In this document: positions 1 to 64,000 of the stretch, one piece after another
How the letters are laid out: the number at the start of each line of letters is the position of its first letter
How positions within the stretch are numbered: the stretch's first letter is position 1
Source of the DNA: Chryseobacterium balustinum
GTDB taxonomy: Bacteria > Bacteroidota > Bacteroidia > Flavobacteriales > Weeksellaceae
Direction: 5' to 3'
DNA length: 64,000 bases
Assembly: GCF_900168205.1 (NCBI RefSeq)
Contig: NZ_FUZE01000012.1
Location: 1-64,000, forward strand
Notes under the pieces: generated by a model
The model's input: only the letters and a program-made list of their open reading frames with translations
Database searches by the model: none
Told to the model about the DNA's origin: nothing
Position numbers and translations under genes: made by a program

Positions 1-153
1 TTGTATAAAAGAAGATTCAAAATAGAAAAAGCAAATGCATGGCTTGATAGCTTCAAAGCTTTATTAGTAAGATTTGAGACTTTGAATATTACTTGCACAA
101 ATCTACATTATCTCGCTTTCTCTATCTTGTTTCTCAGAAAAATAAAAGTTTAA
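1..153 (+). mobile_element. 3' end of an IS5-type transposase gene (cut by the window edge)
   Basis: The first 50 codons are open from base 1 and stop at TAA 151-153. The peptide begins LYKRRFKIEKANAWLDSFKA and continues with LLVRFETLN and LAFSILFLRKIKV. The pattern [KR]RRF.IE[KR]..AW.D.F.ALLVR[FY]E followed by a hydrophobic tail is how the DDE domain of IS5-family transposases ends. Only the C-terminus is in the window, so it cannot be said whether the element is intact. No terminal inverted repeat could be recognised in the AT-rich 100 bases after the stop. Confidence 0.6.
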
Positions 154-255
154 ACAGGTTTATTATTTAATGTTTTATAAAATTAAATAATTATTATTAA
201 CAAAATGGAATATTTAATTTTTAAGCTTTGGCAAAAGCCATTTTTACATACCTAT

Positions 256-279
256 TAAAAAAGCGGACTAAAGTCCGCT
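256..279 (-). terminator. Rho-independent terminator of the NTF2-like gene
   Basis: AGCGGACT/AGTCCGCT form an 8-bp stem with a two-base loop. On the minus strand the stem is followed by a run of T (A-run 257-262 on the plus strand). It lies about 40 bases past the stop of the minus-strand gene at 319. Confidence 0.7.
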
Positions 280-318
280 CCTATTGATGAAATTATTGAG
301 TTTATATCGTCAAATAAT

Positions 319-849
319 TTATTTTTTATTGTTTTTCAGTTCCGTTAAAATATCGTCTTCCATTGCAGATTTTTCAGCAACCACTTTATCGACAACATCA
401 TTTGGAATGGTCATAGAAAGTACATATTGTTTTACTTTCCAGGCTCCGTTTATTTTTTCTACAACTCCGGAACCTCGGCAGATTTTCATTTGAGTATCCA
501 GCAATTCGTCAAACCAAGCCAATTTTCCGTCTTTGCTGAAATAGATATTTCTTTTAACGGAAGTGAAATTCCATGTTTTTTTCTTGTCGAAATGCGGTTT
601 TGCCCAAGTTTTAAATTCTTGCTTATTCCAGATTTCTGTTGCGTCGGTTCCGATAAATGTAGATTCATCAGCAAAAAAACTGAAGTATTTTTCAAATTCT
701 GCATTGGCTGCAGCAACATTGAAATCATCAAGCATTTTTGAGATTTCAGTTCTTTCTTTTTCAAATTTCGCATCTTTAGATTGGGCTGAAAAGCCTGAAA
801 AAGCAAATAGGAAGATTGCTAGAGCAAAGAAAAGTTTTGTTTTTTTCAT
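319..849 (-). CDS. Secreted NTF2-like (SnoaL/DUF4440-type) protein
   Basis: A 176-aa protein with an N-terminal signal peptide (MKKTKLFFALAIFLFAFSGFSAQS, cleavage probably after SAQ). The rest fits the NTF2-like fold: an initial helix (KERTEISKMLDDFNVAAANA), FEKYFSFFADESTFIGTD, then the strand-rich WNFTSVKRNIYFSKDGKLAWFDELLD and GAWKVKQYVLSMTIP. Such proteins are common in Flavobacteria and mostly uncharacterised; no catalytic residue can be named. It follows the AstE/AspA-like gene by 17 bases on the same strand and is probably its co-transcribed last gene, ending at the terminator at 256-279. A second secreted NTF2-like protein is at 60881. Confidence 0.75.
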   Translation of the reverse strand: MKKTKLFFALAIFLFAFSGFSAQSKDAKFEKERTEISKMLDDFNVAAANAEFEKYFSFFADESTFIGTDATEIWNKQEFKTWAKPHFDKKKTWNFTSVKRNIYFSKDGKLAWFDELLDTQMKICRGSGVVEKINGAWKVKQYVLSMTIPNDVVDKVVAEKSAMEDDILTELKNNKK

Positions 850-866
850 TATAATAGATTTATATT

Positions 867-1916
867 TTATTGATTATATCCGATACAAAAAAGAGTTTCG
901 CCCTTATTTACGGGCGGAGTTCCTACTTTGTACAAAATAATTCCGGTGGTTTGTGAAACGATATCGTGTTTTTTATTTCCAAATTTGTCTGTAATATAGC
1001 CTAAAATTTGATTCTTTTTTACTTTATCTCCACTTTTCAGTTCACTATAAAAAATTCCGTTTTCAGGAACTCTGATATAATCTTGTTGGTTTAAAAGAAT
1101 AGTTGGTTTTTGTTTTGAAACTTTTGATCTTCTATTTACATAAGTCCCTGAATTTTCAAGCATATTGTAGACTGCAGTTTTAATCAGCTTCACATTATCT
1201 TTCTGAACTGTTCCTAATTTTCCGGCTTCAATACTTAAAGCTATAATTCCCTGCTGTGTAGCTTCTTTAAACGCATATTTAGACTGGTCAGTTGATTTTA
1301 ATGTATAAGGATAAGAAACCACATACTCAATACCTGATTTCACAGATAATTCGTTAGCTTTTTTAGTGTTTTCAGCGGCGTCTTTCCTGTCATAATAGCA
1401 AACAAAAGGCAATAGATCTTCACTCGCATCTCCACCGTGAATATCTAAAAATATCGTTGAATTAGAAATAATTTCGTTCGTAATTAAATGAGCAATCTGG
1501 TCAGTCTGAGTTCCATTTGATGAGCCTGGAAAAGCTGTATTCAAATTTTTCTGGTCTAATGGATTTACAAAAGGTGTTCTCTTTTGAAAAGATTCAACAT
1601 TCGCAATCGGAATAATAATTAAACTTCCATTTATATTTTCAGGGTTTATTTCTTTTAATAATTCCTGAACGGCAATAATTGGCGGATATTCGTAGCCATG
1701 AATTCCTGCGACAATCGTAAAAACCGGACCTTTTTCTTTTCCTTTAATAATCGTAACCGGTAAATAAGTTTCTTTTGAATCACTTTTAACAGAAAATACC
1801 GTGTCTTTTCTGAAAGAGCCTTTTTGCTTTAAAATTTCTTTTACCGATTGAGATTTTAGCATCGAAAAAGAAGTTAAAACCGATAATGCAATCGTTTTTG
1901 AAATTAATTTTATCAT
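867..1916 (-). CDS. Secreted succinylglutamate desuccinylase/aspartoacylase-family zinc hydrolase
   Basis: A 349-aa protein with a signal peptide (MIKLISKTIALSVLTSFSMLKSQS). The AstE/AspA (PF04952, M14-like) zinc site is visible: HGYE at residues 73-76 gives the His-x-x-Glu pair, and DIHGG at 159-162 gives the second His. NLNTAFPG is the substrate-side loop of the family, and SIEAGKLG near residue 232 may carry the catalytic Glu. The C-terminal part (VPENGIFYSELKSGDKVKK) is the barrel-sandwich-like extension common in this group. Family members remove acyl or amino-acyl groups; the substrate of this exported version is unknown. The gene lies between the symporter (18-base gap) and the NTF2-like gene (17-base gap), so it is likely in one operon with them. 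Confidence 0.8.
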   Translation of the reverse strand: MIKLISKTIALSVLTSFSMLKSQSVKEILKQKGSFRKDTVFSVKSDSKETYLPVTIIKGKEKGPVFTIVAGIHGYEYPPIIAVQELLKEINPENINGSLIIIPIANVESFQKRTPFVNPLDQKNLNTAFPGSSNGTQTDQIAHLITNEIISNSTIFLDIHGGDASEDLLPFVCYYDRKDAAENTKKANELSVKSGIEYVVSYPYTLKSTDQSKYAFKEATQQGIIALSIEAGKLGTVQKDNVKLIKTAVYNMLENSGTYVNRRSKVSKQKPTILLNQQDYIRVPENGIFYSELKSGDKVKKNQILGYITDKFGNKKHDIVSQTTGIILYKVGTPPVNKGETLFCIGYNQ

Positions 1917-1934
1917 TTTTAAATATCATTAAAT

Positions 1935-2930
1935 TTAAGATGTTGTAATTTCTATTCGTTTTGCAATTTTATTCGCTAACCAACTTACGTAGAACAATTG
2001 AAAACTGTGATAAACCATTACTGGAAGTAAAAATAAAACTTTTTGTTCATCCGGAATTCCTAAAACAAGCAGGAACAAACTTCCATGAACCAAAGATTTT
2101 TTGGATCCGCAAAAAGTTGCGGTGATAATTTCTTTAGGTTTAAAATTCATTTTTTTAGCCAAAAATTTAAGAATCTCATAGACTGAAAAGAACAAAAAAA
2201 CCACACTCAAGGCTAGAATTACAAACACCAGCGAAGGAACCGAAACGAAAATATTTTCAATAAATGCTCCCGAAAAGCTTTCATACACGATCAATAAAAT
2301 AATCAGTCGGTCAAATTCTGCGATGATACTTGAATATTTGGTCACCCACTTTTTAAACACAGGATTCAGTAAAATCCCTAAAATAATCGGAAGTAAAACT
2401 TTTAATAATAACTGTTCGATAATTTCAATTTGATTTCCACCTTCTCCATTTGAAGTCAGGAAAAAGCTCATCAAAAGCGGAGTCATCACAATCCCGATAA
2501 TTCCTGAAATAGAAGCATTAAAAATCGCTGAAGTGACGTTTCCTTTTGCAATAGAAACCATCACAACCGATGAAGAAACGGTTGATGGTAAACTCGCTAG
2601 AAAAAATACGGAAAGCCAAATACTGTAATATTGAGAATCTTTTACGAATGGATAAAAAATTAAGACCAGTAAAGGAAAAATAATAAAAGTCCCTGACTGA
2701 ATCAGCAAATGTAATTTCCAGTTGGAAACATCTTTTACTACTTCTTTCAGATTTAATTTTAAACCATACAAAAGAAAAATTCCGGCAATTCCCCAATCGA
2801 TAAATCCTGAAAGATTAAAATACTGGTTGTAAGATTCTTTAAAGGGAATCAGTTTCGCCATTAAAACCATTGCAACCAATAAAAAAAGAAAAGCATTTTG
2901 CTTGGTGAAAATTTTCGTAATCAGCTTCAT
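1935..2930 (-). CDS. Bile acid:sodium symporter (SBF-like) family transporter
   Basis: A 331-aa integral membrane protein with about ten hydrophobic segments (for example AFLFLLVAMVLMAKLIPF and WGIAGIFLLYGLKLNL). SLPSTVSSSVVMVSIAKGN near residues 112-130 and FCGSKKSLVHGSLFLLVLG near 270-290 are typical of the SBF-like/YfeH subgroup (PF13593), including the GSKK loop. These carriers couple import or export of an organic anion to sodium, and the substrate cannot be read from sequence. It is first in the minus-strand group with the AstE/AspA-like enzyme, which suggests uptake of a small acylated acid that the neighbour hydrolyses; that link is inference. Confidence 0.82.
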   Translation of the reverse strand: MKLITKIFTKQNAFLFLLVAMVLMAKLIPFKESYNQYFNLSGFIDWGIAGIFLLYGLKLNLKEVVKDVSNWKLHLLIQSGTFIIFPLLVLIFYPFVKDSQYYSIWLSVFFLASLPSTVSSSVVMVSIAKGNVTSAIFNASISGIIGIVMTPLLMSFFLTSNGEGGNQIEIIEQLLLKVLLPIILGILLNPVFKKWVTKYSSIIAEFDRLIILLIVYESFSGAFIENIFVSVPSLVFVILALSVVFLFFSVYEILKFLAKKMNFKPKEIITATFCGSKKSLVHGSLFLLVLGIPDEQKVLFLLPVMVYHSFQLFYVSWLANKIAKRIEITTS

Positions 2931-2946
2931 TTAATATCATTAAAAT

Positions 2947-2976
2947 AAAAATCCTTAAAGTTTTGGGCTTTAAGGA
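2947..2976 (-). terminator. Terminator after the GH97 gene
   Basis: TCCTTAAAG (2952-2960) pairs with CTTTAAGGA (2968-2976). On the minus strand the stem runs into a T-run. It separates the GH97 gene from the downstream symporter group. Confidence 0.7.
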
Positions 2977-2995
2977 CTCTAAAATTACAAATTAT

Positions 2996-5149
2996 TTATT
3001 TTACAGGCTTTATGGAAACAGCAAAACCACCGCTTCGTGCCATTTTAAAATTTATTTTAGATTTACTCGTAATCTGCTTTTTGTAGATGTTATAACTTTG
3101 AGGATTATCGATATAATCAGCGCCTTTTCCATCTTCATAAATGATTGCTTCGTATTTTTTTCCTTTATCTAAAAATGAAAAATCTACGGTATATTCTCGC
3201 TTGTTTTCATCGGTAATTCCGCCAACAAACCAGTTTTCTGTTCCTTTGGCTTTTCTCGCTGTGATTACATAATCCCCCGGTTCTGCAGAAAGGATTTTCG
3301 TATCATCCCAATCTGCTGCAACATCTTTGATAAACTGGAAAGCATCCATGTATTTCGCATAATTTTCCGGTAAATCTGCAGCCATTTGCAAAGGCATATA
3401 CATCGTTACATACAGCCCTAATTGCTTTGCCAAAGTGGTTTTCACAAAGCGTTTATCTCCGGGAAAATAATAATCTAATTTGGTTTGGAAAATTCCCGGT
3501 GTGTAATCCATCGAGCCACCCATCCATCTTGTGAATGGAAGAATTGTCTGATGATCAGGATTGTTTCCTGCAAAAGCTTCATATTCTGTTCCACGAGCTG
3601 CTTCTGCTGAAATATAATTTGGATAAGTACGGCTTTCTCCTCCCGGACGAACCGATTCGTGAGAATTGACCATGATTTTATAGTCATTGGCTTTTTCTAC
3701 GATTCTGTAATAATGATTGATCGTCCATTGTGAATAATGATGCTCTCCTCTCGGAATAATATCTCCTACATAGCCCGTTTTCACAGAAGTATAACCGTAT
3801 TTATTCATCAATTGAAAAGCCTGATCTGCCCATCTTTCGTAATTGGTTGCCGAACCAGAAGTTTCGTGATGCATAATCAGTTTAATTCCTTTTGAATGTG
3901 CATATTCATTCAGTATTTTAATATCAAAATCCGGATAAGGAGTCAAAAAATCAAAAACATATTCTTTGGAATGACCGAACCAATCTTCCCACCCGATATT
4001 CCAACCTTCGATCAACAAACCTTCGAAACCGTTTGCAGCAGCGAAGTCAATATATTCTTTAACTCTTGTAGTGTTAGCTGCGTGTTTTCCGTTGGGTGTT
4101 AACTTGGAAAAATCGGTTAATCCCAAATGAACGTTATCTGCTGTAGAATACGCCCATTGTGCTTTTCCGATAATCATTTCCCACCAAACTCCCATATATT
4201 TTGTAGGCTTTATATAAGAAGTGTCGGTATATTTTGTTGGTTCATTCAGATTAAACAACATTTTTGAGTCCATTAAATCTTCCGCTTTTGGCGAAACGAT
4301 AATTGTTCTCCAAGGTGTTACAGAAGGAGTCTGAATATAGCCTTTCGCACCTTGTCGGTCTGCAGTAAGATGCGTTTTAAATTTAAAATTCTGAGCATCC
4401 ACTTCAAGATGTGAAGCTGCATAATTGAGAACTGCCGCTTCTGCAATATTAATATACAATGGTTCTTTTCCGTTCTTTTTTAACATCAACGGCGACTGAA
4501 CCGCATTTTTAATTAATTTCTGTGAAGCATTAGAATCAAAAGCTTTATCCCATCTTGCAGGAATTTCTGAAATATTGGTTTCCTGATATCTGTATTCCTG
4601 AGAATCGTAATCTGCAACCATCCACCAAGCTTTCATATCGGTTGGAAAATCAAACTCTGTATCTTCTTCTTTAATAATAAAATAGTTCAGATTTTTCTGC
4701 TGCGGAAATTCATATCTAAAACCTAAACCGTCATTGAACAGTCTAAACTTAACGACAATACTTCTGTCTGTAGAATTTTGATTCAGTGTAACCGCTAATT
4801 CATTATAATGATTGATGTAATTTTTCTTTTCACCTAAAACAGGTTGCCAAGTTTCGTTTTTTGAATCTCTTTTTTCGGAAGTTTTTACGAAGTCATTATT
4901 AAAATCAAATTTTGCATCTTCAGTTTTTGTAATTTCTGAGGCAAATGTTACCGAAGTATCTTTAAAAAGCCTTAAACCTAATTTGGAATCTTCAACAACC
5001 GTAGATCCGTTATATTTTAAATTGTAAAAAGGAACTCCGTTTTTCAGCTGAAAATTCATTTCAAATTTTCCGTCCGGAGATTTCAGAGATTGTGCATTTG
5101 CACCTGCAAACATCATCGATAATAAAACCGCAGCAACTGTAATTTTCAT
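2996..5149 (-). CDS. Glycoside hydrolase family 97 (SusB-like alpha-glucosidase)
   Basis: A 717-aa protein, the usual GH97 length, with a signal peptide (MKITVAAVLLSMMFAGANAQ). The N-terminal beta-supersandwich starts at SLKSPDGKFEMNFQLKNGVP. The TIM-barrel half has GVWWEMIIGK, LLIEGWNIGWEDW, MHHETSG, NSHESVRPGG and GTEYEAFAGNN. The glutamates in MHHET, SHES and GTEYE match the general-base and acid/calcium positions of the inverting, SusB-type branch, so alpha-glucoside hydrolysis in the periplasm is the most likely activity. No SusCD pair or other starch gene is next to it. No TAnnTTTG box was found close upstream. Confidence 0.9.
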   Translation of the reverse strand: MKITVAAVLLSMMFAGANAQSLKSPDGKFEMNFQLKNGVPFYNLKYNGSTVVEDSKLGLRLFKDTSVTFASEITKTEDAKFDFNNDFVKTSEKRDSKNETWQPVLGEKKNYINHYNELAVTLNQNSTDRSIVVKFRLFNDGLGFRYEFPQQKNLNYFIIKEEDTEFDFPTDMKAWWMVADYDSQEYRYQETNISEIPARWDKAFDSNASQKLIKNAVQSPLMLKKNGKEPLYINIAEAAVLNYAASHLEVDAQNFKFKTHLTADRQGAKGYIQTPSVTPWRTIIVSPKAEDLMDSKMLFNLNEPTKYTDTSYIKPTKYMGVWWEMIIGKAQWAYSTADNVHLGLTDFSKLTPNGKHAANTTRVKEYIDFAAANGFEGLLIEGWNIGWEDWFGHSKEYVFDFLTPYPDFDIKILNEYAHSKGIKLIMHHETSGSATNYERWADQAFQLMNKYGYTSVKTGYVGDIIPRGEHHYSQWTINHYYRIVEKANDYKIMVNSHESVRPGGESRTYPNYISAEAARGTEYEAFAGNNPDHQTILPFTRWMGGSMDYTPGIFQTKLDYYFPGDKRFVKTTLAKQLGLYVTMYMPLQMAADLPENYAKYMDAFQFIKDVAADWDDTKILSAEPGDYVITARKAKGTENWFVGGITDENKREYTVDFSFLDKGKKYEAIIYEDGKGADYIDNPQSYNIYKKQITSKSKINFKMARSGGFAVSIKPVK

Positions 5150-5287
5150 TTTATTGAATATTTATAAACTTTAAAAATAAAAAATTAGAACCAACAATTC
5201 TTATTAATTCAGATAAAGATTCTTTAGTTATAAAATACATGCGTGATATTATAGCGTCTAAATCGGGGAATTTTGGCAGATAATCTT

Positions 5288-5295
5288 TATCTTTG
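5288..5295 (+). promoter_or_regulatory. Promoter -7 box (TAnnTTTG) of metG
   Basis: TATCTTTG lies 23 bases before the metG ATG and is a perfect match to the Bacteroidota -7 consensus. No TTG at the usual 17-23 base distance was seen. Confidence 0.6.
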
Positions 5296-5317
5296 CAGAC
5301 TTAAAACTATACTATAA

Positions 5318-7354
5318 ATGTCAAACAGAAAGATGATTACGGCGGCTTTGCCATATGCAAACGGACCGGTTCATATTGGGCATTTGGCTGGAGTTTATAT
5401 TCCTGCAGATGTTTATGCGAGATTTCAGAGAAGATCGGGAAAAGATGTTGCTTTTATCTGTGGATCAGATGAGCACGGAATCCCTATTACCATAAGAGCT
5501 AAAAAAGAAGGTGTTACCCCACAGGATATCGTTGATAAATACCACGAAATCATTAAAAAATCGTTCTCAGATTTGGGAATTTCTTTTGATGAATATTCTA
5601 GAACAACATCAGCTAATCACCGTGAGACAAGTCAGGATTTCTTTAAAGTTCTTTATGAAAAAGGGAAATTTTCAGAAGAAATGTCTGAGCAATACTTCGA
5701 TGAACAGGCTAATGAATTTTTGGCTGACCGATATATCGTTGGAACTTGCCCAAATTGTGGAAATGAAAATGCCTACGGAGATCAGTGTGAGAAATGCGGT
5801 TCTACCCTTTCGCCATCAGAATTGATCAATCCAAAATCGATGTTGAGCGGAAACGTTCCTATTTTAAAAGAAACAAAAAACTGGTATTTACCATTAAATG
5901 AATACGAAGACTTTCTGAACGAATGGATCATTGAAGGTCATAAAGACGACTGGAAACCGAACGTTTACGGACAGGTAAAATCTTGGTTGAATGATGGTTT
6001 AAAACCTCGTGCGATGACCAGAGATTTGAACTGGGGCGTTCCTGTTCCACTTCCCGGAGCAGACGGAAAAGTATTGTATGTTTGGTTTGATGCACCGATC
6101 GGATATATTTCTTTCACCAAAGAATGGGCAGCGAAAAACGGGAAAGACTGGAAAGATTATTGGCAAAGTGAAGAAAGTGATTTGGTTCACTTTATCGGAA
6201 AAGATAATATTGTATTCCACTGTATTATTTTTCCTGCGATGATGAAGGCTCACGGAGATTACAAAATGCCGAAAAACGTTCCTGCGTTTGAATTTTTGAA
6301 CCTTGAAAACGATAAAATTTCAACTTCCAGAAACTGGGCAGTTTGGGCACATGAATATGTTGAAGAATTCCCTGGACAGCAAGATGTTTTGCGTTATGCA
6401 TTGCTTTCTTCAGCTCCTGAAACAAAGGATAATAACTTTACTTGGAAGGATTTCCAGACTAAAAATAATTCTGAATTGGTTGGAATTTTCGGAAACTTCA
6501 TCAACAGAGTTGCGGTTTTAATTCATAAATATTATGATGGAATTGTTCCTCAAGGTGATGTAAATGCTCCGGAATTAGCGGAAATCAACAAATCAGCAAA
6601 AGAAATTTCAGGATTCTTAGAAAATTATGAATTCAGAAATTCTCTGACGGCTTTAATGAATTTAGCACGTTTCGGAAACCAGTATCTTCAGGCTGAAGAA
6701 CCTTGGAAAACGATTAAAGATAATCCTGAAAAAGCAGCGCAATCTTTATTTGTCGGAGCTCAGATTGCTGTTGCTTTAGCGCAATTGTGTGAGCCGTTTA
6801 TGCCTTTCAGTTCTGAGAAATTATTGAACATGTTTAATGTTCAAAAATCAGATTGGAATACTGTTGAAACAAAAACTGTTTTAATTGAAACCGGTCATCA
6901 AATCAACGAATCTTCTCTTCTTTTCTCGAAAATCGAAGATGATGTTATCGAAGCTCAGATTCAGAAATTAGAAAATACAAAACAAAGCAATAAAAAAACA
7001 AATCCTAACGCCAACCCAATGAAAGAGGAAATACAGTTTGATGATTTTACAAAAATCGACTTGAGAACAGCAACGATTATTGAAGCTGAAAAAGTAGAAA
7101 AAGCAGATAAATTATTAAAACTAACTGTTGACACAGGTGTTGATATAAGAACTGTAGTTTCAGGGATTGCAGAAAGTTTCACCGCAGAAGAAGTGATTGG
7201 AAAACAAGTCATGATTTTATTAAATCTTGCGCCAAGAAAAATCAGAGGAATTGAATCTCAGGGAATGTTGCTATTGACGACAAAACCTGACGGAAAATTA
7301 TCTTTCGTAACACCGGACGACAGCAATGTTGAGAACGGTATTGAGATTGGATAA
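5318..7354 (+). CDS. metG: Methionine--tRNA ligase
   Basis: A 678-aa class I tRNA synthetase charging tRNA-Met. The HIGH signature is PVHIGHLAG (residues 17-25), and the zinc knuckle is CPNC...CEKC at about 144-161. The KMSKS equivalent is KISTSRNW from residue 333, and the anticodon-binding helical region follows. A C-terminal EMAPII/Arc1p-like tRNA-binding domain starts near residue 568 (FDDFTKIDLRTATIIEAEKV, later LAPRKIRGIESQGMLLL) after a Lys/Asn-rich linker; this is the usual dimerising domain of long bacterial MetRS. The ATG is favoured because the promoter box sits 23 bases upstream and the synthetase fold starts at once. It is transcribed alone, ending at a strong shared hairpin. Confidence 0.97.
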   Translation: MSNRKMITAALPYANGPVHIGHLAGVYIPADVYARFQRRSGKDVAFICGSDEHGIPITIRAKKEGVTPQDIVDKYHEIIKKSFSDLGISFDEYSRTTSANHRETSQDFFKVLYEKGKFSEEMSEQYFDEQANEFLADRYIVGTCPNCGNENAYGDQCEKCGSTLSPSELINPKSMLSGNVPILKETKNWYLPLNEYEDFLNEWIIEGHKDDWKPNVYGQVKSWLNDGLKPRAMTRDLNWGVPVPLPGADGKVLYVWFDAPIGYISFTKEWAAKNGKDWKDYWQSEESDLVHFIGKDNIVFHCIIFPAMMKAHGDYKMPKNVPAFEFLNLENDKISTSRNWAVWAHEYVEEFPGQQDVLRYALLSSAPETKDNNFTWKDFQTKNNSELVGIFGNFINRVAVLIHKYYDGIVPQGDVNAPELAEINKSAKEISGFLENYEFRNSLTALMNLARFGNQYLQAEEPWKTIKDNPEKAAQSLFVGAQIAVALAQLCEPFMPFSSEKLLNMFNVQKSDWNTVETKTVLIETGHQINESSLLFSKIEDDVIEAQIQKLENTKQSNKKTNPNANPMKEEIQFDDFTKIDLRTATIIEAEKVEKADKLLKLTVDTGVDIRTVVSGIAESFTAEEVIGKQVMILLNLAPRKIRGIESQGMLLLTTKPDGKLSFVTPDDSNVENGIEIG

Positions 7355-7372
7355 ATTTCTACATTTAGATAT

Positions 7373-7405
7373 AAAAAAAAGACGCAAATTTTGCGTCTTT
7401 TTTTT
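7373..7405. terminator. Bidirectional terminator between metG and the GHL10 gene
   Basis: GACGCAAA/TTTGCGTC is flanked by A8 and T8, making a perfect palindrome that works on both strands between two convergent genes. Confidence 0.85.
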
Positions 7406-7420
7406 GTTCTTGGTATTTCT

Positions 7421-9028
7421 TTAATTAATTTTCTTCGCCATATAATCGCTTTCATTTCCTAAACGGTCAATCGCTTTTATCGCAATGGCATTCAATTTTT
7501 TGCCGTCTTTAAACTTAGGAACTTCTTTTGAAAGGTTATCCAAAGTAAGTATTTCGGTTTCCCAAACTCCGTTGTACTGAGTAAAAAGAACCCAGTGAAA
7601 AACATTTCCTATATTTTTAGAACTCCAGCTTGTTTGTATAGAGCTTCCGTTATCATTGATGAATAATGTTGGTTTTTCTAAAGGAACTGTTTTTATCCAC
7701 GGACTTTTCGGAGTTAAAGCTTTCTCTTTATAAGGTCCGTTCCTTAAAGTCGGAAGCATGTTTGAGCTTTTCGTTAAACCCGCAATACTCCAATGCACTT
7801 CTCCAGCATCATCTTTTAAAATCTGTCTTGATAATTCCACCTGATTTTTAATTTCGCCCGGTCTGTCAGAAACTTTCACTTCAACCGTATTTAAGCCTGG
7901 CCAAAGATGACGATGCATTGTATTTTCAGATTTCCACCAATTTAAAAGAGAAGCAAAAGCTTGCCCTTTCGAATCGATTGGCCAATAAAGCTGTGGCGAA
8001 AAATAATCTACCCAGCCTTTATTCAGCCATAATTTAGCATCAGCAAACAGTTCGTCATACTGCGAAGATCCTACAATTCCTTCCGGATAACCGGGTTTCC
8101 AGATTCCGAATGGACTGATTCCGAATTTTACGTAATTTTTCTCGGCGTGAATTTCCTTATAAATTCTTTCTACAAATTGATTTACCTGATCTCTTCTCCA
8201 ATCTGGTCTTGAAAGTGTTCCGCCAGATTTTTGATACTCGCTCCAACTTGCATGATCTGGAAAATCAGCTCCTCTATTGTATGTTGCGTACGGATAAAAA
8301 TAATCATCAAAATGTATTGCATCCAAGTCATATCTTTTCACCAAATCTTTTACAACATTCGAAACATGCCCTTGTGTTCTTGGATCTGCGGGATCTAACC
8401 AATACATCCCATTTTTCAGTTTAATGGTAATATCTGATAGTTTATTCACCATCGACTGTTTTGAAACCGGTCCACCATTAGAATGATGCGCCCTGTAAGG
8501 ATTCAGCCAAACATGCAGCTCCATTCCTCTTTTATGGGCTTCTTCAATCCAAAACTGCAACGGATCATAATTTGGATATGGTGGTTCGCCTGTTTTTCCA
8601 GTCAGAAAATAAGACCAAGGCTCCAATTCGCTTGTGTACAAAGCATCTGCAGAAGGGCGTGCCTGAAAAATCACTGCATTAAAATTATTGTCCTGAAGCA
8701 TATTTAGCATATTAATAGCTTCAGTTTTTTGCTGTTCTACAGAAAGATTATTTCTTGAAGGCCAGTTGATATTGGCAACACTCGCAATCCATACTCCGCG
8801 GAATTCTCTTTTGATTGCCGGAAGATTAGTTCTAAAATCTTCCACAACAGGAATCGCTGTGATAGGCGGAACCGTTTTAGGATCTGGTTTATTTAGTGTA
8901 TTATTTTTTGAAGTTTTTACTATTTTTACAGTCTTTGATTTGGGTGAATTTTCTCTCACAGCACATGATGTACTGAAAGATGCAAACAAACCCAATATAC
9001 AGACTAATTTTATTTTAGTGATTTTCAT
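7421..9028 (-). CDS. Lipoprotein, glycosyl hydrolase family-10-like (DUF187/YngK) protein
   Basis: The ATG at 9028 is chosen over an in-frame start 39 bases earlier because it gives a clean lipoprotein signal (MKITKIKLVCILGLFASFSTSC), with the lipobox Cys at about residue 22. The product is about 535 aa. The GHL10 TIM-barrel domain (PF02638) shows REFRGVWIASVANINWPSR, NFNAVIFQARPSADALY, LHVWLNPYRAHH, LDAIHFDDYFYPY and KFGISPFGIWKPG. A C-terminal beta domain follows (PTLFINDNGSSIQTSW). The family is thought to cleave glycans, with some members acting on peptidoglycan-type substrates, but the substrate here is not known. It probably sits on the periplasmic or outer-membrane side. Confidence 0.85.
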   Translation of the reverse strand: MKITKIKLVCILGLFASFSTSCAVRENSPKSKTVKIVKTSKNNTLNKPDPKTVPPITAIPVVEDFRTNLPAIKREFRGVWIASVANINWPSRNNLSVEQQKTEAINMLNMLQDNNFNAVIFQARPSADALYTSELEPWSYFLTGKTGEPPYPNYDPLQFWIEEAHKRGMELHVWLNPYRAHHSNGGPVSKQSMVNKLSDITIKLKNGMYWLDPADPRTQGHVSNVVKDLVKRYDLDAIHFDDYFYPYATYNRGADFPDHASWSEYQKSGGTLSRPDWRRDQVNQFVERIYKEIHAEKNYVKFGISPFGIWKPGYPEGIVGSSQYDELFADAKLWLNKGWVDYFSPQLYWPIDSKGQAFASLLNWWKSENTMHRHLWPGLNTVEVKVSDRPGEIKNQVELSRQILKDDAGEVHWSIAGLTKSSNMLPTLRNGPYKEKALTPKSPWIKTVPLEKPTLFINDNGSSIQTSWSSKNIGNVFHWVLFTQYNGVWETEILTLDNLSKEVPKFKDGKKLNAIAIKAIDRLGNESDYMAKKIN

Positions 9029-9125
9029 ATTTAATTCCAAGAAAGGATTTCTGAATGTTAAAAACACAAAACTAATGATATAAAGATAATTTGAGAAATA
9101 TGTTACTGTAAAATTTAGTTAAAAC

Positions 9126-9153
9126 AAAAAAGTGCAGAAAAAATCCTGCACTT
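9126..9153 (-). terminator. Terminator after the T9SS cargo gene
   Basis: AAGTGCAG/CTGCACTT form an 8-bp stem followed on the minus strand by T5. It lies 42 bases after the stop at 9195. Confidence 0.75.
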
Positions 9154-9194
9154 GAAAGTATAAAAGTTTAGTTAGAATAAAATTAAATTTTCAA

Positions 9195-10622
9195 TTAATC
9201 TATTTTGATAAGTTTTTTATTTATCACACCTGTTTTCGTTATTATCTTTAAAATATAACCTCCTTTTGGAATACTTAAAGTAGACATTTCTTTTTTATTT
9301 GTTGATAATATTAATGCACCCGAATAGCTGTATAAATCCATTTTTAATATTGATTTTTTTTCATCTTTAGCAGTTATTGAATCACCAAAAGGATTATTAA
9401 CTACAATTCTATCATCTTCACTATTTTCAATTGTGCTTAAAGTAGACTGATTTTCTGTAATATTATATTTTATAACCGAAACATTGTTACCAACTATACC
9501 CACCATATAAATAGCATTTCCTTTGCTATAAAGTTTTACATAAGATAAGTATGGAGGAATTCCTGGGTCAGTAAAAAATTGCTGAGAATTAACATTTACC
9601 TGATTTCCGCTTTCATCATATGCTAGAAAATTATATGGACCAAATGTCTGTGGGATCCCAAATATCAAATAATTTCCATTAGGTGTATAAATTAAATCCG
9701 TACTGCTGCTATTGTAAACATTAGGATTAATAGGTAAACTTATATGCGAATTATTCCCAAAAAAAGATGCATTAAGGTTTTCATCTGTTTTCATTAATCT
9801 TATTGATGTAAAATTAGAAGGATCAAAAGGGTCTGAGGTAAATCTAAAATAGTATAAACTGTAATTATCTTTAGCTTTAGTTCTGTAGTTTTCATACAGA
9901 GCAATTGGATTCGAGTAAATTGAAGACACTTGTTTTTCTACAATACTTGGTGTATGTACATCTACTCTTTTTGTACCTCCAAAATTATCAAAAAACAATT
10001 TATCGCCTTTTGTTTCTATAGGCTCTACCGGATAACCGCTATTATCAAATATTACAGAACCATTAGTGCCCACTGCCGAATCTAAATTACCGGTCTGTAA
10101 ATATTTTGTAAATCCGTTCTTTTTTGTAAGTAATAAACCTCCATCTTCAGATGAAGTAAAATATCCTTCTTGGATACTAAAATTATATGCTAAAATTCCA
10201 TTATTGGAAAAACTACTATTAATAGTTCCGTTTGTATTGTAACTAATAATACGATTATTTATAGCAGAGGTATAAGGATCGGCATAATTAATGTAAAATT
10301 TACCGCCGCTACCTTGTAGAAGTATATGAAAGGTATCTGAACTATTATCTAACTGAAGGTAACCATTTTGTGCAAAATTATCATCCAAAATTCCATTTGG
10401 ATTAATTTTCACGACATATCGGCTAGGAAGCATGTCTATTCCGTTATTTGTTAGCAATAATGAATTATCATTTTGTATAAAAATTTCAGCTCCATACCCG
10501 TTTCCCTGATCATAAGTAAATATACCATTATTTCCAAAAGAAGGATCTCTTTGTAACTGAATTTGCGCATTGGAAACACCAAAAAAGCCTATTAAACTGC
10601 TTAAAAGTAGATATTTTTTCAT
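9195..10622 (-). CDS. T9SS type A sorting domain-containing secreted protein
   Basis: About 475 aa from the ATG at 10622. An upstream in-frame ATG would only add MYFYLKYNT before the signal peptide MKKYLLLSSLIGFFGVSNAQ. The body is built of short repeats of the type DPSFGNNGIFTYDQGNGYG, DDNFAQNGYLQLDNS, NSSFSNNGILAYNFS and DSAVGTNGSVIFDN. These are delta-60-like repeats in which D..F..NG... recurs about every 50 residues, suggesting a beta-propeller. The last ~75 residues (IVVNNPFGDSITAK, MDLYSYSGALI, IPKGGYILKIITKTG, KKLIKID) form the type A T9SS signal, so the protein should be exported by type IX secretion. Function unknown. Confidence 0.85.
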   Translation of the reverse strand: MKKYLLLSSLIGFFGVSNAQIQLQRDPSFGNNGIFTYDQGNGYGAEIFIQNDNSLLLTNNGIDMLPSRYVVKINPNGILDDNFAQNGYLQLDNSSDTFHILLQGSGGKFYINYADPYTSAINNRIISYNTNGTINSSFSNNGILAYNFSIQEGYFTSSEDGGLLLTKKNGFTKYLQTGNLDSAVGTNGSVIFDNSGYPVEPIETKGDKLFFDNFGGTKRVDVHTPSIVEKQVSSIYSNPIALYENYRTKAKDNYSLYYFRFTSDPFDPSNFTSIRLMKTDENLNASFFGNNSHISLPINPNVYNSSSTDLIYTPNGNYLIFGIPQTFGPYNFLAYDESGNQVNVNSQQFFTDPGIPPYLSYVKLYSKGNAIYMVGIVGNNVSVIKYNITENQSTLSTIENSEDDRIVVNNPFGDSITAKDEKKSILKMDLYSYSGALILSTNKKEMSTLSIPKGGYILKIITKTGVINKKLIKID

Positions 10623-10802
10623 CGTATTGTATTTTAAATAAAAATACATAAAAAAATCAATAACAAATCACATAAAATTGATTTTTTAAATAAATCATAA
10701 ACTTAATAAACATCAATAATATTAAACACTTGACAATCAATAATATAAATAATAATTCTGCATTCATTATATGAAATAATTTATAATCACTTCACAATGC
10801 AT

Positions 10803-10830
10803 AAAAAAGCCCCGAAAAATCGAGGCTTTA
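10803..10830 (-). terminator. Terminator of typA
   Basis: On the minus strand AAAGCCTCG and CGGGGCTTT pair with one G-U, followed by T6. The wobble only pairs in the minus-strand RNA, fixing the direction. Confidence 0.8.
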
Positions 10831-10853
10831 GATATATATTTAAGAATATTAGA

Positions 10854-12662
10854 TTATGCTTTTGCTCCTCTTTCAATTCTTTTTCTTTCTTCTTCAGAAA
10901 GTACTTTCTTTCTCATACGGATGAAGTTTGGAGTTACCTCGATTGCTTCATCAGCTTGGATATATTCCATACATTCTTCAAGAGAGAATAAGATCTTTGG
11001 TGCAACACCTGTATCTTTATCTTTACCTGAAGCTCTCATGTTGTTCAATTGTTTTGCTTCAACGATGTTTACAACTAGATCACCTGGCTTGTTTTGCTCA
11101 CCGATAACCATCCCTGCATAGATTTCCTCACCCGGATCAACATAGAATTTACCTCTATCTTGAAGTTTAGCAATAGAATATTCAGTTGCAGGACCTTGAG
11201 TTTTAGAAATCAACACCCCGTTGCTTCTTCCAGGAATAGCACCTTTGAAAGACTTGTATTCTGTGAAACGGTGTGCCATAATAGCTTCACCTGCAGTAGC
11301 TGTCAACATCTGAGAACGCAATCCGATCAAACCTCTTGAAGGAATTTCGAATTCCATGTGCTGCATTTCACCTTTAGTTTCCATAATGTGAAGGTCACCT
11401 TTTCTCTGAGTCGCCAAATCGATTACTCTTGAAGCAAATTCTTCAGGAACGTCTACTACCAAAGATTCGTAAGGCTCCAACTTCTCACCATTTTCACCTT
11501 CTTTCAAGATAACCTGTGGCTGACCAATCGTCATTTCGTAACCTTCTCTTCTCATTGTTTCAATTAAAACTGATAAGTGAAGAATACCTCTACCGAATAC
11601 CAAGAAAGTGTTTGCATCATCAGTCTGTTGAACTCTTAACGCAAGGTTTTTCTCTAATTCTTTAGTTAATCTTTCTTTTAAGTGATTAGAAGTTACATAT
11701 TTACCATCTTTACCGAAGAAAGGTGAATTGTTGATTGAGAACGTCATGTTCAATGTAGGCTCATCAATTGCAGTTCTTGGCAATGGCTCAGGATTTTCAA
11801 GATCTACGAAAGAGTCTCCGATCTGGAAAGCATCGAAACCTACTACCGCACAGATATCTCCAGCTTTTACTTCAGTTACTTTTTTCTTTCCTAAACCTTC
11901 GAAAACGTATAATTCTTTTACTTTTCCTTTTACAACTTTTCCGTCTGCCTGAGCAAGACCGATCCATTGAGATTCTTTAATTTCTCCTCTGATTACTTTT
12001 CCGATTGCAATTCTTCCTAAGAAAGAAGAGAAATCTAGAGAAACAATCTGCATCTGCAAGTTACCCTCCTCTACTTTAGGCTCAGGAACATATTGCAAAA
12101 TACCGTCTAGTAATGGGAAAATATTGTCAGTTTGCTCTAATGAAGTGTTGAACCATCCTTGTTTAGATGAACCGTAGAATGTTGGGAAATCCAACTGCTC
12201 TTCAGTAGCTTCAAGGTTGAAGAACAAATCGAATACCTGATCGTGAACTTCTTCAGGACGACAGTTTGGTTTGTCTACTTTGTTGATTACAACCAAAGGT
12301 CTAAGACCCAATTCTAAAGCTTTTTGCAATACGAATCTTGTTTGAGGCATTGGTCCTTCGAACGCATCTACCAACAAGATAACACCGTCTGCCATTTTCA
12401 ATACTCTTTCTACTTCTCCACCAAAATCGGCGTGACCAGGAGTATCGATAACGTTAATTTTTGTATCTTTATAAGTAACAGAAATATTTTTTGATAAAAT
12501 GGTAATTCCTCTTTCTCTTTCAAGATCGTTGTTATCCATTATTAATTCTCCACTTTCCTGATTTTCTCTGAAAATGTTTGTAGCATGAATAATCTTATCA
12601 ACCAAAGTAGTTTTACCGTGGTCAACGTGTGCGATAATCGCAATATTTCTAATGTTTTGCAT
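10854..12662 (-). CDS. typA: Ribosome-associated translational GTPase TypA/BipA
   Basis: A 602-aa translation-factor GTPase, the normal TypA length. The G1 P-loop is AHVDHGKTTL (residues 11-20), the switch II/G3 motif is DTPGHADFG, and G4 is NKVDKP. The effector region has RERGITI. EF-G-like domain II, domain III and domain V follow, and the TypA-specific C-terminal domain ends in FIRMRKKVLSEEERKR. TypA binds the ribosome and helps 50S assembly and growth under stress. A near-consensus -7 box (TAATTTCG on the minus strand) lies just upstream of the ATG. It is transcribed alone. Confidence 0.96.
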   Translation of the reverse strand: MQNIRNIAIIAHVDHGKTTLVDKIIHATNIFRENQESGELIMDNNDLERERGITILSKNISVTYKDTKINVIDTPGHADFGGEVERVLKMADGVILLVDAFEGPMPQTRFVLQKALELGLRPLVVINKVDKPNCRPEEVHDQVFDLFFNLEATEEQLDFPTFYGSSKQGWFNTSLEQTDNIFPLLDGILQYVPEPKVEEGNLQMQIVSLDFSSFLGRIAIGKVIRGEIKESQWIGLAQADGKVVKGKVKELYVFEGLGKKKVTEVKAGDICAVVGFDAFQIGDSFVDLENPEPLPRTAIDEPTLNMTFSINNSPFFGKDGKYVTSNHLKERLTKELEKNLALRVQQTDDANTFLVFGRGILHLSVLIETMRREGYEMTIGQPQVILKEGENGEKLEPYESLVVDVPEEFASRVIDLATQRKGDLHIMETKGEMQHMEFEIPSRGLIGLRSQMLTATAGEAIMAHRFTEYKSFKGAIPGRSNGVLISKTQGPATEYSIAKLQDRGKFYVDPGEEIYAGMVIGEQNKPGDLVVNIVEAKQLNNMRASGKDKDTGVAPKILFSLEECMEYIQADEAIEVTPNFIRMRKKVLSEEERKRIERGAKA

Positions 12663-13018
12663 GAATGATTTTTACGGGTGCGAAATTAGCGATTTTTAAT
12701 GAATTATCTACTATCAATATTTATTTATTAATAAATTCATAATGAACGGATTCCATTTAAGGCATCATTCTAGTCAATAATTTATCCGTTGACAACAGCT
12801 TACTTTACAGCATAGTAAGAGATTCAATGCTTTTAAAAAAGCTTTTAAATAGGAATTAAATCAAATATAATGACCTAAAACATTCAGTATAAATAATTTT
12901 ATCAATTATAAAATTACTTAAAAACATCTCTGATAAATTATTAAATCATAAAGTATATTAAATATTTTATCAGATAAACAGTTTTCACTTAATTTGCATA
13001 ATATTAATGTAGTAGAAC
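12663..13018. other. Intergenic stretch of about 350 bases between divergent genes
   Basis: AT-rich spacer between typA (minus) and the plug protein (plus). No open frame or RNA gene was recognised. The only signal is TTAATTTG at 12989-12996, a 7/8 match to the TAnnTTTG box, 22 bases before the ATG at 13019. Confidence 0.5.
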
Positions 13019-15424
13019 ATGAAAAGAATAATTACATTCTGTTTTGTTTTGGCATCTTTCAGCCACATCCACTCACAACAATCCGCCGATAAGGCTCTTC
13101 AATATATTAACGAAAATCTTTCACAGGAAAATATTTATATCCTTACGGATAAAGATTTATATCTTTCGGGTGAAACATTATGGTTTAATGCAATGGTTTT
13201 CAGAAACTTTTCGATATCTGATAATTCAACCAACTTTTTTATTGAGCTTTATGATAAAAATAAAAAACAGATTCTGAGAAAAAGATTCCCTATTTTTAAC
13301 GGAGTTGTTCAGGGAAGTTTTCAAATTCCTGAAAGTTTGAGTGAAGACATTTATTTTGTGAGAGCTTATACTCCGATGATGAGTAATCTGAATGAAGATT
13401 TCCAGTATATAAAGCAAATACCTATATACAATCCTTCTTCACCTAGAAAATTAGTTGCAGATAAATCTTCTTCATGGTCTGCAACAGTACATCCGGAAGG
13501 AAATTCTTTTATTGCCGGAAATCAGTCTAAAATAGCTGTACGTCTTCATAACACCGGAACTCCACCCTCTCAATGGGAAGGGTATGTAATTGAAAAAGAC
13601 CATCCAGAAAAGAAAATCGCAACTTTTAAAGGTTTAGACGAAAATGTTGCCGTTTTCTCATTAAGCCCTGAAAAAGATAAAATTTACGAAGCGATAATTA
13701 CGGATAATAACGGTTTACAAAAATCTGTAGCACTTCCGAAAGCTTTAGAAAAAGGAGTAGGTCTGCAGGTTATCAGTGAAAAAGATAATGTTAAATACAA
13801 AATAAAAAACACCGGCGAAAGTATTGCCTACTACACTGTTATCGCCAATATCGGTGATCAGTTGGTTTATAAAGCTAAAGTTAATCAGTTAAAAGATTCA
13901 TTTCAGGCGATACCCACCAATCAGCTTATCAACGGTGTTTTGCAACTTACGGTATTTGACGATAAAAAAAATGTATTGGTAAGCAGAATGTGCTTTGTAA
14001 TGCCTCAGCATTTAAATATAGTAGCTCCTGAAATAAAGCCTGAAATAATCAGCGTAGAAAAAAGAGCTTTAAATTCTTTAGAAATTAAGCCTCTTAAAGA
14101 TATCATCAATTATTCTATAACCGTATTTGACCCTGAGTTTAAAAAATCTTTGCAGGATGAAAATCTTTTAAGCTCATTATGGCTTACAAGTGTTATCAAG
14201 TCTAAAATCGACAGACCTGCACAATATTTTACCGAAAAAAGAAATACCGAAGCACTTGATGCTTTATTGATTTCAGAACAATGGAAATCTTTCGACTGGA
14301 AAGAAATTATAGCAGGAAATTACCCTTCTATTATAAATAATCCTTCTAAATACATTTCATATAAAGGAAGAGTAACCCTTAATGCAAAGCCTGCACCTCA
14401 GCAAGATTTGATTATGTTTATAGAAGGAGGCAAATCGGGAAGCGAAGTTCTTCAGGTTGAAACAGACAGTAATGGAGAATTTTTCTTCGACAATATGCTT
14501 TTCGAAAAACCCATCAAAGTCACCTATCAATTCAATGGGGCGAATGCTGCTTTAAAAAGCCGAACTAGTGTTTTTGTAAATCCTGTCAACACTTTTATTC
14601 CGCTAAAAAAAGAATTACCTGCAATTGAAGGATATCAATTGGTAGACACAGTATCAGATTCATCGCAACCCGCAGAAATTAATAAAATAATAGCTTCTCA
14701 AAAAGCAAAAAAAGAATATGATGAAAAGATAATTACCATTGAGGAAGTAAAATTAAAAGCTAAAAAGAAAAACCTCAAAGATGAACTTAACAACAAACTG
14801 AGTAGCCCGCTTTATAGAAGCATGAGTGAGACGGTTTTTGATTTTGTCAATGAAAATCAGTCGGCGAGTTCACAAAATATATTACAATGGCTACAAGGTC
14901 GCGCTGCGGGATTAACAATTAATTACGAAAATGGAATTCCAACCCCATATATCCGTCAAGCAAAAGCGAATGTTTATCTTGATGAAATGTTAACTGATAC
15001 AAGCACTCTTACCGGCTTATCTTCAGATAATATCGCTATGGTAAAAATTATTAAAGACGGTGCAATTGGTATGAGTGGCGGTGGTAGCGGAGGTGTACTT
15101 ATTTATACTAAAAGAGGAGATACAAAACCTGTAACCAAAGCAAACTCACTTTCAGAAATGGTCAATCTTAACTTTTTTGTTATGGAAGGTTATAATCAAT
15201 CTGAAGAATACCCTGATTCTGATTACGGAAATTCTGAATTATCTAAAATAAGCAGTGACTACAGACCTGTACTCTACTGGAATCCCAATATGGAGATAGA
15301 TCCGGCTACTCCTGCAAAGGTCGATTTTTATAATAATGATACTGCAAAAAAATTCCGTTTTCTGATTATGGGATTTGATGCTGAAAAATACATTCCTGTT
15401 TATTACGAAAAACTTTTGCCTTAG
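13019..15424 (+). CDS. TonB-plug-domain protein with MG2-like N-terminus (left paralogue)
   Basis: An 801-aa protein with a signal peptide (MKRIITFCFVLASFSHIHSQ). Residues ~35-130 resemble an alpha-2-macroglobulin MG2 strand set (YILTDKDLYLSGETLWFNAM, FFIELYDKNKKQILRKRFP, DIYFVRAYTPMMSN). Residues ~615-705 look like a TonB-receptor plug (NILQWLQGRAAGLTI, NVYLDEML, NIAMVKIIKDGAIGMSGGGS, GGVLIYTKRG). There is no outer-membrane beta-barrel, so it is not a complete receptor. A Lys-rich linker (EVKLKAKKKNLKDELNNKLS) precedes the plug. The same architecture, broken by two lesions, is found at 25557-27963 across the CRISPR-Cas locus. Function unknown. Confidence 0.75.
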   Translation: MKRIITFCFVLASFSHIHSQQSADKALQYINENLSQENIYILTDKDLYLSGETLWFNAMVFRNFSISDNSTNFFIELYDKNKKQILRKRFPIFNGVVQGSFQIPESLSEDIYFVRAYTPMMSNLNEDFQYIKQIPIYNPSSPRKLVADKSSSWSATVHPEGNSFIAGNQSKIAVRLHNTGTPPSQWEGYVIEKDHPEKKIATFKGLDENVAVFSLSPEKDKIYEAIITDNNGLQKSVALPKALEKGVGLQVISEKDNVKYKIKNTGESIAYYTVIANIGDQLVYKAKVNQLKDSFQAIPTNQLINGVLQLTVFDDKKNVLVSRMCFVMPQHLNIVAPEIKPEIISVEKRALNSLEIKPLKDIINYSITVFDPEFKKSLQDENLLSSLWLTSVIKSKIDRPAQYFTEKRNTEALDALLISEQWKSFDWKEIIAGNYPSIINNPSKYISYKGRVTLNAKPAPQQDLIMFIEGGKSGSEVLQVETDSNGEFFFDNMLFEKPIKVTYQFNGANAALKSRTSVFVNPVNTFIPLKKELPAIEGYQLVDTVSDSSQPAEINKIIASQKAKKEYDEKIITIEEVKLKAKKKNLKDELNNKLSSPLYRSMSETVFDFVNENQSASSQNILQWLQGRAAGLTINYENGIPTPYIRQAKANVYLDEMLTDTSTLTGLSSDNIAMVKIIKDGAIGMSGGGSGGVLIYTKRGDTKPVTKANSLSEMVNLNFFVMEGYNQSEEYPDSDYGNSELSKISSDYRPVLYWNPNMEIDPATPAKVDFYNNDTAKKFRFLIMGFDAEKYIPVYYEKLLP

Positions 15425-15455
15425 TTATTTTTAAGTATTTAAAATTTTAACTTAC

Positions 15456-15489
15456 AGTTCCTGAAATTATTTTGGGAACTTTTTATTTT
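15456..15489 (+). terminator. Terminator of the left plug-protein gene
   Basis: AGTTCC (15456-15461) pairs with GGAACT (15475-15480), followed by T5ATTTT. It ends immediately before the degenerate first CRISPR repeat. Confidence 0.6.
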
Positions 15490-15493
15490 AAAA

Positions 15494-15523
15494 ATTACTT
15501 TCATTTTTGAGATATAACACAAC
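15494..15523 (+). repeat. Degenerate first CRISPR repeat lacking the internal promoter box
   Basis: Matches repeat bases 8-47 except for one G to A change and loss of ten bases (TATCTTTGAG, repeat positions 26-35). The deletion lies between two internal TTTGAG copies, as expected from slippage. It removes the TAnnTTTG box, so spacer 15524-15553 should lack its own promoter. Confidence 0.85.
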
Positions 15524-15578
15524 TTGAAAACTATATGCCAGCGAGAGAAAACAGTTGTGAATTGCTTTCATTTTTGAG

Positions 15579-15586
15579 TATCTTTG
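15579..15586 (+). promoter_or_regulatory. Promoter -7 box inside each CRISPR repeat (first copy given)
   Basis: Repeat bases 26-33 read TATCTTTG, a perfect TAnnTTTG. Repeat bases 2-4 are TTG, 21 bases upstream, inside the 17-23 range of the flavobacterial -33/-7 consensus. The predicted start is about 5-6 bases after the box, in the last ten bases of the repeat, so each spacer would be transcribed from its own promoter. The box recurs every 77 bases in all 41 full repeats. Confidence 0.6.
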
Positions 15587-18500
15587 AGATATAACACAAC
15601 AAGATTACTGTTTTAGCAGCTTCAAGTGCGGTTGTGAATTGCTTTCATTTTTGAGTATCTTTGAGATATAACACAACAGGGCGTGCTGTTAAATATCCTG
15701 CTCATGTGTTGTGAATTGCTTTCATTTTTGAGTATCTTTGAGATATAACACAACGATAATTTTCTGTAAAAGAGCTTTGTCTTTGTTGTGAATTGCTTTC
15801 ATTTTTGAGTATCTTTGAGATATAACACAACTTTACCCATCTTTGTGGTGCATACCAGTCTGTTGTGAATTGCTTTCATTTTTGAGTATCTTTGAGATAT
15901 AACACAACAATCCCAAAAATATGCATACTACTCATGTGGTTGTGAATTGCTTTCATTTTTGAGTATCTTTGAGATATAACACAACATTTACGCAATCATG
16001 TTGGTCTGAACTTGCGTTGTGAATTGCTTTCATTTTTGAGTATCTTTGAGATATAACACAACTTTCTTTAACATAGCCTTCAAACTCTGTCAGTTGTGAA
16101 TTGCTTTCATTTTTGAGTATCTTTGAGATATAACACAACAGAAAACCAAAAAGGAAGGGACTGGAACTGGTTGTGAATTGCTTTCATTTTTGAGTATCTT
16201 TGAGATATAACACAACGCAATGATGCGATGTAATTTTTCATGTTGTGTTGTGAATTGCTTTCATTTTTGAGTATCTTTGAGATATAACACAACTAAGTGT
16301 AACCTTCTTCTTTATATTTATTGGTTGTGAATTGCTTTCATTTTTGAGTATCTTTGAGATATAACACAACTAAGTGTAACCTTCTTCTTTATATTTATTG
16401 GTTGTGAATTGCTTTCATTTTTGAGTATCTTTGAGATATAACACAACACTCTAGGATATTGGCTTGCTAACCCATCAGTTGTGAATTGCTTTCATTTTTG
16501 AGTATCTTTGAGATATAACACAACTTTGGATTGGATGACTTCTTACTTACAGTCGTTGTGAATTGCTTTCATTTTTGAGTATCTTTGAGATATAACACAA
16601 CTTACAATGAACGTGTAACAGACCCAAAGTAGTTGTGAATTGCTTTCATTTTTGAGTATCTTTGAGATATAACACAACTTCTACTTTTGGAATAAAGATA
16701 GAACTACTGTTGTGAATTGCTTTCATTTTTGAGTATCTTTGAGATATAACACAACTCCCTAAGCCTAGAAGATTCGGATACTCCTGTTGTGAATTGCTTT
16801 CATTTTTGAGTATCTTTGAGATATAACACAACTTTCTGCAATGGTTATCCGTAAGTCTATACGTTGTGAATTGCTTTCATTTTTGAGTATCTTTGAGATA
16901 TAACACAACTTGTTTTTTCATAGGTGGTAATTGTTTTCTGTTGTGAATTGCTTTCATTTTTGAGTATCTTTGAGATATAACACAACTTCCTCTTCAACAA
17001 CTTCATTCTTTGCTTCGTTGTGAATTGCTTTCATTTTTGAGTATCTTTGAGATATAACACAACGATAATTTTCTGTAAAAGAGCTTTGTCTTTGTTGTGA
17101 ATTGCTTTCATTTTTGAGTATCTTTGAGATATAACACAACTTTACCCATCTTTGTGGTGCATACCAGTCTGTTGTGAATTGCTTTCATTTTTGAGTATCT
17201 TTGAGATATAACACAACATTCGATTGAACGCTTCTTCCAGCCATTGAGTTGTGAATTGCTTTCATTTTTGAGTATCTTTGAGATATAACACAACAAAATA
17301 TAATATTGCTCTTCGGTTGGGGCGGTTGTGAATTGCTTTCATTTTTGAGTATCTTTGAGATATAACACAACTGTACTGCAACACAACCTGACGCTAAAAT
17401 AGTTGTGAATTGCTTTCATTTTTGAGTATCTTTGAGATATAACACAACATTGCATCTGGTTTATATACTCCAGAATTAGTTGTGAATTGCTTTCATTTTT
17501 GAGTATCTTTGAGATATAACACAACACTATCCACAAATAAGTGTGTTCCGTGTTAGTTGTGAATTGCTTTCATTTTTGAGTATCTTTGAGATATAACACA
17601 ACGAACATTTTAAAAGTCGCTTAATGGTGTTTGTTGTGAATTGCTTTCATTTTTGAGTATCTTTGAGATATAACACAACAGTGAGCAACGGTGTTGCTAA
17701 TTGGAATTCGTTGTGAATTGCTTTCATTTTTGAGTATCTTTGAGATATAACACAACATAATATTATTGTTTATGTTATTGTAACGGGTTGTGAATTGCTT
17801 TCATTTTTGAGTATCTTTGAGATATAACACAACCGTAAAGAAATAAGCCTTATTAGCGGTTTCGTTGTGAATTGCTTTCATTTTTGAGTATCTTTGAGAT
17901 ATAACACAACGCCCGATTGGAAGAATCAAATTGATTATCAGTTGTGAATTGCTTTCATTTTTGAGTATCTTTGAGATATAACACAACTAGATAGTGGTTA
18001 CCGTGGCGAAGTAATGTGTTGTGAATTGCTTTCATTTTTGAGTATCTTTGAGATATAACACAACATTAATGAGTTTAAACCATACTGAAGTATCGTTGTG
18101 AATTGCTTTCATTTTTGAGTATCTTTGAGATATAACACAACTCAACTGTAGAAGCATAATTTATTTCATCTGTTGTGAATTGCTTTCATTTTTGAGTATC
18201 TTTGAGATATAACACAACGCCGTGATTGCAGTTGCAAACACACCCTTAGTTGTGAATTGCTTTCATTTTTGAGTATCTTTGAGATATAACACAACATAGT
18301 TAATAACAATAATGCAGTAGTTTCAGTTGTGAATTGCTTTCATTTTTGAGTATCTTTGAGATATAACACAACCTCAAATGAAAACGGAACAATGGTATTA
18401 TCGTTGTGAATTGCTTTCATTTTTGAGTATCTTTGAGATATAACACAACGAGCTATGTTTTCTTTAGCGGTATTCCACTGTTGTGAATTGCTTTCATTTT

Positions 18501-18690
18501 TGAGTATCTTTGAGATATAACACAACTTTAGTATATTTGTTATATGAAAGAAATATGTTGTGAATTGCTTTCATTTTTGAGTATCTTTGAGATATAACAC
18601 AACGTATTCAAAATATTTCTCATTTGCCTTACCGTTGTGAATTGCTTTCATTTTTGAGTATCTTTGAGATATAACACAACCTCAAAATTT

Positions 18691-18725
18691 AACCCATTGT
18701 TATTCAATGGGTTTTGTTGTTTTTT
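18691..18725 (+). terminator. Terminator of the CRISPR array
   Basis: AACCCATTG (18691-18699) pairs perfectly with CAATGGGTT (18705-18713), followed on the + strand by TTGTTGTTTTTT. The minus strand has no T-run after the stem. It starts 10 bases after the last repeat and independently supports + strand transcription of the array. Confidence 0.8.
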
Positions 18726-18737
18726 AGGATTTGAAAT

Positions 18738-19222
<485 letters not shown>

Positions 19223-20116
19223 TTACTGTAATTCTGGATAGGAAATCATTCTTTTTTCGCCGGTGTAGCATTTATAAAGCGAGGTTGCAGTTGTTTTTAC
19301 AGAAATTAATAAAGGTCTTGTTTTATCATCAATCCGAACATCTTTTGTGGCAATTTGGAGGATATGGGCTTTGAACTCTTTTGTTAATTCTTCGGTTTCG
19401 GGATGTATTTCAAGCCATTGCATGACTAGTAAATCTATAAATGGGCGGTAAGGCTCCATCAAATCATCAGCAAGACAATAAGGATTGTATTTATTTTTAT
19501 GGAAAATTCCGAGAACCGGAAGCAATCCTGTTTCAACTATTGCTCTTGCGACAATACTTCTTAGAACAGCATAACCGAAATTGAAAAACTGATTGGGTGA
19601 ATCTCCAAAACGTTGTCTCAGGAAATCCAAACTGATGAGATATTTCCAGTAATGTTGTGCGGCGATGCCTTCCATATTGGTAACATCACCGCTTTTAACA
19701 TTGTTTTGATACTCAATCATCGGTTCGTAATAGTTTCCTAATCGCCGGAGAACTTCTTTTTGATTTTCAATTTTACATTCGATTGTTTGTTTCCAGAGTT
19801 GCTTTTTGAGTGGTTCACTTGCTTCTAATTGGTCTTTTACCCTATCCGAATGTTCCGAATGTCCGTAAAGTGGCAACATTATTCCATGTGGCAAATGATG
19901 TGCATCACAACTAACGACCACGACATTGTTTCCCATCATTTTTTGAATGAGTTGATGGGAAATCGTAATCTGAAAATGGTCTAACATCAGCAAACCCAAA
20001 TCTTCGACAGGTACACTCCCCTTTTCAATTTTGGTTTCCGGACAAAGGATTTTCATCTGCTCGTCTTTGAGTTTGAGATAAGCAGAGTTTCCTATGTAGA
20101 TGGAGCGGGTTATCAT
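19223..20116 (-). CDS. cas1: CRISPR-associated integrase Cas1 (type II)
   Basis: A 297-aa protein of normal type II Cas1 length. The N-terminal beta domain begins MITRSIYIGN. The metal-binding residues of the alpha-helical domain are intact: E149 (NMEGIAAQHYW), H206 (GIFHKNKYNPYCL) and D217/D218-E221 (ADDLMEPYRP). It cuts and joins spacer DNA into the array with Cas2. It starts 15 bases after the ancestral stop of the disrupted DUF6155-like gene, so it is probably translated from the cas9 operon transcript. Confidence 0.95.
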   Translation of the reverse strand: MITRSIYIGNSAYLKLKDEQMKILCPETKIEKGSVPVEDLGLLMLDHFQITISHQLIQKMMGNNVVVVSCDAHHLPHGIMLPLYGHSEHSDRVKDQLEASEPLKKQLWKQTIECKIENQKEVLRRLGNYYEPMIEYQNNVKSGDVTNMEGIAAQHYWKYLISLDFLRQRFGDSPNQFFNFGYAVLRSIVARAIVETGLLPVLGIFHKNKYNPYCLADDLMEPYRPFIDLLVMQWLEIHPETEELTKEFKAHILQIATKDVRIDDKTRPLLISVKTTATSLYKCYTGEKRMISYPELQ

Positions 20117-20130
20117 AAGTTACTAAATTT

Positions 20131-20652
20131 TTATTTTTGATAATATTGACAATAAACCTCTGCTATATCTTCTGCAAAACCATAACCACAATTAGATGCC
20201 CATTTTACACATTGCATAGCTCTATTTTGAAATTGCTTTAACAGATAGTGCTTCTCTAAAAAATCGAGAGCGGTTTTATAATTATTATAAGCCTAATTGT
20301 AAAATTGTTCAGAATAATCGCCATATAAAGCAGTGAGTTCGCAGGCACTTTCTGGCAAATAAAGTATCACATCTGCCAAAGATTCTGACGAGATTTGCAG
20401 GTTTTTTAAATCCGAGATTGCTCGTTTTGCGACAGAAAATTTTTCTTTGCTCTGCATCGGGTTTTCCACATTAAATTCTTTACGAATAATCTTCTTATAT
20501 TTCTTCACCAATTCATTTTCATTTTTTGGGTTGAGGTAGAATTTGTAAAATTCTTTTATCGAGCTGTTTTTGTCGTACAGATCAAGGATATGTTCTATCA
20601 ATTGCTCTTTGCTAAATTTTGAAAATTCCTTTTTAAGTGCTGCTTTTGACAT
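20131..20652 (-). pseudogene. DUF6155-like gene with an in-frame amber stop, inside the cas operon
   Basis: The open part from ATG 20652 codes 119 aa (MSKAALKKEFSKFSKEQLIE, LYDKNSSIKEFYKFYLNP, YSEQFYN) and stops at TAG 20293-20295. The same frame then stays open for 53 more codons (AYNNYKTALDFLEKHYLLKQ, AMQCVKWASNCGYGFAEDIA) to TAA 20131-20133. The full frame of 173 codons resembles DUF6155-type small helical proteins of Flavobacteriia. One nonsense change therefore separates it from an intact gene; a functional short form or read-through cannot be excluded. It sits 20 bases after cas9 and 15 bases before cas1, an unusual place for a non-cas gene. Its role is unknown. Confidence 0.75.
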
Positions 20653-20672
20653 TATATTTTTTTTGGTGGGAA

Positions 20673-23600
20673 TTATGCTTTTGAGATATTACCTAATCGG
20701 TCAATGTTTAATTTTATGCAATTCTCTTTAACCATAGAGCCATCAATTGCTCGTTCCATTTTATTTAAAGTTGAAAATTCTGCTTTATTAACAATTGATA
20801 CCGCAATATCTTGTCTAGCAAAGAATATCTGACTTCCCGAAAAACTTACAACTTTGTAAATTCTTTCATTTTTTTCTTTTGTGAAATTTTTAAAATCAAT
20901 GTTATTTACGTTTTCAAGCTCGTCTTCCGAAGGAATATAAACTAAATCATTTGGACACAGATAGAAATCATTTACTCCTTTTAAGTCGACAACAGACAAT
21001 CCTTGTTTTTGCCTTTCAATAACAATATTCAAAGGAATTGTTTCATAACTTCTTTTTCCATTTTTATCTTCGTAAACTGCAAAAAACAAATTTGTTCCTT
21101 TGGCAGCTTCCACGTATTTATCTTTTTTATTGCCAGTTTGCCCAACTTGAAATTTACTTCCTAACTCAAAAACTCTCACTTTATTGATAGGTTGATGCAA
21201 TTTTCCATCATTATATTTCTCGATATTTTTATTCATATCTTCAATTCCTTCAGGTGAAAAAGCCAATTCCGGGCTTCCTTTAAATTCCAAATAATTTCTA
21301 AGAATTTTTTGAATTCCGGTATCTGAGATTGAATTAATCGATTTTAATTCAAAAGACGTATCAAGATTTTTTCTTGTTGCGGTTAATATTTTTCCTTTCG
21401 GAACTTTCACCCAAGGCAAATCAATTTTCCCAGAAACAGTTTCTTTATGCATTGGTTTTCTAATCGCCCAATTTGTTCCTGTCTGTTCTACTCTTTCTTT
21501 AGTTTTGATGCCATCTTTCTCTACATATTTTTCATAATAATTGGTAGCTTTATTGATAACTCTTAAATTTTGCTTAAAGCTTACTATGATTTTATCTAAA
21601 TTATTTTTAGCATCAATTGTAAAGCTTTCCCAAGGTTTTAAAAATTGCTTCGGAACATCTCTTTCTATTCTTTCGCCAGTTTGTGGATGCTTGTAAACCG
21701 CTTTCTCAAACTTCATCAGTTTTTTTTTCAAGTCGTAACGCTTAGTATCCGATTTTGCAGATTGATTATTCAATAAATTCACGTGGTCTTTTGTTGCACA
21801 AGCAATGACCAAAGCATCTAAAGCGTGATGGCGATGGTCTATTCTTTTCTTTGAAAATCCTTTTGAAAACTCAATCGGAACAGTTGGCAAATACTTTTGG
21901 TGATTTTCGTTCCAGGCTGTAAAATCTGTTGAATTGGTAAGTTGATTCATCCTTTCAAAACGTGGAAGAATCAAATCATTCCAAACATCGTTCAATCCCC
22001 AATCTTGCTTAAGTTGTGTCGTAATTTTTCCATTTCCCGGAACAATATTTTTAGAATTTACACCTTCATCGCTTCCATCTTCTACACGAACAATGTTGGA
22101 AAGAACACCTGAAATATATTTGCTGATATGACGAGTATCGTTTAGCTGTCGCTCAATCATTTTCTCAGGAATCTCTTCCAAAAGAAGTTTATTTCTTTTG
22201 CCTCGATTGTTGGCGTAATGTTTTTTAACAAAATCTTCATATTCATCAACTTCAAAAACTTTTACATTTTTCCCTAAACCACATTCAACAATAGTTCCAC
22301 CAAATTGCTTAATAAATCCTAATCCAATATAATTATCTTTCAATTTATTAACCGCCGATTCGCAAATAATTTTATTGCTAAAACTGTCATCAAAATATCG
22401 GCTTTGCGGAATAATGTGTTCAATTTCATATTCTGGGGTGAATAGTTTATTTAATGGAATAATTTGTCCAGTATAAGGCGATTTATATCTCTGTTCGAGC
22501 CAAAGTTTGTATCTTTTTAAATCCGATGAAGAAGGTTGTGCTGTTTTGCTAATCTTCAGAATATCATCTTCAATTTCGATGTCGGATTTTAAAATTCCAT
22601 CTTCATAGATTTTTAAAATTTCCTGTTGCATTGGAGAATATGGACGAACATTTTCAACCGAATGGTCATTCATCATTTCAGCCAATAACGCTTTGATGCG
22701 AAGATTGGTATTTTCATTTTCTGTAATTCTTTTTGTCGCATCTAATCTTTCATCTTTTGTCTGCTTCATTTCTCTGCCCAATTCAATATGAATTTCGTTG
22801 AAGAAATCTTTAGCTCCATTTCCGTATTTCCGCCAAATATCTTTTACCACACGAATTGTTTCCGTAATCACCTGCTCTACAATCGGGTTGCGAAGCGAAT
22901 GTTGTTTGAAGTCTTTCAAAAATTCTTCCAAATCACCTGCAGAATTCCATTTCCCAATCATCGACGCTTCCGAATGTCTATCATAAACAACATATTGAGC
23001 CAACCACAACTGCAAACCTTGGAAATTATTTTCAGATGTGAGATGAATCGCCTTTTCTCTTACTTTATCTTTAATATTCTCATCATATTCACCAGTAATA
23101 ATTTTCTGGATTCTTTCTTTTGAATCATCGCTGATATTTTCGTAATTCCAATATTTCCCCAATCGCATCAAAGGCAATAATTTCTTTATCGCTTTCTCCG
23201 AAAATGCCCCATACTCACTTTTGAATGGCGGGAATTTTTTAAACGCTTCAAAGAAAGAATTTTCATCTAAATTATTTTTTCTGGAAAAAGATTTCAAGGC
23301 TTTTTCATATTCCACTTTATCATTTACAGAATAGATAATATGCCAAATCTTCTGCTCAGTCTCTCTTGTGAAGAAATCATCAGACATATTTTCAACTTTA
23401 TCCAAACGTGAAGAAATCATTGTTTTGGTTTCATTACAAGGATATTTTTTATCTTCTACAAAATTCCAGCGATACGTTTTTTCATTTAATTTAAAATGTT
23501 TCAACAATGCTTTTTGGTCAACTTCTTTTCTGTTATTCAAAAATTCAAACAGACTTTCGAAGTTTTCGATTGTATCTAAAAATTCTTTCGTAACGTTAGT

Positions 23601-24962
23601 ATCATCATCTTTTTTGTAAATATTAAGATTAAAAATCCATTGCCAGATGCGAAATTCCTGATAATACGGATTCGATTTTGGAATAGCCTTTAAAAATTGA
23701 GTATGCTCCACTCCATTTTCATCTTTGTATTTTCTAGATTCTAAACTGCAATTTGAAATGGACGATTTTTGACTTCTTAAAGGTCTTTGATAAAAAACTA
23801 TATCCTCCATCAAAAGATGTACGAATTCTTTTTTACTCAAAGTCAATTGGTGCGCTTCATTATTTCGGTACAATTCACGAACGCAGTCGTTGTATAAATC
23901 ATCATTTTTTAATTCTTGATGAAATTCTTTCTGCTTTTCTAAAATCTGTTTAAGTTCATCTTTATAAAATTTTCGCTCAATCGTACGAACCAATTTTCCT
24001 TTAATTTTTTGCTTTGGATTTTGAAGAAGCGCTTCATAAATATAGACACCGACGGTTTTGTGAGATTTATCAATTTCCTGTTCAGTTTTCTTTTTGACTA
24101 AAGTCCAATCTGTTTCCGCAGGAGCTCTGAAACTTCTTTTTTCATTTCCATCTTTATCTGTTTTAATACTTCCATCATCATTCAAATCAGTAGTGACAAT
24201 AAAGTCTCTAGTTTTTTCTTTCCAATCAAATAAAGGCGTTTTACTCGAACGTCTATAAACCCAGTCGTTTTCTAAAACTAAAGAATACCAGATATCAGAT
24301 TTTCCCTTTTGCGGTTCATCCGCTAAAACATCTACAATTTTCAAAGAATAAAATTCTACCAACTTATTGGGATTCTCTTCTTCTTCCTCACCACGCAACT
24401 GATAATAACCACGTTTCTGATTAAAATTCAAAAGAATCCAAGCCAGTTCTTCTTTTTCAATTTGTTGAGAAATCGCTTTTTTGCGGAGATAATAAATCGT
24501 CCAATCGTAAGGGATTTTTTTATCGTTTTCTAAAAGTTGAGGTTGATAGTTTTTAAAATCAGCAAGCATTTCTTCAAAAGAATTTTTGAAAACAAAACCA
24601 TCTTTATTATAAGCTAATTTTAGCTCTGTTTCTTCTTTAAATTTTCCAAATCTTTTTTCAAAATCAATTTGAGAAGCATAATGTTCTGGTAAATAATTAA
24701 TGATATTCAAAACTCTGTGGAGTCTTTCTCTTCGTAATAAGAATCTTTCACGTAATCTTCTCACACCTCGATAACCTGTTCTTGCAGCAGTTTGAGAAAC
24801 GGAATTCCCTTTTCCAAAATCGCCCAAAATATCTTGAGACATAGGGATTATTCTGCTTCCCATTCCAAGAATCTTGCCTTGTTTGTTTTCAAAGTCTTGA
24901 TTGATTAGCGCCCAACCTATCGAATTGGTTCCTAAGTCTAATCCAAGTATATTTTTTGCCAT
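20673..24962 (-). CDS. cas9: Type II-C CRISPR nuclease Cas9
   Basis: A 1429-aa protein, within the range of the large Bacteroidota II-C Cas9s. All nuclease motifs are intact: RuvC-I NILGLDLGTNSIGWAL with Asp9; the bridge-helix arginines (RGVRRLRERFLLRRERLHR); RuvC-II HIELGREMK with Glu727; the HNH motif EYEIEHIIPQSRYFDDSFSN with His849; RuvC-III DHRHHALDALV with His1046 and Asp1049. The ~200-aa C-terminal part is the PAM-interacting region. It uses crRNA-tracrRNA pairs to cut DNA. No cas4 or csn2 is present, consistent with II-C. Its promoter region carries an 11-bp match to the guide of the small RNA at 25213. Confidence 0.98.
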   Translation of the reverse strand: MAKNILGLDLGTNSIGWALINQDFENKQGKILGMGSRIIPMSQDILGDFGKGNSVSQTAARTGYRGVRRLRERFLLRRERLHRVLNIINYLPEHYASQIDFEKRFGKFKEETELKLAYNKDGFVFKNSFEEMLADFKNYQPQLLENDKKIPYDWTIYYLRKKAISQQIEKEELAWILLNFNQKRGYYQLRGEEEEENPNKLVEFYSLKIVDVLADEPQKGKSDIWYSLVLENDWVYRRSSKTPLFDWKEKTRDFIVTTDLNDDGSIKTDKDGNEKRSFRAPAETDWTLVKKKTEQEIDKSHKTVGVYIYEALLQNPKQKIKGKLVRTIERKFYKDELKQILEKQKEFHQELKNDDLYNDCVRELYRNNEAHQLTLSKKEFVHLLMEDIVFYQRPLRSQKSSISNCSLESRKYKDENGVEHTQFLKAIPKSNPYYQEFRIWQWIFNLNIYKKDDDTNVTKEFLDTIENFESLFEFLNNRKEVDQKALLKHFKLNEKTYRWNFVEDKKYPCNETKTMISSRLDKVENMSDDFFTRETEQKIWHIIYSVNDKVEYEKALKSFSRKNNLDENSFFEAFKKFPPFKSEYGAFSEKAIKKLLPLMRLGKYWNYENISDDSKERIQKIITGEYDENIKDKVREKAIHLTSENNFQGLQLWLAQYVVYDRHSEASMIGKWNSAGDLEEFLKDFKQHSLRNPIVEQVITETIRVVKDIWRKYGNGAKDFFNEIHIELGREMKQTKDERLDATKRITENENTNLRIKALLAEMMNDHSVENVRPYSPMQQEILKIYEDGILKSDIEIEDDILKISKTAQPSSSDLKRYKLWLEQRYKSPYTGQIIPLNKLFTPEYEIEHIIPQSRYFDDSFSNKIICESAVNKLKDNYIGLGFIKQFGGTIVECGLGKNVKVFEVDEYEDFVKKHYANNRGKRNKLLLEEIPEKMIERQLNDTRHISKYISGVLSNIVRVEDGSDEGVNSKNIVPGNGKITTQLKQDWGLNDVWNDLILPRFERMNQLTNSTDFTAWNENHQKYLPTVPIEFSKGFSKKRIDHRHHALDALVIACATKDHVNLLNNQSAKSDTKRYDLKKKLMKFEKAVYKHPQTGERIERDVPKQFLKPWESFTIDAKNNLDKIIVSFKQNLRVINKATNYYEKYVEKDGIKTKERVEQTGTNWAIRKPMHKETVSGKIDLPWVKVPKGKILTATRKNLDTSFELKSINSISDTGIQKILRNYLEFKGSPELAFSPEGIEDMNKNIEKYNDGKLHQPINKVRVFELGSKFQVGQTGNKKDKYVEAAKGTNLFFAVYEDKNGKRSYETIPLNIVIERQKQGLSVVDLKGVNDFYLCPNDLVYIPSEDELENVNNIDFKNFTKEKNERIYKVVSFSGSQIFFARQDIAVSIVNKAEFSTLNKMERAIDGSMVKENCIKLNIDRLGNISKA

Positions 24963-25035
24963 TTTATTAAAAAGTATTAATTTAAAAAGTATTTTTCAGA
25001 AAAACTTAAAGCTTATCATTATTTTAAATATTTTT

Positions 25036-25043
25036 CAAATTTA
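25036..25043 (-). promoter_or_regulatory. Predicted cas9 promoter -7 box
   Basis: The minus strand reads TAAATTTG, a perfect TAnnTTTG, 74-81 bases upstream of the cas9 ATG. The start should be near 25030. The -33 region then falls at about 25062-25068, overlapping the guide-matching site 25058-25068. No clear TTG is present at -33. Confidence 0.55.
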
Positions 25044-25057
25044 AAATAAATATTTTA

Positions 25058-25068
25058 AGATACCTGAT
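25058..25068 (-). promoter_or_regulatory. Putative Cas9 self-target (protospacer seed) in the cas9 promoter
   Basis: The minus strand reads ATCAGGTATCT, identical over 11 bases to the sequence immediately 5' of the half-repeat in the small RNA gene (25214-25224). It lies just upstream of the cas9 -7 box, over the -33 position. The bases 3' of it on the same strand, where a PAM would be, are TAAAATATTTAT. Confidence 0.6.
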
Positions 25069-25200
25069 AATATTAAAAATTATTATATATTTACAATAAG
25101 AAAATATCAAAATCTATTTGACGAAATTGATTTGATTGGAGGTCCAAGCCCAACTTATTTCCTGCCAACAGTTAATATTGATATTATTTTCCAGCAGATT

Positions 25201-25208
25201 TAGTTTTT
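25201..25208 (+). promoter_or_regulatory. Promoter-like signal of the guide small RNA
   Basis: TAGTTTTT (7/8 to TAnnTTTG) lies 20 bases after TTG at 25178-25180. The box-to-start distance seen at tracrRNA (5-6 bases) would put the start at 25213-25214, the first base of the 11-nt cas9-promoter match. Confidence 0.45.
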
Positions 25209-25212
25209 AACT

Positions 25213-25272
25213 AATCAGGTATCTGTTGTGAATTGCTTTCTGAGGTTGTTCATATATGAACAACCTTTTTTT
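25213..25272 (+). ncRNA. Free-standing mini-crRNA/natural short guide, candidate repressor of cas9
   Basis: Three joined elements are visible. The first is AATCAGGTATCT (25213-25224), of which 11 bases match the cas9 promoter at 25058-25068. The second is GTTGTGAATTGCTTTC (25225-25240), exactly the first 16 bases of the CRISPR repeat and the part that pairs with the tracrRNA anti-repeat over 15 bp. The third is a perfect hairpin (25243-25266) followed by T7, a rho-independent terminator. The RNA would therefore have the 3' end of a mature crRNA-like guide without RNase III processing. Short guides of about 11 nt are known in tracr-L of S. pyogenes to let Cas9 bind without cutting. Expression and function are inferred. 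Confidence 0.65.
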
Positions 25273-25301
25273 GTAACGAATCCAAATATATTTTTTGCCA
25301 T
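25215..25301 (-). pseudogene. Remnant copy of the cas9 5' end
   Basis: On the minus strand an ATG at 25301 starts MAKNIFGF, against MAKNILGL in cas9. Over 23 bases (25279-25301 versus 24940-24962) the DNA is identical except for one base. The frame then runs through the terminator and half-repeat to TGA at 25215, giving 28 codons that are unlikely to be a real peptide. The copy sits about 100 bases from tracrRNA and may mark an earlier cas9 start. Confidence 0.6.
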
Positions 25302-25390
25302 AGCTTTTAGTTTAATCGAATTTTCTAAATTAATAAGAATTTAATTCATAAAAATATGGAAAACCGTAAACTGGTTAAAAATATTATTTT

Positions 25391-25398
25391 TAGATTTG
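25391..25398 (+). promoter_or_regulatory. tracrRNA promoter -7 box
   Basis: TAGATTTG, a perfect TAnnTTTG, ends 5 bases before the anti-repeat begins at 25404. No TTG was found at the -33 distance. Confidence 0.65.
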
Positions 25399-25402
25399 TA
25401 TT

Positions 25403-25476
25403 CGAAAGCAATTCACAATAAGGATTATTCCGTTGTGAAAACATTTAGCGCCTCGCCTATCTGCGGGGCATTTTTA
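25403..25476 (+). ncRNA. tracrRNA
   Basis: The anti-repeat GAAAGCAATTCACAA (25404-25418) is a perfect 15-nt complement of repeat bases 2-16. A short GGATTATTCC hairpin (nexus-like) and a linker follow. The 3' hairpin is GCCTCGC (25450-25456) with GCGGGGC (25463-25469) and then ATTTTTATTT. The gene is about 74 nt, on the + strand, divergent from cas9. It pairs with crRNAs of the array and, by the same 15 bp, with the small RNA at 25213. Confidence 0.88.
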
Positions 25477-25521
25477 TTTAAATAACAGCACTATTTATCT
25501 CTCTTTCAATAGAAAACAATG

Positions 25522-25529
25522 TATTTTTG
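25522..25529 (+). promoter_or_regulatory. -7 box upstream of the right plug-protein pseudogene
   Basis: TATTTTTG matches TAnnTTTG perfectly and lies 28 bases before the ATG at 25557. Confidence 0.5.
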
Positions 25530-25556
25530 AAATATATTAAAACACGAATCCATACA

Positions 25557-27963
25557 ATGAATATTTGTTTCTCTCAAAAACCACTTATTACATTATCATT
25601 AATTAGTGCTCCATTTTATTTTTCTCAGAACAAGGCAGAAGAAGCAATTAAAAAGTTTGAAGAAAATTACCCTCAAGAAAAAATACATCTTCTTCTGAGT
25701 AAAAAGAATTATGTTGCCGGTGAAAATCTGCGGTTTACCTCTTTTGTATTTGACGGATACAACCCTTCAACTATTTCTACCAACGTTTTTGTAGAACTGT
25801 ATGATCAAAATAAAAAACAGATCAGTAAAAAAATCTACCCTTTGATTAACGGTAAAGGCAGCGGAAGTATTAGTTTACCTGCAGATTTAAAAGAAGACGT
25901 TTATTATATCAGAGCTTATACTACATGGATGGGGAATTTCAGTGACGATTTCAATGAAATAATGCCGATTACAATATACAATCCTTACATCGTCTGAAAA
26001 GTTAGTGAAAAACACTTCTGCTCCATGGTCTGCCGCAGTATTTCCGGAAAGTGGAACTTTTATTGACGGCATCACTACTAAATTTGCCGTAAGACTGCAA
26101 TCAAAAGGCGAAACACCAACAAACTGGAATGGTTTTATTACAGAAACTCAGAATCCACAAACCAAATTAGTTACTTTCAAAGGATTTGATCAAAATACAG
26201 GATCTTTTAGTTTTACACCAATTGGCGGGAAAAAGTATCAGCTTACAGTAGAAGACGAGAAAGGAATCAAGCAGACTGTTAACTTACCCGAAGTAGCTTC
26301 TTCAGGAATAAATTTACAAGTTCAAAGTCAATCTGAGGCTGTAAATTTTGTATTTAAAGGTAAAAATATTAATCCAAATGCTAAATATAAAATCTTAGGA
26401 ACGATTAATAATCAAATGGTTTACAAAGCAAATGTTTCTCAAATTTCAGATAAGGTTTATACAATTCCGACCAGCCAATTGGTAAATGGAATTCTTAATC
26501 TTACCGTTTTTGATGAGTCTTAAAATATTGTTGCCCAACGACTTTGTTTTATACAACCTCAATCTCTTAAACTTAAACAGCCGTCTTTAAAGGATATTTC
26601 GCTTAGTTCAGAGTCTAAAGCAAAAAATTCTTTTAATATCACTAATAATACTTCTATATCGAAATATATAGTAAGTATACTCGATAACGAAAGTGAAAAT
26701 CCTGAAGATGAAAACAGTTTACTAAGTACACTTTGGCTTACAGGAGATCTTATGTCAAAAATATATTATCCTGCCCAATATTTCAGTGAAAACAGAAACA
26801 CAGATGCACTGGATGCTTTATTAATTTCAGAAAAATGGTCAAGATATAATTGGCAAACCATTATGTCCGGAAATTTCCCGGTGATAAAATATAAACCAGA
26901 GAGTTATCTTTCTTACAAAGGGAAAGCTGTCAACTTGGGAAAACCTGTTTCTGAAACTGAAATTAATTTGATTTTCAATACACCATATCAGGGAATTAAA
27001 TACAATTTGATTAAAACAGATAAAGAAGGAATATTCTCTTTAAATAATTTAATTTTTGAAGATTCCATGTCATTTTATTATCAAATCAACGGCGAGAAAG
27101 CTAACAAAAGTTCGACAAAAGTTTATATTCAGCCTGCATTTGCGTTCTTACCATTTAAAAATAATCTTCCTTCTCACAATTACACACTTACACAACAGAG
27201 TTTAAACGATACACCACCTTTAGAAATAGAACGTGCTGTAACTAATAAAGTTTCAAAAGCCTTTTTTAAAGAAAAAGAAACTCTTATTGAAGAAGTTAAA
27301 ATCAAAGCACAAAAGAAAGATTTAACAAAAAAACTTAATAACGAACTTAGTAGTCCTGTTTTCAAGACTGTAGATGAAATTGTTATTGATTTAGTGAATG
27401 ATCATCCGGGTGCAAAGGGATCTCCAAACATATTTCAATATTTGCAGAGTCAAATTGGTGGTGTTCAGATTCAAATGCAAGGTGGTCAATATATGGTTAG
27501 TGGTCGCAACGGCAGAATTGAATTATATCTGGACGAAGTAAGAGTTGATGAAAACCAGATAGCTACCCTTCCTGTATCAAATATTGCAATGGTAAAGGTA
27601 ATCAGAGGAAATTTTGTAGGAAATTCCGGAGGGCGTGGTGGAGCAATTGCAATCTATACTCGACGTGGAGTATCTGGCTCTATAATAGATACTAGTTTAC
27701 CATCTAATCTTGTAGAAAGTAAACTCAATGGATATGATAAAGAAATTCCTTTTAATAATGGAATTTACGACGAAGAAAGCGCAAAATCTGTTCCTGAAGA
27801 TAAAAGAAGTATTTTATATTGGAATCCTTATTTAGAAAGCAAATCCCGAAACCCTACTACTGTACAATGGTATAATAATGATGATGCAAAAAATTTCCGT
27901 GTGATGATTATAGGTTTTGATGAAAACAATGATCTCCTATATTACAATGAGATTTTAAAATAG
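25557..27963 (+). pseudogene. TonB-plug-domain protein, right paralogue, inactivated by two lesions
   Basis: Same architecture as the gene at 13019: signal peptide (MNICFSQKPLITLSLISAP), MG2-like part (KKNYVAGENLRFTSFVFDG, DVYYIRAYTTWMGNF), and a plug near the end (NIFQYLQSQIGGVQI, IELYLDEVRVDE, NIAMVKVIRGNF, GGRGGAIAIYTRRG). One extra A at about 25987 shifts the frame at IYNP, where the paralogue reads IYNPSSPRKL. In the second frame TAA 26521-26523 replaces a codon that is Lys in the paralogue (FDDKKNV against FDES-stop-NIV). The frame then stays open to 27963. A sequencing error could explain the indel but not easily both lesions. Confidence 0.85.
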
Positions 27964-27995
27964 AAATCTTATCGATTATATCTTCAATAAAACAA

Positions 27996-28028
27996 AATAA
28001 GCTCTCAGAATTGAGAGCTTATTTTTTT
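27996..28028. terminator. Bidirectional terminator
   Basis: AATAAGCTCTCA pairs perfectly with TGAGAGCTTATT, with T7 on the + side, between the convergent pseudogene and the GEVED/T9SS gene. Confidence 0.85.
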
Positions 28029-28048
28029 ATAGATGGAAATTAAAACAG

Positions 28049-31000
28049 TTAATCTTCTTTAATGAATTTTCTCTGTGCATTTCCTTTCTTGTCGTCAATA
28101 TCAATAACGTAGACTCCGCTAATAAGAGCGCTTACGTCAATTTTATTATTAACGATTAATCCGCTAGATACAAGTCTTCCAGCAGCACTATAAATCTTAT
28201 AGTTTGCTTTCTCGCTAATGTTTTTGACATTTAAAACTGATTTAACAGGGTTTGGATAAATCAAAATATCCGTCTGGTTAACCGAATTTACAATGGGTAA
28301 CTTTGATATTCTCACTGTATAATCCTCTACTTCCCCATTGTCAAAACTGGTACAGTTAATTGGTATAGCACCTTTAGCCATAGCTACTCTCATCACAACA
28401 TATTTAGAGTTTGTCATGCTAATGAATGCATCAGATGGTACACTGAATGTAGCACTTGCAGTAGAATTTGAGTTAAGCCCGTCAGCAAGGATCCTTTCAT
28501 CAAGATCAAATTCGCCATTTCTGTTGAAGTCAATCCAGACAGCAACTCCTGAATCTGCTCCTTGAGTTTTATCAATAGTAATTTGATTTCCTGTTGACCC
28601 CTGAATCAATTCGATGAATTTTGTAGGATTTCCCGTGAAATCAGAATATGCAGTTCCTGTAGAAATATTAATCATTTCAGGCTTACCATTCGGTGTAGCA
28701 GTAACTTTTGAAATATATTCAGTAGCAAAGTTAGTTGAATGCATTTGACAGTAAATCACTGTAGGTGTTGTAAAATAATAAAGAGGGGTAAAATTCCCAG
28801 GTCCCCCACTACAAATATTTGCTACCTGCATTTCATATTTAGTTAATTCTAATAACCCTGTTATTGTATAGGTATTATTACTAACATTAATAGTTGTCCA
28901 GCTTGGTATTCCTACTTTTCTGTATCTTAATATGTAATTATTGGTAGCTCCGGTACCTGTGTAAGCATCCCAAACCACTTCTGCAGTTGTAGGAGTTAGC
29001 TGAGTAATAGTAAATCCGGGAGGAAGTACTTCACAAACTCTTACCGTTGTAAATATCTGTGTATTTGCCCATGGATTAGGATTTGTTTCACCGTTACAAA
29101 TACTCGCTACCTGTACTTCATACATTTTATAAGAATCCAGGTTTGGAATCACATAAGAGTTTACAGGTGGAGGTGGTAACGTTGGTGTATTCCAAACTGT
29201 AGTGCCCACTTCTCTCCATCTTAAAACATAGGTAGCATTCGGAACAATCGGATTCCAGGTTACCATTGCCGAAGTTGATGTGATGTTAGATATTACCACA
29301 TTCGGTGGTGTTGGGTCACATTTTGTTGTAAATGTCTGTATGGGAGTAAATGCACCAGCTCCCCCACTACCACATACTGCCGCAACTCTCACTTCATAAA
29401 TTGTAGCCGGAGTTAGCGCAGAAATAGTTACCGGCGGATTTCCTCCTAAAACTGAAAGATTCATCGTCGTCCACGCAGAAGCAGGATTGGTTACCGGTCT
29501 GTATTCTAAAACAAATGCGTTGTTATTTGCTGCTGGAGTCCAGTTAATAATAACCGAATTATGGGTTATTGTAGTAAAAACAGGAGTTCCCGGAGTCGTA
29601 TTGTTGCATGGTTTTAATCTTACAGCATAATCTTCTACCTCTCCATTCACGGCATCCTGACACATTATAGGGGCGCTTCCTCGCTTCAGAACCACTCTCA
29701 TTGTCGTGGTATTCGTCCCTGTATAAACTCCAGTTGCCGGAACATTAAATGCTGCTGTAACAGGGGTTGATGTATTGGAAGGAGTATTCATGATTTTTTC
29801 ACTGTCTGTAAATATCCCGTCTCTATCCCAGTCAATCCAAGCATGTACTGAATCCCCATAAGTTGTTCCTGCCCAGGCTTTTGATACTGAAATCTGATTT
29901 CCAACCGAACCTATTTCCAAATTAATTAAAGTGGTTGGTGTTGTATAATTAATGTAATTAGTTTGAAGTGAAATATTCTCCATTATTGGAAAATTCACAG
30001 GAGTCATTTTTACATTAGAAATATAATCATTAATCCCCGTTCCATTCATATTACAGTAAGTAACCGGTGGGGTCGTAAAATTGACTGACGTTGAGAATGC
30101 TCCTTGATTTCCGCCACATATCGTAGCTACTTGTACCTGATAAGCAGTTTGCTCAGTCAGACCTGTAATTGTATGAAAGCTCTGGCCCACAGGAAGCGTC
30201 AATCCAGCTGCACTTGGCAACCATGCACCAGTAGTTCCTTGTCTCCATCTGATAACATAAGTAGCATTAGCTGTTGGCATCCAAGATACATATGCCGAAG
30301 TATGTGTAAGATTGCCTACAGCCATACTCGTTGGAGGTGCGGTAGTACACGGCTGAAGGTCAATAAATTTGATTTGATAATCCTCAACTTCTCCATTACT
30401 TGTAAGGCTCATACAAGGATCTGTCGGAGTATTAAAATATACAATAACACGCATTTTAATTTTACTCGTTCCAACATAAGCATTTGCCGGCACATCAAAA
30501 TTAGCCGTTACCGGAGTTGTATTAGAATATCCCAGATTCATTATTCTTTCCCCTCCTGCAGTACCTACAGGATTATTATTAAAAACTCCGTCACCGTTAA
30601 AATCTATCCATGCATAGGTAGAATAGGTTCCCGAAGCAATAGTTCTTCCAACTGACAATGTATTGTTAACTGAATTTCTTAATAAAGTAATGGTCTTCGA
30701 AGGATCAGTAGAATAATCAGTGTAAGTTGTAGGTCCTGAATTATTAGTCGTAGCTGGAACATTAGTTCCTATCATTGTAATATTGCTGATATATCCATTG
30801 GTAACCGTTGCAGTTCCTGAACTACAGTAAGTAAGAGCCGGAGTAGTAAAAGTAATTGGTGCAGAAAAAGCTCCCTGAGTTCCGCAAATTGTAGCAATTT
30901 CCACTTCATATTGAGTTTGCTCTAAAAGTCCCGGAAGCTGCACATTATTAGTAAATGGTGTGGTAACATTAATTGTCTGCCATGCCCCGGATGGTAAAAC

Positions 31001-32563
31001 CCTGTATCTTACAACATAAGTTGCGTTCTGTGTAGCCGTCCAAGATACTGAAGCGGAAGTAGCCATAATGTTACTTACTGCAATATTTGAAGGTGGTACA
31101 TTTGTACATGAAGGCAAAACAGTACCGGTAAGCTGAAGCCTTGGCAAAACTGCATATCTGCTTGTTGCTACGGGTGGATTTAGCGGATTTGGATTAGTTG
31201 TTGCATTATAATAAAGCATTCCTCTATTCGTTCCTGCAGAATAACTTCCCCAGTTGGCAGTACAAGACGTTCCTGTACTATTTTCATCTACCGCAACCAC
31301 GACATTACTTGTTCCGTCCCAAAGAAATGGGGTTGCAAGAGGAATATTGATCCAAGTTCCGGCAGTCATTGCAGGGAGTGTTCCGGTATAAACCTGAGTC
31401 ATGGTGCCGGCAGGAATCCAGCTTGTAGTTGTCGCAAAATCAGTTTGTGCTGTATTTCCCATATAAACTACCCATTGATTATAATTTGCCTGAGTGGCAG
31501 CTGTAGTAGATACAAAAAATCTCACCGAAGTAATCATATTATTGGTTCCAACCGCACCTGCAATTTCTGTTGCAGTATAAATTTGTTGAGAATAATTAAA
31601 TCCTGAACAAGAATATACCGGCAAATAGGCATGCGTTGCTGTACCGACTCCAATCTGTCCTGGAGTAAAAGGCTCACCTTCTACCCATAACGATTTATCT
31701 GTTGCATTACAAACCGAGCGAACCCACCAATAATAGGTTGTTCCTCCAACCAAAGGAGTGATATTAGCGGAAACTCCTGGGACAATATTCCCCACTGTAC
31801 CAGTCGCTGGAGGAGTATTTGTTGTGTTGTAATAATATTCATACCCTCCTGCAGGTGCCGGAGCAGGTGCTAATGGTGCTGCCCAATTCAGGGTTGCAGA
31901 ATTGGGAGTTATATTTGTTGCTAATGCAATCACAGGTTCGAAACAGGTTGGTGCCTGTATTACCTGAACTTCATCCAAAAGTACATCATCATAAAAATAC
32001 CCGTTGTTAGCAACATCCTTATCAACAGTAAACTTAAGTTGAATGGTTGCTCCTAGATAGCTTGCTGCAAGAGGAACTCCAACTGTTCTCCATTCTGCGG
32101 CATTACTATTATCAGACCAAATTTCAACCCATCCGCTCCCGTTATTTACCTCAAGCTTCATTCTGTTATGCTCATAGGGAGGAACCGTTCCTGTAGCTGA
32201 GGTAAGATGGTTTTTAAACCATTCAAATTTCACATACGGATTGGTCAATCCGGTCAGATTAATCTGCGGACTGATCAGTTCAACGGTATGTTCGTTATCA
32301 TAGGGTGAACTGGCATCCACCCATGCGAAAGTTCCAGCGGGTTTTCCGCCATTTCCGGTTGCACCATAACCCGCAGATGTGTTAAATCTCCATTTAACAT
32401 TTACATTAGTAGAAGTCGTGGTAGGGTTTTGGCTCGTCCAACAGGCAGGTAATACTCCCGTACTAAAAGATTGTAAAAAAGGTACGGGTACTGCCGTACA
32501 TTGTGCGGAGACTTTGAGCTGAAAACACAGCAAAATCCCCAGAATTGTTAAAAATCTGTTCAT
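28049..32563 (-). CDS. Large secreted FnIII/GEVED-domain protein with T9SS type A sorting signal
   Basis: A 1504-aa protein with a signal peptide (MNRFLTILGILLCFQLKVSAQ). An N-terminal adhesin/MAM-like jelly roll (VPFLQSFSTGVLPACW, TVELISPQINLTGLTNPY) comes first. Several FnIII domains follow, with the recurring phrases SATLNW, SASVSW, SAYVSW and SVIINW, and YEVEIATICG-type strands. Three GEVED domains are interspersed, each with AWIDFNGDG-type and NGEVEDY motifs. The C-terminus (ILIYPNPVKSVLNVKN, KIYSAAGRLVSSG, GVYVIDIDD, RKFIKED) is a type A sorting domain. It is likely a cell-surface or released adhesin exported by type IX secretion; the ligand is unknown. Confidence 0.9.
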   Translation of the reverse strand: MNRFLTILGILLCFQLKVSAQCTAVPVPFLQSFSTGVLPACWTSQNPTTTSTNVNVKWRFNTSAGYGATGNGGKPAGTFAWVDASSPYDNEHTVELISPQINLTGLTNPYVKFEWFKNHLTSATGTVPPYEHNRMKLEVNNGSGWVEIWSDNSNAAEWRTVGVPLAASYLGATIQLKFTVDKDVANNGYFYDDVLLDEVQVIQAPTCFEPVIALATNITPNSATLNWAAPLAPAPAPAGGYEYYYNTTNTPPATGTVGNIVPGVSANITPLVGGTTYYWWVRSVCNATDKSLWVEGEPFTPGQIGVGTATHAYLPVYSCSGFNYSQQIYTATEIAGAVGTNNMITSVRFFVSTTAATQANYNQWVVYMGNTAQTDFATTTSWIPAGTMTQVYTGTLPAMTAGTWINIPLATPFLWDGTSNVVVAVDENSTGTSCTANWGSYSAGTNRGMLYYNATTNPNPLNPPVATSRYAVLPRLQLTGTVLPSCTNVPPSNIAVSNIMATSASVSWTATQNATYVVRYRVLPSGAWQTINVTTPFTNNVQLPGLLEQTQYEVEIATICGTQGAFSAPITFTTPALTYCSSGTATVTNGYISNITMIGTNVPATTNNSGPTTYTDYSTDPSKTITLLRNSVNNTLSVGRTIASGTYSTYAWIDFNGDGVFNNNPVGTAGGERIMNLGYSNTTPVTANFDVPANAYVGTSKIKMRVIVYFNTPTDPCMSLTSNGEVEDYQIKFIDLQPCTTAPPTSMAVGNLTHTSAYVSWMPTANATYVIRWRQGTTGAWLPSAAGLTLPVGQSFHTITGLTEQTAYQVQVATICGGNQGAFSTSVNFTTPPVTYCNMNGTGINDYISNVKMTPVNFPIMENISLQTNYINYTTPTTLINLEIGSVGNQISVSKAWAGTTYGDSVHAWIDWDRDGIFTDSEKIMNTPSNTSTPVTAAFNVPATGVYTGTNTTTMRVVLKRGSAPIMCQDAVNGEVEDYAVRLKPCNNTTPGTPVFTTITHNSVIINWTPAANNNAFVLEYRPVTNPASAWTTMNLSVLGGNPPVTISALTPATIYEVRVAAVCGSGGAGAFTPIQTFTTKCDPTPPNVVISNITSTSAMVTWNPIVPNATYVLRWREVGTTVWNTPTLPPPPVNSYVIPNLDSYKMYEVQVASICNGETNPNPWANTQIFTTVRVCEVLPPGFTITQLTPTTAEVVWDAYTGTGATNNYILRYRKVGIPSWTTINVSNNTYTITGLLELTKYEMQVANICSGGPGNFTPLYYFTTPTVIYCQMHSTNFATEYISKVTATPNGKPEMINISTGTAYSDFTGNPTKFIELIQGSTGNQITIDKTQGADSGVAVWIDFNRNGEFDLDERILADGLNSNSTASATFSVPSDAFISMTNSKYVVMRVAMAKGAIPINCTSFDNGEVEDYTVRISKLPIVNSVNQTDILIYPNPVKSVLNVKNISEKANYKIYSAAGRLVSSGLIVNNKIDVSALISGVYVIDIDDKKGNAQRKFIKED

Positions 32564-32689
32564 AATATAGAATATGGATTAGTAATTGAGATGTTTTTTT
32601 GGATTAGAGAAACATCTGGATTTGTAAATACAAAAGGAATAGAAGAAGTAGAAAATTTCCTCATAGGCATAATATTTTGTGATGGTGCA

Positions 32690-32697
32690 CAAATATA
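32690..32697 (-). promoter_or_regulatory. -7 box for the GEVED/T9SS gene
   Basis: The minus strand reads TATATTTG, a perfect TAnnTTTG, leaving a leader of about 120 bases before the ATG at 32563. Confidence 0.5.
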
Positions 32698-32816
32698 GTA
32701 TTTTTATTCATACCACAACATAATTATCTAAAACAATTGTATAATCTACTAAAAATGTAGATTATTTATCTTTTTCAACAAATCAATGTTTTTACTTCAT
32801 TATCAGATTCATTAAA

Positions 32817-32824
32817 TATGTTTG
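32817..32824 (+). promoter_or_regulatory. -7 box for tex
   Basis: TATGTTTG matches TAnnTTTG perfectly, 90 bases before the tex ATG. With the minus-strand box it explains most of the 350-base divergent spacer; nothing else was seen there. Confidence 0.45.
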
Positions 32825-32913
32825 ATCGATAAACCTTACAAAGTATAAATTGCCTTCACACATATTTTATTCCTCTAAAAAAGTCAGTATTTTAGCCATT
32901 CTAAAAAAGCCTC

Positions 32914-35037
32914 ATGACTGTAACAGAATTTATCCATCATACACTCAACCTATCCGATAAAAGCATTAATGCTACTTTAAAACTACTATCTGAAGACTGT
33001 ACAATCCCTTTTATTTCTCGTTATCGAAAAGATGCTACAGGAAACTTAGATGAAATTCAAATAGAGCAAATTTTTAAACTAAATAAACAGTTTGAAGACA
33101 TCGTAAAACGTAAAGAAAGTATTTTAAAATCTATAGAAGAGCAAGATGCTTTATGTCCAGAATTAAAAACAAGAATTGAAGAAAGCTTTGATATTCAGGA
33201 GTTGGAAGATTTGTATTTACCTTTCAAAAAACGCAGAAAAACTAAAGCAGATACAGCAAAAGAAAAAGGTCTTGAGCCTTTAGCCAAAATCATTATGAGC
33301 CAAAAAGCTCAGGATATTCAGTTTTTAGCTTCAAAATATTTGAATGATCAGGTTTCTTCTGAGGAAGAAGCTTTGCAAGGTGCAAGAGATATCATGGCAG
33401 AATGGATTAACGAAAATATGTACGTCCGTAAAAATCTTCGTCGATTATTTGAAAGAAAAGCCACTGTTACTTCTAAAGTGGTAAAAGCTAAAAAAGATGA
33501 TGAAGGAGCCCAAAAATTTTCGCAATACTTTGAATGGGAAGAAAGCCTTAACCGAACGCCTTCTCACCGACTTTTAGCAATGCTTAGAGCAGAAACTGAA
33601 GGTTTTGTAAAAATAAATATCGGAATCGATAAAGATGAAGCCATTGATTTTGTTGAAAATGCCATTATCAAATCTAAAAACGAGAGTTCAGAGCAAATCG
33701 TTTTAGCTATCAAAGATTCTTACAAAAGGCTTTTAGAGCCGGCAATTTCCAACGAAACGCTTCAGGAAGCCAAAGAAAAAGCAGACAAAAAAGCCATCGA
33801 AATCTTTTCTGAAAATCTCAGTCAGCTTCTACTCGCTCCGCCTTTGGGAGAGAAGAGAATTTTAGCGATTGATCCCGGTTTCAAAAGCGGCTGTAAAGTG
33901 GTTTGTTTAGATGAAAAAGGAGATCTACTGCACAACGAAACGATTTATCCTCATGCTCCGCAAAACGAAAGCGGAATGGCAATGAAGAAAATTCGCTCGA
34001 TGGTAAATGCTTATCATATTCAGGCAATTTCTATTGGAAACGGAACTGCAAGCCGTGAGACTGAATATTTCATTAAAAAAATAGGTTTTGATAAACCTTT
34101 GCAGGTTTTTGTAGTCTCGGAAGCAGGAGCTTCTGTGTATTCTGCAAGTAAAATTGCAAGAGACGAGTTCCCAAGCTTTGATGTAACTGTTCGTGGTGCT
34201 GTTTCTATCGGACGAAGACTTTCTGATCCTTTAGCAGAATTGGTAAAAATTGATGCTAAATCTATTGGTGTTGGTCAATATCAGCACGATGTAGACCAGA
34301 CTCAATTGAAAAACGAACTGGATTCTACGGTAATGAAATGCGTAAACTCTATCGGAATTAATTTGAATACCGCAAGCAAATCACTCTTAAGCTACGTTTC
34401 TGGAATCGGAGAAAAGATGGCAGAAAATATTGTGAATTACCGTGCTGAAAACGGGGCTTTTGAAAACAGAAAACAATTGAAGAAAGTTCCAAGACTCGGA
34501 GAAAAAGCTTTTCAACAGGCTGCAGCTTTCATCAGAATTACAAATGGTGAAAATCCTTTAGATAATTCGGCAGTTCATCCCGAAGCGTATGGAATTATCG
34601 AAAAAATGGCAAAAGATTTAGGCATTAAAACCAATGAATTAGTTGCCAATAAAGAGAAAATCAATTTAATTCAACCTGAAAAATATATAACGGAAGACAT
34701 CGGAATTTTAGGAATAAAAGATATTTTGAAAGAACTGGAAAAACCAGGATTAGATCCTAGAAAAGCGGCAAAAGTTTTTGAATTCGATCCTAATGTAAAA
34801 AAGATCACCGACTTAAAGACCGGAATGATTCTTCCGGGAATTGTCAACAATATCACTGCTTTCGGGTGTTTTGTAGATTTAGGAATTAAAGAAAGCGGCT
34901 TAGTTCATATTTCTCAATTGAAAGACGGTTTCGTTTCTGATGTAAATGAAGTGGTGAAATTGCATCAACATGTTCAGGTAAGAGTAACAGAAGTGGATGA
35001 GGCAAGGAAGAGAATTCAACTGAGTATGGTGTTATAA
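32914..35037 (+). CDS. tex: Tex-family RNA-binding transcription accessory protein
   Basis: A 707-aa protein with the full Tex order. The N-terminal helical domain has IPFISRYRKDATGNLDEIQI and LEDLYLPFKKRRKTKA. The YqgF/RNase-H-like domain starts at RILAIDPGFKSGCKVV (about residue 313), with NGTASRETE and VSEAGASVYSAS. Helix-hairpin-helix repeats follow (LLSYVSGIGEKMAENIVNYR, FENRKQLKKVPRLGEKAF), then a C-terminal S1 domain (GMILPGIVNNITAFGCFVDL, SGLVHISQL). Tex binds structured nucleic acid and RNA polymerase. It is a conserved housekeeping gene with an ordinary length and start. Confidence 0.95.
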   Translation: MTVTEFIHHTLNLSDKSINATLKLLSEDCTIPFISRYRKDATGNLDEIQIEQIFKLNKQFEDIVKRKESILKSIEEQDALCPELKTRIEESFDIQELEDLYLPFKKRRKTKADTAKEKGLEPLAKIIMSQKAQDIQFLASKYLNDQVSSEEEALQGARDIMAEWINENMYVRKNLRRLFERKATVTSKVVKAKKDDEGAQKFSQYFEWEESLNRTPSHRLLAMLRAETEGFVKINIGIDKDEAIDFVENAIIKSKNESSEQIVLAIKDSYKRLLEPAISNETLQEAKEKADKKAIEIFSENLSQLLLAPPLGEKRILAIDPGFKSGCKVVCLDEKGDLLHNETIYPHAPQNESGMAMKKIRSMVNAYHIQAISIGNGTASRETEYFIKKIGFDKPLQVFVVSEAGASVYSASKIARDEFPSFDVTVRGAVSIGRRLSDPLAELVKIDAKSIGVGQYQHDVDQTQLKNELDSTVMKCVNSIGINLNTASKSLLSYVSGIGEKMAENIVNYRAENGAFENRKQLKKVPRLGEKAFQQAAAFIRITNGENPLDNSAVHPEAYGIIEKMAKDLGIKTNELVANKEKINLIQPEKYITEDIGILGIKDILKELEKPGLDPRKAAKVFEFDPNVKKITDLKTGMILPGIVNNITAFGCFVDLGIKESGLVHISQLKDGFVSDVNEVVKLHQHVQVRVTEVDEARKRIQLSMVL

Positions 35038-35084
35038 ATTACACTTTGCAAAGGTTCTTCAATCATATAATTCAAACTAAATAA

Positions 35085-35729
<645 letters not shown>

Positions 35730-35763
35730 ACCCTATTTACTGTGATGATTTGAGATAAATAGT

Positions 35764-35793
35764 AAAGCAAGAGCATGATGTTCTTGCTTTTTT
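35764..35793 (+). terminator. Terminator of the HAD gene
   Basis: AAAGCAAGA (35764-35772) pairs with TCTTGCTTT (35782-35790), followed by T3. Confidence 0.75.
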
Positions 35794-35876
35794 AATTTGA
35801 AAATAATAGCTCCATTGAATGATTTTAATTCAAACTCTATTGATAATTTATGAAAAACATTTAATTTTGATCAGAG

Positions 35877-36439
35877 ATGAAAAGAATATCAGAACTTAAA
35901 GAAAGAAAGAAAAACGACTCGCAGAGCAACCCGAAATTTTGATTCGAAAGGTAGACGTATTTATGATGAATTTGAATATGATCTACCTTACAAAGCTGAT
36001 TTTCCACGTAGTGAGAAGCAAAGAGAATGTGCGAAAATATTAGATATGATTCCTTTATTTTTGATTTTCCTTTTCGTTTTTAAACAAAATCTTTTTCTCT
36101 CATTTTTGTTTTCAATACCATCTGTAATAATTATTAGAAGTATTACAGAAACTCTTTGGGGGACAACTTTAGGAAAAAAGTTTTTTAAAATGATAGCTAT
36201 CGATGACTTCGGAAACTTTCCTGATTTTTCTACATCTTTAAAAAGGAATTTTTTGTGTCTAGCAAACTTCTACCCTTCCTTTTCGGAGTACAACCAAAAA
36301 TGTAGCATTTGGAACTCAGACATTTTTCCGAACTGACCTAAGTATGCACATGAACAATAAATTATGTAAAACTTATATTGTAAAAGAAAATCAAATTCCG
36401 GAAATTAGAAAACGACTCAATCATAAAACATTAAATTAA
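35877..36439 (+). pseudogene. RDD-family membrane protein gene with two frameshifts
   Basis: Reading across three frames gives one RDD-like protein. ATG 35877 begins it, with one extra A in the A-run at 35880-35883 (intended start probably MKEYQNLKKERK). The middle frame holds NFDSKGRRIYDEFEYDLPYK, two membrane segments (MIPLFLIFLFVFKQN, FLFSIPSVIIIRS) and the RDD signature TLWGTTLGKKFFKMIAIDDFG. A second +1 shift at about 36263-36290 leads to NVAFGTQTFFRTDLSMH and ends at TAA 36437-36439, overlapping the next ATG (TAATG). Both shifts are single bases, the first in an A-run, so sequencing error is a real alternative to decay. Confidence 0.6.
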
Positions 36440-36837
36440 TGAAATATCTATACCTGCTCTTTTTTGCCTTAATTATTAGTTGTAAACCAACATCCAAAAC
36501 AAATAATGGTAAAGATTTTATCGGTACCTGGAAGACCAACGATTCATTGAATATAAAATTAGAAATAAAACAGAAAACACACGAAAATAGGATAATTGAA
36601 GACAGATATACTGTTACGATCTCTGAACCTCAAAAAATGCAACGTGAACGTGAAATTAGTAATAAACAGTTCAATTATAAATTTGTAGGATCTGACGAAT
36701 ACAATATATTTCCTTTTAAAGAATTTCTATATGAGAATACCACTTTAAATAAGAATTTTATCGGTTTTAAAAACCAAGATACACTCATTAGAACGTATCC
36801 AGATCTTGATGATCAGGTTTTTGTTCGTGTAAAATAA
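36439..36837 (+). CDS. Small lipoprotein of unknown function
   Basis: A 132-aa protein with a lipoprotein signal (MKYLYLLFFALIISC, lipobox Cys15). The mature part begins KPTSKTNNGKDFIGTWKTND, a lipocalin-like GTWK opening, and is predicted to be mostly beta strand (KLEIKQKTHENRI, DRYTVTISEPQ, DTLIRTYPD). The ATG overlaps the stop of the RDD frame by one base, which suggests translational coupling. No family can be named. Confidence 0.6.
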   Translation: MKYLYLLFFALIISCKPTSKTNNGKDFIGTWKTNDSLNIKLEIKQKTHENRIIEDRYTVTISEPQKMQREREISNKQFNYKFVGSDEYNIFPFKEFLYENTTLNKNFIGFKNQDTLIRTYPDLDDQVFVRVK

Positions 36838-36861
36838 TTTTTTCATTTTTAAATAAACAAA

Positions 36862-36895
36862 ATCGGGTTGAAGCAATAGTTCAACCCGATCTTTT
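36862..36895. terminator. Hairpin terminator between convergent genes
   Basis: ATCGGGTTGAA (36862-36872) pairs perfectly with TTCAACCCGAT (36880-36890), with a short T-run on the + side. Confidence 0.65.
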
Positions 36896-36947
36896 CGATG
36901 ATAAATAAATTTAATATTTAAAATCTATTTGTTTCGTAGAAACTTAA

Positions 36948-38510
36948 TTATTTATAATCCTTAGAATCTCTTCTCGGTTCTTTTAATTCCGGCCATTTTG
37001 CAACTTCGCCTTTATCATTTTCAGGCATTGTTCTGCGTTCTCTGCTTGTAAATTCTGGATCTTCCGATGCCATATACGCTAACGTTGCGGTAAGGATCAC
37101 ATTATTTTTCACTTCATCAAAAACAATTTTATCATAAGTGTCTTTCGTAGTGTGCCATGTATAACCAAAATATCCCCAGTTTAACGAACTTAGAGAAAAT
37201 CCCGGAACTCCAGCTGCAACAAATGAAGCGTGATCAGATCCTCCTCCACCCGGCATTCCTGGGAAATCTGTTTTGATGTGATCTCTCACGTTTTTCGGAA
37301 CTGCATTCAGCCATTTCCCGATATAATCATAGGATTTTACAAAACCTTGTCCTGCAATATTAATCACTCTTCCCGTTCCGTTATCTTGGTTAAAAACTGC
37401 CTGAGTTCCTTTAATAATTTCAGGATTATCAGCTACAAAACCTCTAGATCCATTTAAACCTTGCTCCTCACTTCCCCAAAGTCCAACAACGATGGTTCTT
37501 TTAGGATTGGGATAATATTTTTTAAGGATTCTCATCGTTTCAAGCATCGTTAAAACACCTGTTCCGTTATCTGTAGCACCTTGAGCACCATCCCAAGAAT
37601 CTAAATGGGCAGAAAGGATCACATATTCATTAGGTTTTTCTGAACCTTTGATCATTCCAACGGTGTTGAATGTTTTTGCATCAGGAAGAATTTTCGATTG
37701 AGCATCAATTTTAATTCTCGGTTTGCTTCCTTTTTCAGCCATTCTGTACAACATTCCATAATCTTCTACATCAATATCAAACATTGGAATTTTAGAGGTT
37801 TTCGCTCCGAAAATACGGTTAGCTCCCATAATTCCTGTCCAATTTGAAATCGCAATTCCGGCTGCACCTGCTTTTTCTAAAGCTTCAGGAAGTGTATTGT
37901 TATCATACCCGATATTCTTCACGTAGTCACGGAAGTCTTTTGAAGCCTGCTCTTTTTCAGCTTTCAGTTTTTCGTACAATTCAGGAGTTGCAAATTCTTT
38001 GATCTGCTCATCAGATCGACCGATTTTCTGATATTGGGCCATCAAAACTATTTTTCCTTTTGCAGAAGGAAGCCATTGATCAAATGCTGCCTTGGAAGAA
38101 AGCTTAGGAAGAACAATTACTTCTGCTTCAACTACTTTTTTCGTTGAAGGGCTCCATGCTAATTGTGTTGCCGAAAGAGATTTTACACGTGGATACACCA
38201 TATCGACATGTGTAGTTCCTCTTTGCCAACCTTTCCAGGTTTCAAATTGCTGTAAATTGGCATCAATGCCCCAAGATTTTAATTTATTGGCAGTCCATTC
38301 ATTAGATTTCTGCATTTCCGGAGTTCCCACCAAACGCGGACCGATACCGTCTAATAACTCGAATGCCATATCTTCTAACTGAGAATGATTATTAGCTTCG
38401 TTGACAAAACTTTCAACAATGGGATTTAATTTCTGAGTGGTTGATTGTGCATTGACAAACTGACTCGCCAAAACTACTGCAGGAACTGCAAAAAAGGTGT
38501 TTATCTTCAT
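36948..38510 (-). CDS. Secreted M28-type zinc metallopeptidase
   Basis: About 520 aa from ATG 38510; the in-frame ATG 18 bases earlier would put MPINKS before the signal peptide MKINTFFAVPAVVLASQFVNAQ. A PA-domain insertion (YDNNTLPEALEKAGAAGIAI) lies in the middle. The two-zinc peptidase site is VILSAHLDSWDGAQGATDNGTG (His and bridging Asp), VGLWGSEEQGLNGSRGF (catalytic Glu pair), a later Asp in FNQDNGTG, and the last His in SDHASFVAAGVPGF. Members are aminopeptidases or carboxypeptidases, and this one probably works in the periplasm or outside. It is transcribed alone. Confidence 0.9.
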   Translation of the reverse strand: MKINTFFAVPAVVLASQFVNAQSTTQKLNPIVESFVNEANNHSQLEDMAFELLDGIGPRLVGTPEMQKSNEWTANKLKSWGIDANLQQFETWKGWQRGTTHVDMVYPRVKSLSATQLAWSPSTKKVVEAEVIVLPKLSSKAAFDQWLPSAKGKIVLMAQYQKIGRSDEQIKEFATPELYEKLKAEKEQASKDFRDYVKNIGYDNNTLPEALEKAGAAGIAISNWTGIMGANRIFGAKTSKIPMFDIDVEDYGMLYRMAEKGSKPRIKIDAQSKILPDAKTFNTVGMIKGSEKPNEYVILSAHLDSWDGAQGATDNGTGVLTMLETMRILKKYYPNPKRTIVVGLWGSEEQGLNGSRGFVADNPEIIKGTQAVFNQDNGTGRVINIAGQGFVKSYDYIGKWLNAVPKNVRDHIKTDFPGMPGGGGSDHASFVAAGVPGFSLSSLNWGYFGYTWHTTKDTYDKIVFDEVKNNVILTATLAYMASEDPEFTSRERRTMPENDKGEVAKWPELKEPRRDSKDYK

Positions 38511-38584
38511 ACTTTTATTGATTGGCATAAAGATAAAGCTATTTGATGAAAATTAAAATTCCTAAATCCTTTATTAACAATAAA

Positions 38585-38662
38585 AAATCTGTGTAAATCT
38601 GTATGACCAGAGGAAAATGAATTTTACTTTCTCCCACGGATTACACAAATTTGCACAGATTT
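38585..38662. repeat. Imperfect inverted repeat between genes
   Basis: The arms 38585-38602 (AAATCTGTGTAAATCTGT) and 38645-38662 (reverse complement AAATCTGTGCAAATTTGT) match at 16 of 18 positions around a 42-base centre. There is no T-run, so it is not a normal terminator. It may be a small dispersed repeat. Confidence 0.4.
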
Positions 38663-38719
38663 AATAGTAAATATGAATTGGGAATCATTACCCATTACAT
38701 ATTGCACATTACAAATAAA

Positions 38720-39553
38720 TTAAAGTGGATATTTTATCGCTTTATCCAATTCTATCGGATTATTATATTTCCTGATTTTTTCCTTTAATCTTTCATTGAC
38801 TTCACGAGAATTGTTTTGTCCGACCTTAGTTCCATCGTTTAGAAAAAATTCTTCATTTGAACGGGTTTGCTGTGTTGCATTTCTTAGATAATTGACGGGA
38901 GAATCGTAATATTTTAACTTAGAATCTTTGTACTTTGTATCATCTACAGCAATACTACTTCCCAACATATAATCAATGTACATATTTCCTTTTGGGTTGG
39001 CAATTTTCTGAGTTTTTACCAATTCAAATTTGTAATTGTTTTTATCATCGTACAATTCTGTTATTAAACCGGGAAGTCCGTGAAATTTGTATGGGCCTTC
39101 CTGAAAAGGAATATCTGTTGTGAACCACGCCGTCCAATTCCTTCCGCCCCAATTTGTAGTGGCTTTTTGCATATTTAAATCTTTCACTTTCTTTTTTTCG
39201 TTGGTAAGCTTCCAGTTTTGGGTGTTCTTAGATGAAAGTTTCAAAACAACATTTTCCAAAACATCATAATAATCATAGTCTGTAGAACCGGATCTGTGAG
39301 TAATAATATGCGATGTATTAAATTTCGACCCATCTGTAATCGGAAGATTGTTTGTCACTAAAGAATCACCAATATAAAAATCGCGTGGATAATATTTTAC
39401 GATTTTAGGCTCAATATCGAGATGATAATTTTCTTTAGTAGTGACATTTTGTGTAGAATCTTTTTTGTATTCTACATCATAAATAAAACGGTGAGTCTGC
39501 GCTTTTCCAGTAAAACCTGCTAGTAAAACTGTTGTTAAAAGTATATTTTTCAT
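38720..39553 (-). CDS. GLPGLI family protein
   Basis: A 277-aa protein with a signal peptide (MKNILLTTVLLAGFTGKAQT). The family signature FHGLPGLITELYDDKNNY is present, preceded by AWFTTDIPFQEGPY. This is the usual WF...IP...GP..F.GLPGLI pattern of this Bacteroidota-restricted exported family. Function unknown. It is 6 bases downstream of the gene at 39560 and probably in its operon. GLPGLI genes often follow a carboxypeptidase-regulatory-like protein, as here. Confidence 0.88.
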   Translation of the reverse strand: MKNILLTTVLLAGFTGKAQTHRFIYDVEYKKDSTQNVTTKENYHLDIEPKIVKYYPRDFYIGDSLVTNNLPITDGSKFNTSHIITHRSGSTDYDYYDVLENVVLKLSSKNTQNWKLTNEKKKVKDLNMQKATTNWGGRNWTAWFTTDIPFQEGPYKFHGLPGLITELYDDKNNYKFELVKTQKIANPKGNMYIDYMLGSSIAVDDTKYKDSKLKYYDSPVNYLRNATQQTRSNEEFFLNDGTKVGQNNSREVNERLKEKIRKYNNPIELDKAIKYPL

Positions 39554-39559
39554 GGTAAA

Positions 39560-40705
39560 TTATTTCTGATTGATAAATTCTTGTTCTTCTTTTGAAAGTA
39601 AAATAGTCGCTTCTTTATCTTCTTTCACCGGAACATTTTCCCAGATGCTTTTATTGAAATCTACTTTTGGGTCTAATCCTTTTTTATCAGATCTTGTAAA
39701 AGTGTTGTAAACTATTTCTGTAGTAAAACTTCTCTCATCTTTTTTACCATCATAGCTTACAAAGAATTTTTCGCCAGTAATTTTTTTAGACGCAGGGATG
39801 TAGCTTCCGTTCTTTTTATAAAAATCAAAAATCACCCTTGCGTTTCCAAGTTGATAATCAAATTCTACCCCGTCTTTATTTGTTCTTTTATAAACAGGGA
39901 AATTTTCCTGCTGATAATTTAAATCATATAACGTTATTACTTTATCTATTTTATTATAAGTAATTTCACCCGATACATCTATTCCTCTTTCAGATTGTAC
40001 TTTTACATAAATAACCTGGGTGTCATTATCTTCTGAAATTAGTCGACCGGTAATTTTTGAATTCTTAATATTCATATTGGTTAACAACCGATATATTTCA
40101 AAACTAAAAAAATAATCACCCATACTTGCGTGTTCAAACTCATTTGTTTTCACATTAAAAACACCTTTTGAGCTATTTTTTTTATACTTTACATTATTGA
40201 GCTGTATCTGTAATATTTCGTCATAATTCTTCTTAAATCCATCTCTAAAATTGTAAGAATTGCTTTTAGTCCACAATTTAGCTTCTGCAATTACCATAAA
40301 AAACAGGCTATCATTATTAAAACCTTTAGATTTAAAAGTAATATCATAAAGTGATGGCTTGTCAAAATATCGTTTATTATAATTCTTATGCAAATCTTCA
40401 ATGATTTTCTTGATATCTACATTAATGATTTTCACTTCTTCAATATTTTTAAAAACAGGTTCAAGTTTAATGACAGAACTGAAGTTTTTAAAATTTTCTT
40501 TCTTAAAGCCCGACGCAGAAACTTCAAAATCTTTAGAATTCTCATCTACAGGCGCAAAACCATCTTCGTTGGTATAAAGCAATTGGTTTGATAAAATAAT
40601 TCTGGCGTTGGCAATGGATTTTCCGTTTTCAGAATCGACCACCTGTAATTTTTGTGCCGAGAAAAACGCAGAAAATAAAACAAATAATAAGTAAATATGT
40701 TTCAT
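39560..40705 (-). CDS. Exported carboxypeptidase-regulatory-like-domain protein
   Basis: A 381-aa protein with a signal peptide (MKHIYLLFVLFSAFFSAQ). Residues ~20-85 are a carboxypeptidase-D regulatory-like (CarboxypepD_reg) beta domain (LQVVDSENGKSIANARIILS, EDGFAPVDENSKDFEVSASG). The remaining 290 residues are beta-rich (GEITYNKIDKVITLYDLNYQ) and match no family I can name. No TonB plug or barrel is present. It is the first gene of a pair with the GLPGLI protein. Confidence 0.7.
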   Translation of the reverse strand: MKHIYLLFVLFSAFFSAQKLQVVDSENGKSIANARIILSNQLLYTNEDGFAPVDENSKDFEVSASGFKKENFKNFSSVIKLEPVFKNIEEVKIINVDIKKIIEDLHKNYNKRYFDKPSLYDITFKSKGFNNDSLFFMVIAEAKLWTKSNSYNFRDGFKKNYDEILQIQLNNVKYKKNSSKGVFNVKTNEFEHASMGDYFFSFEIYRLLTNMNIKNSKITGRLISEDNDTQVIYVKVQSERGIDVSGEITYNKIDKVITLYDLNYQQENFPVYKRTNKDGVEFDYQLGNARVIFDFYKKNGSYIPASKKITGEKFFVSYDGKKDERSFTTEIVYNTFTRSDKKGLDPKVDFNKSIWENVPVKEDKEATILLSKEEQEFINQK

Positions 40706-40706
40706 A

Positions 40707-40738
40707 ATAAAAGCTCCGCTATTGGTTATTAGCGGAGC
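40707..40738 (-). terminator. Terminator of the flavodoxin-RidA gene
   Basis: GCTCCGCT and AGCGGAGC form a perfect 8-bp stem, followed on the minus strand by TTTTATTAT. Confidence 0.6.
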
Positions 40739-40832
40739 AAATATATATTCAAATGAGAATACATTTCAACAAGTTTTGATTTATTTAATATTATTTGTGA
40801 TTATTTAAATTTCTTTAACGATATTTTAAAAT

Positions 40833-41975
40833 TTACTCTACTTCAAAAATAGCCTGAATTTCCACTGAAGAATTTACAGGAACTGAAGAAGCACCAAATG
40901 TAGCTCTTGCATGTTTCCCTTTTTCACCAAAAACGTCTACTGCAAGATTTGAAGCAACATTCATCAAATCTGCATGCTTTGTGTAATCATCTTTTGTGTT
41001 GAAAATTCCGGTAAGCTGCACCACTTTTTTCACTTTATCTAAATCTCCATTCACAGCGTCTTTTAATACAGCTAAGACATTCAACATTGTTTGTTTTGTC
41101 GCTTCTTTTACCTGATTTTCATCTACAGAAACACCTAATTTTCCAGGATACAAAATCTTTCCGTCTTTCAACGCAACCTGATTGATAAAAACCAAATTTC
41201 CTGATCTTACGAAAGGCTGATAATTTCCTGCCGGTTTCGGAACATTAGGAAGAACAATATTTTTCTCTGCTAAAACCTTCTCTATGCTTTTGTCTTGTGA
41301 AATTTTAATTTCAGAATTTTTGTTAAAAGTTCCTTTCAAAGCAAACACAACTTTTGCAAAGTTTTTCCCTTGTTCAAAGGCAATTTCCTTTTCACCAGAA
41401 CTTGGTCTTTCCACATTTTTAACAGAGGCAAGACTTGTCGCTCCCAAAACCGTATTTCCCTGCGGAATATTTTTATCTATTTTTTCAACACCTCGAATTC
41501 CGTTTGAAACCAAAACCATCCCATGAACTGAAAGAGTATTCCAAAAAGCCTGAACTGCCAATTCATTACCCGCTCCACTTCCTGCAGACATAAAAACTGT
41601 TGCAGGCATTCCTTCCAGTGCGTGATTGGTCCACAAATTCACAGTTTTCGAAAGAAACTCACTCATTCCTGTACTGATGTTTCCAAAATAAACAGGTGAA
41701 CCAAAAGCAATTCCGTCATAAGAACTTAATTCCTCCACAGAAGCCACCGGAATATCTTTTAAACTTAAATGATCGGATGCTTTTACCTGTTTAATAATAC
41801 CCTGAACATTTCCATTAGCTTCAATTCCTTTTGAGATCTGTTTTGCCAATTCGTAAGTTCCGCCATTGTCAGAGTGGATCAGTACTAATATTTTTGCTTT
41901 GTTATTTTGAGCCATCATTGCATTTGAAATTATTGTTAAAATAAAAACTGCTAAAAATCTATTGAGTGTTTTCAT
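40833..41975 (-). CDS. Secreted flavodoxin-like/RidA fusion protein
   Basis: A 380-aa protein with a signal peptide (MKTLNRFLAVFILTIISNAMMAQ). Residues ~28-200 are a WrbA-like flavodoxin fold: the phosphate loop ILVLIHSDNGGTYELAKQIS, GSPVYFGNISTGMSEFLSKT, and ATVFMSAGSGAGNELAV. Residues ~245-380 are a RidA/YjgF domain (FVRSGNLVFINQVALKDGKI, VLAVLKDAVNGDLDKV, HARATFGASSVPVNSSVEIQ), keeping the Arg of the HARA motif. RidA usually deaminates reactive imines and WrbA-type proteins reduce quinones. The fusion and its export are unusual. It is divergent from an AraC regulator 63 bases away, which probably controls it. Confidence 0.85.
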   Translation of the reverse strand: MKTLNRFLAVFILTIISNAMMAQNNKAKILVLIHSDNGGTYELAKQISKGIEANGNVQGIIKQVKASDHLSLKDIPVASVEELSSYDGIAFGSPVYFGNISTGMSEFLSKTVNLWTNHALEGMPATVFMSAGSGAGNELAVQAFWNTLSVHGMVLVSNGIRGVEKIDKNIPQGNTVLGATSLASVKNVERPSSGEKEIAFEQGKNFAKVVFALKGTFNKNSEIKISQDKSIEKVLAEKNIVLPNVPKPAGNYQPFVRSGNLVFINQVALKDGKILYPGKLGVSVDENQVKEATKQTMLNVLAVLKDAVNGDLDKVKKVVQLTGIFNTKDDYTKHADLMNVASNLAVDVFGEKGKHARATFGASSVPVNSSVEIQAIFEVE

Positions 41976-42038
41976 GTAAATTATTTATGATAATGCAAAT
42001 TTAGTGCTGTCATTTTTATTAATTTTGCCAAAAACTTT

Positions 42039-42851
42039 ATGCAAAACGCCAATTTAAAATGTAGCATGATTGAAAAAGAAAACAGGTTTCTCCACGATTC
42101 AATTGAGAAGGAAGCTTTCATTTGGTATGAAGAAAATTGGCAGCATGACGATTACGAACATCTTCATCAGCGGGCGCAGCTTACTTTTGTGACAGAGGGT
42201 TACCAATATTTTCATATCAACGATAAAATTTATCTTGTTCCACAAAATCATGTTATCTGGATTCCATCATTACAAAAGCATAAAATAACTTCTGAAGCAG
42301 AAACTGTAAAACTCATGGTAAGCTTGTTTAAAAATATTCCGGGAAATCAATTTTATCAGACAACACATGTTTTTCCTGCACCTCCGGTTTTAAAAGAGAT
42401 GATTTTATATGCCAAAAAATGGAATAAAGAAACAGGAGAAAATGATGAACAGAAAACTTTTATGAATGCATTATTGGTAAGTCTTCCTAATTTTTGTAAC
42501 GAAAATACTGCTTTACAAATTCCGTTGCCTTCGGATAAAAGATTATTAGAAGTATGCCAATTTATTAATTTGAATTATAAGAATGATTATAGCATTGAAG
42601 AGCTTGCTGAAACGGCAAATCTTTCTACAAGAAGTCTTCAGCGTATTTTTAAAAAGGAAACCGGAATAAGTATAAAGAAATATGCCCAACTGATTAAAAT
42701 TCTGAAAAGTATAGAATTGATAGATTCACATCAGTTTACATTAAGTGAAATAGCTTATCAGGTAGGATACAAAAGCCTTTCAGCATTTACCTTATCTTAC
42801 CAAGCGATTATGAATGCTAAACCAAAAATAAGTAAGAAAATACTATTTTAA
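42039..42851 (+). CDS. AraC-family transcriptional regulator with cupin sensor domain
   Basis: A 270-aa protein. The N-terminal part is an AraC-type cupin (HQRAQLTFVTEGYQYFHIND, PQNHVIWIPSLQKHKI). The C-terminal ~100 residues hold two helix-turn-helix units: YSIEELAETANLSTRSLQRI and TLSEIAYQVGYKSLSAFTLS. The start at 42039 gives MQNANLK before the second Met (residue 10); either could be used. It is divergent from the flavodoxin-RidA gene and is the natural candidate regulator of it. Confidence 0.88.
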   Translation: MQNANLKCSMIEKENRFLHDSIEKEAFIWYEENWQHDDYEHLHQRAQLTFVTEGYQYFHINDKIYLVPQNHVIWIPSLQKHKITSEAETVKLMVSLFKNIPGNQFYQTTHVFPAPPVLKEMILYAKKWNKETGENDEQKTFMNALLVSLPNFCNENTALQIPLPSDKRLLEVCQFINLNYKNDYSIEELAETANLSTRSLQRIFKKETGISIKKYAQLIKILKSIELIDSHQFTLSEIAYQVGYKSLSAFTLSYQAIMNAKPKISKKILF

Positions 42852-42859
42852 CGTAAAAA

Positions 42860-42888
42860 AATAAGCCGACTGAATCAGCCGGCTTATT
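42860..42888. terminator. Bidirectional terminator
   Basis: ATAAGCCG (42861-42868) pairs with CGGCTTAT (42880-42887), with A6 on the left and T-rich sequence on the right. It separates the convergent AraC and H1-like genes. Confidence 0.75.
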
Positions 42889-42890
42889 TA

Positions 42891-43067
42891 TTATTTTTTA
42901 GATTCTTCAACAGAAACTTTTCTGAAGTCTTTGAACAATTTGCTTAGTTCAAGAGCTGATTTACGAGCTCTAGTTCCAGCTGCTTTGTTTCCTTTTTCAA
43001 CTTGTTGGTTAGCTTCTGTTGTGAACGCTTCAAATTCTGCGTTGATTTTTTCGATAAGTTCTTTCAT
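42891..43067 (-). CDS. Histone H1-like small basic protein
   Basis: A 58-aa frame on the minus strand, MKELIEKINAEFEAFTTEAN continuing QQVEKGNKAAGTRARKSALE and LSKLFKDFRKVSVEESKK. The helical, Lys/Ala/Arg-rich sequence with GTRARKSALELSKL is the pattern of the short histone H1/Hc1-like proteins widespread in Flavobacteriia. It probably binds DNA non-specifically. A perfect TAnnTTTG box lies 21-28 bases upstream. The 43018-43036 stretch inside it resembles the CRISPR repeat only by chance. Confidence 0.85.
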   Translation of the reverse strand: MKELIEKINAEFEAFTTEANQQVEKGNKAAGTRARKSALELSKLFKDFRKVSVEESKK

Positions 43068-43080
43068 GTCTATAAAAATT

Positions 43081-43118
43081 TAGGCTGCAAATATATGGTT
43101 TCAGACCATTCCAGCCTA
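43081..43118 (-). promoter_or_regulatory. H1-like gene promoter within nested inverted repeats
   Basis: The minus strand TATATTTG (43088-43095) is a perfect -7 box. It lies inside TAGGCTG (43081-43087) and CAGCCTA (43112-43118), an inverted repeat, which also encloses ATGGT/ACCAT. The symmetry suggests an operator. The remaining ~400 bases up to the next gene hold no recognisable frame. Confidence 0.5.
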
Positions 43119-43520
43119 ATTGTAGCGGTTTTTTTTGACATATAACAATCAAAAAAATGCAACAAATACTTAAAATTGGAATACAGCTTGTCAAAATACG
43201 CTGAATACTAATCTAATAGGACATTTATTGACTTAAATTGTACTTTTAGCAAACAATCTCCTTTTAAAAATTAATTGTCACTCACCTTATTTTTCAAATC
43301 TTCATTAATTTATCCCTAACTAAGCGATATTTTTAATACAAAAGACTTTCAGACAATGCAGAATTTACTTAAGCTTTAAATAGCCTTATATATGATAAAA
43401 TCAAGGAAAACTCATTTTTTAACCAATCTTACAATAGCATAATCAAACTTCTTTCGTGTTTTTTTTGAAAAGTCACGATAAAACCTCAGGTTAAAGTAGC
43501 GATTATAGCTAATTATTACT

Positions 43521-43528
43521 TATTTTTG
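43521..43528 (+). promoter_or_regulatory. -7 box of the second AraC gene
   Basis: TATTTTTG matches TAnnTTTG perfectly. It overlaps a possible TTG start, so translation more likely begins at ATG 43565. Confidence 0.6.
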
Positions 43529-43564
43529 AGAAATATATTGATTCACAAAACACAAGAAAACACA

Positions 43565-44416
43565 ATGCATCAAGTATCCGATGAATTAAAAAAAAATGGC
43601 TTCAGCATTAATCTTGTCTCTAAAATCATAGAGCGCAATAATTTTTCAAGAAAGTTTAATACATTAGAGTATTTTGCAATCTATTTGGTTGCAGAAGACC
43701 TCAATATTATAGTAGAGAATAAATCTTATCATATCTCAGGTGGAAATTCTGTATTCATCGGGCCTCAAAAAAACGTAGAATTTGGTAATGCAATGGGCAA
43801 AGAAATTTATGCTATTGTTTTTTCTAAAGAGTTTTTCGATAAAACATCGAAAGATAGCATCTACTTAAATTCTAATATTTTTTTCAATAGCAAATCTCAA
43901 ATTTTTATAGCTCCCTATTTTGGAAATAATGAATACAACAAAATTATTTTAATCGAAAGACTAAAGAGATTTTCAGTTATTGACGAAGAAAGCATTTATT
44001 TTTCGGCTGCACATAACGCTATAGAAAGTTTAATTCTGGATGCTCATTTGCATATTGACCATAAAAATGACCCAAAAGAACATTTGGAGTCTGTAAGTTT
44101 AGTCAACCGTTTCACCGTTATTCTTCAAAGAGATTACAAAACCGAGAAAAAAGTTACTCATTATGCGAGTGAGCTTAGAGTCTCAAGTCGAAAATTAACC
44201 GATATGACAGAATTTGTTTATGGGAAATCTGCCAAACAAATGATTATCGAAAAAGTAACATTCGAATGTGAGAAAGCAATTAAGTTTTCAAGTAAAACTT
44301 TATCTGAAATTGCATTTGATTTAGGCTTTAAAGACGAGGGTAATTTTAGTAATTTCGTAAAAAAACATAGTGGAAAAAAGCCATCCGATATGAGAGAAGT
44401 TGCTGGAAAAATATGA
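43565..44416 (+). CDS. AraC-family transcriptional regulator
   Basis: About 283 aa from ATG 43565 (MHQVSDELKKNGFSINLVSK). The N-terminal ~150 residues are an unclassified sensor region. The C-terminal AraC domain has VTHYASELRVSSRKLTDMTE as the first helix-turn-helix and TLSEIAFDLGFKDEGNFSNF as the second, with the usual KKHSGKKPSDMRE end. It lies directly upstream of the chaperone-usher-like operon in the same orientation, separated by a terminator and paired palindromes, and is the best candidate to control it. Confidence 0.85.
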   Translation: MHQVSDELKKNGFSINLVSKIIERNNFSRKFNTLEYFAIYLVAEDLNIIVENKSYHISGGNSVFIGPQKNVEFGNAMGKEIYAIVFSKEFFDKTSKDSIYLNSNIFFNSKSQIFIAPYFGNNEYNKIILIERLKRFSVIDEESIYFSAAHNAIESLILDAHLHIDHKNDPKEHLESVSLVNRFTVILQRDYKTEKKVTHYASELRVSSRKLTDMTEFVYGKSAKQMIIEKVTFECEKAIKFSSKTLSEIAFDLGFKDEGNFSNFVKKHSGKKPSDMREVAGKI

Positions 44417-44454
44417 TGAAATTTCATTAAAAACACTTTAAATCTTAGATTTAT

Positions 44455-44483
44455 ATGCTTTATTTTTATAAAGCATTTTTTTT
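44455..44483 (+). terminator. Terminator of the second AraC gene
   Basis: ATGCTTTA (44455-44462) pairs with TAAAGCAT (44469-44476), followed by a T-run. Confidence 0.75.
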
Positions 44484-44537
44484 ATTCATTTTTTCAATCC
44501 AAAAACATAAAAAACTAACAATCAAATATTTAAAATT

Positions 44538-44577
44538 AATTTTTACGTAAAAATTTATAAATTTTTACGTAAAAATT
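44538..44577. promoter_or_regulatory. Two tandem 18-bp perfect palindromes (candidate operator)
   Basis: AATTTTTACGTAAAAATT occurs at 44538-44555 and again at 44560-44577. Each copy is a perfect palindrome, with a 22-bp centre-to-centre spacing, close to two helical turns. This is the layout of two dimer sites on one face of DNA. It lies between the AraC gene and the pilus-like operon. Confidence 0.6.
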
Positions 44578-44924
44578 ATTAAATCAAACCCACGTTAAAT
44601 TGTATTGCACCTATATACATATTAGATTTGCAGTATTAAATAACAACAAAATAAAATCATCATATTTAGAAAATAAAAAAAGAACACCAAATCACAAAGT
44701 TTTATTAGTATTTTATTTATTCTTTTCAACCTAATACATTCATCATATTAATAAACTTTTCATCATCAGTTTTCAAGGGTAACTGGATGTATTGAATACA
44801 ATCAATAAATCCAGTTACCTATTTTAAAAGTTTAACAATCAATAAAAATATTTTCATTTCATATTACAAAGAGTCTTTTAACTAGACACGCTTATCAAAA
44901 ATTCTTTTCATTTTACCGTATTGC

Positions 44925-44950
44925 ATTTTTTGTAAAAATTTACAAAAAAT
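44925..44950. promoter_or_regulatory. 12+12 bp palindrome upstream of the pilus-like operon promoter
   Basis: ATTTTTTGTAAA (44925-44936) and TTTACAAAAAAT (44939-44950) are exact inverted repeats. They lie 38 bases before the -7 box at 44989, an activator-type position, and share the TTTTT..GTAAA core with the two palindromes at 44538. Confidence 0.5.
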
Positions 44951-44988
44951 AAACACGTTTTCGCAAAACCCAATCTACCAACTGCTTG

Positions 44989-44996
44989 TATCTTTG
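44989..44996 (+). promoter_or_regulatory. Promoter -7 box of the pilus-like operon
   Basis: TATCTTTG, a perfect TAnnTTTG, 49 bases before the ATG at 45046. Confidence 0.6.
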
Positions 44997-45045
44997 CACC
45001 CGAAAAGAATAGATAATAATATCTAAATTAAAACTCATTGATACT

Positions 45046-45570
45046 ATGAAACAATTTTTATTTGCGGCAGCTGGATTATTTGCTTTCGCTAATGTTAACG
45101 CACAAGCTACAGGTACAGTAAAGCTAAATGTTAAATTAAACCCAATTCAAACCATTGTAGTAAATGGGATGGAAGATGTAGACTTAAATTATACATCAAA
45201 AGCTGACTACCAAAACGGAGTTAGTTCTAAAAAAGAGAACCAATTAACTGTCTACAGTACAGGAAGTTACGAAGTGAGAGTAACAAGCAATGCTGCAACA
45301 ATATCAAGTGGAACTAAAACAATGGACGTAAGCAGTATCCAAGTAATACCTACACCAGGTACTGCCGGTCAAGCTGATGCTACTTATACGCCACAATTTC
45401 TTTCTGGGAATGAGCAAACTTTAGTAAAATCTGCAACTGGTGGAGTTAACAAACAAATTACTATTGAATATAAAGCAGCAGGTTTAGATACATATATAGA
45501 CAACTATATTGCAGGTCAAACCCCTACTGTTTACACAGCAAATTTAACATATTCTATTGTTAGTAAATAA
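45046..45570 (+). CDS. Putative major pilin-like subunit
   Basis: A 174-aa protein with a signal peptide (MKQFLFAAAGLFAFANVNAQ). The mature part is beta-rich, Cys-free and Thr/Ser/Asn-rich (VKLNVKLNPIQTIVVNG, KADYQNGVSSKKENQLTVY, SYEVRVTSNAATI, YTANLTYSIVSK). It resembles the C-terminal half of the third gene (DYQNG/DYKNG, EQTLVK/SQTLVK, TYS.LQYEI-type last strand). It is first in the operon and is separated from the chaperone gene by a 12-bp hairpin, as is common for highly expressed major subunits. The pilin role is inferred from the context. Confidence 0.55.
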   Translation: MKQFLFAAAGLFAFANVNAQATGTVKLNVKLNPIQTIVVNGMEDVDLNYTSKADYQNGVSSKKENQLTVYSTGSYEVRVTSNAATISSGTKTMDVSSIQVIPTPGTAGQADATYTPQFLSGNEQTLVKSATGGVNKQITIEYKAAGLDTYIDNYIAGQTPTVYTANLTYSIVSK

Positions 45571-45592
45571 CAAACTATAGTCATATAATTTT

Positions 45593-45620
45593 ATAGTGTC
45601 ACAATAATTTGTGACACTAT
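45593..45620 (+). other. Intercistronic hairpin after the pilin-like gene
   Basis: ATAGTGTCACAA (45593-45604) and TTGTGACACTAT (45609-45620) make a perfect 12-bp stem with a 4-base loop and no T-run. It probably stabilises or attenuates the transcript between the first and second genes. Confidence 0.6.
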
Positions 45621-45643
45621 TCATGTACTTATAAAACACCATT

Positions 45644-46435
45644 ATGAACAAAATCACTCTCTTATTCTATTTTCTAGTAATACAAATCAGTGCACAAACA
45701 GGTATTTCGGTTTCTCCACCGAGGGTTTATTTTGAGTCGGCACCAGGAGTAAGCAGCACTCAAACGATAACGGTTACCAATGTGAGTGAAAAGCACGCGC
45801 TAGATCTTGCGATAAGTTTAGGAGATTGGAATTATGATGAAAAAGGTGATAATATAATACAAGCAGCTGGTACATTAGAGAATTCTTGTGCAAGCTGGAT
45901 AAACATCAAGAAGGCCGATAATTACTTCAGTCTTGGCCCAGGAGAGAGAAAAGAGCTAGAAATAACACTTACTTCGCCTGCATTACCAAAAGACAAACTT
46001 TCTGTGCATACTGCAGTATTATTTGTGAGCCAAATGAATCCTGTGGATGATGTAGATAGTAAAGGAGCAAAAATTAAATTAAGTGTTCGTTCTGGAATTA
46101 AAATATTTCATAAAACGCCAGCGGTAATAAAAAGAAAAATTGAAATTAAAGATTTAAAATTTGATACTTCGAAGAAATTACTGAATATCACGTTTGAAAA
46201 TCAATCTGATGCATGGGCCGATGGAAAAGTTATAACAGATATTATTAATACAAATACTGGTAAAAAGATCAGTATTGCACCTATTGTATTCTATACATTA
46301 CCAGGAAATACTCGTAAAATAAGCATTCCTATGCAAGATATAATCGAGAAAGGCGCGTATAACGCCTCGGTAATAATTGATTATGGAGATAATGAAACTT
46401 TAGAAATGGGAGAGCTAAATTTTGAATATGAGTAA
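45644..46435 (+). CDS. PapD-like periplasmic chaperone
   Basis: A 263-aa protein with a signal peptide (MNKITLLFYFLVIQISAQ). The first Ig-like domain opens GISVSPPRVYFESAPGVSST, the SP.R..F..... start of pilus chaperones, with QTITVTNVSEKHALDLAISL and LGPGERKELEITLTSP as donor-strand and edge strands. A second Ig-like domain follows (KLLNITFENQSDAWADGKVI, PGNTRKISIPM). It would fold and hand over the subunits encoded on either side to the outer-membrane protein at 47470. The next ATG overlaps its stop by 8 bases. Confidence 0.7.
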   Translation: MNKITLLFYFLVIQISAQTGISVSPPRVYFESAPGVSSTQTITVTNVSEKHALDLAISLGDWNYDEKGDNIIQAAGTLENSCASWINIKKADNYFSLGPGERKELEITLTSPALPKDKLSVHTAVLFVSQMNPVDDVDSKGAKIKLSVRSGIKIFHKTPAVIKRKIEIKDLKFDTSKKLLNITFENQSDAWADGKVITDIINTNTGKKISIAPIVFYTLPGNTRKISIPMQDIIEKGAYNASVIIDYGDNETLEMGELNFEYE

Positions 46436-47459
46436 AATAATAGTCATTTTATTGATGATGATCTCTTTGTGCGCCAATGCACAAGTTTCGTTTACTTCAT
46501 GGCTGGTAAATAGTTATATGCAGGTAAATTCCTATAATGGAAACAGTAATCCTGATGCGCTTACATCAAGATTCGAGGCTAATGGCAATCTAAATATGCC
46601 ATACTGGAAAATTTCAGCAAAACTTAAACAAGCGATTACTTCTGAAAACGGACAATATACTATTCCTGGAAATAAAATATCTTTTCAGCCAATATCTACA
46701 TCCGGACAGGCTTACCCAAATCCCATTCCGACATTTACACAGATTGGAGTTCCTTCTAATGTATTTTTACAGGAGAATACAGAAGTTTTTTTGATTCCTC
46801 AATCAAATGCTCCTTTGTATAATATGCCCTCAACGCAAAATGGTTATTACAACCTTCAGCTTAAATACGGAATTACCATAATGGGAGGTGCTTACTTAGG
46901 AAATTACCCTGCGTGGACAAAGTTTATGGCTCCTGTAGAATTTACAGCTTATGATCGGTATAACAATGTGATAGGGAAAATGAGCCATACTTTTGAGTTT
47001 CATATTGCTAATTTGACGGGAACGCCGCCCGTAACGCAGGAAATGTCTTTAAAAGTAAATAGCAATGCAGTAAACGGTTTGCTTGAATTCAGTAGCATGC
47101 AAGATTATAAAAATGGTAAGAGTGTAGTTTATCCTAGTGGTTTGCAAGTCACTACCAATACCAATTTTCAGATTAAAGTAAGATCATTACAGAGTCATTT
47201 CCAATCAAATACAGGTAATTACACTATTCCTGTAGGTGCTATGCATGTTACTTTACAACCTTTAGGTCAAAGTAATCAGGTAATTTCACCGGTAGCATTA
47301 AGTACAATAAGCCAGACTCTTGTTAAAGGAAATACCACCCAAGGTACTACTTATAATTACGATATCAAATATTTCACATTGCCACAGGATGAGCAGTTCA
47401 CTAATGCTAAATCTACCGAGTATTCAACTAGTTTACAGTATGAAATTACTCCTCAATAA
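46428..47459 (+). CDS. Putative two-domain minor subunit/adhesin of the pilus-like system
   Basis: About 343 aa from ATG 46428 (MSKIIVILLMMISLCANAQ), overlapping the chaperone stop by 8 bases; a TTG six bases earlier is less likely. The mature protein seems to hold two related beta domains. ENGQYTIPGNKISFQPIS in the first half parallels NTGNYTIPVGAMHVTLQPLG in the second, and NGYYNLQLKYGI parallels TTYNYDIKYFT. The second domain also resembles the pilin-like protein at 45046. A duplicated or two-domain subunit placed before the usher is the arrangement of tip adhesins. Binding target unknown. Confidence 0.55.
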   Translation: MSKIIVILLMMISLCANAQVSFTSWLVNSYMQVNSYNGNSNPDALTSRFEANGNLNMPYWKISAKLKQAITSENGQYTIPGNKISFQPISTSGQAYPNPIPTFTQIGVPSNVFLQENTEVFLIPQSNAPLYNMPSTQNGYYNLQLKYGITIMGGAYLGNYPAWTKFMAPVEFTAYDRYNNVIGKMSHTFEFHIANLTGTPPVTQEMSLKVNSNAVNGLLEFSSMQDYKNGKSVVYPSGLQVTTNTNFQIKVRSLQSHFQSNTGNYTIPVGAMHVTLQPLGQSNQVISPVALSTISQTLVKGNTTQGTTYNYDIKYFTLPQDEQFTNAKSTEYSTSLQYEITPQ

Positions 47460-47469
47460 ATTTTAAAAG

Positions 47470-50265
47470 ATGCCTTTTTTAAGAAGAAAATTTTCACTCC
47501 CTTTTTTCATCGTATTATTCAGTAGTGTTTTCATCAATGCACAAAAAACAGAATCGAATCTTATGATGGAAATTGAGCAGGAAAATTCAACATCTTATTC
47601 TAGGATTCTCAATTTGGTTGTAAGTGTTCAGAATTTCAATTCTACTAATTTCAGTGGAAAAATTCAGTTTACATATCCAAAAGGATTTAAAGTAATTACT
47701 GGTGACGAACCTTTAATAGAACTAAAACCCAACGAAAAAAAATATTTACCCGTAAGAATAATCTTACCTTCTGATGCTAAAGCAGGATCATCTCCCATAA
47801 AAGTTCGGCTGCTGGATCAGTTTGGGAATTTTATAACTGAAAGAATTAAAGAACATACTATTGAGATTAATAATGATCTGAATTTATCTTTATTAACAAC
47901 CTCCATCTACAGGTCTTCTAGCCAAGAGCCTTTATCAATAAAAGTGAGAGTAGGTAATACAGGAAATATCTCTCAGGATATTACATTGGTATGCAAAATT
48001 CCTGATCCTGAAAATGGGAATCAATTTTTGGAGCAACAAGCTATAATTAATGTAAAAAAGGATTCTACTTTTGTATTTACTTATCAACCTTCTAAAAGCC
48101 TGTCTAGATTATCTAGCTTTACGATAAACGTTTCGGGTTTCAGAAATCCAGACAAAGAAATATTCAATACATCGACTGTTTTTGTACAAAATATTTCCAG
48201 TGTTCAAAAATATCAAAGCCCAGAATTTAGTAATTTTACCGGAGACTCCAAAAATCAGATCACAAGTTTATACAGGAGAATTGGAGAAAATTCCGATATG
48301 TATCAGTTGCTCGGTTCGGGTGGTTTCAACTTACCTTCCGGTTTCCTTTATATGAGAGGAAATGTTGCATTTTTCAACAATCAGCAACAGCCTTTGGTAA
48401 CCAATACCAATATTACCCTTGAGCAAGGTAAAAACCAATATACGATTGGAAATATCAATAAGTTTTTAGAGATGCCTTTGGTGGGAAGAGGGGTAGAATA
48501 TAGTCATACTTTCAAAAAAGATACCAAACTGGAGGTCGGATTTATCGATCAGAATTTTAATCTTATTGAAAGAAACACTTTTTTAAAAAACGGCTATGGC
48601 TTTTTCACTAAAGGAACCATGAATATAAACAATAGCTCAAAAACTATTTCGGCAGGTTATAATTACCGCTACGATCCTTATGAGAAAAGTAGCCATCACA
48701 TTTTGGGAACAGAAACCCATTATACCTTTGATAAAATCTGGATGGTGAATGCAAAAGTGAACGCCGGATTAAGTTCTAACGAAACTCAGGATGCGCTGAA
48801 ACCATCGTTCTCTGCTGAATCTAACTATATTGGTGCTTTTAAAGATTATAATCTTAACGGAAACTACTTTTTCAGTTCTGGATATTATCCTGGAAATCGA
48901 CGAGGAAGCGTACAGCTACAGCAGAATATTTCGAAGAGCTATAAAAATTACAATTATTTTGGCAATATTACATACTCCAATTTTTCACCAAAATATTATT
49001 TTTTCAACATGCCTCAAGCTTCTGAAAACATTAGAATTGAGATGGGAACTAAACTTCCCAATAGTAAAAATTTTAGTTTTGGACTTTTTTATCAGTTTCA
49101 AAACGAAAAGTCTAACAACTACAATAATTTCTTGGGAAACTTAAACACTAATGAATTTCGAGAATTAACCACCCATAGATTGGTTGAACAAATTTCATGG
49201 TCACATGCCAGAACAAAACAATATGCATCACTTACATTTGATACAGGTTTAGCAAAATATCCACTTAATGACGACCTGAAATTTCAAATGAAGTTGAATG
49301 GAAATTACGCCTTCAAAAAATTTAACATTAATACAGTTTACCAATCAGGAAGTTATTATTTATCCGAATATGCATTATCTCATTTGACCTCAGATAACAC
49401 CGATTATAAAAAGCTTTCAGTTTCGCTTTTCTACAATAGTAATTTCATCAAAGACAAAGTTAATGTAAGTACAGGATTATCTTATGTAGACGACATAATC
49501 TATGGAAAATCTCCTTCTGCATTTCTAAATACGAGATATACGGGTAAAAACTTCAGTGCATTTCTGAATTCTTCATGGTACAATTATTCGGTTGGGGATC
49601 TGGCAAATAATATTCTAACACTTGAACTTGGTTTAACATTGAATTTAAAAAACGCAATCTTGAGCCCTGATAAAAAAGCAAAAATTCAGGTATTTACTTT
49701 TTTTGACGAAAACAACAACAATATTTTTGATATGGGAGAGAAACCCGCCAATGACTACATCGTCAATATCAATAATACGGCGTTAAAAACTACCACAGAT
49801 GGAATTGCGATGTATAAAAATGTACCTTTTGGAAAATATAAGCTAAAACAGCATATTCAGCAAGGTTGGTATTATGATGAATATGATTTTAATGTTGATT
49901 CTTACACTTATCTTTTGAATATTCCGCTTCATCAAAATGGAACGCTTTTAGGTAATATCTCTTTTGATTACAATACGAAAACCGCAGTAGAATTCGAGCA
50001 TAGAGCGTCTTCTGTAGCATTCAAAATTCTTAAAGGGAATGAGATTGTACAAAAATTAGAAAGTGATGATCAAGGGAAAATAACCTCTTTTTTACCTACA
50101 GGCAGTTACACAATTTTTATTGATACCTCTACCCTTCCTCCCAATACATATTGCGAAACTCAAAGCTTTGATATTAATGTAAAAGCTGGCGAAATGGTAA
50201 CTGTTCCTGATTTTATTATTAAAGTAAGAGAAAAAAAGGTGAATAAAAAAACATTTAGCAATTAA
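47470..50265 (+). CDS. Outer-membrane usher-like beta-barrel protein
   Basis: A 931-aa protein with a signal peptide (MPFLRRKFSLPFFIVLFSSVFINAQ). Residues ~30-250 are Ig-like strands of the NEW3/alpha-galactosidase-associated type (GFKVITGDEPLIELKPNEKK, LSIKVRVGNTGNISQDITLV). Residues ~280-730 alternate aromatic and polar residues as in a large outer-membrane barrel (FLYMRGNVAFFNNQQQPLV, ISAGYNYRYDPYEK, YASLTFDTGLAKY). Residues ~735-930 have DENNNNIFDMGEKP, a Ca-binding-like loop of a prealbumin-like domain, and a second such domain. It has no clear match to classical PapC motifs, so usher is a role assigned from operon order and topology. Confidence 0.55.
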   Translation: MPFLRRKFSLPFFIVLFSSVFINAQKTESNLMMEIEQENSTSYSRILNLVVSVQNFNSTNFSGKIQFTYPKGFKVITGDEPLIELKPNEKKYLPVRIILPSDAKAGSSPIKVRLLDQFGNFITERIKEHTIEINNDLNLSLLTTSIYRSSSQEPLSIKVRVGNTGNISQDITLVCKIPDPENGNQFLEQQAIINVKKDSTFVFTYQPSKSLSRLSSFTINVSGFRNPDKEIFNTSTVFVQNISSVQKYQSPEFSNFTGDSKNQITSLYRRIGENSDMYQLLGSGGFNLPSGFLYMRGNVAFFNNQQQPLVTNTNITLEQGKNQYTIGNINKFLEMPLVGRGVEYSHTFKKDTKLEVGFIDQNFNLIERNTFLKNGYGFFTKGTMNINNSSKTISAGYNYRYDPYEKSSHHILGTETHYTFDKIWMVNAKVNAGLSSNETQDALKPSFSAESNYIGAFKDYNLNGNYFFSSGYYPGNRRGSVQLQQNISKSYKNYNYFGNITYSNFSPKYYFFNMPQASENIRIEMGTKLPNSKNFSFGLFYQFQNEKSNNYNNFLGNLNTNEFRELTTHRLVEQISWSHARTKQYASLTFDTGLAKYPLNDDLKFQMKLNGNYAFKKFNINTVYQSGSYYLSEYALSHLTSDNTDYKKLSVSLFYNSNFIKDKVNVSTGLSYVDDIIYGKSPSAFLNTRYTGKNFSAFLNSSWYNYSVGDLANNILTLELGLTLNLKNAILSPDKKAKIQVFTFFDENNNNIFDMGEKPANDYIVNINNTALKTTTDGIAMYKNVPFGKYKLKQHIQQGWYYDEYDFNVDSYTYLLNIPLHQNGTLLGNISFDYNTKTAVEFEHRASSVAFKILKGNEIVQKLESDDQGKITSFLPTGSYTIFIDTSTLPPNTYCETQSFDINVKAGEMVTVPDFIIKVREKKVNKKTFSN

Positions 50266-50367
50266 CGTAATAGTTGCTGGTTGATAGAATGACATTAAGA
50301 ATCTTAGAATATATAAATATCCTATTCATAAATTACTAAACAGATTGCTAAAAATAAATAATCAAAC

Positions 50368-50398
50368 CAAAGCAGAAACTTTTCCGCTTTGTTTTTTT
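50368..50398 (+). terminator. Terminator of the pilus-like operon
   Basis: CAAAGCAGAA and TTCCGCTTTG pair with one mismatch, followed by T7 on the + strand. The other ~230 bases up to the next gene hold only a 7/8 -7 box (TATCTTTC, 50539-50546). Confidence 0.65.
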
Positions 50399-50628
50399 GT
50401 TTTTATAAGGTATAGTATATTCCCATACAGTCATTTATAATCTGTAGCGCATGAATTATATTGATGCATTAAATTATATAATCCCATATTTTTGTATGTA
50501 TCGAATGTTAAATCGTTGTAATAGATTATTTTTTATAGTATCTTTCGCCACAAAAGAATTACCTTTATTATAAAAATATTAATTATTCATAGTTTTTTAT
50601 TGAATCTCAACAATGAGACTCCCGTAAT

Positions 50629-51693
50629 ATGAAAAGTAAAATTATCGGTGTAGGCAACTACATACCATCAGAAACTATTACCAATCTGTTTTTCGACAAC
50701 CATATTTTCCTTAATGAAAAAGGCGAAAATCTAAAAGAAGATAACTCTTCAATTACCAGTAAATTAAAAAAAATTACAGGAATTGAAGAAAGAAGATATG
50801 CTAGTGATAATCAAGTAACTTCTGATTTAGGATTTATTGCAGCTAAAAAGGCAATAGAAAATTCAAAAATAGACCCTGAAACTTTAGATTATATTATTTT
50901 TGCTCACAATTTTGGTGATATAAAATCTGGTACAATACAATCAGATGCCGTTCCCAGTCTTGCATCAAGAGTGAAGCACCTATTACAGATTAAAAATAAC
51001 TTCTGCGTTGGTTACGATTTATTATTTGGATGTCCTGGCTGGATCGAAGGAGTGATTCAGGCGAATGCATTTATCAAATCTGGTATTGCAAAAAGATGCC
51101 TGGTTATTGGTGCAGAAACACTCTCTCGTGTTACAGACCCTCACGACAGAGACAGCATGATTTATGCAGACGGAGCAGGAGCAATCATTTTGGAAGCCAA
51201 TGAAGAAGATGATGATTCGGGTATAAAATCTCATGTTTCTGCGTCTTATACATTTAAAGAAAAAGATTTCTTGAATTTTGCCCAATCCTATAATACTGAT
51301 CATTCTCCAGATACAAAATATATTAAAATGGATGGCAGGAAAATTTACGAATTTGCCCTCATCAATGTTCCGGATGCAATGAAAAAATGTCTTGATCAAA
51401 GTGGTTATTCCATAGATCAATTAGATAAAATAATTATTCATCAGGCAAACGAAAAGATGGATGAAGCAATTGTAAATCGATTCTATCAATTATACGATAC
51501 TCCTCCACCACCGGATATTATGCCAATGGTAATCAGCAAACTAGGAAACAGCAGTGTCGCAACCATACCATCACTACTGACAATGATTTTAAATAATGAA
51601 TTACCTTCACATTCCATCAAGAAAAACGATATCGTTTTGTTTGCTTCGGTGGGTGCAGGAATGAATATCAATGCATTTGTTTATAAGTTTTAA
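50629..51693 (+). CDS. 3-oxoacyl-ACP synthase III-like enzyme
   Basis: A 354-aa thiolase-fold protein. The KASIII triad is visible as Cys135 (LLFGCPGW), His271 (IIIHQAN) and Asn307 (KLGNSSVATIP). The C-terminal glycine motif is SVGAGMNINAFVY, and the dimer-side motif is MIYADGAGAIIL. KASIII enzymes condense an acyl-CoA starter with malonyl-ACP. This one stands alone without fab neighbours and has a long acidic loop (NEEDDDSG), so it may be a second, specialised FabH rather than the housekeeping copy. Confidence 0.85.
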   Translation: MKSKIIGVGNYIPSETITNLFFDNHIFLNEKGENLKEDNSSITSKLKKITGIEERRYASDNQVTSDLGFIAAKKAIENSKIDPETLDYIIFAHNFGDIKSGTIQSDAVPSLASRVKHLLQIKNNFCVGYDLLFGCPGWIEGVIQANAFIKSGIAKRCLVIGAETLSRVTDPHDRDSMIYADGAGAIILEANEEDDDSGIKSHVSASYTFKEKDFLNFAQSYNTDHSPDTKYIKMDGRKIYEFALINVPDAMKKCLDQSGYSIDQLDKIIIHQANEKMDEAIVNRFYQLYDTPPPPDIMPMVISKLGNSSVATIPSLLTMILNNELPSHSIKKNDIVLFASVGAGMNINAFVYKF

Positions 51694-51723
51694 ATCTAAT
51701 TTTAGAACATTATTAATAGACTT

Positions 51724-51760
51724 AAAAAGAGAAATAACATGTTTATTTCTCTTTTTTTTT
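51724..51760 (+). terminator. Terminator of the KASIII-like gene
   Basis: AAAAAGAGAAATAA (51724-51737) pairs with TTATTTCTCTTTTT (51743-51756), followed by more T. The ~310 bases from here to 52070 are AT-rich and show no frame or convincing promoter box. Confidence 0.75.
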
Positions 51761-52070
51761 GTTCTAAAATTTAATTTTTGAATATTTTGTGGAAATTTAT
51801 TAGAATAAACTCTTCACTTATTTTTAGATTTTGCTTTTCGAAAATAAAGAAAACATACTTGTTTAGCTCAATTTCAATTCATTATTAAATAATCCTCCTT
51901 CTTAACTTTTCATATAATTTATTTGTAATATTGATACAATGCAATCGTTTACATAAAAAATAAAATAACGGACAGTGCAGGACAATTTTTAATTTCAATT
52001 ATTTTAGATTGCGATTAGAAAGAAAACAATTCAAAAGATCAGCCTTATAAACTTACAATTCTCTAGAATT

Positions 52071-53474
52071 ATGAAAAAATACTTTTTATTCATTTTTGTA
52101 TTTATCCTATCGATCAATGCATCGGCTCAATACAAACCTTGGACTTCCGCAAAGCAACCTTTAAAAGAAATTAAAGCTTTAAAGAAGCAGATCAAAAAAC
52201 CTGAATTCAGAAAAGTTGATTATTTGGTTACCGACTTTGGAGCTATTGGTGACGGAAAAACAAAAAATACAGAAGCTTTCAAAAAAGCAATCGAAAAATG
52301 TAGTGCAGAAGGCGGCGGAAGAGTTGTCGTTCCGAACGGAGTTTTCCTTACAGGTGCAATTTATTTAGAAAGTAACGTTAATCTACATTTGAGTGACGGT
52401 TCAACCATTTTATTCAGTCAGGACAGCAAAGACTACCCTATTGTTTTCACACGTTGGGAAGGTATGGAATGTATGAATTACTCATCTTTAATTTATGCTT
52501 ACGAAGAAGAAAATATCGCCGTAACCGGAAAAGGAACATTAGACGGAAATTCTGATAATGACAACTGGTGGTTTTGGTGTGGTGCAACAAAATATGGATA
52601 CAATACTTCTCGTCCGGGAAGACAAAATCCAGCACGTGCAAAGCTTCACGAATATATGACGCAAAGAAAACCTGCAAGAGAAAGAATTTTCGGCGATGGT
52701 TATTATTTAAGACCCAATTTTGTTCAGCCTTACAAGTCCAAAAACTTTTATATGGCAGATGTTCTGGTAAAAAATTCTCCAATGTGGAATTTAAATCCTG
52801 TTTTGTGCGAAAATGTTTTGATTGAAAGAGTAAAAGTAATAAGTCACGGACCAAACAATGACGGTTTCGACCCTGAAGCTTGTAAAAATGTTTGGATTAA
52901 AGATTCTTATTTTGATACCGGAGACGACTGTATAGCCATCAAATCTGGAAGAGATGAGGACGGGAGAGATATCGGAAGACCTGCCGAAAATCATATTATT
53001 GAAAACTGTGAAATGAAAGACGGTCACGGTGGTGTTGTAATTGGAAGCGAAATTGCGGGCGGAGCAAGAAACATTTATGCCATCGGAAACGTGATGGACA
53101 GTAAAAATCTTGACCGAGCTTTAAGAATTAAAACCAGCTCAAGCCGTGGCGGAACTATTGAAAATGTATTTTTCTACAATACAAAAGTCGGTGCTTACAA
53201 AGAAGCAGCAGTCCGCTTTAATATGCATTATGAAAAACCGGGAAATCATATTCCGACAATTAGAAATATTTGGGTAGAAAATTTACAGGTTGAGAAAGGT
53301 GGAAAATATGCTGTTCTTTCTGATGCTTACGAATCTTCTCCGGTAACAGATTTTACAATGATTAATGCTAAAATGACAGGTGTTCAGATTCCTTACAAAG
53401 TAGATTTCCTGAAAAATGTGACCTTAAAAAATGTAACTGTTAACGGACAGCCTTTAACCGAGTTAAAACCATAA
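52071..53474 (+). CDS. Glycoside hydrolase family 28 (polygalacturonase-type)
   Basis: A 467-aa protein with a signal peptide (MKKYFLFIFVFILSINASAQ). The pectate-lyase-like opening is VTDFGAIGDGKTKNTEAFKK. The GH28 active-site motifs are in order: GPNNDGFDPEAC, DTGDDCIAIKSGR (two Asp), GHGGVVIGSE (His), and RALRIKTSS (Arg-Ile-Lys). It would cleave galacturonan or the galacturonic-rhamnose link of rhamnogalacturonan in the periplasm or outside. The next gene starts one base after its stop, so they form one operon. Confidence 0.92.
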   Translation: MKKYFLFIFVFILSINASAQYKPWTSAKQPLKEIKALKKQIKKPEFRKVDYLVTDFGAIGDGKTKNTEAFKKAIEKCSAEGGGRVVVPNGVFLTGAIYLESNVNLHLSDGSTILFSQDSKDYPIVFTRWEGMECMNYSSLIYAYEEENIAVTGKGTLDGNSDNDNWWFWCGATKYGYNTSRPGRQNPARAKLHEYMTQRKPARERIFGDGYYLRPNFVQPYKSKNFYMADVLVKNSPMWNLNPVLCENVLIERVKVISHGPNNDGFDPEACKNVWIKDSYFDTGDDCIAIKSGRDEDGRDIGRPAENHIIENCEMKDGHGGVVIGSEIAGGARNIYAIGNVMDSKNLDRALRIKTSSSRGGTIENVFFYNTKVGAYKEAAVRFNMHYEKPGNHIPTIRNIWVENLQVEKGGKYAVLSDAYESSPVTDFTMINAKMTGVQIPYKVDFLKNVTLKNVTVNGQPLTELKP

Positions 53475-53475
53475 A

Positions 53476-56400
53476 ATGCGAAGAAAAACCATTTTCGCCG
53501 GACTGATTGTTTTATCGGCATTCTCATATTCTTTTTCTCAGTCTAAACATTGGCAGAATAACGAGCGTGAACTGCATTATAAAGAAGACAAAGGCGATTT
53601 TTTATTGGTCAATGGAAAATACAGATTCAACCGTGCTTTGTATGGCGATAACCGTGCTTCCCGTGTTGAAGCAGGAGATTTACCTGAATTCGCGCTGTAT
53701 CTTCCGGGAATGGGTGGCAATCTTCAGTTTGTCATCCAAAAAGGAAATTCAATTAAAAAACTGATTAACGCTGATAAAATTGAAACTCGTTACCGACCGG
53801 GCTCAATGTTGTATGAAATTAAAGATCCTATTCTTGGAAATGGAAGTTTAAAATTAACTGTTTTAGCACAATCAAAAGAAGAAGGTTTAGTTTTAAAAAT
53901 GGAAACTTCAACTATAGATTCCAATACAAAAATCTATGCGGTTTACGGTGGCGCAAGCGGAAAAACATTCAGCAGAAATGGCGACATCGGTGCAGATCCT
54001 GAATCAGGATTTTACCTGCTTCCCGAATATTGTGAAGGCAATCAGTTTCAAATAAATAAAAACCAATTCCAGCTTTCTTATTTCAATAAAAAAAAGGAAA
54101 CTCAGACTATTAACGGAAATTTTTCAAACGTTAGTTCATTACAATTAACAGATGCAAAAACGTTAGATAATCTGTCTTATTTCACACAAAATAAAGCAGA
54201 ACAATCCCCTATTGTTTACGCTGGTTATTCAGCGCAAAAAAATCCGGTTTATATTCAAATAGCCAAAGGAAATTCAAGTTCTACTTTGTCTGATGAAAAG
54301 CTTGCCGATATTTTTAATAAAGCTGAACAATCACGTTTAACATTAACCAACAGAATTCAGTTAAAAACTCCGGATTCAGATTTAAATAATTTCGGAGCTA
54401 ATTTAGCAGTTGCTGCAGACGGAGTTTGGGAAAGCCCGACCTTTCTTCACGGCGCCGTTGCGTGGAGAATGAGACTCAATGCTTGGCGTGGAGCTTACGC
54501 TGCTGACGTTTTGAGTTGGCACGACAGGGCGAAAGAACATTTTGAAAGCTATTCTAACTCTCAGGTTTTAAAACCTGATTTTGCGCCTGTTGAGATGGAT
54601 ACACTTTTACATTTAGCGAGACACGCAGAAAAGATGGGAACTTCGGTGTTTTCAAGCGGATATATTTCCAGAAATCCGAACGACAATTCAAAACCACATC
54701 ATTATGATATGAATTTGGTTTTCTTTGATCAAATGTTTTCGCATTTCAATTATACAGGAGATAAAGAATTTCTTAAAAAAATGTGGCCGACGATGGTTCG
54801 TCATATGGATTGGGAAAAAAGAAATTTCAAACGTGGCGATCTTTATGATGCGTATGCGGCGATTTGGGCAAGTGACGGATTGCAATATTCGGGTGGAAAA
54901 GTGACCCATACTTCAGCATATAATTACAGAGCCAACCGCGAAATGGCGAAACTGGCGAAAATTATTGGCGAAGATTATGCTCCTTATGAAAAAGAAGCCG
55001 ATGCAATTTTAAAGGCAATGAAAAATCAACTTTGGATTAAAAAGAACGGTTACTTTGCTGAATTCAAAGATGCTTTAGGCAATCAAATCCTTCACGACAA
55101 GCCGGGGATTTGGTCTATTTATCACGTTTCGGATGCCTATATTCTGAATGAATTTGAGGATTATCAAAACACGCAATATATTAGAAATCAAATTCCTCAC
55201 ATTCCTGTAAAAGTAAAAGGCGAAGATTCCAAAAACTATTACACATTAGCAACAACAAATTGGCAACCATACACTTGGTCTATTAACAATGTCGCTTTGG
55301 CGGAGAATTTACAAACCGCTTTGGCATATTGGCAGGCCGGAAGAAATGAGGACGCATACCTGCTTTGGAAAGGAAATATTACCGAAAGTATGTATTACGG
55401 GATAAGTCCCGGAAATTTTGAGCAATTATCACATTACGACGCATTTCGAGGTGAATTGTACCGAGATTTTGCCGACCCAATTGGCGTTGCTGCAAGAACT
55501 TTAACGGAAGGACTTTTTGGGGTTTATCCGAATTTGTTAGAGGATAAAATCAGTATCAAACCGGGATTCCCGAAAGAGTGGAATTTTGCAGAGCTAAAAG
55601 TTCAGGATTGGGAATATAAATTTAATAGAACCTCGAAGAAATCAACGTTTTGGTTTAAATCAAATAATCAGAAATCGGTTACGCTTCAAATGCAAATTCC
55701 GGTAAATCATACCGAAATAAAATCCGTAAAAGTGAATGGTAAAAAAGTGGATTGGAAAATTAAACCCAATTCCATTTTGCAGCCTTTTATTCAGTTTGAA
55801 ACACCAAACGGAAAAGAATTTAATATAGAAATCGCCTATTCCGGACAGGAATTAAAAATTGAAAAGACAGATTTTATCAATTATCTTTCTGAAAATCTGC
55901 AGCTTAATTTCGATTCAAAAAAGAAAACTCTTCAAGTCAATGATCCACAGGAATTAATAAAAACCAGAAATGGTAATCAGTTTGAATTGGTTAAAGAAGA
56001 AAGAAAAGGAACTTTTTTCGTTCACCTTGAGCAAAACGAAACCAAATGGTGGCATCCTGTAAACGTTAATATTCAACATCCTTTGCAAACAAAATGGGTG
56101 AATAACAAACTTCAGATTCAAAATAAATCATCGAAAGATTATAATGGAAAACTGACTGTTAATGGTTTAACTAAAACATTTTCAATTGCTAAAAATCAGA
56201 CTTCAACCATTGAAATTCCGACAAATATTTTAAGCAAAGGAACCAATTACTTAGAATTAGATTACAATGGAATTAAACAAAATGTTGAAATCATAGATTG
56301 GGAAATTGAAAATGAAAGTGAATTTAATACCATTTCATTAGCATCAAAATACAACGATCGAGTAAGCCAAATTTTCGATCAAAAATATCTTTCGCCAAGA

Positions 56401-57039
56401 CCAACTGTTCCTACCTTACAACTTCCGTGGCAAGGCATCGGGAATTGGTGTTATCCTTTGGCAACTACTCAAATTGACGACAGTGGATTGATGGGAAATC
56501 GTAAAAATGGAAAACTTGAATTTTTAGGAATTCCATTTTTAATTGATAATAAAGATAAAAATATTGTTTTTGCAAGTCAGTGGGATAATTATCCGAATGC
56601 TGTTGAAATTCCATTAAATGGAAAAGGTAAAAAAATATATTTCCTTTTGGCGGGTTCTACCAATCCGATGCAGTCGCAAATCATTAATGGAAAAATTACG
56701 GTTCAATATTCTGATGGTTCAAATACAGAATTAGAACTGAAAAATCCAACAAACTGGTGGCCGATTGAGCAGGATTTGTTTGATGATAATTTTGCATTTG
56801 AAATTCCGGATGACAAAATTCCGTACAGAGTAAAACTAAAAACTGGAGAATTGTATAAAGGAGGAAGTTTAAGTAAATATTCAGAAATTAAAGGAGTAAG
56901 CAACCGTGCTGTGGAAGGCGGAGCAGCCACGATTTTGGATTTACCGATTGACCCGAATAAAGAATTAAAATCTATAAAACTAACTGCAGTAAGCAACGAT
57001 GTTGTGATCGGAATAATGAGCGCAACTGTTTTGAAATAA
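53476..57039 (+). CDS. DUF4450-domain protein, putative glycan-active enzyme
   Basis: An 1187-aa protein with a signal peptide (MRRKTIFAGLIVLSAFSYSFS). The N-terminal ~200 residues carry the DUF4450 signature (VNGKYRFNRALYGDNRASRV, EAGDLPEFALYLPGMGGNLQ). Residues ~310-690 look like an (alpha/alpha)6 glycosidase barrel (LHGAVAWRMRLNAWRGAYAA, DAYAAIWASDGLQYSGGKVT, FEQLSHYDAFRGELYRDFAD). Several beta domains follow to the C-terminus. It lies one base after the GH28 gene. Proteins of this kind occur in pectin and rhamnogalacturonan loci; the reaction is not established from sequence. Confidence 0.75.
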   Translation: MRRKTIFAGLIVLSAFSYSFSQSKHWQNNERELHYKEDKGDFLLVNGKYRFNRALYGDNRASRVEAGDLPEFALYLPGMGGNLQFVIQKGNSIKKLINADKIETRYRPGSMLYEIKDPILGNGSLKLTVLAQSKEEGLVLKMETSTIDSNTKIYAVYGGASGKTFSRNGDIGADPESGFYLLPEYCEGNQFQINKNQFQLSYFNKKKETQTINGNFSNVSSLQLTDAKTLDNLSYFTQNKAEQSPIVYAGYSAQKNPVYIQIAKGNSSSTLSDEKLADIFNKAEQSRLTLTNRIQLKTPDSDLNNFGANLAVAADGVWESPTFLHGAVAWRMRLNAWRGAYAADVLSWHDRAKEHFESYSNSQVLKPDFAPVEMDTLLHLARHAEKMGTSVFSSGYISRNPNDNSKPHHYDMNLVFFDQMFSHFNYTGDKEFLKKMWPTMVRHMDWEKRNFKRGDLYDAYAAIWASDGLQYSGGKVTHTSAYNYRANREMAKLAKIIGEDYAPYEKEADAILKAMKNQLWIKKNGYFAEFKDALGNQILHDKPGIWSIYHVSDAYILNEFEDYQNTQYIRNQIPHIPVKVKGEDSKNYYTLATTNWQPYTWSINNVALAENLQTALAYWQAGRNEDAYLLWKGNITESMYYGISPGNFEQLSHYDAFRGELYRDFADPIGVAARTLTEGLFGVYPNLLEDKISIKPGFPKEWNFAELKVQDWEYKFNRTSKKSTFWFKSNNQKSVTLQMQIPVNHTEIKSVKVNGKKVDWKIKPNSILQPFIQFETPNGKEFNIEIAYSGQELKIEKTDFINYLSENLQLNFDSKKKTLQVNDPQELIKTRNGNQFELVKEERKGTFFVHLEQNETKWWHPVNVNIQHPLQTKWVNNKLQIQNKSSKDYNGKLTVNGLTKTFSIAKNQTSTIEIPTNILSKGTNYLELDYNGIKQNVEIIDWEIENESEFNTISLASKYNDRVSQIFDQKYLSPRPTVPTLQLPWQGIGNWCYPLATTQIDDSGLMGNRKNGKLEFLGIPFLIDNKDKNIVFASQWDNYPNAVEIPLNGKGKKIYFLLAGSTNPMQSQIINGKITVQYSDGSNTELELKNPTNWWPIEQDLFDDNFAFEIPDDKIPYRVKLKTGELYKGGSLSKYSEIKGVSNRAVEGGAATILDLPIDPNKELKSIKLTAVSNDVVIGIMSATVLK

Positions 57040-57095
57040 GATTTAATGCCACGAATGCACAAATTTTCATTAAAAATCAATCAAATGTAAAAAAA

Positions 57096-57251
57096 GATAG
57101 CGTTCCTACGGAACGCTTTAAAACATACAAAAATAGTTTTCTACACAGATGTTATTCCTAACGGAATAAATAAAAAATGTTCCATCCGAACATTATCTGT
57201 GTAGATAAAATGTAAATATAGCAAGATAATGTGTTCCGTAGGAACGCTATC
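57096..57251. repeat. 156-bp nested palindromic element (MITE/REP-like)
   Basis: The ends GATAGCGTTCCTACGGAAC (57096-57114) and its exact reverse complement (57233-57251) form 19-bp terminal inverted repeats. Inside, TCTACACAGAT (57140-57150) and ATCTGTGTAGA (57195-57205) are inverted. At the centre are two small hairpins (TTATTCC/GGAATAA and ATGTTC/GAACAT). Each terminal arm also folds on itself (GCGTTCC/GGAACGC). No coding capacity. It sits between the DUF4450 gene and the gene at 57299. Confidence 0.75.
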
Positions 57252-57298
57252 TCAAAGAATTAAACCAGAAAATATTTTTTTAATATTAAAAATTTAAA

Positions 57299-59434
57299 AT
57301 GAAAAAAATAGCAATATATCTTAGTCTTTTCTGCATTGGGTTTTCATCCTTGAATGCTCAAAAAATCGACCGTAAAAAAGTTGTGCAACGACATAATGTG
57401 GTCAACACAAAAGCAGATACTTTATCAACTTTAACGGTTGGAAACGGTAAATTCGCCTACACGGTTGATATTACCGGAATGCAGTCATTTCCTGAATATT
57501 ATAAAAATGGAGTTTCATTGGGAACACAATCCGAATGGGGTTGGAACAGTTTTCCCAATAAAGAAAATTACAAATTCGAAGAAACTTTAAGAGCTTATGA
57601 TTTCAATAACGACGGAAGAAAAGCTTTGTACAGTGTTCAGATCAAAGAACCAGAAAGAAATAAAGGTGCTGTTGATTATTTCCGTGTGAACCAACACCGT
57701 TTGCAATTGGGAAATATCGGGATTGAATTACTTAAAAAAGACGGTAAGAAAGCTAAAGTTTCAGACCTCACAAACATCAATCAGAAAATCGATTTGTGGA
57801 CCGGAATTATTACCAGTGAATTTTCTTTGGAAGGTACCCCTGTAAAAGTATGGACTGCTTCTTTCCAAAACTCAGATAAGATCGGAGTTAAAATTGAATC
57901 TGATTTGATTTCTAAAGGTAAATTGAAAGTTTTTGCACGCTACCCTTCTCCAACCGGACAGTTTTTGGATGATGCGGCATTTTATGGAAATGAAAACGAT
58001 CACATCACGAAAATTGTTTCATCACAATCAACGCAAGGTTTGATTCAGCATAAATTGCAAAGCATCGATTATTATACTCAATTTAATTTTACAGAAGGAA
58101 AACTTCGTGAAGCCGGAAAACATTATTTCGTGTACGAACCTTCTTCCAAAAATAAAAAATTAGAATTAAGCGTTGAATTTTCAGCTAAAAATCCAGAATC
58201 TGGAAAAGCTTTATTCGCTGATGCTGAGAAAGAAAGTGCAGCAGGCTGGGAATCTTTCTGGAAAAGCGGTGCTGCCGTTGATTTTGAAGGAAGTACAGAT
58301 CCGAGAGCCAATGAATTGGAAAGAAGAGTTGTCTTGTCAGAATATTTAACCAAAGTACAGTGTGGAGGAAGCAATCCGCCGCAGGAAACAGGTTTAACTT
58401 TCAACAGTTGGTACGGAAAACCGCATACAGAAATGCATTGGTGGCACGGTGTACATTATGCTTTATGGGGAAGACCTGAAATTTTGGAAAAACAATTAGA
58501 TTATTATTTCAGATCATTCGACAAAGCTAAAAAATTAGCTGAAAGACAAGGTTACAAAGGAGTTCGTTGGATTAAAATGTCAGATAATGAAGGAAATGAA
58601 AGTCCATCTTCTGTAGCTGCATTTTTGATCTGGGAACAGCCGCATATCATTTATATGACCGAACTTTTGTACCGTAATAGCAATGATAAAAAAGTATTGG
58701 AAAAATATAAAGATCTGATTTTTGCAACGGCAGATTTTATGGCAGATTTTGCAACGTATGATAAAGAAAAAAACCGTTATAACTTAGGGAAAGGCGTAAT
58801 TCCTGCACAGGAAGTTTTCCCTGCGAAAGATACATACAACCCAACTTATGAAGTTGCGTATTGGGATTGGGCATTGAAAGTTGCTCAGCAATGGAAAGAA
58901 AGATTGGGACAACCAAGAGATAAAAAATGGGATGATGTGATCAATAAATTAGCTCCACTTCCGGTTCAGGATGGTGTTTATTTGTCAACAGAATCAGCAA
59001 AAGATTCTTTTACATTTCCAAAATGGATGACTGATCACCCTGCAGTTTTGGGAGCATTAGGAATGGTTCCTGAATCTCCGAAACTGGATAAAAAAATAAT
59101 GAAAAATACGTTGGATATCGTTTGGGAAAGATGGAACTGGGAGCACACTTGGGGTTGGGATTTCCCGATGACCGCAATGAATGCAGCAAGACTTGGACTT
59201 CCGAATAAAGCGTTGGATGCATTATTTATGGATATTCAAACCAATACATATTTGAAAAACGGGCATAATTTCCAAGACAAACGTCTTCGTATTTACCTTC
59301 CAGGAAACGGTGGCGTTTTAACAACCGTTGCAATGATGCTTGAAGGTTGGGATAATTCTACCGGTGAATTCCCTGGTTTCCCGAAAGATGGAACCTGGAA
59401 AATAAAAGCAGAAGGCTTCAAAAAAATGCCTTAA
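57299..59434 (+). CDS. Secreted GH65-like (alpha/alpha)6-barrel protein
   Basis: A 711-aa protein with a signal peptide (MKKIAIYLSLFCIGFSSLNA). The N-terminal ~330 residues form a beta-sandwich (LTVGNGKFAYTVDITGMQSF, KVWTASFQNSDKIGVKIESD). The C-terminal half is a helical barrel: TEMHWWHGVHYALWGRPEIL, RSFDKAKKLAERQGYKGVRW, SPSSVAAFLIWEQPHIIYMT, and WDFPMTAMNAARLGLPNKAL. The pattern resembles GH65 and other clan-L-like enzymes. The substrate is not visible, but the neighbours point to rhamnose-containing pectin. Its leader is separated from the DUF4450 gene by the palindromic element. Confidence 0.7.
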   Translation: MKKIAIYLSLFCIGFSSLNAQKIDRKKVVQRHNVVNTKADTLSTLTVGNGKFAYTVDITGMQSFPEYYKNGVSLGTQSEWGWNSFPNKENYKFEETLRAYDFNNDGRKALYSVQIKEPERNKGAVDYFRVNQHRLQLGNIGIELLKKDGKKAKVSDLTNINQKIDLWTGIITSEFSLEGTPVKVWTASFQNSDKIGVKIESDLISKGKLKVFARYPSPTGQFLDDAAFYGNENDHITKIVSSQSTQGLIQHKLQSIDYYTQFNFTEGKLREAGKHYFVYEPSSKNKKLELSVEFSAKNPESGKALFADAEKESAAGWESFWKSGAAVDFEGSTDPRANELERRVVLSEYLTKVQCGGSNPPQETGLTFNSWYGKPHTEMHWWHGVHYALWGRPEILEKQLDYYFRSFDKAKKLAERQGYKGVRWIKMSDNEGNESPSSVAAFLIWEQPHIIYMTELLYRNSNDKKVLEKYKDLIFATADFMADFATYDKEKNRYNLGKGVIPAQEVFPAKDTYNPTYEVAYWDWALKVAQQWKERLGQPRDKKWDDVINKLAPLPVQDGVYLSTESAKDSFTFPKWMTDHPAVLGALGMVPESPKLDKKIMKNTLDIVWERWNWEHTWGWDFPMTAMNAARLGLPNKALDALFMDIQTNTYLKNGHNFQDKRLRIYLPGNGGVLTTVAMMLEGWDNSTGEFPGFPKDGTWKIKAEGFKKMP

Positions 59435-59460
59435 ACAATTTTACACATTCATATTAATTG

Positions 59461-59491
59461 AAGTCTGTTCTGAAAAGAGCAGGCTTTTTTT
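59461..59491 (+). terminator. Terminator of the GH65-like gene
   Basis: AAGTCTGTTC and GAGCAGGCTT pair in RNA with three G-U pairs, followed by T5. The remaining ~275 bases before the GntR gene hold no frame and no clear operator. Confidence 0.6.
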
Positions 59492-59767
59492 GTGTTAGGC
59501 GGTTACTATGTTTAAAAAATTATAGTTATTCAATTTGTTTCAAACAATATTTACCTCATTTCAGATAATAATTTGGGGATTCACATCAATTAAACAACAA
59601 TATCAAATGAAATACAATAAATTAAAAATCAAATATTTAAAAACAAAAATTACATTAAACATAACAAAAATTATTTATTTTAAATTTTTGTATCTTGTCA
59701 TTTCTCAGTATTAAAGATTTCAGGTTTCAGTTTCACGATTGAAATTTATATTCACTAAGCAAAGATC

Positions 59768-60814
59768 ATGTCAGATACATTAGAAATCAATATCAACGAA
59801 AATTCCAGAGTTCCGAAATACAAACAGATTGTAGATTCTATTTTGAACGGAATTGATGGTGGACAAATCAAAATTGGAGAAAAAATTCCTTCTATTAATG
59901 AACTCAGTGAATCTTGTTTTCTATCAAGAGATACTGTTGAAAAAGCTTATAAAGAGCTTAGAAAAAGGCAAATCATAGAATCTGTAAAAGGTAAAGGGTA
60001 TTATATTTCACGAATCAATAAGAATGATGTCATTAATATTTTCTTTCTGATTAATAAACCAAGTACTTATAAAATGATGATTTATAATTATTTCGTCAAT
60101 GCAATCGGTACCAAAGGTAATGTTGAAATGTACATTTATCACTGTGATGAAACTCTTTTTATCAATTCTTTGAAAAAAAATCTTGGCGGATTCGATTATT
60201 ATGTCATCATGCCGCATTTCCGTGATGAACAGTCAAAACATACGAGTTCGACAAAAGAAGTCATTGAAATGATTGAAAAAATTCCGAAGAATAAATTGTT
60301 ATTGCTTGATAATACCAAGCCTAATATTTCGGGAGAATACGGTACGATTTTTCAGGATTTTGAGCATGATATCTATAATGCTTTGAAGGAAGGCTTAGAA
60401 AAAATAAAAAAATACGAGAAAATAATTTTGGTTTATCCTGATAAATCGATTCACCCCTATCCTTTCAGAATCGTACGTGGTTTTGAGAAATTTTGTGAAG
60501 ATTTTAAGCTGGATTATGAAATTTTAGATGAAATTTATCCAGACATGGAACTTCAAGATAAAGATATATTCATCACCATTCGGGAGCGTGATCTGGTAAA
60601 TTTGGTAAAACAAATCAGACAGAAAAATCTTGAATTAGGAAAAGACATCGGAATTATTTCCTACAACGAAACCCCTTTGAAGGAATTGTTGGGAATTACC
60701 GTAATCACGACAGATTTTAAAGCAATGGCAGAATCTGCAGCGTATATGGTTCTAAAAAATAAGAAAGAGCAGGTGAATAATGTTTTTAAATATATTGAAA
60801 GAGATTCTCTGTAG
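59768..60814 (+). CDS. GntR-family transcriptional regulator with periplasmic-binding-like sensor domain
   Basis: A 348-aa protein. Residues ~10-80 are a GntR winged helix (KYKQIVDSILNGIDGGQIKI, GEKIPSINELSESCFLSRDT, KAYKELRKRQIIESVKGKGY). Residues ~90-345 resemble a LacI-type sugar-binding domain (FINSLKKNLGGFDYYVIMPH, IGIISYNETPLKELLGITVI, TTDFKAMAESAAYMVL). Regulators with this fusion control rhamnose use in Bacteroidota, and the flanking pectin genes and FGGY kinase fit that. The effector is inferred, not shown. Confidence 0.85.
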   Translation: MSDTLEININENSRVPKYKQIVDSILNGIDGGQIKIGEKIPSINELSESCFLSRDTVEKAYKELRKRQIIESVKGKGYYISRINKNDVINIFFLINKPSTYKMMIYNYFVNAIGTKGNVEMYIYHCDETLFINSLKKNLGGFDYYVIMPHFRDEQSKHTSSTKEVIEMIEKIPKNKLLLLDNTKPNISGEYGTIFQDFEHDIYNALKEGLEKIKKYEKIILVYPDKSIHPYPFRIVRGFEKFCEDFKLDYEILDEIYPDMELQDKDIFITIRERDLVNLVKQIRQKNLELGKDIGIISYNETPLKELLGITVITTDFKAMAESAAYMVLKNKKEQVNNVFKYIERDSL

Positions 60815-60826
60815 AACCTTGTTCAT

Positions 60827-60860
60827 AAAAAAATCGTAAAGCAGACTTTACGATTTTTTG
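60827..60860. terminator. Bidirectional terminator
   Basis: AAATCGTAAAG and CTTTACGATTT form a perfect 11-bp stem, with A-run and T-run on opposite sides, between convergent genes. Confidence 0.85.
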
Positions 60861-60880
60861 TTTATAATAATTTTGATAAT

Positions 60881-61324
60881 TTATTTTTTCTTTTCAGATT
60901 TTACAGCTTGTCGCGCTAATAGTTTCCAGTTTTTTCCGGTTTTTACCCAAACCAATACAATATCCAATGTTACATCACCGGGAGCTTTTCCGAGATCAGC
61001 AGTCGTTGCGTAGAAATGGTGACGGACAATTGCTGTATTTCCTACAATATTTACCGTTTGGTTGGTAATATCAATCGTTACAAAATCTGATTTTTTACTT
61101 ACTAATTTTTCGACAAACTCTTTTGCGTCATCAATATGACCACCTGAATGTCCATAAGTGAGTTCAGGTAAAATTAAAGATTCTAATTCCGTTTTTTCGC
61201 CGCTTATCATGGCTAATTTTAACTTTTCAGCGGTTGCAGCAACAGCTTCATTATCATTCATCTTTTGTGCAGACACAGCAAATGCCATTAAAAAACTGAT
61301 GGTAAAAATTAATTTCTTAATCAT
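60881..61324 (-). CDS. Secreted NTF2-like (DUF4440) protein
   Basis: A 147-aa protein with a signal peptide (MIKKLIFTISFLMAFAVSAQ). The DUF4440/NTF2-like fold is visible: helix EAVAATAEKLKLAMISGEKT, ESLILPELTYGHSGGHIDDA, then strands VTIDITNQTVNIVGNTAIVR, TLDIVLVWVKTGKNWKLLAR. Members often bind or turn over small molecules; the role is unknown. It lies 55 bases after the FMN dehydrogenase on the same strand and may be in its operon. It is distinct from the NTF2-like protein at 319. Confidence 0.78.
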   Translation of the reverse strand: MIKKLIFTISFLMAFAVSAQKMNDNEAVAATAEKLKLAMISGEKTELESLILPELTYGHSGGHIDDAKEFVEKLVSKKSDFVTIDITNQTVNIVGNTAIVRHHFYATTADLGKAPGDVTLDIVLVWVKTGKNWKLLARQAVKSEKKK

Positions 61325-61379
61325 AATTATAAATATGAATTGATTTTTTTGAATTTATTTTATTAACATTTAGATCGTA

Positions 61380-62531
61380 TTACTTTACCCTAAAATTCTG
61401 CAAATCTGTTGTTTTTTCACAGCAAACCTGCTCCATCACCTGTCTGAACTGCATTTTAAGCATTTCAATAATATGATCACCACCTTTATCACCTAAAGCT
61501 CCAACGGCGTACATAAAAGTTCTTCCCATAAAGGTAAATTCTGCGCCACAACTCAAAGCTCGGGCAACATCAGGACCGGTTCTTACGCCGCTGTCCATCA
61601 TTATTTTGATTTGACCTTTGTATTTTTCACTGATATCTTTCACTACAGCAATCGTAGATTCTCCTGCATCAAGCTGCCTTCCTCCGTGATTTGAAATAAT
61701 CATTCCGTCGAATCCTAAACGAACTGCTTCTGCAGCATCTTCGTCAGAAGCCACCCCTTTAATGACTAATTTTCCTTTCCATTTATCGCGAATAGCTTTT
61801 ATTCTGTCTGAATTTAATCTACCGGAAAATGTAGAATTCATGAATTGACCAAGTTGTTTCACGCCCATATTTTTATCCATGTATTTTTCCATGGTTTTAA
61901 AACTTGGAACTCCGTGTTTAAGTATTTCCAAACACCATTCTGGTTTTGCCAAAGCCTGGGAAACGTTTCTGAAATTCAATTGAGGAGGCATTGCCAAACC
62001 ATTCCTGATTTCTTTCGCTCTGTATCCAAAAGTCGGAACGTCTGCCAAAACAACCAAAACATCGTAACCTGAAGCTTCGCAACGGTCTAGAATATCGTCA
62101 CGCAACCACTCTTCTCTCGGATGGTATAATTGATACCAGGCTTTTCCTTCTGTTAATTCAGAAATTCTTTCAAGACTGCTTGTCGTTACCGTACTTAATA
62201 TGAAAGGAATATTATGTTTAAAGGCTGCTTTCGCTAAAATTTCCGGTGCATTGGGCCACATCAATCCTTGCAAACCAACAGGAGAAATTCCGAAAGGTGC
62301 AGAATATTTTACGCCAAACAATTCAGTTTCCATATTGGCTTCCGCATAATTATTGTTCAGATATTGCGGGCGAAGCAAAACTTCTCTCAATTCGCTTGTA
62401 TTTCTGTCTCGGTTGATGTTTTCGTTACATCCCCCATCGAGATATTCGAAAGCGAAACGGGGCATTCTTTTTTTTGCTTTTTCGATTAACAATTCGAGTG
62501 ATGCATATCTTGTATCAAATGGAAACGCCAT
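61380..62531 (-). CDS. FMN-dependent alpha-hydroxy-acid dehydrogenase (L-lactate dehydrogenase type)
   Basis: A 383-aa TIM-barrel flavoprotein without a signal peptide. The motifs are AFEYLDGGCNENINRDRNT near the start, GISPVGLQGLMWPNAPEILA, KLVIKGVASDEDA (FMN Lys), the catalytic His-Gly-Gly-Arg in ISNHGGRQLDAGE, and the phosphate-binding MDSGVRTGPDVARAL with GRTFMYAVGALGDKGG. It oxidises L-lactate or a similar 2-hydroxy acid. Lactate dehydrogenases of this type sit in rhamnose and fucose gene clusters, where lactaldehyde is turned to lactate and pyruvate. The FGGY kinase next door supports that. Confidence 0.9.
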   Translation of the reverse strand: MAFPFDTRYASLELLIEKAKKRMPRFAFEYLDGGCNENINRDRNTSELREVLLRPQYLNNNYAEANMETELFGVKYSAPFGISPVGLQGLMWPNAPEILAKAAFKHNIPFILSTVTTSSLERISELTEGKAWYQLYHPREEWLRDDILDRCEASGYDVLVVLADVPTFGYRAKEIRNGLAMPPQLNFRNVSQALAKPEWCLEILKHGVPSFKTMEKYMDKNMGVKQLGQFMNSTFSGRLNSDRIKAIRDKWKGKLVIKGVASDEDAAEAVRLGFDGMIISNHGGRQLDAGESTIAVVKDISEKYKGQIKIMMDSGVRTGPDVARALSCGAEFTFMGRTFMYAVGALGDKGGDHIIEMLKMQFRQVMEQVCCEKTTDLQNFRVK

Positions 62532-62610
62532 AATCAGTTGTTAGTTGTTGGTATTTGGTTGTTGGCTTTAGGTTTGTCATCAACTGACAACGATCAACCA
62601 ACAACAAAAT

Positions 62611-63996
62611 TTAATAATTTAAAATTAACGGTTGAAGCACTTTCATCTGATAATGCTGCTGTAAAAAAGTTTCGTCTATTTTTTTGTTTGAAATCACCAT
62701 TGATGCTCCCAAAGCCGATCCCAACGGAGAATGTGTAGACATCACATTGTAATGCTGAAAATGATGAGACATCAGTTTCATAAATACATCATTGTCTGTA
62801 AAACCGCCGTCAATATAAATATTTTTGATCTCTGAATTTCCGATGGCATTGATAATCGTATGAATCTGCAGATCCATCAATTCAATCATCAGTTGGTGAT
62901 AAGCTTCTTCAAAGGTAGCAAATGAATTTAAATCTGTTGCTGTAATCATTTTTCGTTTTAAAATGATCCCTTCAAAACGGAAATAGATCGCTTTGTGTTT
63001 CATCAAACGAAGGTATAGATCCTGATCAAATTTCACTTCTCTGTGGAAACCATATTCTTTTCCGTAGTAAGCACACAGTTTTTCGACCTGGATCTTGTAT
63101 TCATTTCCCATAAAGAAACGTGATGCTTTCACACGTTTTCCGTCAATCAGCATATAATTCAGGCAATTGTTTTCTATATCTTCATCGGTCAAGCTTTCAT
63201 CATTAAAAGGATTTAAAGAAATACTCCAGGTTCCTGTAGAAAGCAATAAAAACGGTTCTTTTTTACTTAAAATATAAGGTAAAAGTGCTGATGAACTGTC
63301 GTGAATTCCAACACCTATTTTAATTTTTTTATTTCTGTAAGAAGTGTTGATACTCGCAGAAGTTGGAACGATTGGAGGCAATAAAGCATCAATTTCTTCT
63401 TCGTAAACCCAATCGTGATAATCTGCTTTGTCGTAATCCCAAAGATTGGTGTGACAACCGATTGACGTGAATTCTGAAACACAAATCCCTGTAAATAAAT
63501 ACGATAAATATTGTGGTAAATGTAAACTGTAACGGATTTTTTTGAATATTTCCGGGTGTTTATATTTTAACCAAAACAATTGCAATCCTGAATTCAGCAT
63601 TCCCGCTTGAGGTGAAGCTGTTTCACGGGCAATTTTTAATTTTCCGCCGTGTTTTTCGTAGAATAAATCAAGAATATCCTGATCCATCGGTTTGGTATAG
63701 TTGTACAAAGGCGTAAGAACATTTCCTTTCTGATCCAAATGCACAAAACTCGCTCCGTAAGTGGAAAAATTAATGGCTTTTACTTCAAAATTTTCATCAT
63801 CAAGAATGGCATTAAAGTTATCTTTTATCCAGTTTTGCAATGCCGGAAGGTCTTCTGTGGGATAACCGTCTTCGTCTGTCGTGAGCGGTAATTCTGTATA
63901 TTCCCGAACGACCTCTTTGTAATTTTTATCAAATAAAAAGAATTTTTTATTGGTCTTTCCAATATCAAATACGATGGTTACCTTTTTCTTGGACAT
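62611..63996 (-). CDS. FGGY-family carbohydrate kinase (rhamnulokinase-like)
   Basis: A 461-aa cytoplasmic sugar kinase of the actin-like ATPase fold. The phosphate-1 loop is TIVFDIGKTNKKFFLFDKNY, the adenosine-side motif is PFLLLSTGTWSISLNPF, and the late glycine motif is NIYIDGGFTDNDVFMKLMSH and PLGSALGASMV. The catalytic-Asp region is GVGIHDSSSALLPY. By its neighbours (GntR regulator, lactate-type dehydrogenase, pectin enzymes) it probably phosphorylates L-rhamnulose, though fuculose cannot be ruled out. The ATG is only four bases from the window end, so upstream partners are out of view. Confidence 0.85.
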   Translation of the reverse strand: MSKKKVTIVFDIGKTNKKFFLFDKNYKEVVREYTELPLTTDEDGYPTEDLPALQNWIKDNFNAILDDENFEVKAINFSTYGASFVHLDQKGNVLTPLYNYTKPMDQDILDLFYEKHGGKLKIARETASPQAGMLNSGLQLFWLKYKHPEIFKKIRYSLHLPQYLSYLFTGICVSEFTSIGCHTNLWDYDKADYHDWVYEEEIDALLPPIVPTSASINTSYRNKKIKIGVGIHDSSSALLPYILSKKEPFLLLSTGTWSISLNPFNDESLTDEDIENNCLNYMLIDGKRVKASRFFMGNEYKIQVEKLCAYYGKEYGFHREVKFDQDLYLRLMKHKAIYFRFEGIILKRKMITATDLNSFATFEEAYHQLMIELMDLQIHTIINAIGNSEIKNIYIDGGFTDNDVFMKLMSHHFQHYNVMSTHSPLGSALGASMVISNKKIDETFLQQHYQMKVLQPLILNY

Positions 63997-64000
63997 TCTT

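What the first reader, a model, noticed from the sequence alone, without database searches (positions are those of the whole stretch)
25201..25272. Self-terminating mini-crRNA whose 11-nt guide matches the cas9 promoter: a candidate Cas9 autorepression RNA in a II-C system
Seen: AATCAGGTATCT is followed directly by exactly the first 16 bases of the CRISPR repeat and then by a perfect hairpin with T7. The 11 bases ATCAGGTATCT recur, inverted, at 25058-25068, over the -33 region of the predicted cas9 promoter (TAAATTTG at 25043-25036). A TTG-N20-TAGTTTTT signal would start the RNA at 25213-25214, exactly where the match begins. The 11 matching bases are the 3' end of the guide, next to the repeat, which is the PAM-proximal seed for Cas9. 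Known: S. pyogenes tracr-L and the CreR guides use short matches to let Cas effectors bind, not cut, and repress cas genes; Francisella scaRNA is a related idea. Inferred: this RNA plus tracrRNA directs Cas9 to shut down cas9. A separate, promoter-driven, pre-terminated guide in a Bacteroidota II-C locus is, as far as I know, undescribed.
Basis: partly seen in the sequence, partly recalled or inferred. Interest (0 to 1): 0.95.

Follow-up and report, generated by a model that had tools for sequence, protein, structure and literature searches.

The report
Self-repressing mini-crRNA at Cas9 promoter
A bacterial CRISPR immune gene appears to be switched down by its own Cas9 protein, steered by a small built-in guide RNA that fits its promoter for only about 11 letters, and unrelated guide-and-site pairs of the same design recur in related bacteria.

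Summary
In detail: 11 guide letters (25214-25224), the first 16 letters of the repeat (25225-25240), a hairpin-T7 terminator, and the 11 letters inverted at 25058-25068. It is not chance. Among 127 distinct Cas9 loci I found 19 such units in three layouts. Ten (type A, window included) have the site between cas9 and the RNA, in their overlapping divergent promoters; their guides fit their own site for 10-13 nt (one with a mismatch). Within homologous groups guide and site change together. Site flanks carry the PAM deduced from spacers: NNAAAT at 9 of 9 sites of the window's Cas9 group, NAAAC at 6 of 7 of a second subclade. A cloverleaf-RNA model built on the units then pointed to one locus not yet counted, which obeys the same rules. 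Corrections: the RNA is probably longer, starting after 25093 with a cloverleaf domain (a tRNA in type B); the common target is the RNA's own promoter, which only type A shares with cas9. Works like CreR RNAs and tracr-L, here in type II-C. No transcript or repression was measured.

The parts
20673..24962 (-). cas9 (1429 aa), type II Cas9 with RuvC-III, HNH and bridge helix
   Evidence: TIGR01865 403 bits; PF18541, PF13395, PF16593
19223..20116 (-). cas1 (type II)
   Evidence: TIGR03639 284.6 bits
18738..19076 (-). cas2
   Evidence: TIGR01573 56.1 bits
15500..18680 (+). CRISPR array, 47-nt repeat, 30-nt spacers, first repeat incomplete; crRNA reads spacer then GTTGTGAATTGCTTTC
24963..25278 (.). 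inserted regulatory unit (316 bp), absent from the nearest relative
   Evidence: window and L075 printed together and compared by eye
25036..25043 (-). cas9 -7 box TAAATTTG (Bacteroidota TAnnTTTG; motif recalled)
25052..25057 (-). PAM-side flank TAAAAT (NNAAAT)
   Evidence: PAM from own spacers
25058..25068 (-). target site (protospacer strand minus), 11 nt; by spacing it covers the -33 region of both divergent promoters
   Evidence: the -33 assignment is inferred
25086..25093 (+). -7 box TATATTTA of the guide RNA's promoter (7 of 8 to TAnnTTTG)
25094..25199 (+). cloverleaf 5' domain of the RNA
   Evidence: covariance model R1, 75.5 bits, E 8.7e-14; the window is one of the 11 rows the model was built from
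25205..25224 (+). guide (20 nt shown); 25214-25224 match the target, the 9 nt before them match at 5 of 9
25225..25240 (+). half repeat, complementary to the tracrRNA antirepeat
25243..25272 (+). intrinsic terminator
25279..25301 (-). leftover copy of the cas9 start (22 of 23 nt) at the outer edge of the insert
25391..25476 (+). tracrRNA: -7 box TAGATTTG 25391-25398, antirepeat GAAAGCAATTCACAAT 25404-25419, terminator to about 25476
   Evidence: read from the sequence

Best explanation
The stretch 24963-25278 is a regulatory unit that has come to lie between cas9 and its former promoter. Two divergent promoters, one for cas9 and one for a small RNA, share a -33 region. The RNA (about 25095-25272) carries a cloverleaf domain, a guide, half a CRISPR repeat and a terminator. 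Its half repeat pairs with tracrRNA and loads Cas9 like a mature crRNA. The 11-nt seed then brings Cas9 to the shared promoter next to a proper PAM. Pairing stops after the seed, so Cas9 binds without cutting and blocks cas9 and the RNA's own gene: a negative feedback on the Cas9-guide level. Shown: sequence anatomy, guide-site co-variation, PAM, position, structural conservation of the leader, insertion relative to the nearest kin. Inferred: transcription, loading, binding without cutting, repression.
For: (1) Nine further type A loci have the same order cas9 / site / cloverleaf / guide-half repeat / tracrRNA. (2) Seed match to the own site: for the window, L066, L071, L072, L100, L170, L192 and L193 none of 119-122 other upstream regions reaches the own value (best 7-9 nt; the four homologues L066, L071, L072, L100 were not compared with each other). 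(3) GTACAGAGTTA (L066, L072, L100) versus GTGCAGAGTTA (L071): the site changes in step; the same in type C, ATTGAATCG versus ATTAAATCG. (4) PAM: 9 of 9 group-1 sites NNAAAT, background 2.06% of positions; window protospacers have NNAAAA, NNAAAT, NNAAAT, NNAATT; second subclade NAAAC at 6 of 7 sites. (5) All 12 type A sites lie 24-31 bp before a -7 box of the RNA. The strict cas9-directed box CAAAnnTA lies within 26 bp before to 11 bp after the start of 10 of 12 sites, and within 115 bp of cas9 in 7 of 10 type A loci against 5 of 106 unit-less ones. (6) The cloverleaf model, built without L069, pointed to L069, which then showed site, PAM and spacing. (7) In L066 and L072 half repeat and antirepeat carry the matching change while the array repeat does not. 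(8) The site has the same sense as cas9 mRNA, so antisense pairing with that mRNA is excluded.
Against: No RNA or expression data. L069 has a mismatch at the seventh seed position. L254: 1 of 122 other regions reaches its 10 nt, and it lacks a simple terminator behind the half repeat. Half repeats of L069 and L254 carry a change that their tracrRNAs do not match. The flank at L170 (AGTTCC) fits neither inferred PAM; the PAM of its Cas9 was not tested. The inner site of L066 and of L072 has no strict cas9 -7 box, and the relaxed form [CT]AAAnnTA is uninformative: 89 of 106 unit-less loci have it. Six of the nine group-1 sites are homologous, so the PAM cases are about four independent ones. Layouts B and C show self-targeting without a cas9 promoter in reach. 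Old-promoter read-through into cas9 is not excluded. The window's cloverleaf alone folds little better than shuffles (z -0.8).
Confidence: 0.85

Rival explanations
1. The RNA is a self-limiting guide whose real target is its own promoter; it sets guide dose to Cas9 level or keeps Cas9 in a harmless complex, and cas9 repression in type A is a by-product of the shared promoter.
For: In all 18 units with a site in hand the site lies 20-40 bp before a -7 box of the RNA itself. In types B and C the best exact seed near cas9 is 2-5 nt, except 8 nt in L197, and 4-9 nt if one mismatch is allowed.
Against: Type A brings a strict cas9 -7 box near the site in all ten loci (10 of 12 sites), which only 5 of 106 unit-less loci and 0 of 9 type B and C loci have near cas9. 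In the window the unit lies between cas9 and its former promoter, so cas9 probably uses the targeted region.
Confidence: 0.1
2. A tracrRNA sponge: the half repeat titrates tracrRNA and the guide is irrelevant.
For: Half repeat complementary to the antirepeat.
Against: Guide-site co-variation and PAM are unexplained.
Confidence: 0.02
3. A relic: a stray repeat copy and a chance inverted repeat.
For: Patchy presence: 14 type A and B loci need 13 changes on the Cas9 tree of 127.
Against: Same anatomy with unrelated guides, compensatory changes, conserved spacing and PAM.
Confidence: 0.02
4. The inverted repeat is an operator for a DNA-binding protein, unrelated to Cas9.
For: Sites lie in promoters.
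Against: One arm abuts the half repeat and the other lies beside a Cas9 PAM where that PAM was tested; arms are unrelated between lineages.
Confidence: 0.01

Closest known systems
CreR, cas-regulating RNAs (types I-B, I-E, V-A)
   Same: RNAs that mediate autorepression of cas genes through partial complementarity to the promoter (one sentence of the review PMC13131331; that they are separate crRNA-like RNAs is recalled).
   Different: Here type II-C with Cas9 and tracrRNA; half repeat with built-in terminator; cloverleaf or tRNA leader; the site is also the RNA's own promoter. The subtype list is that review's; the original paper was not read.
tracr-L of Streptococcus pyogenes (type II-A)
   Same: Eleven nt of match let Cas9 repress the cas promoter (PMC11417352, passages).
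   Different: tracr-L is one RNA that holds guide and tracr parts, made from the tracrRNA locus; here guide and tracrRNA are separate genes with a terminator between them.
Francisella scaRNA (type II-B)
   Same: Cas9 with a small RNA and 9-15 bp of complementarity beside a PAM near a start site (as cited in PMC13431127, passage).
   Different: It regulates other genes (recalled); no cas9 target is mentioned in the passage seen.
Neisseria meningitidis scaRNA (type II-C)
   Same: A small RNA of a II-C locus that Cas9 binds in vitro (PMC13431127, passages).
   Different: Represses efeO at the mRNA level; its authors' searches found no such promoter target.
Phage anti-CRISPR RNAs (Racr)
   Same: Solitary repeat units (recalled).
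   Different: Phage-borne decoys (recalled); here a chromosomal unit with a matching guide and site.

Membership tests
CreR-type cas-regulating RNA | crRNA-like RNA, separate from the array, with repeat-derived handle | tested here: met
   By sequence: half repeat 25225-25240 outside the array; 19 units in 127 loci. That the RNA is made was not testable.
CreR-type cas-regulating RNA | partial match to the cas promoter beside a PAM | tested here: met
   11 nt with TAAAAT flank; own spacers give NNAAAW in 3 of 4 protospacers
CreR-type cas-regulating RNA | effector binds without cleaving and represses cas genes | not testable with these tools
   needs expression data
CreR-type cas-regulating RNA | subtype I-B, I-E or V-A as published | tested here: not met
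   type II Cas9 and Cas1; list from one sentence of PMC13131331
tracr-L | single RNA with guide and tracr parts | tested here: not met
   terminator 25243-25272 and a separate tracr -7 box 25391-25398 lie between guide and antirepeat; a read-through RNA is not excluded
tracr-L | about 11-nt seed match to the cas promoter | tested here: met
Francisella scaRNA | directs Cas9 to promoters of non-cas genes | not tested
   no genome-wide target search was made
tRNA (RF00005), for the leader of type B units | reaches the Rfam gathering score | tested here: met
   L197 60.2, L196 58.3, L199 52.6, L052 51.9 bits, threshold 29
tRNA (RF00005), for the cloverleaf of type A units | found by Rfam or called by ARAGORN | tested here: not met
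   no tRNA hit in the six type A loci given to Rfam (L254, L170, L193; L120 = L100, L121 = L071, L117 = L170 and the window) and none by ARAGORN in all ten

The most novel reading that the evidence does not exclude
A family of exchangeable 'plug-in' autoregulators for type II-C Cas9: a cassette with its own promoter, a tRNA or tRNA-like cloverleaf that is cut off by tRNA-processing enzymes to release the guide, a half repeat and a terminator, whose guide was copied from its own promoter and holds Cas9 there. Swapping the cassette in front of cas9 rewires it to a Cas9-sensing promoter, so that phage-directed crRNAs or anti-CRISPR proteins that occupy Cas9 raise both cas9 and the guide.
Probability: 0.35. 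Interest if true: 0.9.

Novelty: new variant of a known kind. Interest (0 to 1): 0.82.

Why it matters
RNA-guided autorepression is known for II-A (tracr-L) and, by a review sentence, for types I-B, I-E and V-A (CreR). This would show that II-C systems reached the same control by another construction, with 18 natural guide-site-PAM cases to read. It makes testable whether II-C Cas9 levels are held down to avoid autoimmunity and released by anti-CRISPRs, offers natural short-seed CRISPRi modules, and suggests that the PAM of an uncharacterised Cas9 can be read from such a site. A cloverleaf or tRNA leader on such an RNA did not turn up in the paper listings seen.

Tried and rejected
Phage anti-CRISPR RNA: 34 viral contigs hold GTTGTGAATTGCTTTYB; within the fetched stretches two show 9- and 10-nt matches over 2 kb away and the rest none of 9 or more; hairpins there were only looked at by eye. 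Ideas dropped by eye: kissing of cloverleaf hairpins H1 (GAC) and H2 (GUC), broken in L192 and L193; hammerhead ribozyme (CUGACGAG core), no GAAA core, and no Rfam hit. Antisense pairing to cas9 mRNA: wrong sense. The relaxed box [CT]AAAnnTA as evidence for a cas9 promoter: dropped, since 89 of 106 unit-less loci have it. Half-repeat places that are not units: 5 of 24 rows (L192 at 282, L249, L254 at 482, L261 twice); rows with a guide ending ATCCTT or ACCCTT (tracrRNA antirepeats) were dropped by the script before that count. Of 19 distinct pattern hits in the genus, family and order searches, six are units (L115 = window, L117, L120, L121, L123, L307) and 13 are not (L116, L118, L119 in an array, L122, L124, L125, L303-L306, L308-L310). 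L320 (G059, E 0.088): no half repeat in the 701 nt looked at. The window array against phage records gave no row that I could use as a protospacer, mainly phage-borne repeats in Riemerella phages. In one search the other units did worse: L199 0 of 122 regions reach its 10 nt but 21 of 3000 shuffles do; L196 and L197 3 of 121 regions, 61 and 42 of 3000 shuffles, scored on a 10-nt partner between tRNA and guide, not on their 8-nt promoter site; L052 has only 6 nt, reached by 63 of 122 regions. L069 and type C were not in that test.

Full report
What was checked. The 16-nt half repeat occurs 42 times in the genome, 41 times in the array and once at 25225-25240. The locus is a type II system: Cas9 (TIGR01865), Cas1 of type II, Cas2, a 47-nt repeat array, and a tracrRNA with antirepeat GAAAGCAATTCACAAT at 25404-25419; type II-C is taken from the absence of csn2 and cas4 among the listed ORFs between cas9, cas1, cas2 and array. 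The genus is inferred as Chryseobacterium from the named nearest relatives.

Relatives. Cas9 N-terminus searches and one genome scan, followed by stretches from 79 of the 93 genus genomes with a match (own included) and 40 places outside the genus, one of them from the family pattern search, gave 127 distinct loci after removal of copies that agree around the cas9 start. Five have under 450 bp upstream (L052, L053, L060, L067, L250). Twenty-four half-repeat-like places with at most two mismatches in 14 were found outside arrays, tracrRNA antirepeats dropped. Nineteen, in 19 loci, are units; five are not.

Type A (10 loci: window, L066, L069, L071, L072, L100, L170, L192, L193, L254). The RNA is divergent from cas9 and reads toward tracrRNA. 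Guides match a site between cas9 and the RNA for 11, 11, 12 with one mismatch, 11, 12, 12, 10, 11, 13 and 10 nt. L066 and L072 have the site twice because a stretch of about 154 bp is doubled. In 119-122 other upstream regions the same guide ends match at most 7-9 nt for eight loci (window, L066, L071, L072, L100, L170, L192, L193); for L254 one of 122 regions reaches the own value; L069 was not in that test. Of 3000 Markov shuffles of the own region, 0 reach the own value for the window, L066, L071, L072, L100, L192 and L193, 7 for L170 and 5 for L254. L071 differs by one letter from its homologues in guide and in site alike. Beyond the seed, 1-6 of the remaining 7-10 letters match (L069 aside), total 13-17 of 20, which fits binding without cutting; that step is inferred from other Cas9s.

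PAM. Four window spacers match sequence in other genus genomes at 27-30 of 30 letters, with 3' flanks TAAAAA, GCAAAT, TAAAAT and AAAATT. The nine sites of the window's Cas9 group (window, L066 twice, L069, L071, L072 twice, L100, L199) all have NNAAAT, against 2.06% of positions in the upstream regions of that group; six of the nine are homologous. Published Flavobacterium PAMs are NNAAAG or SNAAAG for Fp2Cas9 (PMC10309648, PMC12609912, passages) and NNNNNTAAA for F. columnare (PMC8092290, passages). In a second Cas9 subclade, 13 of 34 non-array spacer matches were fetched (the other 21 are one spacer that hits a widely shared sequence, of which two hits were fetched); by spacer, 4 of 10 have NAAAC or NAAAG, 2 NAAAT and 4 neither. 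The seven unit sites in that subclade (L192, L193, five homologous type C) are NAAAC in 6 and NAAAT in 1; NAAAC or NAAAG stands at 1.8% of positions in loci outside the window's group. So the flank follows the Cas9. L254 has AGAAAT, L170 AGTTCC, L196 and L197 CAATAC; the PAMs of these Cas9s were not tested.

Position. In type A the PAM-side edge of the site lies 24-31 bp before a -7 box of the RNA (TAnnTTTG, in the window TATATTTA) at all 12 sites; three sites also have a weaker TAnnTTTA nearer by. A strict cas9-directed box CAAAnnTA lies near 10 of 12 sites, in all ten loci. Within 115 bp of cas9 it occurs in 7 of 10 type A loci, 0 of 9 type B and C, and 5 of 106 unit-less loci; the relaxed form is common everywhere and proves nothing. 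In the window the spacing puts the -33 regions of both promoters on the site (inferred; no -33 motif was scored).

Leader. The 11 leaders of nine type A loci (two have two; L069 not included) share a cloverleaf: a closing stem and three hairpins, with loops UGACGA, GUCCAAA and CCAAG in most. RNAalifold gives 26 pairs, 23 with at least one both-sides change. Single folds have z-scores from -0.8 (window) to -4.4. In 100 held sources a covariance model found the leaders it was built from, L069 (37.8 bits, E 7.9e-5) and one weak place in L254 (E 0.1). L069 had been seen without an exact guide match and had not been counted; it then showed the half repeat GCTGTGAATTACTTTC, a 12-nt site with one mismatch, flank TAAAAT and spacing 29. 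Over 171 genomes of the genus the model hits 9 with E at or below 3.1e-4, all at these units, and one at 0.088 that is not; that search uses strict filters and can miss weak copies. Rfam has no match for the leader in the six loci scanned.

Types B and C. Type B (L052, L196, L197, L199): the RNA lies on the cas9 strand and a tRNA precedes the guide (Rfam tRNA 51.9-60.2 bits; ARAGORN Phe gaa, Ile tat, Phe gaa, Asn att). L199 matches 10 nt in the promoter of this transcript with flank TAAAAT; L196 and L197 match 8 nt, then after a one-letter gap more alike letters; L052 ends before the expected place. Type C (L171, L172, L180, L184, L187): beyond tracrRNA, no tRNA called, 9-10 nt, site 39-40 bp before the own -7 box, guide and site changing together. 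Neither type shows a match at cas9 itself apart from 8 nt in L197. The common denominator is a guide against the RNA's own promoter; type A ties cas9 to it.

Origin. The nearest relative, L075 (Cas9 N-terminus 95% identical), lacks the unit: the window has 316 bp (24963-25278) plus a 23-bp leftover of the cas9 start (25279-25301) between cas9 and the old promoter. On a FastTree of 127 Cas9 N-terminal parts the 14 type A and B loci need 13 changes (type C counted as none; 43 of 124 inner branches are weak). The unit is gained or lost often; the count cannot tell which.

Mechanism and steps. Shown by sequence: anatomy, co-variation, PAM, spacing, leader structure, insertion. Inferred: the RNA is made, pairs with tracrRNA, loads Cas9, holds it at the shared promoter without cutting, and so lowers cas9 and itself. 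Release of the guide by tRNA-processing enzymes is a guess that rests on the tRNA in type B and the cloverleaf in type A.

Literature. Passages only were seen of tracr-L in PMC11417352, a review with one sentence on CreR, PMC13131331, meningococcal scaRNA PMC13431127, the review PMC10013973 (nothing found there on guide-based cas9 autorepression in II-C) and Riemerella spacer acquisition PMC6008519. The primary CreR and tracr-L papers were not read. Searches for autorepression, II-C autoregulation, Chryseobacterium Cas9, tRNA-like leaders and natural single guides listed no paper that by title or start of abstract describes such an RNA; most listed papers were not opened, and the library holds open-licence papers only.

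Noticed in passing
L300 (Riemerella phage RAP44) 650-800; L301 (CRP19) 650-940: Unannotated phage-borne mini-arrays: part repeat with promoter-like box, one (RAP44) or three spacers (CRP19, one of them twice), full repeats much like the hosts', and an array-end terminator like the window's, between a hypothetical gene and a dinD-like gene. GDF21 (L302) has a similar hit, sequence not read. Targets were not sought.
   Followed up: partly
upstream of cas9 in unit-less loci; window 25354-25371 beside tracrRNA: A short palindrome-like element (such as ACGGAAAACCGT) between cas9 and tracrRNA: a loose pattern finds it within 115 bp of cas9 in 53 of 106 unit-less, 9 of 9 type B and C and 0 of 10 type A loci. 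Possible part of the default cas9 promoter.
   Followed up: partly
window 15755-15861 and 17064-17170; 16294-16400: A block of two spacers occurs twice in the array, and one spacer stands twice side by side.
   Followed up: no
window 25527-27963 +: A reading frame in three pieces beside tracrRNA, perhaps a broken gene; no Pfam hit for the two pieces tried.
   Followed up: no
window 20293-20652 -: Small gene between cas1 and cas9, DUF6155.
   Followed up: no
L254, about 243-320 bp upstream of cas9: Behind the half repeat there is a stretch that looks tRNA-like by eye in place of a simple terminator; not called by ARAGORN or Rfam.
   Followed up: partly
L261, 33 and 366 bp upstream of cas9: A worn full repeat beside the cas9 start and a half-repeat-like place with only an 8-nt match: perhaps a decayed unit.
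   Followed up: no
L066 and L072 tracrRNA: The antirepeat has T where others have C; it pairs fully with the mini-RNA's half repeat and by wobble with the array repeats.
   Followed up: partly
L196, L197 between tRNA and guide: A 10-nt inverted partner of the guide's end could fold the guide into a hairpin in the transcript.
   Followed up: no
L323 (G095) and L324 (G100): Spacers of these two genomes match their own chromosomes at 30 of 30 letters, with flanks CATCAG and AAAATA.
   Followed up: no
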